From positions 1-41,217 of the forward strand of contig JASHOR010000026.1 in NCBI GenBank assembly GCA_030041005.1: a DNA stretch of 41,217 nucleotides. Direction: 5' to 3'. The translations under genes were made by a program, and so were the position numbers. This document shows, one piece after another, positions 1 to 41,217 of the stretch (position 1 is the stretch's first letter; the number at the start of each line of letters is the position of its first letter). This DNA is from Xanthobacteraceae bacterium. Lineage in GTDB: Bacteria > Pseudomonadota > Alphaproteobacteria > Rhizobiales > Xanthobacteraceae. Below the pieces are notes generated by a model, which was given only the letters and a program-made list of their open reading frames with translations, was not told the DNA's origin and made no database searches.

Positions 1-308
1 CGCCCTCTAGACCGAGGAAAGCCCCGAGACGAAAACACGGAAGGCGGTACCCAACCCGCGCATAAGAGTCTGATCTACCGTCGTCTCCGCCTCGCCTCCG
101 GCTCTGTGCAGCTTCCGTTCATATCCAAAACCGCTCACAAAACTGAGCGGCGTGGCTCTCTATGCTCTTAACTCTTGACTGGCAACATAAGAGACTAATT
201 CCCGTTGAACCGAACCAAGGGCGGTTGAATGAATCCGGCACCTGCCGTCGATCGCAACTTTTTCGCCAGCGCCGCACGGGAAAAGATCGAGAGTGAGGAT
301 AGTGCTGG
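1..308. other. Intergenic region downstream of gshB, no recognised gene
   Basis: No reading frame here resembles a known protein, and I recognise no tRNA, rRNA or common small RNA. A frame open from base 1 to about 171 on the plus strand is rich in Arg and Ser and looks non-coding. The region carries a perfect 7-bp hairpin (131-150) and a second inverted pair, GCTCTTA at 164-170 with TAAGAG at 188-193. The left edge is the window end, so a neighbouring gene could lie just outside. Confidence 0.5.
125..150 (-). terminator. Possible rho-independent terminator of the gshB operon
   Basis: Read on the minus strand, CCGCTCA and TGAGCGG form a perfect 7-bp stem around a 6-base loop, followed directly by TTTT and then GGATAT. 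It lies about 160 bases past the gshB stop, in the right orientation to end the rsmI-yraN-gshB transcript. The U run is short, so termination may be weak. Confidence 0.4.
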
Positions 309-1256
309 CTATTTCGCCGCCCGCTTCGCCTCGATCTTGTCCCAGATCAAAGCCGCGATGTCGGGGCCGCCAAAATTCTTCACGGCGCGGATGCCGGTGG
401 GCGAGGTGACGTTGATCTCGGTGAGGAAGCCGCCGATCACGTCGATGCCGACGAACAGGAGGCCGCGGTCGCGCAAGGCGGGACCAAGCCGCTCGCAGAT
501 ATGACGTTCCCGGTCGGTGAGATCGGTGGCAACCGGCGTGCCGCCGCGCACCATATTGGAGCGCAGATCGTCGGCTGCCGGCACACGGTTGATCGCGCCG
601 GCGAACTCGCCGTCGACCAGAATGATGCGTTTATCGCCTTCCCTGACTGCGGGCAGGAATTTCTGCACGACCCACGGCTCGCGGGACATGGTGGCGAACA
701 AATCGTACAGCGAACCGAAATTCAGATCGTTGCGGCTCAGCCGAAAAACCGCCTGCCCGCCCAATCCGTAGAGCGGCTTCATGACGATGTCGCCGTGCTC
801 GTTGCGGAACGCCTTGATCGTTTCGAGGTTGCGGGTCACCAGCGTCGGCGGCATCAGGTCGGGAAATTCGGTGACGAACACCTTTTCGGGTGCGTTGCGC
901 ACGTGGCTCGGATCGTTGACGACCAATGTCCGCGGATGAATGCGGTCGAGCATGTGGGTGGTGGTGATGTAGGCGAGATCGAACGGGGGGTCCTGGCGCA
1001 GCAACACGACGTCGAATGACGACAGATCGATACGGTGCGGCTCGCCAAGCGTGAAATGGTCTCCAGCGATGTCGCGAACCACAATAGCCCGCACTGTCGC
1101 GGAGACCTTGCCGTCACGCAGCGCAAGCTGATCGGGCATGTAATAGGACAGCCCATGGGCCCGATTTTGCGCCTCCAGCAAAAGCGCGAACGTCGAATCG
1201 CCGCGGATGTTGATCCGCTCGATGGCGTCCATTTGCACGGCGACGTTCAGGCGCAT
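309..1256 (-). CDS. gshB: Glutathione synthetase
   Basis: Glutathione synthetase is a cytoplasmic ATP-grasp ligase that joins gamma-glutamylcysteine and glycine using ATP, the second step of glutathione synthesis. The 315-residue product has the prokaryotic GshB layout. The N-terminal domain starts [10 protein letters not shown] and contains [12 protein letters not shown]. The ATP-grasp part follows, with [11 protein letters not shown], the [17 protein letters not shown] segment, and the metal-binding end [13 protein letters not shown] chose the ATG at 1256 because a longer frame (from 1304) adds 16 residues that do not look like the family; no strong Shine-Dalgarno precedes either start. It is the last gene of a minus-strand set rsmI-yraN-gshB, a common order in Rhizobiales. 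Confidence 0.96.
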
Positions 1257-1338
1257 GGAACAATCGAAGCCGCGTTTCCGGCCGGTTGTGCTGTTGCTGG
1301 CCAACCTCTACGCAATTTTTCTGCCGGCGGCTACCGCG

Positions 1339-1758
1339 CTACGGCTGCGTGGCATCAAATGCGCCGGGGATGTGACGCGGCCATTTCCCCGGCACGATCA
1401 GGATCACGTCGAAGCGGATCGTGCGCCGCGCGTCGGTCGGGTGGCGCGCCAGCCACAGCTCGGCCGCTGCCAGTATTCGTCGTTTGCTGCGCTCGGTGAC
1501 GGCCTCGGCCGCATCGTCCACCCGCACGCGCGCCTTGACTTCGACGAATACCAGATCGTTGCGGCGGCGGGCGACGATGTCGATTTCGCCGAAGGGCGTT
1601 TTCCAGCGCCGCGATACAATTCGGTAAGCCTTGGCGATGAGAAAGAGTGCGGCACGATTCTCCGCCGACAGCCCGAGCCGAAAGGCCTCAACGCGTTCGG
1701 GGCGCGGCTGTGCTGTCCGCGCGGTCCCTGTCTTGCATCCCCTATGACGCGTTACCAT
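1339..1758 (-). CDS. yraN: YraN family (UPF0102) nuclease-fold protein
   Basis: This 139-residue protein belongs to the UPF0102/YraN family, which has a restriction-endonuclease-like fold and no firmly established cellular role. The family core is visible: GEIDIVARR near residue 57, then VFVEVKAR, where the D and E-V-K residues correspond to the PD-(D/E)XK nuclease-type motif, followed by RFDVI. The start overlaps the end of rsmI by 17 bases, which suggests translational coupling. The first 20 or so residues are Arg-rich and not conserved, so a later start is possible. Adjacency to rsmI is a common arrangement. Confidence 0.9.
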   Translation of the reverse strand: MVTRHRGCKTGTARTAQPRPERVEAFRLGLSAENRAALFLIAKAYRIVSRRWKTPFGEIDIVARRRNDLVFVEVKARVRVDDAAEAVTERSKRRILAAAELWLARHPTDARRTIRFDVILIVPGKWPRHIPGAFDATQP

Positions 1759-2701
1759 CCGTTTTCCCGGTCATCTCGCCGCCTGTCTGTTTCGCCAGCG
1801 ACAGAGCGCGTTGATACAATTGCCGCCGCGGCATCCCGGTAGTGTCGGCCACCTCTGCGACCGCGTCCTTGAGCGATCCGCGGGCCAGCGCTTCGCGCAG
1901 CAATGCCTCGACATCCTCCGCGGTGTGCGAGTCGGCCAATGGCGGTGGAGCGACGACAAGGACGTTCTCTCCGCGTTGCTGTTCCGCTGCGCAGCTTTGC
2001 GCCAAAACCTCAAGGTCTCCGCGACGGACATGTTCGTGGAGCTTGGTCAGTTCGTGGCACAGGGCGGCTTGGCGGCGGCCCAGCCCGGTTGCGAGGTCGG
2101 CGAGTGTTGCCGCAATTCGGGGGCCGGTCTCGAAAAGCACGATCGTGGCCGGGATACGGGCGAGGTCCGCGATCCGGGCGCGGCGTGCGGCCGGCTTGGG
2201 CGGCAAGAAGCCGGCGAAGTGGAACTGGTCGGTCGGCAGTCCGGCGACGGCAAGGGCTGCAAGCAGCGCCGAGGGCCCGGGCACTGCAGCCACGGTGTAG
2301 CCTGCGTCCTGGGCGGCGCGCACAAGCTTGAATCCCGGATCGGATATCAACGGCGTTCCGGCGTCCGACACGAGGGCAACGGCTGCGCCTTCGGCCAGCC
2401 GGCGCAGCAATAGCGGCCGCGCCGTTGCCGCGTTGTGGTCGTGGTACGGTGTAAGCGGGGTATGAATCCCGTAGCGTTCGAGCAGTTTATGGGTGACGCG
2501 CGTATCTTCGCAGGCGATCAGATCGGCTGCCGCCAATGTCCCGAGAGCGCGCAGCGTCACGTCGCCAAGGTTGCCGATGGGGGTGGCGACGACATGTAGT
2601 CCAGGGGCCAGGCGCGGCGCCTCTATTTCGATATTTTGGATGGTCAAGCGCCCTCGCGCGCGACCGCGCAGGTCGGGCCGGTTGGTCGGCGGCGGGCTCA
2701 T
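1742..2701 (-). CDS. rsmI: 16S rRNA (cytidine(1402)-2'-O)-methyltransferase
   Basis: RsmI uses S-adenosylmethionine to 2'-O-methylate C1402 in the decoding centre of 16S rRNA. The roughly 319-residue product shows the SAM-dependent tetrapyrrole-methylase fold: LHVVATPIGNLGD at the N terminus, ACEDTRVTHKLL, then VALVSDAGTPLISDPG and VPGPSALLAALAVAGLP. The ATG at 2701 (MSPPPTN) is preferred; a frame open to 2746 would begin inside a palindromic repeat (2707-2871) and encode repeat-derived residues. That repeat ends only 5 bases from the ATG, so it supplies the bases where a ribosome binding site should be; only a weak TAGG is visible. First gene of rsmI-yraN-gshB, divergent from the lipoprotein gene at 3004. 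Confidence 0.94.
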   Translation of the reverse strand: MSPPPTNRPDLRGRARGRLTIQNIEIEAPRLAPGLHVVATPIGNLGDVTLRALGTLAAADLIACEDTRVTHKLLERYGIHTPLTPYHDHNAATARPLLLRRLAEGAAVALVSDAGTPLISDPGFKLVRAAQDAGYTVAAVPGPSALLAALAVAGLPTDQFHFAGFLPPKPAARRARIADLARIPATIVLFETGPRIAATLADLATGLGRRQAALCHELTKLHEHVRRGDLEVLAQSCAAEQQRGENVLVVAPPPLADSHTAEDVEALLREALARGSLKDAVAEVADTTGMPRRQLYQRALSLAKQTGGEMTGKTDGNAS

Positions 2702-2706
2702 GGCGC

Positions 2707-2871
2707 CTAGTGTCCCGATTCCGAAGTTCGCATGATTATGCGGCACCCTCGTTTGCGAACTTCGGAATCGAAGGACACTAGCAACTTATTGACCTAGTGT
2801 GGCTTTGGTTCAGAACTCCGCATGACGAGGTCGCGGCAGGAATGATGCGGACTTCTGAACCGCCAGACTAG
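2707..2871 (+). repeat. Paired-hairpin repeat, copy A
   Basis: One of three copies of a 165-bp element in this window. Hairpin 1 (2707-2781) has CTAG at both ends and two perfect stem blocks of 9 and 17 bp separated by an AA bulge, with a 21-base loop. A 12-base linker follows. Hairpin 2 (2794-2871) also has CTAG ends, stem blocks of about 10, 9 and 7 bp with small internal loops, and again a 21-base loop. The two hairpins are related to each other in inverted orientation. This copy lies between the divergent rsmI and lipoprotein genes, with hairpin 1 next to rsmI. Confidence 0.92.
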
Positions 2872-3003
2872 TCTATAGACCCATTGCCGACGGTGCGTCA
2901 GGGTCGAGGTTAACCTTTAACTCGGCTAACTTTTCGCCCCTAATATGACGAATTGCTGCTAACCTATCCTTCATGCGCGGGCAGAGGTGAGGGAAAAAGC
3001 GCA

Positions 3004-4242
3004 GTGTCGGCTGAATTGCAGGATCAGGCGCCCGCCTCCGCGCTAACACGGCGGCAGGCTCTCGCAGGCGTGCTGTCAGGCGCGACTGCCTTGCTGGGCG
3101 GATGTTCGAGCAATTCCAGCTTTTTCTCCAGCAGCTTCTTCTCGAGCACGCCGCAGGCTCCGGCAAATGCTCCGGTTCCGCCGGCCGTGACGATCGGGAC
3201 GGGTCAGGTCAAGGTTGGGCTTATTCTGCCATTGACGGCCGGTGGAAACGCAGGTTTGGCCGGTCAGGCGATGCGCAACGCGGCCGACATGGCCGTGGCG
3301 GAATTTACCGCTCCCAACATCCAGGTCCTGGTGGAGGACGATGGCGGTAACGCCGACGCGGCCGGACGTGTCGCCCAGCAAGCGCTCGATCAAGGTGCCA
3401 CGATCATCCTGGGACCGCTGTTCGCCCAATCGGTCAGTGCAGTCGGGCAGATCACGCGACCACACAATATCCCGGTGATCGCGTTTTCGACCGATGCCAA
3501 CGTGGCCTCGCCAGGGGTCTACCTGCTGAGTTTTTTGCCGGAATCGGACGTGCAACGGATCGTCCAGTACGCGACGTCGGTTGGAAAGCGCTCCTATGCG
3601 GCGTTGATACCACAAAATCCGTACGGCTCGGTCGTCGAAGCCGCATTCCGGCAGGAGGTTGCGCGCCACGGCGGCCAGATCGTCGCTATCGAACACTATC
3701 CGCATGATCAGGCCGGCATGGCCGGCCCCGTGAGGGCGATTGCTCAATCAGCAGCCCGGGCCGATGCGCTGTTCATCCCCGATGGCGGCGACGCGGTACC
3801 CGGCATTGTGCAGATGCTCGTGACCGATGGTCTCAACCCAAGAAGAATCCAGCTTCTGGGTACCGGGCTTTGGGACGATCCGCGCATCTATGCCACTGCG
3901 GCGCTCGACGGCGGCTGGTATGCCGCGCCCGATGCGGCCGGCTATCGCGCTTTTTCCGATCGCTATCGTGCTCGCTTTCACCAGGACCCGGTGCGCACGG
4001 CAACGCTTGCCTATGACGCGGTGGCTTTGGTCGCGGCCCTGGTGAAGACGCAGCCTGATCCTCAGGTGCGATTCTCTCCGCAAATTCTCACCAACCCCTC
4101 GGGCTTTACCGGCATCGACGGCTTGTTCCGCTTCCTTCCCAATGGCACCAATCAGCGTGGGCTTGCGGTCCTGCGCAGCACGCGCGGGGGTCCCCGGACC
4201 ATTTCGCCCGCGCCCCACAGTTTCGCAACGTCGGGAATTTAG
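3004..4242 (+). CDS. Penicillin-binding protein activator-like lipoprotein (LpoA/LppC-type)
   Basis: A predicted lipoprotein of 412 residues with a periplasmic-binding-protein fold. Members of the LpoA/LppC group stimulate a bifunctional penicillin-binding protein in gammaproteobacteria; in alphaproteobacteria the partner is not established. The start is set at GTG 3004, preceded by a GAGGG motif; the frame is open back to a TTG at 2953 without a ribosome site. The N terminus has twin Arg, a hydrophobic stretch and a lipobox LGGC, placing the lipidated Cys near residue 34. A Ser/Phe/Pro/Ala-rich linker follows, then the binding domain from VKVGLILPLTA to the C terminus, including IILGPLFAQSV and NIPVIAFSTD. 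Its divergent position next to rsmI is typical of alphaproteobacteria. Confidence 0.85.
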   Translation: MSAELQDQAPASALTRRQALAGVLSGATALLGGCSSNSSFFSSSFFSSTPQAPANAPVPPAVTIGTGQVKVGLILPLTAGGNAGLAGQAMRNAADMAVAEFTAPNIQVLVEDDGGNADAAGRVAQQALDQGATIILGPLFAQSVSAVGQITRPHNIPVIAFSTDANVASPGVYLLSFLPESDVQRIVQYATSVGKRSYAALIPQNPYGSVVEAAFRQEVARHGGQIVAIEHYPHDQAGMAGPVRAIAQSAARADALFIPDGGDAVPGIVQMLVTDGLNPRRIQLLGTGLWDDPRIYATAALDGGWYAAPDAAGYRAFSDRYRARFHQDPVRTATLAYDAVALVAALVKTQPDPQVRFSPQILTNPSGFTGIDGLFRFLPNGTNQRGLAVLRSTRGGPRTISPAPHSFATSGI

Positions 4243-4358
4243 AACCGACCTCGAACAGCCAAAGGCGCGCCTTTATCTGTTGTGCTTGGATAACAGCGAC
4301 CGCGCCACAACACGTCAGGCTGCCGATAAGCAGGCGTCGCAGCGACCGTCTCCAGCGA

Positions 4359-4536
4359 TCACGAATTTCTTGCGCTTATCAGTCTGGGAAAATGCTGGCG
4401 ACAGTTGAGGTCCCACGCCCCTGCTTCAATGCGGATAACTCGCTCGACGTGCGCCGGATAGTCAGGGTCGCTGAGGTGCCGGAACAGCGCCGGATCATTG
4501 TCAAACACTTTCCCGCGGCCCCAGATTTTCAGCCGG
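4359..4536 (-). pseudogene. 3' remnant of a PPOX-family flavoprotein gene
   Basis: About 58 codons survive of what looks like a pyridoxamine 5'-phosphate oxidase-family gene. The readable part begins RLKIWGRGKVFDNDPALF and ends with EAGAWDLNCRQHFPRL and a stop, matching the usual C-terminal pattern of this FMN-binding family (the 'AWDWNC-QH' motif). Upstream of about 4536 the match stops, and sequence from a LysR gene on the other strand begins. There is no start codon with a plausible N-terminal half, so the fragment cannot make a working enzyme. Identification rests on motif recognition only. Confidence 0.6.
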
Positions 4537-4545
4537 CGACCGCGT

Positions 4546-4779
4546 CGCCTGGAAGAACTTGTGAACGAGGTGGCGGCGCGCGGGCTTGGCATCGCTGCCG
4601 CACCCTTATGGCAGATTCGTTCGTTGCTCGATCAGGGCGCCGTCGAATTAGCCCTCACACGCTTTGAACCACCGCCCGTTTCTGTTCATGCCGTCTGGCC
4701 GACAACGCGCGTATTGCCGGCCAGAACCCAATTGTTCATCGAATTTCTTGCCGCGCGGCTGAAAGACGAACGGCTTTAG
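4546..4779 (+). pseudogene. 3' remnant of a LysR-type regulator gene
   Basis: The frame reads LEELVNEVAARGLGIAAAPL and continues to a stop at 4779. This is the end of a LysR-type effector-binding domain: the 'A-G-GIA-P' strand and helix, a leucine-rich helix (IRSLLDQGAVELAL), then the VHAVWPTTRVLPARTQLFIEFL block. The helix-turn-helix half and most of the effector domain are missing. Upstream is the remnant of an oppositely oriented PPOX gene, the kind of target gene such regulators often control. The upstream ATG at 4498 reads through PPOX antisense sequence and is not a real start. Confidence 0.68.
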
Positions 4780-4780
4780 C

Positions 4781-5935
4781 TCATGCCGCCAAATCGGCAA
4801 CCACGGCGTCGAGGATCGGAAAGCCCGGCAGAGTGACGCGCAGCCGGCCAGCCGGTGTCGTCTCGACCAGGCCGTGATCGTGCAGTGCCGCGATGCGTCC
4901 CGGATCAAGCGGACGGCCGGCAATTTCGGTGTAGCGCGCTATATCGATGCCCTCGGCGAGGCGCAGCCCCATGAGCAAAAACTCGTCGCTCATCTCTTCG
5001 CGGGTGAGCAGGTCGTCGCTGACGATGCCGTGGCCTTGCCGCTCTACCTGCGTAAGCCAAGCCTCGGGACGCTTTTCGGTCGCGGTCGCGTGGCGACGTC
5101 CCTCGATGTCGAGCCGGCCATGCGCGCCCGGCCCGATACCCGCGTATTCGTGGCCGCGCCAGTAGACGAGATTGTGCCGGCACTCGCCGCCGGGTCGTGC
5201 ATGGTTGGAGATTTCATAGGCCGGCAAGCCATGCGCGGCGCAGATTTCCTGAGTTGTATCGTAAAGCGCGCGAGCCGTGTCCTCGTCCGGCGTCTTGAGC
5301 TTGCCGGCGGCATGCAGCGCGGCAAACGGCGTATCAGGCTCGATGGTGAGCTGATACAGCGACAGGTGCTCGCCGGCATGATCCAGCGCGCGCTTAAGCT
5401 CACGCGCCCAGTGCTCGGTCGTCTGGCCGGGTCGAGCGTAGATGAGATCGAACGAATAACGATCAAATACCGTTGCGGCCAGGGCGACGGCGTCGAGCGC
5501 CTCTCGCGCGGTGTGCATGCGCCCCAGCTCGGCGAGTGCTCGGTCATCGAGCGCCTGCACGCCCAGCGAGACCCGATTGACGCCGGCGGTTCGATAGCCG
5601 CGAAAACGGCCGGCCTCGACGCTGGTCGGGTTGGCTTCGAGCGTGACCTCAACGTCGGGGGCAATAGTCCAATGCCGTCCAATGGCATCGAGCACAGTGC
5701 CGAGGCTCGAGGGTTGCATCAGCGACGGAGTGCCGCCGCCGAAGAAGATTGATGAAACGGTGCGGCCCGGCACGCGCGCGGCCGTCGCCGCGATCTCCGC
5801 AGCGAATGCGCGGGAAAAACGCGTCTCGTCGATCGGCTCGCGCCGCACATGGCTGTTGAAATCGCAATAAGGACACTTCGACAGGCAGAACGGCCAGTGA
5901 ATGTAAACGCCGAACGATTGCTCACGGCCGGTCAA
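4781..5935 (-). CDS. hemW: Radical SAM heme chaperone HemW
   Basis: HemW is a radical SAM protein thought to deliver heme to membrane respiratory proteins; it was formerly annotated as an oxygen-independent coproporphyrinogen oxidase. The 384-residue product begins at TTG 5935, chosen because GGAGG lies 6 bases upstream and the family N terminus ([17 protein letters not shown]) starts right after. The three Cys of the CxxxCxxC cluster motif are at residues 17, 21 and 24. Later motifs are [17 protein letters not shown] and NRVSLGVQ, with a C-terminal HemN-type domain containing [14 protein letters not shown]. The start overlaps the rdgB end by 14 bases, indicating coupling in the operon rph-rdgB-hemW. 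Frames open far upstream of 5935 read rdgB out of frame. Confidence 0.93.
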
Positions 5936-6632
5936 GACAAGCCTCCGCGAGCTTGAGAAAGGCGCGGGCGCGATGCGATAGACCTTTTCCGCGTGGCGGC
6001 AACCCGTGCTTTTCCTCGCTTCCCATTTCGCCGAACGTGCGCGTCTGTCCGTCCGGCAGAAACATCGGGTCGTACCCAAACCCGTTGTCGCCCCGCGGCG
6101 GCCAGACCAGCGTGCCGTCAACGCACGCCTCGAATTCCTCAAGGTGACCGTCGGGCCAGGCGACGCACAGCGCCGAAACGAAATGTGCCTTGCGCTGTTG
6201 TGGCGTGCCTGCTCCGCGCTCGAACAAGTTTTGCTCGATCGTTTCCATTGCGCGGCTGAAATTTTTGTCCGGGCCGGCCCAGCGCGCGGAGTAAATCCCG
6301 GGCGCGCCGTCAAGCGCATCGACCGCAAGCCCGGAATCGTCGGCAAAGGCGGGCTGTCCGGTCGAGTTCGCCGCAGCTTGCGCCTTGATGCGCGCGTTGG
6401 CGGCAAACGTCATTCCGGTTTCTTCCGGTTCCTTGAGGCTCAGTTCTCCTGCTGAAATGGCATCGATCCCATAGGGCGCAAGCAACTCGCGCATCTCCGC
6501 GAGCTTGCCCGGATTATGCGTGGCGATGACCAGACGACCTGAGACGTGACGATGGACGATGGACGACAGACAGCACAAATGATTTGCAGCGCCGTCCGAT
6601 CCGCCTTCCTTCTGTCCTCTGTCGTTCGTCAT
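5922..6632 (-). CDS. rdgB: Non-canonical purine NTP pyrophosphatase (RdgB/HAM1)
   Basis: RdgB hydrolyses ITP, dITP and XTP to monophosphates, keeping deaminated purines out of nucleic acids. The conserved N-terminal nucleotide-binding segment is [40 protein letters not shown] (read in parts) and [11 protein letters not shown] follow. The product is 236 residues, about 30 longer than usual at the N terminus. The extension is not conserved and includes a short direct repeat in the DNA (GACGATG twice at about 6550-6566). The ATG at 6632 has GGAGG four bases upstream and lies 10 bases after the rph stop, so it is the best start, though translation might begin later at an alternative codon. Confidence 0.93.
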
Positions 6633-6642
6633 CCGTCCTCCG

Positions 6643-7356
6643 TCAGCCGCAGGCCATCTTTTGCAGATCGATCAGCTTGGTCACGCCTTTGCGGGCGAGG
6701 GCGAGCAGTGTCGCCAACTGTTCCTCGGAGAACGGGATCTTTTCTGCAGTCGCTTGGACCTCGACGATGTGTCCGGAGCCGGTGAGAACGAAATTCGCGT
6801 CGGTCTCGGCTTGCGAATCCTCGGCATAGTCGAGGTCGAGCACCGCAACTCCGCCACAAACGCCACAGGAGATGGCGGCGATGTGATCGCGCAACACGGT
6901 CATCTGCACCATGTCCCGCGCATTCATCCAGGCAAAGCAGTCGTAAAGCGCGATCCAGGCCCCCGTGATCGAGGCGGTGCGAGTGCCGCCGTCGGCCTGG
7001 ATCACGTCGCAATCGATGGTGATCTGCCGCTCGCCGAGTGCTTTGAGATCGACCACCGAGCGCAAGGAGCGTCCGATCAGGCGCTGGATTTCCACGGTGC
7101 GGCCGGTCTGTTTGCCGGTGGAGGCCTCGCGCCTCGTGCGCTCCAGCGTGGCGCGCGGCAGCATGCCATATTCCGCCGTGATCCAGCCGCGTCCCTGACC
7201 CTTGAGCCATGGCGGCAGGCGATCTTCGAGGGTCGCGGTGACGAGCACGTGGGTGTCGCCGAATTTCACGAAGCAGGAGCCTTCAGCAAACTTCACAACG
7301 CCGCGCTCAAGCGATACCGGGCGCAACTCATCGGGCTGTCGGCGGCTTGGCCGCAT
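6643..7356 (-). CDS. rph: Ribonuclease PH
   Basis: RNase PH is a phosphorolytic 3'-5' exoribonuclease that trims tRNA 3' ends. The 237-residue product matches the family in length: [19 protein letters not shown] at the N terminus, [17 protein letters not shown], the phosphate-site segment [19 protein letters not shown], and [19 protein letters not shown]. It is the first gene of rph-rdgB-hemW. Its AAGGAG ribosome binding site, 7 bases before the ATG, forms the 3' arm of an 8-bp hairpin (described separately). It is transcribed away from the MmgE/PrpD gene and hrcA. Confidence 0.97.
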
Positions 7357-7363
7357 GCGGGGT

Positions 7364-7397
7364 CTCCTTGGTTCGCGGCCCGCTCGCTGCCAAGGAG
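7364..7397 (-). promoter_or_regulatory. Hairpin enclosing the rph ribosome binding site
   Basis: On the minus strand CTCCTTGG (7397-7390) and CCAAGGAG (7371-7364) are perfectly complementary over 8 bp, separated by 18 bases. The 3' arm contains AAGGAG, the Shine-Dalgarno of rph, 7 bases before its ATG at 7356. In mRNA this stem would hide the ribosome site and could act as a translational switch, for example a temperature-sensitive one. The pairing is seen directly; a regulatory role is inference. Confidence 0.45.
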
Positions 7398-7562
7398 GGG
7401 CGGCGGGCGGACGTTTTTAGTCGTTCCGTCGTGCTTGCCACAAGTGCACGCGACTTACGAGAATGTGGTGCCGCCGACCGCGGCGGTCGATTGTCAGCCT
7501 GTATGCCTACCCGTTACGCTTCGGCATGCTGCCCAAGGAGACCGCCGCCGCAGGAGATCGAC

Positions 7563-8951
7563 ATGGAAGTTACGCAAATACTGGGGAAATTCGCCGCAAC
7601 GCTGCGCTACGACGATATCCCGTCGCGGGCGCGCGACCACTGCAAGAACCTGCTGCTCGATGCGCTCGCTTGCGCCCTCGCCGGCCGTTTCGGTGAAGAA
7701 ACCCACCAGGTTGCCGCGTTCGCCTCCGCCCTGGCGCACGGTCGCGAATCGGGGGTCATTGGCGGTGAGCCAATATCGCTTGCCGGCGCCACGCTGCTCA
7801 ATGCCTATCTGGTCACCGCGGTCACGATGTGCGACGTTTATCGGCCGACGCTCACGCACATCACGCCGGAAGTCATTCCGCCGGCGCTCGCCATCGCGGA
7901 GCGCGACGGCCTGTCGGGTCGCGACCTGATCACCGCGATTGCGGTTGGCTGCGAGGTGACGACGCGCGTCGGGCTCGGCCTCGACTACCCGAGGTTTCGT
8001 GCTCGCGGCTGGCACGGGCCCGGCGTCATCGGCCCGTTCGGCGCCGCGGCGGCGGTCGGTTCTCTACTGCGCTTCGACGCGGAGACGATGGCGCGTGCTT
8101 TCGGGCTCGCCGGCAGCCAGGCCGCCGGCACGTTCGCCGCCTGGGGCACGCCGACAGTGAAATTTCACCAGTGCCGCGGCGCGCTCTCGGGCCTGATGGC
8201 GGCTTTGCTGGCACAGCAGCAGTTCGTCGCCACGCGCGAGTTTCTTACTGCCAAAGACGGCGGCTTGTTCAATGCCTATGCGGATGGCGGCAAAGCCGAT
8301 GCCGTGATCGCTGAACTCGGCGTGCGGTGGGAGCTGGAACAGATTGCGTTGCGGCTGTGGCCGTCGGCGTCGCTCATTCAGGGCATGGCGACCGCGCTGT
8401 TCGATATTGTCGGCAAACACGCGATCGCCTGCGCCGCCGTGCGCAAGGTGCGCATTGCGCTCAGCCAAGGCGCCTGCGCCATGCACGGCGGATTCCGCAT
8501 CTACAAAGCCAAGTTCGAAGCCCTGTTGTCGGCGCATTATACCGCCGCCGTAATCCTGCACGATGGCGCGCTGACCTTGGAGCAGTTCGAGCCCGGCCGT
8601 TACAACGATCCGAAGCTGCGGCGCTTTGCGGCCGAGCAGGTCGAAGTGCGCGCTGAGGGCTCGCTGGAGGGCTCGCAGGCTATCGTCGAGGTCGAGACCG
8701 CCGCCGGTGCGGTGTTTTCGGCGCGCTGCGAGTACCCGCTCGGCTCCTACGAGAATCCGCTCTCCCGCGCGCAGATCGAACAGAAATTCCGTACTTACGC
8801 GAAAAACGCGTTGTCGGAGGCCCGCGCGAACGATCTGGTCGGTGCGGTCGGCGAATTGGAACATTTTGCGTCGATCCGCGAACTGATGACCCTGCTGCAC
8901 GTGCCCGCCCGCTCGCATGCCGGGCAGCCTACCGCGACCGCTGCCGAATGA
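7563..8951 (+). CDS. MmgE/PrpD family protein
   Basis: The 462-residue product belongs to the MmgE/PrpD family, which includes 2-methylcitrate dehydratase, cis-aconitate decarboxylase and iminodisuccinate epimerase. The substrate of this member cannot be told from sequence. Visible family features are the N-terminal helical domain (RARDHCKNLLLDALACALAG), TLLNAYLVTAVTMCD, the RGWHGPGVIGPFGAAAAVG segment and GLAGSQAAGTFAAWG. The ATG at 7563 is preceded by AGGAGA; the frame is open back to 7347 without family-like sequence. No prpB, prpC or other methylcitrate-cycle gene is nearby, so a propionate role is not supported by context. It sits between rph and hrcA, 31 bases before hrcA, and may be cotranscribed with it. 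Confidence 0.88.
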   Translation: MEVTQILGKFAATLRYDDIPSRARDHCKNLLLDALACALAGRFGEETHQVAAFASALAHGRESGVIGGEPISLAGATLLNAYLVTAVTMCDVYRPTLTHITPEVIPPALAIAERDGLSGRDLITAIAVGCEVTTRVGLGLDYPRFRARGWHGPGVIGPFGAAAAVGSLLRFDAETMARAFGLAGSQAAGTFAAWGTPTVKFHQCRGALSGLMAALLAQQQFVATREFLTAKDGGLFNAYADGGKADAVIAELGVRWELEQIALRLWPSASLIQGMATALFDIVGKHAIACAAVRKVRIALSQGACAMHGGFRIYKAKFEALLSAHYTAAVILHDGALTLEQFEPGRYNDPKLRRFAAEQVEVRAEGSLEGSQAIVEVETAAGAVFSARCEYPLGSYENPLSRAQIEQKFRTYAKNALSEARANDLVGAVGELEHFASIRELMTLLHVPARSHAGQPTATAAE

Positions 8952-8982
8952 TATATGTGACCTCAAGCGAGGGTAATTTTTC

Positions 8983-10068
8983 TTGGCCAGTCATGATCTC
9001 CCACTTGCCGCGAACCAACTGGGCTTAGCTCAGCTCAACGAGCGTTCACGCGAGATTTTCCGCCAGATTGTTGAAAGTTATCTGGCGACCGGCGAGCCCG
9101 TAGGCTCGCGCAATCTGTCGCGCATTCTGCCGATGACGTTGTCGCCAGCGTCGGTGCGCAATGTCATGTCCGATCTGGAACAGCTCGGGCTCGTCTATGC
9201 GCCGCACACTTCGGCAGGCCGACTTCCCACGGAAATTGGGCTCCGCTTCTTCGTCGATGCGCTTATGCAAATCGGCGACCTCGCCGAGCAGGACCGCAAG
9301 GCGATTGAGGCTCAGGTTGCCGCTTCCGGACAAGGCAAGTCGGTGGAAGCGGTGCTGACGGAAGCCTCAGGCCTGCTCTCGGGCCTGAGCCGCGCCGCCG
9401 GCGTGGTCTTGACTGCGAAATCGAACCCACGGCTGAAGCATATCGAGTTCGTCCGGCTCGAGCCGGAACGCGCGCTTGTCGTCCTGGTCGGCGAGGACGG
9501 CCAGGTGGAAAACCGCGTGCTCAAGATCCCCATCGGGCTGCCGATTTCGGCGCTGACCGAGGCGGCCAATTTCGTCAATGCGCGCGTCCGCGGCCGTACG
9601 CTTGAGGAGGTCAAGGCCGAAATCGAGACGAGGCTCATGGAAGGCGAGGCCGAGCTCGATCAATTGACACAGAAAATCGTCGCGGCCGGCCTCGCCAGTT
9701 GGTCGGGGGGCGAGAACGAGGAACGCAAGCTGATCGTGCGCGGCCAGGCCCATCTGCTCGACGATCTCAAGGCGCTTGCCGACCTGGAACGTGTGCGGCT
9801 TTTGTTCGACGATCTGGAAACCAGGCGAGAAGTCATCGACCTTCTAGGCCGCGCGCAACAGGCCGAGGGCGTACGCATCTTCATCGGCTCGGAAAACAAG
9901 CTGTTCTCGCTTTCTGGTTCGTCGACGATTATTGCGCCCTACCACGATGCCTCAGGTCAGATCGTCGGCGTGCTGGGGGTAATTGGCCCGACCCGGCTCA
10001 ACTACGCCCGTATTATCCCCATGGTGGACTACACCGCCAAGGTCGTGAGTAAGCTGCTCGGCCGCTGA
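8983..10068 (+). CDS. hrcA: Heat-inducible transcription repressor HrcA
   Basis: HrcA is a dimeric repressor that binds CIRCE operators, usually in front of groESL, and is modulated by GroEL. The 361-residue product has the N-terminal winged helix ([36 protein letters not shown]-like [33 protein letters not shown]), then the GAF-like domain with [15 protein letters not shown], and the C-terminal block [17 protein letters not shown]. It starts at TTG 8983 with GAGGG 10 bases upstream; no in-frame ATG fits better. No CIRCE (TTAGCACTC-N9-GAGTGCTAA) was seen in the window, so its operator is probably elsewhere. It is followed 69 bases later by grpE. Confidence 0.96.
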
Positions 10069-10076
10069 CCTCCTCG

Positions 10077-10105
10077 CTTGATTTTTACGATTTTAGCCCT
10101 GATAT
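10077..10105 (+). promoter_or_regulatory. Candidate RpoH-type promoter of grpE
   Basis: CTTG at 10077-10080 is followed 17 bases later by CCTGATAT (10098-10105). This resembles the alphaproteobacterial heat-shock sigma-32 pattern CTTG-N17/18-CYTATNT but carries an extra G in the -10. It lies about 30 bases before the grpE ATG. A weaker match than the dnaK promoter. Confidence 0.35.
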
Positions 10106-10137
10106 CCGGGGAACGATGGGAACAACCGGGAAAAACC

Positions 10138-10797
10138 ATGACCAAACATAGCGCTCGTGCGAAGGAGCAGACTACCGTCGCGGGCGACAGTCCGGCGCCG
10201 GACGTCGAACAGCTCCAGGCCGGAGAAAGCGGGCCGGGCGAGGAAACAACTGCCGCGCAGGCTCCCGCGGAACCGGATGCGGCGGCGCTGGCGGCGGAGT
10301 TCAAGGACAGGCTCCTGCGCACGCTTGCTGATATGGAGAATCTGCGCAAGCGCACTGCGCGCGAAGTCGCCGATGCGGAGCTTCGTGGCATCACCTCCTT
10401 CGCCCGCGACTTGCTGGGCGTCGCCGACAACATGCGGCGCGCGCTTGACGCGGTGACGCCCGAGGTTCGCAGCAGCGCCCAAGGCGCGGTCACGGCGCTG
10501 ATCGAGGGAGTCGAATTGACCGAGCGCGAGTTGTTGAAGGCGCTGGAAAAAAACGGCGTTCGCCAGTTCTCGCCGCAGCGGGCGAAATTCGATCCGAACC
10601 TGCACCAGGCGATTTTTGAGGTGCCGGATCCGTCCGTTCCGGCCGGCAATGTCGTGCAGGTGGTGCAGCCCGGTTACATGATCGGCGATCGTGTCCTGCG
10701 TCCGGCTCTGGTCGGGGTCTCCAAGGGCGGTGCAAAGTCGGCCCCGGCCGCGCCCGCCAACGATGAGGGCACGCAACAGCCGATTCGGGACGACTGA
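10138..10797 (+). CDS. grpE: Nucleotide exchange factor GrpE
   Basis: GrpE releases ADP from DnaK and so drives its ATPase cycle with DnaJ. The 219-residue product has a Glu/Ala/Pro-rich, probably disordered N terminus (residues 1-50), a long helix with [22 protein letters not shown], and the compact beta domain with [37 protein letters not shown], which is the GrpE signature. The ATG at 10138 (MTKHSARAK) is preferred; the frame is open to a TTG at 10078. A possible heat-shock promoter lies just upstream, so grpE may be expressed both with hrcA and alone. The gene converges on the exported-protein gene ending at 10816. Confidence 0.96.
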
Positions 10798-10815
10798 GCG
10801 GCCCTCGAATCTGCG

Positions 10816-11832
10816 TTACTTGAAATGGACGCTGTCGCGTAGAGCGCGCAGGCGAGACAGCTCTTTGTCCCAAATCTGGGCGCGGGAAATGCCGACGATT
10901 TGTAGAAACGCGCTGCTCCCGAATCGCAGCCATTGCACGACCATCAGGTCGGCGCCAGTGGCTGCGTCCTTGGCGTGCGCCACGGTCTCAAATCCTTCCT
11001 GGTCTTCGATGCGCACCGGCTCCGACATCGTCAATTGAATATCTTTGAGTCCGCCGATGGTATTGAAGGCAAGCCGCGCAAGATCGGCGCGGTTGCCATC
11101 CCCGCCGGCTCCATTCACCACCGCGGCGATCATGACCCGACCGTTGAGTTCGTATTCGGGCAAGCCCTGCGTTGCCATCATGTGCGGATATGAGGGGGCG
11201 TCGATCAACAGAAGAGCGCGGCCGGGAAGGACATTGGCGATGCGAAAGCCGGCGAGATCGCCAACCTTGAAGGGTAGAAGACTCAGCAATTCCGATTGGG
11301 GTACGTTGCTGCGCACCGATATGGTCTTGAGGGCGCGGCGCACCACGGCATCCGAGTAGGTAGGGTCGTCCGCCGGCGCCTGGACGTTGACGAAGGCCGT
11401 TAGTTCGCTTGTCGGCGCGATCAGCATCCATTTGCGATAACGTTTCTTGTCGGGGCCGGTTACCGTGCCGACGATCAGAGTGCCCTCGGCGAAGCTGAGC
11501 TGGATGTCTTCGTGCTTCTCCAGCGTGATGCCCTGCTTCTTCATTGTTTCGGCGCTCAGGGTCTTTTCCAGATCGGCATAGGCGCCGGGCGGGAGCGTGC
11601 CGATCAGGATCACCGCGTGATTGCTCGCATCGATGAATCCGGGAAAGGTCTTGCTTACCGTCATGCCCGGCGGGGGCACCAGGCCGATGTGGGAGCCGAT
11701 GGGAAAAATCGGTGCCGTCGCGGCGGGCGCCACGGCGGCCAGGGGGGCCGCTTGTACTGCGGGATCGGAGACCGCGAGTGCCGTCAGGGCGGCAAGACTC
11801 GCAATCATCGCGCATAAGTTTCGATTTTTCAT
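10816..11832 (-). CDS. Exported protein of unknown function
   Basis: I do not recognise a named family. The 338-residue product begins MKNRNLCAMIASLAALTALA and has a Sec-type signal peptide with probable cleavage after VQAA around residue 29. The mature part starts with IGSHIGLVPPPGMTVSKTFPGF and carries repeated short beta-like segments, including FEGTLIVG-like AEGTLIVGTVTG and LPEYELNGRVMIAAVVNG. No membrane segment follows, so it is probably periplasmic. The ATG at 11832 shares ATGA with the stop of alkB, which argues for this start and for translational coupling, although the functional link to an AlkB dioxygenase is not obvious. It converges on grpE with only 18 bases between stops. Confidence 0.72.
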   Translation of the reverse strand: MKNRNLCAMIASLAALTALAVSDPAVQAAPLAAVAPAATAPIFPIGSHIGLVPPPGMTVSKTFPGFIDASNHAVILIGTLPPGAYADLEKTLSAETMKKQGITLEKHEDIQLSFAEGTLIVGTVTGPDKKRYRKWMLIAPTSELTAFVNVQAPADDPTYSDAVVRRALKTISVRSNVPQSELLSLLPFKVGDLAGFRIANVLPGRALLLIDAPSYPHMMATQGLPEYELNGRVMIAAVVNGAGGDGNRADLARLAFNTIGGLKDIQLTMSEPVRIEDQEGFETVAHAKDAATGADLMVVQWLRFGSSAFLQIVGISRAQIWDKELSRLRALRDSVHFK

Positions 11833-12518
11833 TCTGCAAAATCTCCGGGGCACTCCGAAACGGACGCCTGCTCGATAGGGCTGCGGGTAACTCGTCGCAG
11901 CGTCAAATTGATCCGGCCGCCTTCCGCCAGCAAGGTCGATGTGCCCGGATAGATACGGTCGACGCCATGAAAGGCGAGCCGCTCGTTGCCGGCAAGGACC
12001 AGCGCGTCGCCCGAACTCAATCGAAGCGATCGGGTGGGATCGCTGCGCTTGTGGCCGCCGATACGAAACAAACAGGCGTCGCCCAACGACAGCGAGACCA
12101 CGGGCGCATTGAAATCCTCTTCATCGCGATCCTGATGCAGGCCCATTTTTGCCGCCGGACCATAGAAATTGATCAGACATGCCTGCGGTTTGCAGGCGTA
12201 GTCGGCGAGATCATCCCACATCGCGAGCAGCGCCGCCGGCATTGGCGGCCAAGGTCGGCCGGTGACGGGATGCGTCGGTGTGTAGCGGTAGCCGGTTTCA
12301 TCCGAAATCCAGCCGAGCGGGCCGCAATTGGACATGCGTACCGACATCGGCCGGCCCGATTTCGGCATCCGCGGCGTGAACAGCGGAGCCTCGAGCAACA
12401 CCTGTCGCAGGGCCGCGACAAGGTCCCGTTGCTGGCTCGAACCGAGGTAGCCCGGATGAAGCAAAGGGCTGGACTTATTTGTAGAATCCGCCCCGATTGG
12501 AGCTTTCACCGTCATCAT
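11829..12518 (-). CDS. alkB: AlkB-type 2-oxoglutarate/Fe(II) dioxygenase, DNA repair
   Basis: AlkB directly reverses alkylation such as 1-methyladenine and 3-methylcytosine in DNA and RNA by oxidative demethylation, using Fe(II), 2-oxoglutarate and oxygen. The 229-residue product has all expected ligands: iron-binding His128 and Asp130 in GLHQDRDE, distal His184 in AFHGVDR, and 2-oxoglutarate-binding Arg202 and Arg208 in RINLTLRR. The substrate-recognition part contains SNCGPLGWISDETGYRY. It ends in an ATGA overlap with the exported-protein gene. A second alkylation-repair gene, an Ogt/Ada-type methyltransferase, is at 26582-27484 but in a different transcription unit. No Ada operator can be identified. 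Confidence 0.93.
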   Translation of the reverse strand: MMTVKAPIGADSTNKSSPLLHPGYLGSSQQRDLVAALRQVLLEAPLFTPRMPKSGRPMSVRMSNCGPLGWISDETGYRYTPTHPVTGRPWPPMPAALLAMWDDLADYACKPQACLINFYGPAAKMGLHQDRDEEDFNAPVVSLSLGDACLFRIGGHKRSDPTRSLRLSSGDALVLAGNERLAFHGVDRIYPGTSTLLAEGGRINLTLRRVTRSPIEQASVSECPGDFAE

Positions 12519-12730
12519 TCTTCGGTCATTTCGGGGTTCCGCAGCAACTGCGCGTTAAGCGGGGCGCCCCTATGTTTAGCCCCGGCTTGGCGGCGACGCA
12601 TGCTCCATCTCATCACTTTTGTTTGCGGCACCAATATGCTGAGGGTTTATCGCGACGGCGACGTGGGTCGAACTGCCGTTCGGTGTCTTCGCGACGCGGG
12701 GAAGCTGTCGGCGGGCCAGGCGGTGTCGCC

Positions 12731-14296
12731 ATGAGCATCGTTGCCGGCCAGGCTACTGATAGCATCCGCGCGACGTCGATCCGTCGCGACGATCTGTTTC
12801 GGGCGTGGTTGCCGCTCGGCTTGATCCTCGGTCTCGCCTTTGTGGTTCGACACTTTGTCGTCGCCAATACCGATGTAAGTTGGGAGATTACGCTGTCTGA
12901 GAAAATTCTCGATGGACAGCGTATGTACATCGACTTCATCGAGGTCAATCCACCGGCCTCAGTCTTCCTCTATCTGCCGGCGGTCGCGTTGGCGCGCCTG
13001 TTCGGCTGGTCGCCGGAATTCGTTGTCGACGCGATGGTATTCGTCGCTGCGCTCGGCAGCCTTGGTATAGTTGCCGATATCGTGCGCCGTTACCGGCTGC
13101 TCGACGACCTCGACGGACGTGCGGCCGCCGGCTTCGCGCTGGCGGTGCTGACAATCTTGCCGGCTCAGACCTTCGCCGAACGCGAGCACATCGCCTTGAT
13201 TGCAGTGCTGCCGGTCCTTGGCACCCTTGTTGCGCGCGCCAAAGGTGCCCGACCATTGCTGTGGCACTGTCTCGTCGCCGGCGCCGGCGCCGGCGTGACG
13301 GTCTGCATCAAGCCGCACTTTGCGCTCGCCGTTGGCTTCGCCGCTGCTGTGGCCGCATGGCATGCCCGCTCATGGCGCACGCTGCTCGCCCTGGAGAATT
13401 GGATCGCGGGAGGAATCGCCGTCATTTACGGCGTCTGTGTCCTTATTTTTTATCCCGCCTTTATTGCCAGTGTAATGCCGATCGTTGGCGATCTCTATCT
13501 GCCGGTCCGCATCCCGTTCGTGCAGATTCTGATCAGCACGCCAATGGTGCTCTGGGTCGGCGCTGTTCTGGTTGTCCTGGGCTTGTGTCGTCATATCGGC
13601 CGGTCGCCGGAAGTGTTGTTGCCACTCATGGCGTCAGCCGGGTTTGCCGTCGCCTATCTCGTTCAGGGCAAGGGCTGGCCGTATCAGTCTTACCCGATGC
13701 TTGCGTTGGGACTGATTGCGCTCGATTTAGCCGGCGCTGTTTGTCGCAGAGAGGCGGAGCGCATGGGCAAACGCGATCGCGGCCGGAATGCCTGCACAAC
13801 GCTTGCACTCGTCTTCATCGCCGTTTGGTCGTTCGCTTGGCTCAATGTCGCTGTCGATACCCGATCTCTCACTGCGCTCGTCGAGCGCGTCGCGCCACCG
13901 CACCCTTCAATCGTCATGGTCTCGGACGACATTGCGGTCGGCCACCCTTTGACTCGGGAGGTTCGTGGGCGGTGGCTGCCGCGCTACATGAGCCTGTGGA
14001 TCATCCAGAACGCGTCAGTTCTGCGCGCCGCCCGCGACCTCGATGATTCGGCGGCGCGGCGGATTTCAGCCGATGTGCGTGCGGTGCGGCAGGAGCTGAC
14101 CCGCGAAATTCGCGATGGCAAGCCAGACGTGATCCTGGTCGACGATCGCCCCGGCCGGATCCTTGTGGGCAATCGTCTCACGTCCTGGAATGCGTGGCTC
14201 AACGCCGATCCCGAACTGTCCGCACTGCTCGCCGGTGGCTACAGCAATGCCGGTATCGCTGACGGTGTCTCTGTATTCAAACGCAACGCGCGCTAA
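12731..14296 (+). CDS. Polytopic membrane protein, GT-C glycosyltransferase-like
   Basis: A 521-residue integral membrane protein with a first membrane segment at about residues 27-45, then a periplasmic loop NTDVSWEITLSEKILDG and MYIDFIEVNPP. This order (Asp-containing loop, then a Y-x-D-F-x-E-x-N-P-P motif) is typical of GT-C, PMT/ArnT-like transferases that use lipid-phosphate sugar donors. About ten further hydrophobic segments follow, and the last 110 residues form a soluble domain with VMVSDDIAVGHP and DVILVDDRPG. The donor and acceptor are unknown. The ATG at 12731 is chosen over a frame open to 12497. It is followed 48 bases later by a second GT-C-type gene, so the two may act together on an envelope polysaccharide or lipid. 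Confidence 0.78.
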   Translation: MSIVAGQATDSIRATSIRRDDLFRAWLPLGLILGLAFVVRHFVVANTDVSWEITLSEKILDGQRMYIDFIEVNPPASVFLYLPAVALARLFGWSPEFVVDAMVFVAALGSLGIVADIVRRYRLLDDLDGRAAAGFALAVLTILPAQTFAEREHIALIAVLPVLGTLVARAKGARPLLWHCLVAGAGAGVTVCIKPHFALAVGFAAAVAAWHARSWRTLLALENWIAGGIAVIYGVCVLIFYPAFIASVMPIVGDLYLPVRIPFVQILISTPMVLWVGAVLVVLGLCRHIGRSPEVLLPLMASAGFAVAYLVQGKGWPYQSYPMLALGLIALDLAGAVCRREAERMGKRDRGRNACTTLALVFIAVWSFAWLNVAVDTRSLTALVERVAPPHPSIVMVSDDIAVGHPLTREVRGRWLPRYMSLWIIQNASVLRAARDLDDSAARRISADVRAVRQELTREIRDGKPDVILVDDRPGRILVGNRLTSWNAWLNADPELSALLAGGYSNAGIADGVSVFKRNAR

Positions 14297-14344
14297 AACC
14301 ACTTTTTCACGGGGTCTTTACCACTGCCGAGCAAGCATGCCGGC

Positions 14345-15658
14345 ATGCATCAGCCCGTCGGCCAAGTTGCCCTCGGCGGCGGAACGTCCGCTTCCGAGCA
14401 ACTCTACGCCAAGCTCACCGTTGCGGCCGGCGTCTTCTTCGTCGTCCTCGAGCTGTCATATTTTCTGATCGCCGGCTTACACGCCCGCGGTGGTTTCCCG
14501 GTGGACGGTTTTCATGCCGCGATCGGTCGCGACTTCCTCAATACCTGGATGGGGGCCGGCTCGGCATTTTCCGGCGGGCCCGAACCGTGGTTCGACTTCC
14601 GAACCTACAACGCGGCGATCGAACGGATCACCGGTCATCCGGACTTTCCGGACATGTTCTGGTCGTATCCGCCGCATCTCATCCTCTTCATCTGGCCGCT
14701 TGGATTTTTGTCCTATCTTCCTGCCTATGCCGTGTGGTGCCTGGCGGGGCTTGCGCTTTACCTGTTGGCATCCTGGTCGGGCGGCTTGGGCCGTACGCAT
14801 GTGCTGTTCCTGGCGGTTGCGCCGGCCGTCGCAGTCAACGTGTTCTTTGGGCAGAATGGATTTCTGACCGCCGCCCTGCTCATCGGCGGCCTGGCCAATC
14901 TTGACCGCCGGCCGATTTTATCCGGAATCCTGTTCGGCATCCTCACCATCAAGCCCCAATTCGGCCTGCTGCTCCCGATCATGCTGATGCTGACGTCGCG
15001 CTGGCGCATCATCGTCGCCGCGGTCGCGACCACGGTGGCCCTTGTCGCCGCGACGTCGATCTGGTTCGGGCCGGGGGTTTGGCTCGACTATGTGTCCAAG
15101 GTGGGTCCGCAGCAGCATTGGCTGTTGACCAACGGCGGCGGGCTACTGGTGCCGATGGTGGCTTCCGCGTTCGTCAACGGCCGCATGGTCGGGCTGCCGC
15201 TTGCCGCCGATTGGGCGCTCCAGGCCATCGTCTCGATCGGCGCCCTGGCGATGGTGATCTGGACGTTCTGGCGGCCGCGCGATCCGGTCCTGTCGCTCGC
15301 GCTGTTCGTCACCGCGACGTTCCTGTTCTCGCCATGGATGCTTAATTACGACATGGTGGTGTTCGGCTTCATCGTGGCGCTATTGCGGGAGCGGTCCGAC
15401 AATACGGCGACCGACGATCGGCTGATGATCGCAGTGTGGGTGCTCCCGGTGGCGATGCTCTTGTTCGGAGCGGCGCGCATCCCGATTGCGATGATCGTGC
15501 TGCCGGCGTTCGCCGGGCGGCTCGTGTGGCGGCTCTGGCACGAGCAGCGGTGGCCGATTGCGGGTGACGCGGCGGCCGGCGGCGCGCTTACGGTCGGTAC
15601 GGCGGCTTTGATTCCCAATAGCGGTCGCATGGGGCAATCCTGTCTTGCGGGGCGATGA
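14345..15658 (+). CDS. DUF2029 / GT87-family membrane glycosyltransferase-like protein
   Basis: This 437-residue protein has about ten membrane segments and resembles the DUF2029 (GT87) family, known from mycobacterial mannosyltransferases that use polyprenyl-phosphate mannose. After the first membrane segment (residues 22-45) comes a loop with GRDFLNTWMGAGSAF, where the Asp fits the expected catalytic or metal position. FWSYPPHLILFIWPLGFL, FGQNGFLTAALLIGG and GILTIKPQFGLLLP follow, the last two being typical family motifs. No clear ribosome site precedes the ATG. Its 3' end contains the -35 element of the dnaK promoter. The sugar and acceptor cannot be told from sequence. Confidence 0.85.
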   Translation: MHQPVGQVALGGGTSASEQLYAKLTVAAGVFFVVLELSYFLIAGLHARGGFPVDGFHAAIGRDFLNTWMGAGSAFSGGPEPWFDFRTYNAAIERITGHPDFPDMFWSYPPHLILFIWPLGFLSYLPAYAVWCLAGLALYLLASWSGGLGRTHVLFLAVAPAVAVNVFFGQNGFLTAALLIGGLANLDRRPILSGILFGILTIKPQFGLLLPIMLMLTSRWRIIVAAVATTVALVAATSIWFGPGVWLDYVSKVGPQQHWLLTNGGGLLVPMVASAFVNGRMVGLPLAADWALQAIVSIGALAMVIWTFWRPRDPVLSLALFVTATFLFSPWMLNYDMVVFGFIVALLRERSDNTATDDRLMIAVWVLPVAMLLFGAARIPIAMIVLPAFAGRLVWRLWHEQRWPIAGDAAAGGALTVGTAALIPNSGRMGQSCLAGR

Positions 15659-15671
15659 CGCTCTCCTATAT
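15644..15671 (+). promoter_or_regulatory. RpoH (sigma-32) type promoter of dnaK
   Basis: CTTG (15644-15647) is separated by 17 bases from CCTATAT (15665-15671), a close match to the alphaproteobacterial heat-shock consensus CTTG-N17/18-CYTATNT. The -35 lies within the last codons of the preceding membrane-protein gene. The resulting 5' leader of about 110 bases ends with AGAGAGAGGA before the dnaK ATG. No CIRCE is present, so RpoH rather than HrcA control is inferred. Confidence 0.78.
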
Positions 15672-15786
15672 GAGCCAAGGGTAATCGCCCGGGTTCTACC
15701 GGGCGGTGGAAAGACTATACGGGGGTCGGACTGAAGGGCGCCTTTAGGGCCTGCCCGACCTGCCTAGAGAGAGAGGATTAACAACC

Positions 15787-17709
<1,923 letters not shown>

Positions 17710-17710
17710 T

Positions 17711-17794
17711 GCGCGGGTACCTTATGTTCGGGCTACCCGTGCGGTTCTCCTCCCTCGTTGAGGGGACGGTGAAGCGCAAAGCGTACGGGAGGAG
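17711..17794 (+). promoter_or_regulatory. Hairpins in the dnaK-dnaJ spacer
   Basis: Directly after the dnaK stop, GCGCGGGTA (17711-17719) pairs with TACCCGTGC (17734-17742) over 9 bp including one G-U. A second structure follows: CTCCTCCC (17747-17754) pairs with GGGAGGAG (17787-17794), enclosing a small CCCTC-GTT-GAGGG hairpin. There is no U run. Such structures could cause partial termination or mRNA processing, lowering dnaJ relative to dnaK; this is inference. Confidence 0.4.
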
Positions 17795-17930
17795 GTGGTG
17801 AGACGCGTCGCGCAGATTGCGCTCTTCGCTGTTGTAGCCCCCTTCCTGGCCTTTGCCCTTAAGAGCGGAGGGGATGTAATTTGCAAGCGTCGAAACCATT
17901 CCCACATTTCTCTTGGTTAGAGATTCGGCA

Positions 17931-19076
17931 ATGGCCAAGCGCTGCTATTACGACGTGCTTTCGGTTGAGCGAACCGCGAGCGAAACCAACATAAAAGCCG
18001 CCTTTCGCAAACAGGCCATGGCGTGCCATCCGGATCGCAATCCCGGGGACAAGGACGCCGAGCATCGCTTCAAGGAAATCAACGAAGCCTACGAAATCCT
18101 CAAGGACCCGAACAAGCGCGCGGCTTACGATCGATTTGGTCACGCTGCGTTCGAGCATGGCATGGGCGGCGGCCCCGCGGCCGGTTTCGGTGCGGACTTT
18201 GCCACGACCTTTTCCGATATTTTCGACGATCTGTTCGGCATGGGTGGACGGCGCGGCCGCGGCTCCGGCCGCGAGCGCGGCGCTGACCTTCGCTACAACA
18301 TGGAGATCGGGCTGCAGGAAGCCTTTTCCGGCAAGACCGCGCAAATCCGCATTCCGACGTCCGTTACTTGCGAAGCCTGCTCCGGATCAGGTGCCAAATC
18401 CGGGACCAAGCCGAAGACCTGTCCGATGTGCGGGGGCCAGGGCAAGGTGCGCCACGCCCAGGGGCTCTTCACGCTGGAGCGCACCTGCCCGAATTGCCAG
18501 GGGCGCGGTCAGGTGATCGATAGTCCATGCAGCTCGTGCGCGGGCTCTGGCCGCGTCACCCGCGAGCGCACGCTGTCGGTGAATATTCCGTCCGGCGTCG
18601 AGGACGGCACCCGCATCCGGCTCGCCGGCGAAGGCGAAGCCGGCCTGCGCGGCGGCCCGGCGGGCGATCTCTATATTTTTCTCTCCATCGCCGCTCATCC
18701 GTTCTTTCAGTGCGAAGGCGCGGACCTGCATTGCCGCGTGCCGGTCTCGATGGTGACGGCGGCGATCGGCGGCGAATTCGAGGTCCCCACAATTGATGGC
18801 GGCAAAACGCGCGTGAAGGTGCCGGAAGGGACCCAATCAGGCCGCCGCTTCCGCTTGCCCGGTAAGGGCATGCCGGTACTGCGTTCGCGGCAGAGTGGCG
18901 ACATGTACGTGCAGGTCGTCGTCGAGACGCCGCAGAACCTGACAAAAAGGCAGCGCGAGTTGCTCCAGGAATTCGAGCGGCTGTCATCCAGCGATACGCA
19001 TCCCGAGTCCGCAGGTTTTTTCGGCAAGGTCAAGGAATTTCTCGATGGCCTCGGCGGCCGTGCGAGTTCCGCGTGA
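17931..19076 (+). CDS. dnaJ: Chaperone DnaJ (Hsp40)
   Basis: DnaJ delivers substrates to DnaK and stimulates its ATPase. The 381-residue product has all classical parts: the J domain with HPD in [11 protein letters not shown], a Gly/Phe-rich region (about residues 75-115), and a zinc-binding region with four CxxCxGxG-type motifs ([32 protein letters not shown]). The C-terminal substrate domain contains [23 protein letters not shown]. The ATG at 17931 ([10 protein letters not shown]) matches the family; a TTG at 17913 is in frame but adds nothing conserved. It follows dnaK after a structured spacer and probably shares its heat-shock control. Confidence 0.98.
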
Positions 19077-19181
19077 AGTTTCTGGTCTTTGATGCGCAGA
19101 TGTTTTAAAAGGGACGGCTACGTGCTTTAAAGGCGGCAATTTTGCGGTTCAATAGCGGTACGATTCGTATTGTGGGATGCG

Positions 19182-19952
19182 ATGCCTCTGCCGGCCCTGC
19201 AAAGATTTGAGCGCGAGATGGAGCGGCGGTTCCGACTTCTCGAAGCCAGAAAATATCTCCTCGAGCGCAAGATCGAACGGCAGATTCGCCTGTTGGAGCA
19301 AAAGCGCGACGGCATCGGCAAAAAGATCGAGGAGCAGATAAGAAATTTCGAACGCAAGCGAGGCAGCCGCAAGAAAGCCATTCCGCTCGATGACGAAGTG
19401 CGCTTCATCCGATCCTGGATCGAAAGACCGCTCACGATCGGTGCGGTGACGCCGTCGAGTAAGATTCTTGCGCGCACCATGGCGCGCTATGTCGATCCGA
19501 ACAGCGACGGACCGGTCGTCGAGCTAGGACCTGGCACCGGCCCGGTGACCGAGGCGTTGATGGAAGCGGGCATTGCGCCGTCGCGGCTGGTGCTCGTGGA
19601 GTTCAATCCGGCATTTTGCCGGATTTTGCGTTCGCGCTATCCCGAAGCCACTCTGGTGGAGGGCGATGCCTACAGTCTGCGCCGTCTGCTCGAAGCGTTG
19701 CTCTTGCAGCCGGCCGCCGCCGTCGTCTCCGGCTTGCCGCTCGTTACCAAGCCCATCAGGCAGCGCCTGCGCCTGATCCGCGACGCCTTGGATCTCATGG
19801 TGCCTGGGGCGCCCTTCGTGCAGTTCACGTACTCGGTGGCAGCACCGCTGCCCAGGCGCCTCGGCAATTTTTCGGTAGAATCGTCGGAACGCATCTGGAT
19901 GAATATTCCGCCGGCACGCGTGTGGGTGTACCGGAAGACGGACGCCAGATGA
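19182..19952 (+). CDS. PmtA-like SAM-dependent methyltransferase with an amphipathic N-terminal repeat
   Basis: The C-terminal 190 residues form a class I SAM-dependent methyltransferase: motif I is VVELGPGTGPVTEALM, the next acidic motif is LVLVEFNP, and VEGDAYSLRRLL and VVSGLPLVTKP follow. This matches the phosphatidylethanolamine N-methyltransferase PmtA group of alphaproteobacteria, which makes phosphatidylcholine at the membrane, and also resembles rRNA adenine dimethylases. Residues 9-62 are unusual: three tandem 18-residue units rich in Arg, Lys, Glu, Ile and Leu, likely one long amphipathic helix. The ATG at 19182 is used; a TTG at 19170 is also possible. It follows dnaJ by 105 bases. 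PmtA activity is likely but not proven. Confidence 0.75.
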   Translation: MPLPALQRFEREMERRFRLLEARKYLLERKIERQIRLLEQKRDGIGKKIEEQIRNFERKRGSRKKAIPLDDEVRFIRSWIERPLTIGAVTPSSKILARTMARYVDPNSDGPVVELGPGTGPVTEALMEAGIAPSRLVLVEFNPAFCRILRSRYPEATLVEGDAYSLRRLLEALLLQPAAAVVSGLPLVTKPIRQRLRLIRDALDLMVPGAPFVQFTYSVAAPLPRRLGNFSVESSERIWMNIPPARVWVYRKTDAR

Positions 19953-20025
19953 TGGCGGAAAGATCGAGGATCAGTCGGTACCCGTTTGCCAAGGTTCATC
20001 GTCTGTCTTCCCGTCTCCGATAACG

Positions 20026-20607
20026 ATGCCCGTCCCAAGAATCCTCGTCGTCCCAGGCTCGCTGCGAACAGCCTCGTATAATACCCGGCTTGCAGCGCTT
20101 GCCGTGAAGGAACTGGCTCTCGCTCAGGTGGAAGTGACCCGCATTTCGCTCGCCGATTACCCTTTGCCGCTGTTCGACGCCGAAATGGCGGCCGAGCCGG
20201 GCCCGCCGCAGAACGCGGTAAAGCTTCACCGCATGTTCGAAGCGCATCACGGTATATTCATCACCAGTCCGGAGTACAGCGCTTCGGTGACGCCGCTCGT
20301 GAAAAATACGATCGACTGGCTGTCGCGTGTGCATGCGCGCGGCGAGCGGAATTATGCAGTCTTCAAGGATCGGGCGTTTGCCATTGGCGCAGCATCGAGC
20401 GGGAGCGGCGGCGGACAGCGCTCGCTCATGGCGCTGCGGCAGATTCTCGAACTCGGCTGCGGAGCCCTGGTCATTCCGGAGCAAATTGCCGTCCCGCACG
20501 CCGCCGAAGCGTTCGATGAAAGGGACAATCTCAAGGATGAAGCACTTGCGGGTTCGCTGCGCACGCTTTTGCGCAGGCTCGTCGACCTGGCAAGCGTGAT
20601 GACGTGA
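20026..20607 (+). CDS. NADPH-dependent FMN reductase family protein
   Basis: A 193-residue flavodoxin-fold protein of the NADPH-dependent FMN reductase/azoreductase-like family, reducing FMN, quinones or similar acceptors in the cytoplasm. The FMN phosphate loop is [16 protein letters not shown], and the flavin-ring segment is [24 protein letters not shown], both diagnostic. A third flavin-contacting loop is [13 protein letters not shown]. The substrate is unknown. Its TGA overlaps a GTG that is a possible start of pyrF, so the two genes are probably cotranscribed. No regulatory site was seen in the 73 bases upstream. Confidence 0.88.
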
Positions 20608-20615
20608 GATACCCC

Positions 20616-21323
20616 ATGCAGCTTTCCGCCCGCGAGCGCCTGATCGTCGCGCTTGATGTGTCCTCGGTCGAGGAGGCGGAAGGCGTTGTGACGCGGCTTG
20701 GAGACAGCGTCACATTCTACAAGATCGGTTATCAGCTTGCCTTCGCTGGAGGGCTTTCTTACGCTCCGGCGCTCGCGGCCTCAGGAAAGCGAGTGTTCCT
20801 CGATTTGAAGCTGCACGACATTGGCAATACGGTTGCCCAAGGCGTGAAAAGCGCCTCGCGGCTCGGGGCGACCTTCCTCACCGTGCATGCCTATCCGCCG
20901 ACCATGCAGGCCGCCGTTGAAGCGCGAGAGGGAGGATTGCAGATCCTTGCCGTTACTGTGCTCACGTCATTCAACAATGCCGATCTTGCCGCGTCCGGTT
21001 ACGCGCTGAACGTGATCGAGCTTGTCGCTCACCGCGCCGCGCAAGCGCGCGATGTCGGCATCGATGGCCTGATCTGTTCGCCGGAGGAAGCGGCCAAGGT
21101 GCGCGCCATCGTCGGCGACAAGCTTTGTCTGGTGACTCCCGGCATCCGACCGGCGGGCGCCGCCAGCGGCGATCAAAAGCGCGTCGCCACGCCGGCCGCC
21201 GCGATTGCAGCCGGCGCCGATTATCTCGTTGTGGGCCGACCGATCATCGCTGCTGCCGATCCGAAAGCTGCGGCAGAGGCCATTGTGGCAGAAATGATGC
21301 AACAAATCGGAAAGGGACGGTGA
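20616..21323 (+). CDS. pyrF: Orotidine 5'-phosphate decarboxylase
   Basis: PyrF decarboxylates OMP to UMP, the last step of de novo pyrimidine synthesis. The product (235 residues from this ATG) begins near [10 protein letters not shown] with the first active-site Asp. It carries the signature [10 protein letters not shown] with the catalytic Lys-Asp set, then [19 protein letters not shown] and the phosphate-binding end DYLVVGRPI. An alternative GTG at 20604 overlaps the preceding stop as GTGA and would add four residues; neither has a strong ribosome site. The next gene begins 2 bases after the stop, so FMN reductase, pyrF and the DUF1330 genes look like one operon. Confidence 0.97.
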
Positions 21324-21324
21324 C

Positions 21325-21630
21325 ATGGCGAAGGGTTACTGGATTGGGCGTATCGATGTGCACAACGAAGACGGCTACAAGCCTTATGCAGCGGCCAATC
21401 AGGCGATCTTCAGGAAATTCGGCGCGCGTTACGTGGTGCGCGCCGGCAAGTTCGAGGGCGTGGAAGGCTCGAGTCGCTCGCGCAACGTGGTGATCGAATT
21501 CCCCGATTACGCGACGGCGCTGGCCTGTTACCGCTCGCCGGAATACCAAGCCAACATCAAGGTGCGGCAGCCGCACGGAGCTGTCGATCTCATCATCGTC
21601 GAAGGCTACGACGGCCCGCAGCCGTCCTAA
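21325..21630 (+). CDS. DUF1330 domain protein, single domain
   Basis: A 101-residue protein made of one DUF1330 domain, a dimeric alpha-beta barrel (ferredoxin-like) fold of unknown function. Family features are the start KGYWIGRIDVHNEDGYKPYA, the strand ARYVVRAGKFEGVEG, then VVIEFPDYATALACYRSPEY, and a C terminus with VDLIIVEGYDG. It begins one base after pyrF's stop with GGGACGG upstream, and is followed by a two-domain relative. The adjacent pyrF and dapB are core biosynthesis genes, so context does not indicate a substrate. Confidence 0.9.
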   Translation: MAKGYWIGRIDVHNEDGYKPYAAANQAIFRKFGARYVVRAGKFEGVEGSSRSRNVVIEFPDYATALACYRSPEYQANIKVRQPHGAVDLIIVEGYDGPQPS

Positions 21631-21659
21631 ATCTTGTTTGCCGATCCAGGGGGTATGCG

Positions 21660-22289
21660 ATGCCCAAAGGCTATTGGCTTCCGCAGATCGACGTCAGCAA
21701 TCCGGAAGGCTACAAGGCCTACATGGCGGCAACGCCACCGGCTCATGAGAAATACGGCGGCGTCGGACTGGTGCGCGGCGGCCGGAGCGAGGTTGTCGAA
21801 GGCGAGGGGCGTTCGCGCATCGTGATCCGTGAATTTCCCGACTATGCCGCCGCGCTCGCCTGCTACCGGTCGCCCGAATATCAGGGCGCTCGGCTGTTGC
21901 GGCTGCCGCATTCTCGATGCGACTTCCTGATCGCGGAAGGATACGATGGGCCGCAACCGCAAGCGAGCGGCACGCCCGCCGCCGCTTCGCGCAAGGGTTA
22001 TTGGATTGCCCAGATCGAGGTCACCGACGCTGAGGGCTACAAGGCCTACGTGTCGGCGCTCTTTCCTTACGTCGGTAAATTCGGCGCGCGCTTTTTGGTG
22101 CGCGCCGGCGCGCAGGAAATCGTGGAGGGCAGGGCGCGCCCTCGCACTGCGGTCCTGGAATTTCCGAGCTACGAAGCGGCTCAAGCCTGCTATCGCTCGG
22201 CGGACTATCAGTCGATCAAGAAGCTCCGCCATGGCAAAGCCAAAGTTGATCTCGTCATCGTCGAAGGCCACGATGGGCCGAAGTTCTAG
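21660..22289 (+). CDS. Protein with two tandem DUF1330 domains
   Basis: The 209 residues hold two DUF1330 domains, about 1-97 and 109-209, joined by a short Ala/Pro/Ser linker (QASGTPAAASR). Domain 1 starts KGYWLPQIDVSNPEGYKAYM and ends DFLIAEGYDGPQP; domain 2 starts KGYWIAQIEVTDAEGYKAYV and ends VDLVIVEGHDGPKF. DUF1330 proteins are usually single-domain and dimeric, so the fusion may form the dimer within one chain. With the gene just upstream this makes three copies in a row, most simply explained by tandem duplication and fusion. AGGGGG precedes the ATG by 5 bases. Confidence 0.9.
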   Translation: MPKGYWLPQIDVSNPEGYKAYMAATPPAHEKYGGVGLVRGGRSEVVEGEGRSRIVIREFPDYAAALACYRSPEYQGARLLRLPHSRCDFLIAEGYDGPQPQASGTPAAASRKGYWIAQIEVTDAEGYKAYVSALFPYVGKFGARFLVRAGAQEIVEGRARPRTAVLEFPSYEAAQACYRSADYQSIKKLRHGKAKVDLVIVEGHDGPKF

Positions 22290-22342
22290 CGCTTTCCTCG
22301 CCGGGATCGCCCCGCTATACCCGCGATAAAGGGAAATGACAG

Positions 22343-23158
22343 ATGCCCGACATGCGGGTCGTGATTGCCGGGGCTGGCGGACGCATGGGCCGCACGCTCA
22401 TACATGCTGTGGCCGCCAGCAAGGGCATTGCGCTCGCCGGCGCGGTCGAGGCGGCCGGCTCCGCGGTGATTGGGCGCGACGCCGGCGAGCTTGCCGGCCT
22501 CGGTCCTAACGGCATCAAGGTCACGAGCGACGTTGCGCCGCTGCTCAAGCAAGCCGATGGCCTGATCGAGTTCACCATTCCGGCCGCCACGCTCGCGTTG
22601 GCCGAACTTGCTGCCGAGGCCGGCCTCGTTCACGTCATCGGCACCACCGGTCATTCTGCCGAGGAGGAAGCGGTCATTGCCAAGGCGGCAAGCCGCGCAA
22701 AAATCGTCAAGTCCGGCAACATGAGCATGGGTGTCAACCTGCTCGCGGCCTTGGTCAAGCGCGTCGCCAGGACGCTCGACGATGCCTACGACATCGAAAT
22801 CGTGGAAATGCATCACGGCAAGAAAGTCGATGCGCCATCGGGGACTGCCTTGATGCTCGGCCGCGCCGCCGCGGAGGGGCGCGGCATCGACCTCGTGCAG
22901 CATTCGAAGCGCGGGCGAGACGGCATCACCGGCCCGCGCTGTGCCGGCGATATCGGTTTCGCCTCACTGCGCGGCGGTACGGTCGTCGGCGAGCACAGCG
23001 TCATTTTTGCCGGCCCCGCCGAGCGGGTGGAACTCACCCATCGTGCCGAGGACCGTATGATCTTCGCTCGCGGTGCGGTACATGCGGCGCTGTGGGCGCG
23101 CGACCGCAAGCCCGGCCTTTATTCGATGGCCGACGTGCTGGGGCTGAGCGATTTCTGA
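22343..23158 (+). CDS. dapB: 4-hydroxy-tetrahydrodipicolinate reductase
   Basis: DapB reduces the product of DapA with NAD(P)H to tetrahydrodipicolinate in lysine and meso-diaminopimelate synthesis, so it also supplies peptidoglycan. The 271-residue product has the nucleotide-binding loop [38 protein letters not shown] and [12 protein letters not shown]. The catalytic signature is [21 protein letters not shown], with the His-His and Lys. GGGAAATGAC precedes the ATG. It may continue the plus-strand run from pyrF, with a 53-base gap after the DUF1330 gene. No lysine riboswitch is seen. Confidence 0.98.
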
Positions 23159-23170
23159 AGGCGGCCATCC

Positions 23171-23389
23171 ATGGCGCCACAGGCGACGATGAAGAGAAAA
23201 CTCGCGTTGTGTGCGCTGCTTGCGTTGGGCTTCGCCGGCCTGATCGGCGCGCATGAATTGGCCGGGCCGTCACAATCTATTGGCGCGGATGCGAGTGCTG
23301 TTGCGCCGCTTGTTCTCGCCGTCGCCGGGACGCTGTGCTTCATCGCGGCGGGCGTGCTCGCCCGCAGAATGATGAAAATGATGAAATAG
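23171..23389 (+). CDS. Small membrane protein, unknown
   Basis: A 72-residue product with two hydrophobic stretches (KLALCALLALGFAGLIGA, about residues 9-27, and VAPLVLAVAGTLCFIAAGVLA, about 44-64) and a basic, Met-rich end (RRMMKMMK). The first stretch could be a signal anchor. I recognise no family. It starts 12 bases after dapB's stop, and the high third-position GC fits its neighbours, so it may be the last gene of the dapB unit. The chance that it is not translated is real. Confidence 0.5.
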   Translation: MAPQATMKRKLALCALLALGFAGLIGAHELAGPSQSIGADASAVAPLVLAVAGTLCFIAAGVLARRMMKMMK

Positions 23390-23520
23390 AGCGCGCCAAG
23401 ATAATCTCCAACGCGCGGCCTTTCCTTCAACCGCGAATTTGCTGTAGTCTGATTGAAGTTCCATCAGACGGACGCTGGATTTGGCGACGAGCGCTTTTGC
23501 TCCTTAAGGAGGCGCAAGCC

Positions 23521-24423
23521 GTGGAACGGAAAAAAGCCTCAGATTTTCCTCAGGAACTTCTGTACCTGTTCGATGAATACGTTCACGGCGGGATCAGCCG
23601 CCGCGCCTTCATCGAGGGAGCGCGGAAATTTGCGGTCGGCGGCGTGACTGCAACCGCGTTGTTCGAAATGCTCAAGCCGAATTATGCCTGGGCGATCCAG
23701 GTGGCGCCGGACGACGGCCGGATCAAATCCGAAACCGTGACGGTGGCATCGCCGCAAGGCAACGGCAGCATCAAAGGCTATCTCGTGCGGCCTGTAGCGG
23801 CCGGCAGGCTGCCCGTTGTCATTGTGATCCACGAGAATCGCGGCCTTAATCCCTACATCGAAGACGTGGCGCGCCGCCTGGCGGTCGCCAACTTCATCGC
23901 GTTTGCGCCCGACGGACTGACGTCGCTGGGCGGATATCCGGGCGATGACGAGAAGGGCGCGGAGCTTTTCCGGCGGATCGACCGCGGCAAGATGGAGCGG
24001 GATTTTCTCGCTGCGGCGATTTGGCTGAAATCGCGGCCGGACAGTACCGGCAAGCTCGGCGCCGTTGGCTTTTGCTTCGGCGGCACCGTTGTCAACCAGC
24101 TCGCGGTGTGGATGGGCAGCGATCTTGCCGCCGCCGTTCCATTTTACGGAATGCAGCCCAGCGCCGCGGACACCGCCAAGATCAAGGCGCCGTTGCTCGC
24201 ACATTACGCCGAACTCGATACGCGGATCACGTCGGGATGGCCGGCCTTTGATGCCGAACTGACGGCAGCCCAGGTGATCCACCAAGGCTACGTGTACAAA
24301 GGCGCCAATCACGGTTTCCACAACGACACGACACCACGCTACGACGAGGTCGCAGCGACGCTCGCTTGGCAGCGCACGATCGATTGGCTCAACAGGTATT
24401 TGCGGTCCACGACGCCGTACTGA
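23521..24423 (+). CDS. Dienelactone hydrolase family protein, Tat-like N terminus
   Basis: An alpha/beta hydrolase of the dienelactone hydrolase family, 300 residues. The catalytic triad is recognisable: nucleophile Cys in GAVGFCFGG, Asp in HYAELDTRI, and His in KGANHGFHND. The start is GTG 23521, fixed by a near-perfect TAAGGAGG 8 bases upstream. The N terminus contains SRRAFIEGARKFAVGGVTATAL, a twin-Arg signal-like segment, so export by Tat is likely. The family hydrolyses cyclic esters such as dienelactone in chlorocatechol breakdown, but no such pathway genes are nearby, so the substrate is unknown. It converges on gpmI. Confidence 0.9.
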   Translation: MERKKASDFPQELLYLFDEYVHGGISRRAFIEGARKFAVGGVTATALFEMLKPNYAWAIQVAPDDGRIKSETVTVASPQGNGSIKGYLVRPVAAGRLPVVIVIHENRGLNPYIEDVARRLAVANFIAFAPDGLTSLGGYPGDDEKGAELFRRIDRGKMERDFLAAAIWLKSRPDSTGKLGAVGFCFGGTVVNQLAVWMGSDLAAAVPFYGMQPSAADTAKIKAPLLAHYAELDTRITSGWPAFDAELTAAQVIHQGYVYKGANHGFHNDTTPRYDEVAATLAWQRTIDWLNRYLRSTTPY

Positions 24424-24479
24424 AGAGATTGGCGGTGCGCGACGAACGTGTGCTGGAGCAAGGCCGGATCCGGTGAGGC

Positions 24480-26006
24480 TCAATCCCCGCGCAGCAGCGA
24501 CGCCCCGCTCATCTCCTTCGGTTTCGGCAACTCCATGAGTTCGAGCAGCGTCGGCGCGATGTCGGCAAGGCGGCCTTTGGCCGCGAGCGAGCGGTTGGGC
24601 GCACCGACGAGCATCACCGGCACCGGGTTTGTAGTGTGCGCGGTGTGCGGACCCCTGGTCGCCGGATCGCGCATCAGTTCGCAATTGCCATGATCGGCGG
24701 TGACCAGGATCGCGCCGCCGGATTTTCGGATCGCGTCGACGATGCGGCCGAGGCCGGCATCGACGGTTTCTACCGCCTTGATAGCGGCGGGCAGGCTGCC
24801 GGTGTGGCCGACCATGTCGGGATTGGCGTAGTTGAGCACGATCAAATCGTATTGACCGGACTCAATGGCGCCGACCGCCTTGTCGGTGAGTTCCGGGGCC
24901 GACATTTCCGGTTGCAGGTCGTAGGTCGCAACTTTCGGAGACGGCACCAGGATGCGGTCTTCGCCCGCATAGGGCTGTTCACGGCCGCCGTTCAAGAAGT
25001 AGGTGACGTGCGCGTATTTCTCCGTCTCGGCCATGCGGAGCTGCTTGCGGCCGGCTTCGGATACGACCTCGCCGAGAATGTGCTCCAGCGATTGCGGCGG
25101 AAAAATCGTCCGCATCAATTTGTCAAGTTCGGTGCTGTACTGGGCCATGCCGACGGCGGCGGCAAGGCGCACTTGGCGCTTGCGAGCAAAGCCCGAGAAG
25201 GCGGGGTCGAGCAGCGCCGAGAGAATTTCACGCACGCGGTCGGCGCGGAAGTTGAAGCACAGCAGGCCGTCGCCGTCCTTCATGCCGCGATAATCGCCGA
25301 CCACCGCCGGGACGATGAATTCGTCAAACTTTTTGCTGGCGTAGGCGCCAGCGACGACCGCGGGTGCATCGGCAAAGCGTGGACCGTCAGCGTCGGCGAT
25401 CGCTTTGTAGGCTTTCTCGACACGATCCCAGCGATTGTCGCGATCCATCGCGTAGTAGCGGCCCGACACGGTGGCGATGGCTGCGGATTTGGGAAGCGCC
25501 GCTGTCAGGCGCTTGATGTCGTCTCCGGCCGACTGCGGCGGCGTATCGCGCCCGTCGGTGATGGCGTGGAGCAGGGTCGGCACGCCGGCCTTGGAGAGAA
25601 TCTTTACCAGCGCTGCGGCGTGGTTTTGATGTGAATGTACGCCGCCCGGCGACACCAGGCCGAGGAGATGGCAGGTGCCGCCGCTTGCCTTGAGTTTCTC
25701 TATCAGATCCAAAAGAGCAGGTGCCCGCTCGATCTCGCCGCCTTGGATAGCGCGGTCGATGCGGGGCAGTTCTTGCAGAACCACGCGTCCGGCGCCGATA
25801 TTGAGATGACCGACCTCGGAATTGCCCATCTGCCCGTCTGGCAGGCCGACGTCCTCGCCGGAGGCGTGCAGAAAGCCATGCGGGCCGGATTGCCACAGGC
25901 GGTCGAAGGTGGGGGTCTTGGCCTGGCGTACGGCATTGTCGGCCGCCTCTTCCCGCCAGCCCCAGCCGTCAAGAATGACCAGCATCACCGGCCGCCGCCG
26001 CTGCAT
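24480..26006 (-). CDS. gpmI: 2,3-bisphosphoglycerate-independent phosphoglycerate mutase
   Basis: GpmI interconverts 3- and 2-phosphoglycerate in glycolysis and gluconeogenesis, using manganese and a phosphoserine intermediate. The 508-residue length is normal. Metal-binding VMLVILDGWGWRE is at the N terminus, and the catalytic Ser63 lies in GQMGNSEVGHLNIGAGR. VHSHQNH, DGRDTPP, DRDNRWDR and the late motifs NYANPDMVGHTG and TADHGNCE are also present. AAGGAA precedes the ATG. A downstream terminator was not identified. The thioesterase gene upstream is on the same strand after 83 bases and may be cotranscribed. Confidence 0.98.
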   Translation of the reverse strand: MQRRRPVMLVILDGWGWREEAADNAVRQAKTPTFDRLWQSGPHGFLHASGEDVGLPDGQMGNSEVGHLNIGAGRVVLQELPRIDRAIQGGEIERAPALLDLIEKLKASGGTCHLLGLVSPGGVHSHQNHAAALVKILSKAGVPTLLHAITDGRDTPPQSAGDDIKRLTAALPKSAAIATVSGRYYAMDRDNRWDRVEKAYKAIADADGPRFADAPAVVAGAYASKKFDEFIVPAVVGDYRGMKDGDGLLCFNFRADRVREILSALLDPAFSGFARKRQVRLAAAVGMAQYSTELDKLMRTIFPPQSLEHILGEVVSEAGRKQLRMAETEKYAHVTYFLNGGREQPYAGEDRILVPSPKVATYDLQPEMSAPELTDKAVGAIESGQYDLIVLNYANPDMVGHTGSLPAAIKAVETVDAGLGRIVDAIRKSGGAILVTADHGNCELMRDPATRGPHTAHTTNPVPVMLVGAPNRSLAAKGRLADIAPTLLELMELPKPKEMSGASLLRGD

Positions 26007-26089
26007 GTCCTATTCCTTCGGTCAGATAACGCCGAAGGGGGTATTGCGGATCACGGCGGCAGCGTCAATCCGCCGAGAGGACAGTGCAA

Positions 26090-26566
26090 TCAGCTTGGAA
26101 ATATGAGGCAGGTCGTCGTGCCGTGGGCGAGGAGTCGGCCTTTTTGATCCGTGATTCGGCCTTCGGCCGTCCCGACGCGGCGACCGCAATTGAGGACGTG
26201 CCCTTCTGCAGTTATCAGACCTGTTGCTGGGGTGATTGGCCGCAACAGTGAAACCTTGAACTCAAGTGTGGTCGAACCGACACCCTTCTCCAGAGTCGAC
26301 TGGATGGCAAGCCCCATGCAGCTGTCGAGCAGCGTGGCCGCGAGACCGCCGTGCACTGTGCCCCACGGGTTGAGATGCCTCTCATCCGGCTCAACGGTGA
26401 CGACGGCGCGCCCGTTCGCGGCGTCGGTGATGTCATAGCTCAAGGTCTCAGCCATCGTATTGAGCGGCAGCGTTCCGGCCGCGAGCCCTTGGACAAATTC
26501 CAAGCCGCTCATGTTCCTCTGCCTTTCGGCGCTGACCGTCCCGTACGTCTTGCGGGCGTTTGGCAT
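26090..26566 (-). CDS. PaaI-family hotdog thioesterase
   Basis: A 158-residue hotdog-fold acyl-CoA thioesterase of the PaaI/YigI type. The helix with the catalytic region is NPWGTVHGGLAATLLDSCMG, and the later strand is LEFKVSLLRPITPATG, both typical. I chose the ATG at 26566 because GAGGGG lies just before it and the segment TYGTVSAERQRNMSGLEF resembles the N terminus of many relatives; a later ATG at 26512 also has a fair ribosome site. The acyl substrate is unknown. The start is 15 bases after the stop of the Ada-type gene, so the two are probably cotranscribed. Confidence 0.88.
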   Translation of the reverse strand: MPNARKTYGTVSAERQRNMSGLEFVQGLAAGTLPLNTMAETLSYDITDAANGRAVVTVEPDERHLNPWGTVHGGLAATLLDSCMGLAIQSTLEKGVGSTTLEFKVSLLRPITPATGLITAEGHVLNCGRRVGTAEGRITDQKGRLLAHGTTTCLIFPS

Positions 26567-26581
26567 CGGCCCCTCGGGTCT

Positions 26582-27484
26582 CTAGACCGCCGCCGCAAGC
26601 TTGCCGGCCTCCCAGCCAAGCATGGCGCGCTTGCGTGTAATGCCCCAGTGGTAGCCGGTGAGGTCGCCGGCCTTGCCGACGACGCGATGGCACGGCACCA
26701 CGAACGACACTGGGTTCTTGCCGACGGCCGCGCCGACGGCGCGCGCCGCCTTTGGCGCGGCCAGCTTGCCGGCGATGCCCGAATAGGTCGCGAGCCGGCC
26801 CATCGGAATCTCCAAGAGGGCCTCCCACACCCGCACCTCCCAATCGGTGCCGATCAGCACGACACGCAACGGCTGCTGCGGATTCCACTGCGTCGGATCG
26901 AAGATGCGCCGGGCGATCGCCGCGGTGCGCGCGCTGTCCTCCACGTAGGTGGCGCGCGGCCAGCGGCCCTTCATGTCGGCAAGCGCTGACTTTTCCTCGC
27001 CCGGGTCGGCAAAGGCGAGACCGGCGAGGCCGCGTTCGGTCGCCATCACCAGCGCGCTGCCGAACGGCGACGGGTGAAAGCCGAAGAGGATGGTCAAACC
27101 TTCGCCGCCGGATTTCCATTCCCCCGGCGACATCGCCTCGTGGGTGACGAACAGATCATGCAACCGGCCCGGACCGGAGAGACCGACTTCATAGGTGGCG
27201 TCGAGCACACTTGCCGAATCGCGCAGAAGCTGCCGCGCGCCGTCGAGCGTGAGCGCCTGCACGAATGCCTTCGGCGTCAATCCGCACCAGCGGCGGAACA
27301 GATGATGCAATTCGGTCGCCGTGACGCCGGCCGCCTCGGCAATGGCCTCGATGTCCGGCTGCTCGCGCCAATGGCCGCGGATATGGCCGATGGCGCGCCG
27401 CACGACGTCATAGTCGGCGGCAGCGACCGCCAGCGGCATGGGATTGATGATGCGATCGGGTGACAACATGGATGCCTCCATCAT
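26582..27484 (-). CDS. AraC-fused methylated-DNA-protein cysteine methyltransferase (Ada-like)
   Basis: This 300-residue protein joins an AraC-type DNA-binding part (residues about 25-125, with VRRAIGHIRGHWREQ and VTATELHHLFRRWCGLTPKAFVQ) to an O6-methylguanine-DNA methyltransferase (about 195-300). The acceptor Cys265 lies in FVVPCHRVVG, and the preceding helix-turn-helix includes TYSGIAGKL. Unlike E. coli Ada it lacks the N-terminal zinc domain with the phosphotriester-accepting Cys, so it can repair O6-methylguanine but not sense methylphosphotriesters in the usual way. Such fusions are common in alphaproteobacteria. Alternative starts at Met2 or Met6 are possible. Confidence 0.93.
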   Translation of the reverse strand: MMEASMLSPDRIINPMPLAVAAADYDVVRRAIGHIRGHWREQPDIEAIAEAAGVTATELHHLFRRWCGLTPKAFVQALTLDGARQLLRDSASVLDATYEVGLSGPGRLHDLFVTHEAMSPGEWKSGGEGLTILFGFHPSPFGSALVMATERGLAGLAFADPGEEKSALADMKGRWPRATYVEDSARTAAIARRIFDPTQWNPQQPLRVVLIGTDWEVRVWEALLEIPMGRLATYSGIAGKLAAPKAARAVGAAVGKNPVSFVVPCHRVVGKAGDLTGYHWGITRKRAMLGWEAGKLAAAV

Positions 27485-27597
27485 TTGTCCACCGATGTAG
27501 TTGCCGGTTTGGGGCTATACCACCCGATTCCTGGGAAAGGCGCGTGGCAAATGGGAATTTGCAGAGAGCGGCCTTCGTATTCGCTTCGTCACGACGC

Positions 27598-28110
27598 CTA
27601 CTGCAATACCGTCCGCGTGGGTCCTCGCTTGGCCTCACCGAGCGCGGCCGAAAGGGCGTGCGCAAAGCTTGCCTTCTCGTCCGCCCCCAGACAGCCGGCA
27701 ATGGCGAGGCGGCGGCCATGAGAGACGAGGAACAGCCGTTCGATGCCGAACTCCTTGTGCACGATGCGTTCGAGCTGGACCCAAACCGGATTGAGCGTCC
27801 ATTGGCGCACACTGCCGCGAGGGCTGACTTTACGCACCGTCAGTTCGCAGGGTGTGACCGTAACCTCCTCGTAGCCGCGCGCCGCGCGGAAATTGGCACG
27901 GAAGGCAAAGTAGACGAGCAACACGTCGAAGCCGAAGAAGCCGAACACCGGCCACGCGCCGATGGAGATGAAAACAATACCGGAAATAAAGCTCAATGCG
28001 CTGAGGCAGAGCATGAGCACGAGAAAGCCCCGCGGCGTGAGCGAGCAATGCGGAGAGATCACGGCGGAAAAAATCGTGGCTTCGGCCAATGCGTCGTTGT
28101 CGTTGCTCAT
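27598..28110 (-). CDS. DUF2244 family membrane protein
   Basis: About 170 residues from MSNDNDALAE, matching DUF2244, a family of two-helix membrane proteins of unknown role. The segment SLTPRGFLVLMLCLSALSF and the following IGAWPVFGFFGFDVLLVYFAF give two membrane helices at about 30-75, followed by FRANFRAARGYEEV and the cytoplasmic part with QLERIVHKEFGIERLFLVSHG. An ATG at 28119 would add three residues; a longer frame to 28344 is antisense to nth and unlikely. The start is only 21 bases from the nth ATG on the opposite strand, so the two promoters must overlap the coding regions or lie elsewhere. This neighbour pair is common in Bradyrhizobium-like genomes. Confidence 0.9.
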   Translation of the reverse strand: MSNDNDALAEATIFSAVISPHCSLTPRGFLVLMLCLSALSFISGIVFISIGAWPVFGFFGFDVLLVYFAFRANFRAARGYEEVTVTPCELTVRKVSPRGSVRQWTLNPVWVQLERIVHKEFGIERLFLVSHGRRLAIAGCLGADEKASFAHALSAALGEAKRGPTRTVLQ

Positions 28111-28131
28111 TTGGTCCATTATACGGGAAAT

Positions 28132-28917
28132 ATGGTGCGCAAAACCACCAGCAAAACCATCAAACGGCGCATTCAAGCCGCTCGAAAAGGCAAGGCGGCA
28201 CGCCTCAAACCGGCAAAGAAGCAGGCCCCGGCGGATGCCAGGGCCCCCCACGGCGCGCTGCCACAATGGACTAAAGCCGAAATCGAGGAAGCGTTCCGTC
28301 GTTTCGCCGCGGCAAATCCGAATCCGAATACCGAGCTGGAGCACGCCGATCCGTTCACGCTTCTAGTCTCGGTCGTGCTTTCGGCGCAGGCCACCGATGC
28401 CGGCGTCAACAGGGCGACGCCCGCGCTGTTCGCACTGGCCGATACGCCGGAGAAGATGGTCAAGCTCGGGGAAGCGAAGGTGCGCAATCTGATCAAGACT
28501 ATTGGCCTTTACCGCACCAAGGCGAAGAATCTGATTGCGCTGTCGCGACAGCTCGTCGAACAGCACGGCGGCAAGGTGCCGCACGACCGTGTGGCGCTCG
28601 AGGCGCTCCCCGGGGTCGGTCGCAAGACCGCCAATGTGGTGCTCAACGTCGCTTTCGGCGAGGCCACCATTGCCGTCGACACGCATATTTTTCGGGTCGG
28701 CAACCGCACCGGTCTTGCCGTCGGCAAGACGCCGTTCGATGTCGAGACCAAGCTGATGGAGGTCGTGCCGGGAAAATATCTCCTGCACGCCCACCATTGG
28801 CTGATCCTGCACGGCCGCTACACCTGCCTTGCCCGTCGCCCGCTGTGCGAGAAATGCATCATCGCCGACTTGTGCAAATGGCCGGGGAAGGCGACCGCGC
28901 ACGTCGCCGCAGGCTGA
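28132..28917 (+). CDS. nth: Endonuclease III
   Basis: Nth is a base-excision-repair DNA glycosylase/AP lyase for oxidised pyrimidines. The 261-residue product has the helix-hairpin-helix LPGVGRKTANVVLNVAFG, the catalytic Asp in the following AVDTHIFRVGNRTGL, and the [4Fe-4S] cluster Cys-X6-Cys-X2-Cys-X5-Cys in CLARRPLCEKCIIADLC. The first 45 residues form a Lys/Arg/Ala-rich tail (MVRKTTSKTIKRR), longer than in E. coli but typical of this lineage and probably non-specific DNA-binding. The catalytic Lys is expected in the hairpin segment. It is divergent from DUF2244 and converges on the acyl-CoA ligase. Confidence 0.97.
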   Translation: MVRKTTSKTIKRRIQAARKGKAARLKPAKKQAPADARAPHGALPQWTKAEIEEAFRRFAAANPNPNTELEHADPFTLLVSVVLSAQATDAGVNRATPALFALADTPEKMVKLGEAKVRNLIKTIGLYRTKAKNLIALSRQLVEQHGGKVPHDRVALEALPGVGRKTANVVLNVAFGEATIAVDTHIFRVGNRTGLAVGKTPFDVETKLMEVVPGKYLLHAHHWLILHGRYTCLARRPLCEKCIIADLCKWPGKATAHVAAG

Positions 28918-28969
28918 CCGAAGTCAGCCGGCTCGCGCAGGCGAACTCCCTCTCCCCACTGGGGAGAGG
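28912..28969. terminator. Hairpins between convergent nth and acyl-CoA ligase genes
   Basis: GGCTGAC-CGAA-GTCAGCC (28912-28929) spans the nth stop codon. CCTCTCCCC-ACT-GGGGAGAGG (28949-28969) is a 9-bp stem with a three-base loop. Sitting between two converging genes, the second stem could serve both directions, although U runs are poor. Hairpins of the CTCTCCCC/GGGGAGAG type are widespread between genes in Rhizobiales, so this may instead be a repeat element. Confidence 0.45.
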
Positions 28970-28980
28970 CGAATAAAAGT

Positions 28981-30480
28981 TCAGCCTTGTTCTTCCGCCA
29001 TCCGCTCCGCCGCCGTGCGCTTGAGCGCAGCGCGGTCGAGCTTGTTGGTCGAGGCGAGCGGCAATTCGTCGACGAACCAGACGAAGCGCGGATGCTGATA
29101 GGCCGGGGCATGGGCGAGCGCGAAGCGCTTCACCTCGTCTTCATCGAGTGCGTGGCCGGGCTTGCGGATCACGAAGGCGACCGGCTTCTGCCATTTGATC
29201 TCGTCCTCGACGGGCACGACCGCGGCTTGCGCGATATCAGGATGGCGCTCGAGCATGCGCTCCACGTCGGCTGGATAGATGTTCTCGCCACCGGATACGA
29301 ACATGTCGTCGGTGCGGCCGACGAAGTAATGAAAGCCGTCGGCATCGCGGCGGAACACGTCGCCGGTAACGTAGTAGCCGTCCGCCGTAATCGCCGGCGG
29401 CACGTCCGGCCGATTGTGATAGCCGAGCATCAGCGCCGGGCATTTCATCTCCAGCACGCCCTGTTCCATGTCCTGGTTGGCGTCATCGACGAACCGCAGC
29501 GAAACTTTGGGATGCGGATAGCCGACCGAAAGCTCGGGCTGCGGCAGGCCGCGCGGATGGGGTCCGAACACGACCGGGCCCGCCTCTGTGGTGCCGTAGG
29601 CGTTGGTGACCGCGGCCTGCGGCAGCGCCTCGCGCAAAGCCGCCATCAGGCTCACGCTGACCGGCGCCGAGCCCATGCGCACGAATTCGACGCTGGAAAG
29701 GTCGGTGCGCGCCAATAGCGCGCGCTCACGCAGCATCATCGCGATCATCGGCGGCACGGCCGTGAGGAAGGTGCAACGGTGGCGTCCAATCGCCTCGATG
29801 TAGCTGCGTGCGGAGAACTGCGGCAGCAGCACGATGGTTGCATGTGCCGCGCAGGCGAGTTTGGCGAGCGCCAGCGCATTCATGTGGTACAGCGGCGCGG
29901 CGATCAAATAACGGTGACGGTCAAGACCGTCGGCGAGCCGCGTCTCCACCACCCAGATATGGCTCTGGTGCGACAGCGTCACGCCTTTCGGTTGTCCGGT
30001 CGAGCCTGAGGTGTAAAGAAACATTGCCGGCTCGTTGGGCGCAGGTACGACCGGCGCGAATGGACCGGCGTCGAGAAACTCGTCGAATTCGGCGCCAAAC
30101 GTTACGCGCGCGATGTCAGCCGGGCATTGCGCAGCGCGCGGGGCATCGCAGAACACGAGCTTGGCGTCCGCATCGCGCAGAATGAAATGGATCGTCTCGC
30201 GCGGAAATTTGAAATTGACCGGCACGGCGACTAAGCCGGCGCGCATGATGCCAAAATAGGCCGCAAGATATTCGGCGCGGTTGGCTGACAGGATCGCCAC
30301 GCGTTCGCCGCGGCGTAATCCGCGCTCGACCAGAGCGCGCGACACGCCGTTCGCCATGGCATCGATCCGCGCGAAGGAAAACTGGCGCGGACCGTTTTCG
30401 CCGCCGAGATCGATGATCGCGATCTTCGACAGGTCGCGGTCGCGCGGGATCAGGTCTCCGAGGTTGACGAAGGCGGCCAT
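28981..30480 (-). CDS. AMP-dependent acyl-CoA synthetase
   Basis: A 499-residue ANL-superfamily adenylating enzyme that activates a carboxylic acid to its acyl-AMP and then CoA thioester. Motifs in order: FLYTSGSTGQPKGVTLSH (P-loop), NAYGTTEAGPVVFG, DGYYVTGDVFRRDADGF (hinge and ATP ribose-binding Asp), GGENIYPADVERML, and the C-terminal catalytic Lys in STNKLDRAAL. The substrate is not deducible. It lies 4 bases downstream of a thioesterase gene, and behind that an MDR reductase; the three form one minus-strand unit that diverges from a UbiD-type decarboxylase gene. Confidence 0.93.
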   Translation of the reverse strand: MAAFVNLGDLIPRDRDLSKIAIIDLGGENGPRQFSFARIDAMANGVSRALVERGLRRGERVAILSANRAEYLAAYFGIMRAGLVAVPVNFKFPRETIHFILRDADAKLVFCDAPRAAQCPADIARVTFGAEFDEFLDAGPFAPVVPAPNEPAMFLYTSGSTGQPKGVTLSHQSHIWVVETRLADGLDRHRYLIAAPLYHMNALALAKLACAAHATIVLLPQFSARSYIEAIGRHRCTFLTAVPPMIAMMLRERALLARTDLSSVEFVRMGSAPVSVSLMAALREALPQAAVTNAYGTTEAGPVVFGPHPRGLPQPELSVGYPHPKVSLRFVDDANQDMEQGVLEMKCPALMLGYHNRPDVPPAITADGYYVTGDVFRRDADGFHYFVGRTDDMFVSGGENIYPADVERMLERHPDIAQAAVVPVEDEIKWQKPVAFVIRKPGHALDEDEVKRFALAHAPAYQHPRFVWFVDELPLASTNKLDRAALKRTAAERMAEEQG

Positions 30481-30484
30481 GCGT

Positions 30485-30916
30485 TCACGGCGATTTCGCC
30501 GGCGCGGGCGACGCCGTGAAATAGGTACCCCGACCGCTGGCGATGAGTTTGCCGTCGCGATCGAAGATCTGCGCCTCGGCGGTGGCGAATTGCGTGCCGC
30601 CGCGAATGACCCTGCCGCGCGCGGTGAGATCGCCGGGCATCGCGGGCCGGTGATAATCGACGCGCAGGTCGATGGTCGGTACCGGGCGGCCGTTCTGTCT
30701 GAGCATGGCCCAGTCGGCCGCGATGTCGATCAGTGTCGCGAGGATGCCGCCGTGAGTGTAGCGGCGTTCAGGATTGACTACCCATTCCTCGCGCCATTTT
30801 GCTCCGATCTCGATGCCGTCGTCGTGCAGCGCCAGCACGGTGAGCCCGAGCCATTGGTGGTACGGACCCCATGTGATCAGTGCCTGGACTTGGTCGAGGG
30901 TCAGGTCATTGGACAT
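30485..30916 (-). CDS. PaaI-family hotdog thioesterase
   Basis: A 143-residue hotdog-fold protein. The core helix is RRYTHGGILATLIDIAADWA, with the HGG motif, and the following strand is TIDLRVDYHRPAMPGDLTARG. It probably hydrolyses an acyl- or aryl-CoA ester. Placed 4 bases upstream of the acyl-CoA synthetase gene and 58 bases downstream of the reductase gene, it likely handles the CoA ester made by its neighbour, either in editing or product release; this is inference. It differs clearly from the other PaaI-type protein at 26090-26566. Confidence 0.88.
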   Translation of the reverse strand: MSNDLTLDQVQALITWGPYHQWLGLTVLALHDDGIEIGAKWREEWVVNPERRYTHGGILATLIDIAADWAMLRQNGRPVPTIDLRVDYHRPAMPGDLTARGRVIRGGTQFATAEAQIFDRDGKLIASGRGTYFTASPAPAKSP

Positions 30917-30974
30917 TCACGCACGCTCCTCACCGCTCTCCACGTGCGCCCGCTCGCGGGAAGAAGACAATATC

Positions 30975-31979
30975 TCATGGTCTCACCACCACCTTGCCGA
31001 TCACTTCGCGACTCTCGATCAGCCGCAAACCCTCGCGCGCCTCGTCGAGGGTGAGCACCTTGTCGATCACCGGCTTCATTTTGCCGGCGGCAATGAGCTG
31101 CATCAGCGCGGCGAGATCGTCGTCGTAGAAGGAATTGGATCCGATGATTTTCAGTTCGAAGCTCCAGACGTATCGAAGATCCTCCTTGGGATCGTAACCC
31201 GCGGTGGCGCCGCAGACGAGCAGCTTGCCGCCGCGCTTGAGGCAGCGCAGCGACGGCAGCCAGGTTTCGCCGCCGGTGAAATTGATAACCACATCGACGC
31301 CGCCCTGGTAAGAGCGGCGCTGCGGCTTGCCGTATTTTTCGATGGCCCATTTGGACCAGTCGGTCTCGCGATAGTTCACCACCTGATCGGCGCCGAGGGC
31401 CTTCAGGCGGTCGAGTTTTCCCCCGCTCGAAGCGCAGGCGATAACCTCGGCGCCGAGCAGCTTTGCCAGAATCACGCAGCCGGTGCCGACGCCGCCGGAG
31501 GCGCCCAGCACGAGCACCCGTTCGCCCGGCTCCACGGTGTTGTGCGTAACCAGCATGCGATGCGCCGTGCCGTAGGCGACCGGCAGCGCTGCGGCCTCCT
31601 CGAAACTCACGCCGGCCGGCATGGCGACGAGCTGATCGGCTGCGACCAGGCAATATTCCGCCATGCCGCCGTCGAGCATCTCGCCCATCAACCCTTTCTT
31701 CTTGTTGACCGGATTGACCAGCACGCGGTCGCCGGTCTTCCAGCCGCTCACGCCCGGACCGAGTTCCTCGATCTCGCCTGCCATGTCGAGGCCAATGATG
31801 ACCGGCAGCGGCACCTTGATGCCGGGCATGCCGCGTACGGTGAACACATCGTGGTAATTGAATGAGGCGGCGCGCACGCGGATGACGACGTGGCCGTCGA
31901 CGGCCTTCGGGGTCGGGTAGTCGTTGACGACTGCAAGATCGTCGAGAGCGCCATGGCGGCGGAGGACCAGAGCTTTCAT
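30975..31979 (-). CDS. Zinc-independent MDR-family reductase (quinone oxidoreductase-like)
   Basis: The 334-residue product is a medium-chain dehydrogenase/reductase. The catalytic domain lacks the zinc-ligand Cys of alcohol dehydrogenases (ASFNYHDVFTVRG instead of a Cys-H-D pattern), which puts it with quinone oxidoreductases and enoyl reductases. The NADPH-binding loop is LVLGASGGVGTGCVILAKLLG. VINFTGGETWLPSLRCL and LLVCGATAGYDPKEDLRY follow. Likely substrate: an alpha,beta-unsaturated carbonyl compound or quinone. First gene of a unit with a thioesterase and an acyl-CoA synthetase. Its upstream region holds a long inverted repeat and repeat copy B. Confidence 0.87.
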   Translation of the reverse strand: MKALVLRRHGALDDLAVVNDYPTPKAVDGHVVIRVRAASFNYHDVFTVRGMPGIKVPLPVIIGLDMAGEIEELGPGVSGWKTGDRVLVNPVNKKKGLMGEMLDGGMAEYCLVAADQLVAMPAGVSFEEAAALPVAYGTAHRMLVTHNTVEPGERVLVLGASGGVGTGCVILAKLLGAEVIACASSGGKLDRLKALGADQVVNYRETDWSKWAIEKYGKPQRRSYQGGVDVVINFTGGETWLPSLRCLKRGGKLLVCGATAGYDPKEDLRYVWSFELKIIGSNSFYDDDLAALMQLIAAGKMKPVIDKVLTLDEAREGLRLIESREVIGKVVVRP

Positions 31980-32045
31980 TTTTCCACTCTTTCACTACCC
32001 ATCCGCAATTGCCGCCCTGTCTCTTTGCAAAACGGCGCAGAAAGC

Positions 32046-32224
32046 GGCCTTGGATCGCTTGGAAGGCACTCTCCTCGCGTTGACGGTCTCGTCAAGGGTC
32101 TGTGACCGCTGGAGGCGGGGGCGCCATAGCCCGTTGCCTGCAACGGGCGTTCTTCCGAACGCCCTATGGCGCCGCCCTTGACGAGACCGTCAACGCGAAG
32201 AACAAGCATCCAAGCGATCAAGCC
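32046..32224. repeat. Long inverted repeat (~180 bp) with nested hairpins
   Basis: The outer arms GATCGCTTGGA (about 32053-32063) and TCCAAGCGATC (32209-32219) pair, extended outward with single-base bulges. The middle arms are perfect over 23 bp: 32076-32098 against 32175-32197. Inner arms GGCGCCATAG (32120-32129) and CTATGGCGCC (32164-32173) follow. The centre offers two hairpins that share GGGC and exclude each other: GCCCGTTG/CAACGGGC (32129-32148) or GGGCGTTC/GAACGCCC (32145-32164). There is no coding frame of note. It may be a non-autonomous mobile element or a structured RNA. Confidence 0.8.
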
Positions 32225-32265
32225 CGCCATGCGATCAGTTGCCTGGCGGTAAGGGTCTCAGTAGC

Positions 32266-32429
32266 CTAGTGTGGCGGTTCAAAAGTCCGCATCATTCCTG
32301 CCGCGACCTCGTCATGCGGATTTCTGAACCAAAGCCACACGAGATCAATAAGTTGCGAGTGCCCTTCGATTCCGAAGTCGCAAACGAGGGTGCCGCATAA
32401 TGATGCGAATTTCGGAATCGGGACACTAG
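32266..32429 (-). repeat. Paired-hairpin repeat, copy B
   Basis: Reverse-oriented copy of the 165-bp element (164 bp here; one base is missing in hairpin 1). Hairpin 2 is 32266-32343 and hairpin 1 is 32356-32429. The outer ends keep CTAG, while the two inner ends have changed to CGAG. Hairpin 1 faces the UbiD gene, ending 40 bases before its ATG; hairpin 2 faces the MDR reductase gene. The two loops keep their complementary six bases (CCTCGT and ACGAGG). Confidence 0.92.
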
Positions 32430-32469
32430 CGTAAAACAGCCAACAATCCTCGGCTGGCAAGTCATCACG

Positions 32470-34062
32470 ATGCAAGAGAACTTCCGACAATTCCTTGACC
32501 GCCTGCGCCAGCAGGGCGAATTGGTAGACCTGTACCAGCCGGTCGATATTCGCCACATCGCCACCCTGGTCGACCAGGCCAAGACCGCGCTCTTTTTCCA
32601 TGACGTCATCGGCTACGACATGCCGGTTGTGTCCGGCATCATCCGTACCCGCGAGCGCGCAACCATGGCGCTCGGTTGCGAGACCTTCGGCGAGATCGAG
32701 CAGAAGCTCGCCGGCGCCATCGCCAAACCGATCCCGCCACAATACGTCAAGACCTCGCCGACGCGCGAGGTGACTCTCGTCGGCGACGACGTCGATCTCT
32801 ACAAGCTACCGATCCCGATGTCGTCTATCTATGACGGCGGTCCGATGATCACGGCCGGCGTGGTGATCGCGCGCGATCCAGAGCTCGGAATGAATTCCGG
32901 CATCTATCGCTTCATCGTCAAGGAAAAGGCGCTCACCGGCATCGATATCGTCACGCCGAATAATATGCGCCTGTTCGCCCAGCGCGCGCTTGTCCGCGGC
33001 GAGCCGCTGCCGATCTCGATCTCGATCGGCACGCATCCGTTCGAGATCACCGGCTCCGGCTATCGTGCGCCGCTCGGCGTCGACGAAATGGCGATCGCCG
33101 GCGGCATCCGCGGCGAGCCGGTCGAGCTTGCGCCGTGTACGACCATCGATCTGCCCTACATCGCCGACGCCGAGATCGTGCTGGAGGCGGAGATCCTGCC
33201 GACCGGCTGGACCTGGCCGGAAGGCCGCTTCGGCGAGTTCACCCGGCTGATGGGCGGGCTGCACTGGAATCCGCTGGTGCGCATCAAGGCGATTTCGATG
33301 CGCAAGGACGCCATCTACTACAACCTCCACATGCCATGGGAGAACACCTGGCTCGCCGCACCAACCCGCTATGCCGCGATCCGCGCTGCGCTGCGCAATG
33401 CCGGCGTGCAGGTCAAGGATATCAACGTCACGCTGGGCGGCTGCGCCTTCTGGCACGCGGTGATCTCAATCAAGAAGCAGCCGGGCGAGGGCAAGAACGC
33501 GCTGCTTGCGGCGCTGTCAGTGATGGATCTGAAACACGTCGTCGTGGTCGACGACGACATCGACGTCAACGATCCGGCCGAGGTGGAATGGGCGATCGCC
33601 ACCCGCGTGCAGGGCGACCGCGACGTGATGATCGTTACCAATGCGCGCGCCAAGCCGCTCGATCCGAGCTTGCCGCAGGGCTACGGCGTAGTGCCGACCG
33701 GCGCGAAGGTCGGCATCGACGCCACCATGCCGGAAGGCATTCCGCGCGAGTATTACGAACGCATCACCTACGCCTATGCCCAGACCGCCAAGATCGAAGA
33801 CTACGTGGCCGGCAAGCGCGATGCGGCCGGCGCAACCGGCGATGACGCAGCGGTCGAGGAACTGGCGGCGAAAATTCTGGACACCATCGCGGTGCAGCCG
33901 CTCTACTATACCGACGTCGCCGAAAAATATTCCAAGTATGATTTCCGCACGGTCGCCCGCGCTATCGGCTGCCTGCACGCAACGGAAAAGCTCTGGCAGG
34001 ATCCGCGCGGCCGGCTCTGCGTGCGCGGCTCGCAGTTCGCGGCCAAACCGCCGGCGAAATAG
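32470..34062 (+). CDS. UbiD-family decarboxylase
   Basis: A 530-residue member of the UbiD family, reversible decarboxylases that use prenylated FMN to act on aromatic or alpha,beta-unsaturated acids. Active-site features match: NSGIYR at residues 142-147 (the cofactor-binding Arg), then Glu251 and Glu256 in EGRFGEF with the expected spacing of five. The family core ends near residue 450; a further 75 residues (from about 456) contain IAVQPLYYTDVAEKY and RTVARAIGCLHATEKLW, which looks like a small winged-helix-type or lid domain. Cofactor maturation needs UbiX, which is not in this window. Divergent from an acyl-CoA ligase/thioesterase/reductase unit. The substrate is not known. Confidence 0.92.
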   Translation: MQENFRQFLDRLRQQGELVDLYQPVDIRHIATLVDQAKTALFFHDVIGYDMPVVSGIIRTRERATMALGCETFGEIEQKLAGAIAKPIPPQYVKTSPTREVTLVGDDVDLYKLPIPMSSIYDGGPMITAGVVIARDPELGMNSGIYRFIVKEKALTGIDIVTPNNMRLFAQRALVRGEPLPISISIGTHPFEITGSGYRAPLGVDEMAIAGGIRGEPVELAPCTTIDLPYIADAEIVLEAEILPTGWTWPEGRFGEFTRLMGGLHWNPLVRIKAISMRKDAIYYNLHMPWENTWLAAPTRYAAIRAALRNAGVQVKDINVTLGGCAFWHAVISIKKQPGEGKNALLAALSVMDLKHVVVVDDDIDVNDPAEVEWAIATRVQGDRDVMIVTNARAKPLDPSLPQGYGVVPTGAKVGIDATMPEGIPREYYERITYAYAQTAKIEDYVAGKRDAAGATGDDAAVEELAAKILDTIAVQPLYYTDVAEKYSKYDFRTVARAIGCLHATEKLWQDPRGRLCVRGSQFAAKPPAK

Positions 34063-34162
34063 TCGATCATCGCATCGACCTTCATCGCATTTCGTCACGG
34101 ACGTTTGGCTGCAGGATGCGTTGTGGATCGTTGGAGCTGCGTCGGAGACTGCCGGAAGGATA

Positions 34163-35311
34163 TCACTCCTTCGCCTGCGCCTCCTGGCCACCGCCAGCGT
34201 CGGCATAGCGCGCGTAGAGGTCGTCGATTCGGTTACGCCACATCGCCACGAACGCAGCCGACGTCAGGCGATTCACCGATCTCCATTTGCGTTTGACGGC
34301 GGGAAGCGTATTGCCCCAGATGGCGCGTTTGCACCAGCGTTCGCCTTTTTCCATGCCCTCATCGGTCGCGCACATCGATTTCCAGGCAAGCCAGTTGGGA
34401 TGGCTTTCGTGCTCGGCGGCTCCTTCCCATCCTTGCTGATGAATCAAATAAAGATCGCTCATGGTCGGTTTCTTGTTCGTTACCGCTTCGAACATGGCGG
34501 CATCGACGACGAATTTGTTGGCGGCCGCAATGGCGTTGTCGCGCGGATTGGTGATATCGCCGGAGCCATATCGCTTGAACTCGGACCTGCTGAGCTGGAA
34601 TAGTCCGATATACGAGCCGGTACGCTCCCATGGATGGAAATCAGATTCGATCTTCGCGACCGCCTTCATGAAATTGAAGTCCAGACCGAACGCCCTGGCA
34701 GCGCGCCTGATTTCGTCGATCGGGGTTCCGAGCGGGGTGTCGCTGAACGCCTCCAACGCGACCTTTGCCGGTTTCTCCGGAGGCGGAAGTTCCGAATAGA
34801 CGTAATACTTGAGGTACGGAAGCTCGCGTTTCGCCGCTTCGACCGGATCGGCGGATGCCGAGAGGCGGGCCTGCGACGGGCCTGCTTGGTCCTGCTCCAC
34901 CAGCATCGCGGTATCGTCCTGTGCGGCATAGGCCACCATCGGACCACGGGGAATTGAGCCGGTCGCGTCGAGCGATATCTCGGCGTCCGGGACCGCCGCG
35001 ACGAACGCCGCCGCGACGATGGCGTTCGGCGACATGGCGGCTGGCGGCACGGGATCCCGCAGCATGGGGTCTGGCGACAGGGCATCCGACGACTCGGCAT
35101 CCGACGACATGGTGGTGGTTTTCGCCACGACGGTGGTATTGGGGGGTACGGCTCCGAGCTTCGCCGTGATTGGGGCGAACGGGACGGTGCTGAATTCTGC
35201 CTCGATCAGTGCATTCGCCGGCGGCCGCGTGGCCGGCTGCCCTCCCACCAGATGGTGGAAGGCCGCAAGTGTGATAGCGCCGACAATGCAGCAGAACTGC
35301 AATGCTCTCAT
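34163..35311 (-). CDS. Lytic transglycosylase with a long disordered N-terminal region
   Basis: The 382-residue product has a signal sequence or membrane anchor (LQFCCIVGAITLAAFHHLVGG), a Pro/Ala/Thr/Ser-rich region of about 140 residues with repeated DP/SD elements, and a C-terminal SLT-type lysozyme-like domain from about residue 195. The catalytic Glu is probably Glu222 in AVAKIESDFHPWE, followed by the family's G-L-F-Q-L segment SYIGLFQLSRSEFKRYG. Lytic transglycosylases cleave peptidoglycan glycan strands to 1,6-anhydro products in the periplasm. The linker length would let the domain reach into the wall. It converges on the UbiD gene. Confidence 0.88.
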   Translation of the reverse strand: MRALQFCCIVGAITLAAFHHLVGGQPATRPPANALIEAEFSTVPFAPITAKLGAVPPNTTVVAKTTTMSSDAESSDALSPDPMLRDPVPPAAMSPNAIVAAAFVAAVPDAEISLDATGSIPRGPMVAYAAQDDTAMLVEQDQAGPSQARLSASADPVEAAKRELPYLKYYVYSELPPPEKPAKVALEAFSDTPLGTPIDEIRRAARAFGLDFNFMKAVAKIESDFHPWERTGSYIGLFQLSRSEFKRYGSGDITNPRDNAIAAANKFVVDAAMFEAVTNKKPTMSDLYLIHQQGWEGAAEHESHPNWLAWKSMCATDEGMEKGERWCKRAIWGNTLPAVKRKWRSVNRLTSAAFVAMWRNRIDDLYARYADAGGGQEAQAKE

Positions 35312-35672
35312 TCATCCCCGACCGCCCAGCCGCGGTCCCCGTCAGGCCATCCCGCCTGTTCCCCGAGTTCCCGTGCAAGTCTATCCAGACACTGGGAAAT
35401 TTTGAGGCAATCGTGTGGCGGTTTGCGGTCAAGCGGCCCCCAGGCAGCGTCAGCAGCCAGGAAAGCGGCCAAGAGACGATCTCAATCTACGTTTTGGGGT
35501 GGCAGACCTGGCTGTTGTCGGCATCCAACGGCCGGCGCTCGTCGGCGAGGCTGCAAGGCATTTCCGTGATTCGCGCCGGCGTGCCCGGTACTGCCAAGGA
35601 GGGGTGAATGGCGTCCCAACTCCTGTGGCTGCGTTGCTTCGGCCGGCAATGAGGACCTGCCGCCGGCGCCGC
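35312..35672. other. Intergenic region, no confident gene
   Basis: The 361 bases separate the transglycosylase start from the end of the decarboxylase beta subunit. A plus-strand frame (35302-35607, 101 codons, ending with a stop at 35605) has fairly high third-position GC but resembles nothing I know. AGGACCTG (35652-35659) pairs with CAGGTCCT (35674-35681) around the stop codon of the upstream minus-strand gene; without a U run it is a weak terminator candidate. Confidence 0.4.
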
Positions 35673-36239
35673 TCAGGTCCTGCTGGCGAACGCCGTTTTG
35701 AATGCCTGGCGCTTTTCCGGATCGTACAGGCTTCGATAATCGTATTTGAGCGGCTTCGAGGGCTCGACGCGCAGCGTGGCGAAGACCGGGCCTTCCTGCT
35801 CAAGCAGGTGCGCAATCTGTTGCTCGAAATTCTTCAGGTCTGAGAAATCGTAGCAGGCTGCGTAGCCCGCGCCGCGCGCGATGCCGGCAAAGTCTACTTT
35901 CGGATTAGGGATCGGCTGGCTGCCGTTGGCTTCGTAACTGTCGTTCTGCGCGACGAAATGCACGAGATTTTTCGGCGCCAATGCGGCGATCGTCACCAGA
36001 CTGCCGAGGTTCATCAACAGGCTGCCGTCGCCTTGCAGCACGATCACGCGTTTGTCCGGGCGGCCGAGCGCCAACCCCAAACCATGCGAGGAATCGAGCC
36101 CCATGGCACCGATCGAGAGGTAATTGAGCGGCCGCGGATTGATCTCGACCCAATCGACCGCGGAGCTGTAGGTCGAGACCACCGCCTCGTCCTTGATGTG
36201 GCGCGCCAGAATGCGAAAGCACTGGTCCCGCTTCATCAT
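35673..36239 (-). CDS. Thiamine diphosphate-dependent decarboxylase, beta (PP-domain) subunit, sulfopyruvate/phosphonopyruvate decarboxylase-like
   Basis: A 188-residue subunit with the ThDP diphosphate-binding motif: GDGSLLMNLGSLVTI ... NDSYEANGSQ, the classical GDG-X(about 26)-N. NYLSIGAMGLDSSHGLGLALG precedes it. It matches the C-terminal half of phosphonopyruvate decarboxylase and the ComE subunit of sulfopyruvate decarboxylase. The ATG at 36239 forms ATGA with the alpha-subunit stop, so the pair is translationally coupled; a frame open further upstream reads the alpha gene out of frame. The substrate could be sulfopyruvate, phosphonopyruvate or another 3-substituted pyruvate. Confidence 0.85.
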   Translation of the reverse strand: MMKRDQCFRILARHIKDEAVVSTYSSAVDWVEINPRPLNYLSIGAMGLDSSHGLGLALGRPDKRVIVLQGDGSLLMNLGSLVTIAALAPKNLVHFVAQNDSYEANGSQPIPNPKVDFAGIARGAGYAACYDFSDLKNFEQQIAHLLEQEGPVFATLRVEPSKPLKYDYRSLYDPEKRQAFKTAFASRT

Positions 36240-36793
36240 GGCGACGTCCTCGATGAAGGCTTGGGCCGCCGTCCGATCAAAAGCGCAACAGGCTCCGACT
36301 CGTGGTAGGCGCGTTCGATCGCCGGCTGAATTTTGCCGACATCGGCGTCGACGCTGATGAGGTGGTGTGCGAGGCCCATGTCGTCGCAGATGGGCTCGAT
36401 GATGCGCACGCCGTAGCGCGGGGAGGCCCGCGGCGCCACTTCCGGGTCGTGTCCAAGCAGCCCCACCATCATGCAGATCGGCTGCTTGTATTCGACGGCA
36501 ATGCCGCGGATGGCGTTGAGCGAATCGAGGAAGCCCGTGTACTGAATGAGAATCAAAGCGCGCTTGTCGGAATAGGACAGGCCGGAGGCGATGCCGATGC
36601 ACTCGTCTTCCTTGCAGACGCGAACAAGCCGGAAGTCCTTGTCGCATGCGATCGGAGCCAGCAGGCCCGAACTGGTGACGATATCGGGCACCGCAAGGAT
36701 GTACTGGATTCCGCTTGCCTTGATGGCCGCTATGATCCCGGCGCCATGAAGCTCGCGGGCATTTGCAGCGACGCCCTCGGCAAGCGCATCCAT
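36236..36793 (-). CDS. Thiamine diphosphate-dependent decarboxylase, alpha (Pyr-domain) subunit, sulfopyruvate/phosphonopyruvate decarboxylase-like
   Basis: A 185-residue subunit matching the ThDP-enzyme N-terminal domain. The cofactor-activating Glu is probably in VRVCKEDECIGIASGLSYSD, followed by ALILIQYTGFLDSLNAIRGIA and CMMVGLLG. It corresponds to ComD, the partner of ComE. The ATG at 36793 has GGAG 8 bases upstream. In methanogens ComDE makes sulfoacetaldehyde for coenzyme M; in bacteria related pairs serve sulfonate or phosphonate breakdown. No sulfoacetaldehyde, phosphonate or taurine genes are in the window, so the pathway is open. Confidence 0.83.
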   Translation of the reverse strand: MDALAEGVAANARELHGAGIIAAIKASGIQYILAVPDIVTSSGLLAPIACDKDFRLVRVCKEDECIGIASGLSYSDKRALILIQYTGFLDSLNAIRGIAVEYKQPICMMVGLLGHDPEVAPRASPRYGVRIIEPICDDMGLAHHLISVDADVGKIQPAIERAYHESEPVALLIGRRPKPSSRTSP

Positions 36794-36879
36794 CGACCGC
36801 GCTCCATCACCCCTGAAAAACGAACCTTAGACCATGGTCCGTTCGAATTGAACCGGATCATAATCCAGGGCTCTTGGTA

Positions 36880-36924
36880 GAGCATGCCCTTTCGGAAAGG
36901 CCCCATCCATTTTCCGGATCATGC
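36880..36924. repeat. Diverged alphaproteobacterial palindromic repeat (GAGCATG...CATGC type)
   Basis: GAGCATG then CTTTCGGAAA on the left mirrors TTTTCCGGATCATGC (36910-36924) on the right. From memory, hairpins of this kind (GAGCATGATC-TTTTCGGAAAA ... TTTTCCGGATCATGC) are scattered in Bradyrhizobium and relatives. Nearby AACCGGATCATAATCC (36851-36866) may be part of the same family. It lies between the split-decarboxylase and ispG genes. Confidence 0.6.
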
Positions 36925-37076
36925 ACAGAGTATATCCCGCCCGATCGCAATCGCTCGCAAAGAACTGGCGTGCCATTCCGAACGTCTCGAACTGCAATGC
37001 GCGCAACTTCACCGGAAGTGGTCGATCGGGCTTGCGTGTGGCGGCTTGCAGCCGAGCGCGGCTCGCAGAACCATTG

Positions 37077-38327
37077 CTACTCAGCCGCCGTCCTTGCGCC
37101 TCGCCCATAGCGGCGCTCGATGTAATCGATGACCATCTTCTGAAAATCGGTGGCAAGCGTCGGACCGCGGAGCGTCGCAGCCTTCTTGCCGTCGATGAAG
37201 ACCGGTGCGGTGGGTTGTTCGCCCGTGCCGGGAAGCGAGATGCCGATATCGGCGTGCTTGGATTCGCCGGGTCCATTGACGATGCAGCCCATGACCGCGA
37301 CGTTGAGGCCTTCAACGCCCGGATATCGCGTTTTCCATTCCGGCATGGAATCGCGAATAAAGCCCTGGATGCCGGCTGCCAATTCCTGAAAAGTCGTCGA
37401 CGTGGTGCGACCGCAGCCGGGACAGGCGGCAACAAGCGGCACGAACGTGCGCAAGCCCATCGTTTGCAGCAATTCCTGGGCGACCTTGACTTCCAGCGTG
37501 CGGTCGCCGTTGGGCTCCGGCGTCAGAGAGATGCGGATGGTGTCGCCGATGCCCTGCTGCAGGAGCACGCCCATCGCCGCCGATGAAGCGACGATGCCTT
37601 TCGATCCCATGCCGGCTTCGGTCAACCCAAGATGCAGCGCGTAATCGGAGCGGCGCGCCAGCTCGCCATAGACGCCGATCAGATCCTGCACCGCGGAAAC
37701 CTTGGCCGAAAGGATGATGTGGTTCTTGGGCAGCCCGATCTCTTCGGCACGCTGCGCCGAGAGCAGCGCCGATTGCAGCATGGCCTCGCGGGTCACATCG
37801 CGCGCGTCGACCGGATGATTCGATTTGGCGTTTTCGTCCATCAGGTGGGTGAGCAGCTCCTGGTCGAGCGAGCCCCAATTGGCACCAATGCGGACCGGTT
37901 TGTCGTGGCGGATCGCGGTCTCGACGATGGCGCCGAACTGGCGGTCCTTCTTCTCCTTGAAGCCGACGTTGCCGGGATTGATGCGATATTTATCGAGCGC
38001 CTCGGCGCAGGCTGGATGGTCGGCGAGAAGCTTGTGGCCGATATAGTGAAAGTCGCCGACGATCGGCACGTCGACGCTCATCTTGCGCAGCCTCTCCTTG
38101 ATGTGCGGGACCGCTGCGGCGGCTTCATCGCGGTCTACCGTGATGCGCACGATCTCGGAACCCGCGCGCGCCAGCGCCGCGACCTGCTTCGCCGTCGCTT
38201 CGACATCGGCCGTATCGGTGTTGGTCATCGACTGCACGACAACGGGCGCGCCGCCGCCGACCATGACATTGCCGACTTTGACGCCGACGGTCTGGTGGCG
38301 CACGGCGGGTCCGGAAAATTCCATCAT
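37077..38327 (-). CDS. ispG: 4-hydroxy-3-methylbut-2-enyl-diphosphate synthase
   Basis: IspG (GcpE) is the iron-sulfur enzyme of the MEP isoprenoid pathway that converts MEcPP to HMBPP. The 416-residue product has the TIM-barrel part ([57 protein letters not shown]) and the C-terminal cluster domain with Cys in [11 protein letters not shown] and [13 protein letters not shown], where the third ligand and the N-G-P-G motif are intact. The ATG at 38327 (MMEFSG) is used; a GTG at 38393 overlapping the transporter stop is also in frame. A short open frame with a strong ribosome site ends inside this ATG. Probably cotranscribed with the EamA gene. Confidence 0.97.
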
Positions 38328-38350
38328 CGGATCAAACTCTTGCTTGTCAT
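38324..38350 (-). other. Short upstream open frame overlapping the ispG start
   Basis: An eight-codon frame (MTSKSLIR) starts at ATG 38350, preceded by GAGGGGAG at a good distance. Its TGA stop overlaps the ispG ATG as ATGA. The ispG start itself has only a weak ribosome site, so ribosomes may reload from the leader. The overlap is visible; translation of the leader is inference. Confidence 0.35.
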
Positions 38351-38389
38351 TTTTCTCTCCCCTCAAGGGCGGAAAACAGAGATATAGCC

Positions 38390-39286
38390 TCACCGGGGCC
38401 GGTTTACGAGGACCAGGCCCGCAACCACCAGCGCCACGGCCATGGCGAAGGGCGAGGTCAACGGCTCGCCCAATACGAGGTGCCCGGCCGCCACGCCACA
38501 GAGCGGGGCCAGAAAGGTAAACGCCGAAAGCCTAGCCGCGGAATAGCGGACTATGAGTGCAAACCACACCACGAATGTGACACTGACGACCCAGAGGGTC
38601 TGATAGGCGAGAGCTCCGAGCGCCAGCGCCGAGGGAATCGCGCTAATACGCTCGCCGAAGACCAGGGCGCCGAGCCCGAGCAGCGGCGCCGAGACCGCAA
38701 GCTGGTAGAGCAAGGTCTTTTCCGGGCCGATGCGATTGAGCGGGCTCACTTTGATGACCAGGGTCGTTGCCGCCCACGCAAACGCCGCGCCGACCAGCAT
38801 CAGATCTCCAAGGAGTAGGTGCGGATCGGCTCCAGGTGCCGGTACGCCAAATGCGATCAGCATTCCGGCGAAGGACAGCAGCAGGCCAAGCCATTGCCAG
38901 AGATGGAAAGAGTCGCCGGGAATAAGCCAACGCGAGCCGACGGCGACGAAGAACGGCGCCAGATAGAGAAACAACGTGCCGCGGACGACAGTCGTCCAGA
39001 CAAGGCCGCGGTAGATCAATAAGAACTCGAGCGCAAAGAGGATGCCGGCCGCAATGCCGGCTGCCAGCGTCCCATCGCGCTTGAACAGGGGGATGCCGCG
39101 CGCTTGCGTCCACGCTCCGACCAGGATCGCCGCAATCACCGAGCGCGTCGACGATTGAATGAGTGGCGGGATATCGTGGATCGCGAGCTTGATGGCAACG
39201 TTGTTGAAGCCCCAACTCACGCAAAGGCCGATCGTCACGGCAATTGCAAGTGCGTCGAGCGGGCGTGACGAAGGCGAGGGTGGCAT
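38390..39286 (-). CDS. EamA/DMT-family transporter
   Basis: A 298-residue membrane protein with ten predicted helices in two EamA repeats, as in RhaT/YdcZ-like drug/metabolite transporters. The first repeat starts [20 protein letters not shown], with the conserved W-G-x-N; the second begins around [38 protein letters not shown] near the end is the family's P-x-x-(A/G)-x(5)-L-GE pattern. The transported compound is unknown; members often export amino acids or metabolites. Located between a Zur-like regulator and ispG, all on the minus strand. Its stop overlaps a possible GTG start of ispG. Confidence 0.92.
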
Positions 39287-39402
39287 TGTCTCGATGAGGG
39301 GTCGCTCAACGCGCCAGTCTGATCGGAGCCATCGCGTTTGTCACCATGCAAGCAAAACGCTCGGATACGTGCACCGCTCCGAAACGAGGAAGTGGACCGC
39401 GG

Positions 39403-39936
39403 TCACTCTCGGCAATGCGAGCAAATGCCGACAATCTCGATCAGCGGATTTTTTGGAGAAAAGCCCGCTGCACGCGATGATGCCCGAAGCGCCTCGGCGA
39501 CGCCGCCGCCTGGCGCCTCGCCTACCGCGCCGCAGCGCTCGCAGATCAGAAACACGACGAGATCGTCGCCCGCGTGGTTATGACCGCAGGCGACAAACGC
39601 ATTGCGGCTCTCGATGCGGTGTACGAGTCCGTTCTCGCGTAGGAAATCAAGCGAGCGATAGACCGTGATCGGTGCTGGACGCCCGTTCTTGTTCGCCAAC
39701 CGTTCGATGATTTCGTAGGCGCCGAGCGGCTTGTGACTTGCAAGCAGCGCCTCCAGCACGTGTCGCCGCATCGGCGTGAGCCGCTGCCCACGGGCTGCGC
39801 ATTGGGTTTCGGCGTAAGCGATGGCGGTGCTGGCACACCGCTCATGGTCGTGGTCGGGCGCCGGGAAGATCGCGCGCGGTATTTTTGTCGTTCCTGGGCG
39901 GATATTGGACTTCATTCGGGCCGACTCGCTCTTCAT
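39403..39936 (-). CDS. zur: Fur-family regulator, Zur-like
   Basis: A 177-residue member of the Fur family most like Zur, which represses zinc-uptake genes when zinc is plentiful. The winged helix contains RLTPMRRHVLEALLASHKPLGAYEII and PITVYRSLDFLRENGLVHRI. Metal-site features are ACGHNHAGDD (the H-x-H of Zur) and two Cys pairs, CERCG and CSHC at the C terminus, which hold structural zinc. Two starts are possible, 39936 and Met8 at 39915. The first ATG lies one base from repeat copy C (39938-40102), so the native ribosome site region is occupied by the repeat. No Zur box was recognised. The gene symbol rests on family resemblance. Confidence 0.85.
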   Translation of the reverse strand: MKSESARMKSNIRPGTTKIPRAIFPAPDHDHERCASTAIAYAETQCAARGQRLTPMRRHVLEALLASHKPLGAYEIIERLANKNGRPAPITVYRSLDFLRENGLVHRIESRNAFVACGHNHAGDDLVVFLICERCGAVGEAPGGGVAEALRASSRAAGFSPKNPLIEIVGICSHCRE

Positions 39937-39937
39937 C

Positions 39938-40102
39938 CTAGTGTCCCGCTTCCGAAGTTCGCATGATTATGCTGCACCCTCGTTTGCGAATTTCGGAATC
40001 GAAGGACACTAGCAACTTATTGATCTCGTGCGGCTTTGGTTCAGAAATCCGCACGACGAGGTGATGGCAGGAATGATGCGGACTTCTGAACCGCCACACT
40101 AG
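39938..40102 (+). repeat. Paired-hairpin repeat, copy C
   Basis: Third copy of the 165-bp element, in the same orientation as copy A. Hairpin 1 is 39938-40012 (75 bp) with CTAG at both ends; hairpin 2 is 40025-40102 (78 bp), whose inner end has drifted to CTCG. It separates the divergent zur-like and hydroxybutyrate dehydrogenase genes; hairpin 1 abuts the zur-like ATG, and hairpin 2 lies about 160 bases before the dehydrogenase. Confidence 0.92.
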
Positions 40103-40261
40103 CCGGTTGTCCCGCGTCGCGAAAACGTGACGCGGGCGCCACTTTTATGTTGCGCTGCAGCAAAAAGCGCCGCAAATTCTGCCCACTCATTCAAAGACGC
40201 CCACGATCACGCGCTGTCCAGCGCCGTTTTCGCCAAATCCAGCAATGAATTGGGGATCGCC

Positions 40262-41044
40262 ATGCTGAAAGGAAAGTCCGCGCTTGTGACCGGTTCGACT
40301 TCGGGTATCGGACGTGCCATTGCGCGTGCGCTCGCCGCGCAAGGCGCCAACGTCACTATCAACGGCTTCGGCGACAAGGCGGCGATCGAAAAGGAACGCG
40401 GCAGCATCGAGAAGGAATTCCGCGTCAAGGCTGTCTATTCGGCCGCCGACATGACCAAAACTGCCGAAATCGCCGACATGGTGCAGGCCGCGGAAAAAAC
40501 TTTCGGCTCGCTCGACATCCTCGTCAACAATGCCGGAATTCAGTTCGTATCGCCGATCGAGGAATTCCCCGTCGAGAAATGGAATCAGATTATCGCCATC
40601 AATCTGTCGGCGGCGTTTCACGCCGTTCGCGCCGCGGTGCCTGGCATGAAGTTACGCAAGTGGGGCCGCATCATCAGCACCGCCTCGGCGCATTCGCTGG
40701 TCGCTTCGCCGTTCAAGGTCGCCTACGTATCGGCCAAGCACGGGCTCGCCGGTCTCACCAAGACGGTGGCGCTCGAAGTCGCGACCTTCGGCATCACCTG
40801 CAACTGCATCAGTCCCGGCTACGTCTGGACGCCGCTGGTCGAGAAGCAAATCCCCGATACCGCCAAGGCCCGCGGCATGACCGAGGAACAGGTCAAGCGC
40901 GACGTTCTTCTGGCGGCGCAGCCGACCAAGGAATTCGTCACCATTGAAGAGGTGGCCGCGCTTGCCGTCTATCTCTGCTCCGACGCGGCGAAAGCGATTA
41001 CCGGCGCCAATATTTCCATCGACGGCGGCTGGACGGCGGCTTGA
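40262..41044 (+). CDS. hbdH: 3-hydroxybutyrate dehydrogenase (SDR family)
   Basis: A 260-residue short-chain dehydrogenase that most resembles D-3-hydroxybutyrate dehydrogenases, which oxidise 3-hydroxybutyrate (from PHB breakdown) to acetoacetate with NAD. The NAD-binding motif is ALVTGSTSGIGRAIARAL, then ILVNNAGIQFVSPIEEF, the catalytic Ser in ISTASAHSLVASP, and Y-x-x-x-K in VAYVSAKHGLAGLTK. The segment CISPGYVWTPLVEKQIPDTA is typical of this subgroup. The ATG at 40262 (MLKGKSALV) is preferred; the frame is open back to 40127. Adjacent to a patatin-like gene, an arrangement common in PHB-making rhizobia. Confidence 0.9.
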   Translation: MLKGKSALVTGSTSGIGRAIARALAAQGANVTINGFGDKAAIEKERGSIEKEFRVKAVYSAADMTKTAEIADMVQAAEKTFGSLDILVNNAGIQFVSPIEEFPVEKWNQIIAINLSAAFHAVRAAVPGMKLRKWGRIISTASAHSLVASPFKVAYVSAKHGLAGLTKTVALEVATFGITCNCISPGYVWTPLVEKQIPDTAKARGMTEEQVKRDVLLAAQPTKEFVTIEEVAALAVYLCSDAAKAITGANISIDGGWTAA

Positions 41045-41110
41045 AACAAACTCACAGCCCGCAATCCGTCATCCCGACTTGCGTCTTGTGCTGACGGAGG
41101 AGGGGACGCA

Positions 41111-41217
41111 ATGAAGAATCCATTCACGTCGCTGTGGCCGCAACGCGCAGGCGCGCCGGCGCGCAAGCGCATCAATCTGGCGCTGCAGGGCGGCGGGGCG
41201 CATGGCGCCTTCACCTG
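41111..41217 (+). CDS. Patatin-like phospholipase, N-terminal part (cut by window end)
   Basis: Only the first 35 codons are in the window. The product begins MKNPFTSLWPQRAG and reaches RINLALQGGGAHGAF, where GGGAHGAF is the oxyanion-hole loop of patatin-like hydrolases. Such proteins cleave acyl esters from lipids or, in some bacteria, act on PHB. GGAGGAGGGG lies shortly before the ATG. It follows the hydroxybutyrate dehydrogenase by 66 bases and is probably in the same operon. The nucleophile Ser and the Asp lie beyond the end of the window. Confidence 0.85.
   Translation, partial: MKNPFTSLWPQRAGAPARKRINLALQGGGAHGAFT

Follow-up and report, generated by a model that had tools for sequence, protein, structure and literature searches.

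A paired-hairpin intergenic repeat of a Xanthobacteraceae genome, probably a foldback MITE of IS630 type

What kind of element is the 165-bp pair of hairpins that stands three times, nearly unchanged, in a single contig of a Xanthobacteraceae bacterium, and how might it have spread? Here we analyse the 41,217 nucleotides of that contig (the window) together with the draft genome, its genus and its wider bacterial relatives, and we conclude, with a probability of roughly 0.8, that it is a MITE, a non-autonomous transposon, of IS630 (Tc1/mariner-like) kind.

The element, its copies and its range

An earlier note on this DNA had described three nearly identical copies, each with two hairpins, a 12-base linker and CTAG or near-CTAG ends, and both the sizes and the feet agree with what we find. 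The copies are 164-165 bp long and align end to end, copy 2 being one base shorter through one deletion; hairpin 1 measures 75 bp (74 in copy 2), the linker 12 bases and hairpin 2 78 bp. Their parts are as follows.

2707-2871, forward strand: copy 1, with hairpin 1 at 2707-2781, linker at 2782-2793 and hairpin 2 at 2794-2871; CTAG at all four feet
2783-2792, forward strand: linker core AACTTATTGA of copy 1
32266-32429, reverse strand: copy 2, with hairpin 2 at 32266-32343, linker at 32344-32355 and hairpin 1 at 32356-32429; both inner feet read CGAG on the forward strand
39938-40102, forward strand: copy 3, with hairpin 1 at 39938-40012, linker at 40013-40024 and hairpin 2 at 40025-40102; site empty in relatives
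39938-39962, forward strand: outer arm of hairpin 1 in copy 3, proposed left transposon end, the family arm resembling an IS630 5′ end
40078-40102, reverse strand: outer arm of hairpin 2 in copy 3, proposed right transposon end, resembling an IS630 3′ end

Copy 1 folds as RNA at -82.9 kcal/mol (z -8.8 against 200 dinucleotide shuffles), and copy 3 folds as DNA with a z of -5.6 against shuffles. No Rfam family reached its gathering score in the window, and a search of five element loci returned a single match, suhB in locus L113, lying away from the element. CTAG is rare in the window (positions 1-41217), with 17 occurrences observed against 33 expected from trinucleotides, and the feet of the element account for 9 of the 17. 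As a separate observation, the AT-skew at 12001-18000 takes values of -0.21, -0.20 and +0.17 in adjacent 2-kb bins.

The family is dispersed, as the earlier note had supposed, and further copies are plentiful: a 28-mer spanning the linker, with at most three mismatches, occurs at 119 places (63 + 56) in the 4.9-Mb draft genome, while the reversed control occurs at none. BLAST in the same genome gave at least 96 matches, with 40 of 208 candidates scored, and the full copies among those listed are 94-98% alike and stand at different sites. At 165 bp the element falls below the upper size of about 300 bp used for a MITE, and it is present in high copy and carries no transposase gene. None of 54 own-genome copies lies inside a called open reading frame in the calls of a crude GC3-based gene caller, by which flanking genes were called for 50 and no flanking gene was seen for 4. 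By the same crude caller the surrounding genes are tandem in 23 cases, convergent in 14 and divergent in 13, against 29, 15 and 14 for the gaps, with no bias of orientation.

Beyond this genome, matches at 1e-5 occur in 12 of the 20 genomes of the genus, its own included. The exact 24-base outer arm of hairpin 1 was found in at least 102 stretches of the genome collection; the 80 loci among the matches listed carry the labels Caulobacter, Phenylobacterium, Hyphomicrobium, Pseudolabrys, Rhodoplanes, Nitrobacter, Xanthobacteraceae, Hyphomicrobiales, Alphaproteobacteria and others. Relatives of the element thus labelled fall in the Caulobacterales and Hyphomicrobiales, with records that include Caulobacter ginsengisoli and Phenylobacterium, and the sole Acetobacteraceae record among the listed loci holds the arm with just a short degenerate hairpin. 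From these 80 loci 49 full two-hairpin elements were parsed (two of them counted on both strands); parsed elements are 163-171 bp in length. Among 72,556 plasmid records there was no match to copy 3 of the window, and a query with the copy of genome G017 gave 10 weak matches in Roseibium, Labrenzia and Ochrobactrum. In nine Roseibium and Labrenzia plasmid records a 167-bp relative, about 70% identical to the G017 copy, overlaps or adjoins an SDR oxidoreductase gene, and these nine records are perhaps one old insertion. No element match was found in the phages, and the arm occurs in 4 stretches of IMG/VR.

Transposon ends in the hairpin arms

All four arms of the element are related to one another, and the outer-arm consensus reads CTAGTGTCCCGATTCCGAAGTTCGC for hairpin 1 (family) and CTAGTGTGGCGGTTCAGAAGTCCGC for hairpin 2. 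When entire elements of relatives (L063-L065) are aligned with their reverse complements, they agree at 72-73% over 170 columns (E 2.6e-20), so that the inverted pairing of two related palindromes proposed in the earlier note holds. The note had gone further and derived the unit from inverted duplication of one ancestral palindrome; of this proposal the inverted arrangement and the relatedness stand, and for the origin we prefer two different transposon ends, each of which forms one hairpin with an inverted copy of itself.

A source for such ends is present in the genome itself. PF13358 has two matches there, one of which is a full-length IS630 (362 aa, NF033545 E 1.5e-80) and the other (L247) a contig-end fragment whose locus has no CTAGTGT end; a tblastn query with the own transposase brought no additional copy from the window or from loci with numbers below L246. 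The ends of the full-length IS630, CTAGTGTTCCGTCCCGGAAATTCGC and CTAGTGTTCCGTCCTGTAAGTTCG, carry CTAGTGT and GAA(A/G)TTCG or GTAAGTTCG, spaced as in the outer arms of the element, and at its 5′ end this IS630 has a CTAG in common with a directly adjoining solo hairpin 2. The outer arm of hairpin 1 agrees with its 3′ end at 15 of 21 bases and with its 5′ end at 13.

The closest correspondence at both ends is with an IS630 of G349, a genome of the same bacterial family, where five copies (L304 and L334-L337) share the same two ends in differing flanks, and where these ends are unlike each other, the 5′ end reading CTAGTGTCCCGAGTCACAAGTTCGC and the 3′ end CTAGTGTGGTGGACCAGAAGTTCGC. In the 21 positions that follow CTAG, the outer arm of hairpin 1 matches the 5′ end at 18 and the 3′ end at 14, and for hairpin 2 the matches to the 3′ and 5′ ends are 17 and 15 for the window arm, 18 and 14 for the own solo hairpin, 16 and 11 for G017, and 17 and 14 for the Caulobacterales. 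The five arm types compared thus all show one pattern, with hairpin 1 nearer to the 5′ end and hairpin 2 nearer to the 3′ end of the IS; between the window's element and the corresponding G349 ends the agreement is thus 18/21 and 17/21. The IS630 5′ ends of G034 and G073 also reach 18/21 with hairpin 1, a value reached by 0 of 20,000 shuffles, while the more distant IS630 of G087 provides a useful contrast, with 5-7 of 21 in the arms. No IS with ends identical to the arms of hairpin 1 or hairpin 2 was found, the best being the 18/21 in relatives. Matching two unlike ends of the element to two unlike ends of an IS630 is what gives us a concrete transposase candidate.

The spacing between foot and core is equally regular. 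Among 146 type-1 hairpins with both cores (49 from the own genome, 25 from the genus and 72 from elsewhere), both feet were recognised in 131, and in 126 of these the two distances are 10 and 12-15, with other values in 5; the outer distance was not preset in this count. The longer side is the inner arm in the 26 aligned elements. Of 107 elements whose hairpin 2 has a paired core, 106 have an inner spacing that exceeds the outer by 2 to 5 bases and one does not, in a set where L084, L130 and L143 are counted on both strands and where 24 type-1 hairpins have no recognised hairpin 2. One own-genome copy, L369 at 4073-4235, has a bulge-free hairpin 1 with both distances at 10 and so lends itself to a test of the spacing rule.

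The 26 aligned elements were selected by us from 67 listed elements and the window, and for 18 of them the pattern behind the selection prescribed the outer arm of hairpin 1. With that proviso, hairpin 1 varies hardly at all in the alignment, while in hairpin 2 the arm sequence varies and the pairing is preserved; compensatory changes occur in 17 of 50 pairs. Such covariation could come from selection on pairing, or from the way in which foldback ends are copied.

Insertion, movement and rival explanations

The insertion that produced copy 3 can be read from its relatives. In 15 relatives the element is absent from the orthologous intergenic region, and 13 of the 15 have TAG at the aligned place, beside the element's right end. 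Genome G006 reads CCTAGCC once where the window reads CCTAG, then the element, then CTAGCC, with a left flank that is barely alignable, and from this comparison of sequences we read that the insertion turned a single TA into two. Because the target is CTAG, duplication of TA and duplication of CTAG look the same here, and the doubled TA is seen at this one site; at a second site, on own contig C41, the element is absent in relatives and the junction is not alignable. Five arrays in the own genome repeat with a period of 161-162 bases, the length of a unit less the foot that neighbouring units share; insertion into a foot would leave such a period.

In the own genome the TA at the centre of the four CTAG feet is hypervariable: in 42 own copies parsed from the window and L001-L062, the mean minor frequency is 0.106 over the foot columns against 0.024 elsewhere. 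The variants are CTCG, CGAG, CTGG and CCAG, while the 49 parsed distant elements have CTAG nearly throughout. In L164, from a Nitrobacter metagenome-assembled genome, the inner foot of one element's hairpin 2 holds another repeat with CTAG ends, beginning CTAGAGCGTTTTCGAGCG; on the reverse strand it lies no more than about 260 bases past position 2639.

Some other IS630s also end at CTAG. In G061, G042 and G112 the IS ends were located at CTAG by comparison of copies, allowing one to six chance bases beyond, and six IS630 copies in G061 begin and end at CTAG; as read by eye from the flanks, a CTAG-footed hairpin follows directly after the IS copy in three of its loci (L280, L281 and L265) and 13 bases away in a fourth (L278). 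In three loci of G272 (L317, L342 and L343) the best inverted pair around the IS630 is instead a long repeat, CTAGAGCTTCGGTTCTGATTCAATCAGA, on both sides, and not CTAGTGT ends.

We propose that the outer left arm of the element is an IS630 5′ end and the outer right arm an IS630 3′ end, with an inverted copy of each end lying inward of it so that a hairpin can fold. An IS630 transposase made elsewhere would bind the core (of GATTCCGAAGTTCGC type), which in the outer arms lies 10 bases inward from their CTAG foot, would cut at these arms, and would insert the whole 165 bp at the TA within a CTAG, so duplicating the TA. The inner arms have 2-5 extra bases from foot to core; on our reading they would therefore be cut poorly, and the hairpins would stay joined as a pair. 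Insertion of the element, or of the IS, into the feet of older copies would give tandem arrays and IS-hairpin junctions. Mobilisation in trans by IS630, the role of the spacing and any role of the folded hairpin are parts of this model that we infer; the IS630 reading would explain the CTAG feet, the tandem arrays and the junctions alike.

Relatives of the own IS630 occur in 29 of 198 genomes of the bacterial family at 1e-40, and the Bradyrhizobium type in 45 of 391 genomes at 1e-100. The element-rich genomes G006, G007, G010, G017 and G019 have no match to the Bradyrhizobium type at 1e-100, and G007 and G010 none to the own IS630 at 1e-40, and therefore the active transposase may be another IS630 or may have been lost. 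Of 19 genomes chosen for IS630 or for the element, 12 match a window-type query (92 matches in G073, 60 in G145 and 41 in G061) and 7 have related IS630s and no such match; G349, whose IS fits best at both ends, has one partial match to that query (100 of 165 bases).

The earlier note had likened the unit to REP/BIME elements. On that view a RAYT, a Y1 tyrosine transposase that works on hairpins of single-stranded DNA, would move the pair, and the look of the element speaks for it, as the two inverted palindromes, asymmetric bulges and conserved feet are BIME-like and Y1 genes occur in some relatives. However, the presence of such genes does not track the element: PF01797 exceeds its cut-off in two of the seven element-rich genomes of the genus (not in the own genome), in none of the five with few matches and in five of the eight without any, and the own genome has one sub-threshold Y1 fragment of 36 positions that contains a stop. 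The feet, moreover, are CTAG and not GTAG, and TA stands on both sides of the insert and once in the empty site, an arrangement that we know of in no REP. We thus consider RAYT-driven movement very improbable, and the note's own alternative, a MITE with an IS630-like preference for TA or CTAG, is the reading favoured by the likeness of the ends, the spacing and the empty site. A MITE of another family with TA targets, such as IS5/IS427 with its YTAR sites, would share the TA, which in CTAG fits YTAR, and has a precedent in IS711 of Brucella, which inserts at YTAR and once within a Bru-RS1 palindrome (PMC3163539). Ends of the form CTAGTGT...GAAGTTCGC would then resemble IS630 by chance, and since end sequence, spacing and the asymmetry of 5′ and 3′ ends all fit IS630 ends, this family seems unlikely.

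Might the element instead be primarily a functional RNA, or a bidirectional terminator or attenuator, kept under selection after an old and passive spread? The strong fold, the compensatory changes in hairpin 2 and the intergenic placement would suit such a role. Against it stand the lack of orientation bias relative to genes (by the crude gene caller), the similarity of 94-98% among the listed full own copies in different sites, a site that is empty in relatives, and the lack of any Rfam family, and as a primary explanation it is quite improbable, although the element may have a secondary effect as RNA. Finally, spread by recombination or gene conversion between intergenic repeats, with no transposase at all, could produce tandem arrays with shared feet by unequal exchange. 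It leaves unexplained, however, both how the element entered a single TA at a place where relatives have no copy and why its ends are like those of IS630, and we give it hardly any credence. The IS630-type MITE therefore remains our preferred reading.

GANTC sites and known repeat systems

A GATTC lies in the stem of hairpin 1 and is invariant in the 26 aligned elements, of which 18 came from a pattern that contains it; copy 3 of the window reads GCTTC in its place. At positions 11-15 of IS630 ends, GANTC occurs in exactly one end in 11 of 16 IS630s with usable ends, in neither end in 5 and in both in 0, the 16 being taken from 30 loci after 14 were dropped (duplicate copy, partial gene, contig end or no accepted pair). 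One dropped locus, L272 of G111, has a perfect inverted pair with GAATC at positions 11-15 of both ends. In a set of 42 IS630 loci, many of them copies of one IS, GANTC is in the 5′ end only in 27, in the 3′ end only in 4 and in both in 0, with 11 having neither or no ends found. In most IS630s of the bacterial family with ends found, one end alone has GANTC, the 3′ end in some clades and the 5′ end in others.

Ten plasmid IS630 loci extend the comparison: GANTC is in both ends in Streptomyces and Rhodococcus and in one end in Bradyrhizobium (two loci) and Komagataeibacter, while Acidovorax and Janthinobacterium have GAGTT at both ends, Cupriavidus basilensis GTCCC and Rhodovastum GATCG, and the Cupriavidus necator locus gave no convincing ends. 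We know of no CcrM in Streptomyces or Rhodococcus. GANTC in the IS630 ends of these two genera undercuts selection through CcrM as the reason for the site, which can therefore be inherited and is no proof of methylation control; IS630 ends are a simple possible source of the site in the element. GcrA, a partner of CcrM, is encoded in 19 of the 20 genomes of the genus.

As a tentative and rather doubtful extension, all CIR-type repeats of Alphaproteobacteria may be IS630 foldback MITEs, with an IS end and a spacing-shifted inverted decoy in each hairpin; the decoys would prevent splitting, and GANTC in one end would let CcrM methylation tie transposition to replication. Dam methylation ties the transposition of IS10 and IS50 to replication. 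CIR1-4, the CcrM-associated intergenic repeats of Caulobacter, were reportedly described by Chen and Shapiro in 2003. According to a 2007 review, CIR repeats have two inverted-repeat arms, a linker, TA termini and GANTC, occur in Alphaproteobacteria including Caulobacter and are not intragenic; they are about 110 bp long with GANTC at the terminal loop, their target duplication is listed as '?', and their mobility is said to need more information (PMC2229807). A 2024 review of MITEs calls them strictly intergenic (PMC10969869). By these descriptions our element shares with CIR the two arms and linker, the TA ends, GANTC in one arm, the strictly intergenic placement and the bacterial class, and differs in its length of 163-171 bp, in having GATTC in the stem of hairpin 1 rather than in a loop, and in showing a doubled TA at one site.

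REP and BIME elements resemble it as high-copy pairs of inverted palindromes, whereas our element has no RAYT association, CTAG rather than GTAG feet, longer stems and TA on both sides. In place of a GTAG or CGTC tag at the stem foot, 46 of the 49 parsed distant elements have CTAG at each outer end, the parser having required CTAG-like feet. RIME of Sinorhizobium is a further palindromic intergenic repeat. The REP families of Bradyrhizobium carry GTAG or CGTC tags (PMC3733652), and the Br-REP1 consensus printed in another (PMC5082802) differs by eye from the arms of the element. Bru-RS1 of Brucella is a 103-bp palindromic intergenic repeat (PMC3163539), and by such descriptions Bru-RS1/2 and RIME are like our element in being palindromic, intergenic and found in the same bacterial class. 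The four arm strings had no occurrence in the literature searched, and a connection of IS630 with such paired-hairpin repeats was not found among the titles and abstract openings listed from the open-licence literature.

A further parallel is RUP of Streptococcus pneumoniae, which has ends like those of IS630-Spn1, inserts at TA and is listed with a 9-bp terminal inverted repeat (PMC2229807). Both are small intergenic repeats with IS630-like ends and insertion at TA, and they differ in that the ends of our element are folded back on long inverted copies whose inner spacing is different. The IS630 reading suggests how such repeats, widespread in related bacteria, may move.
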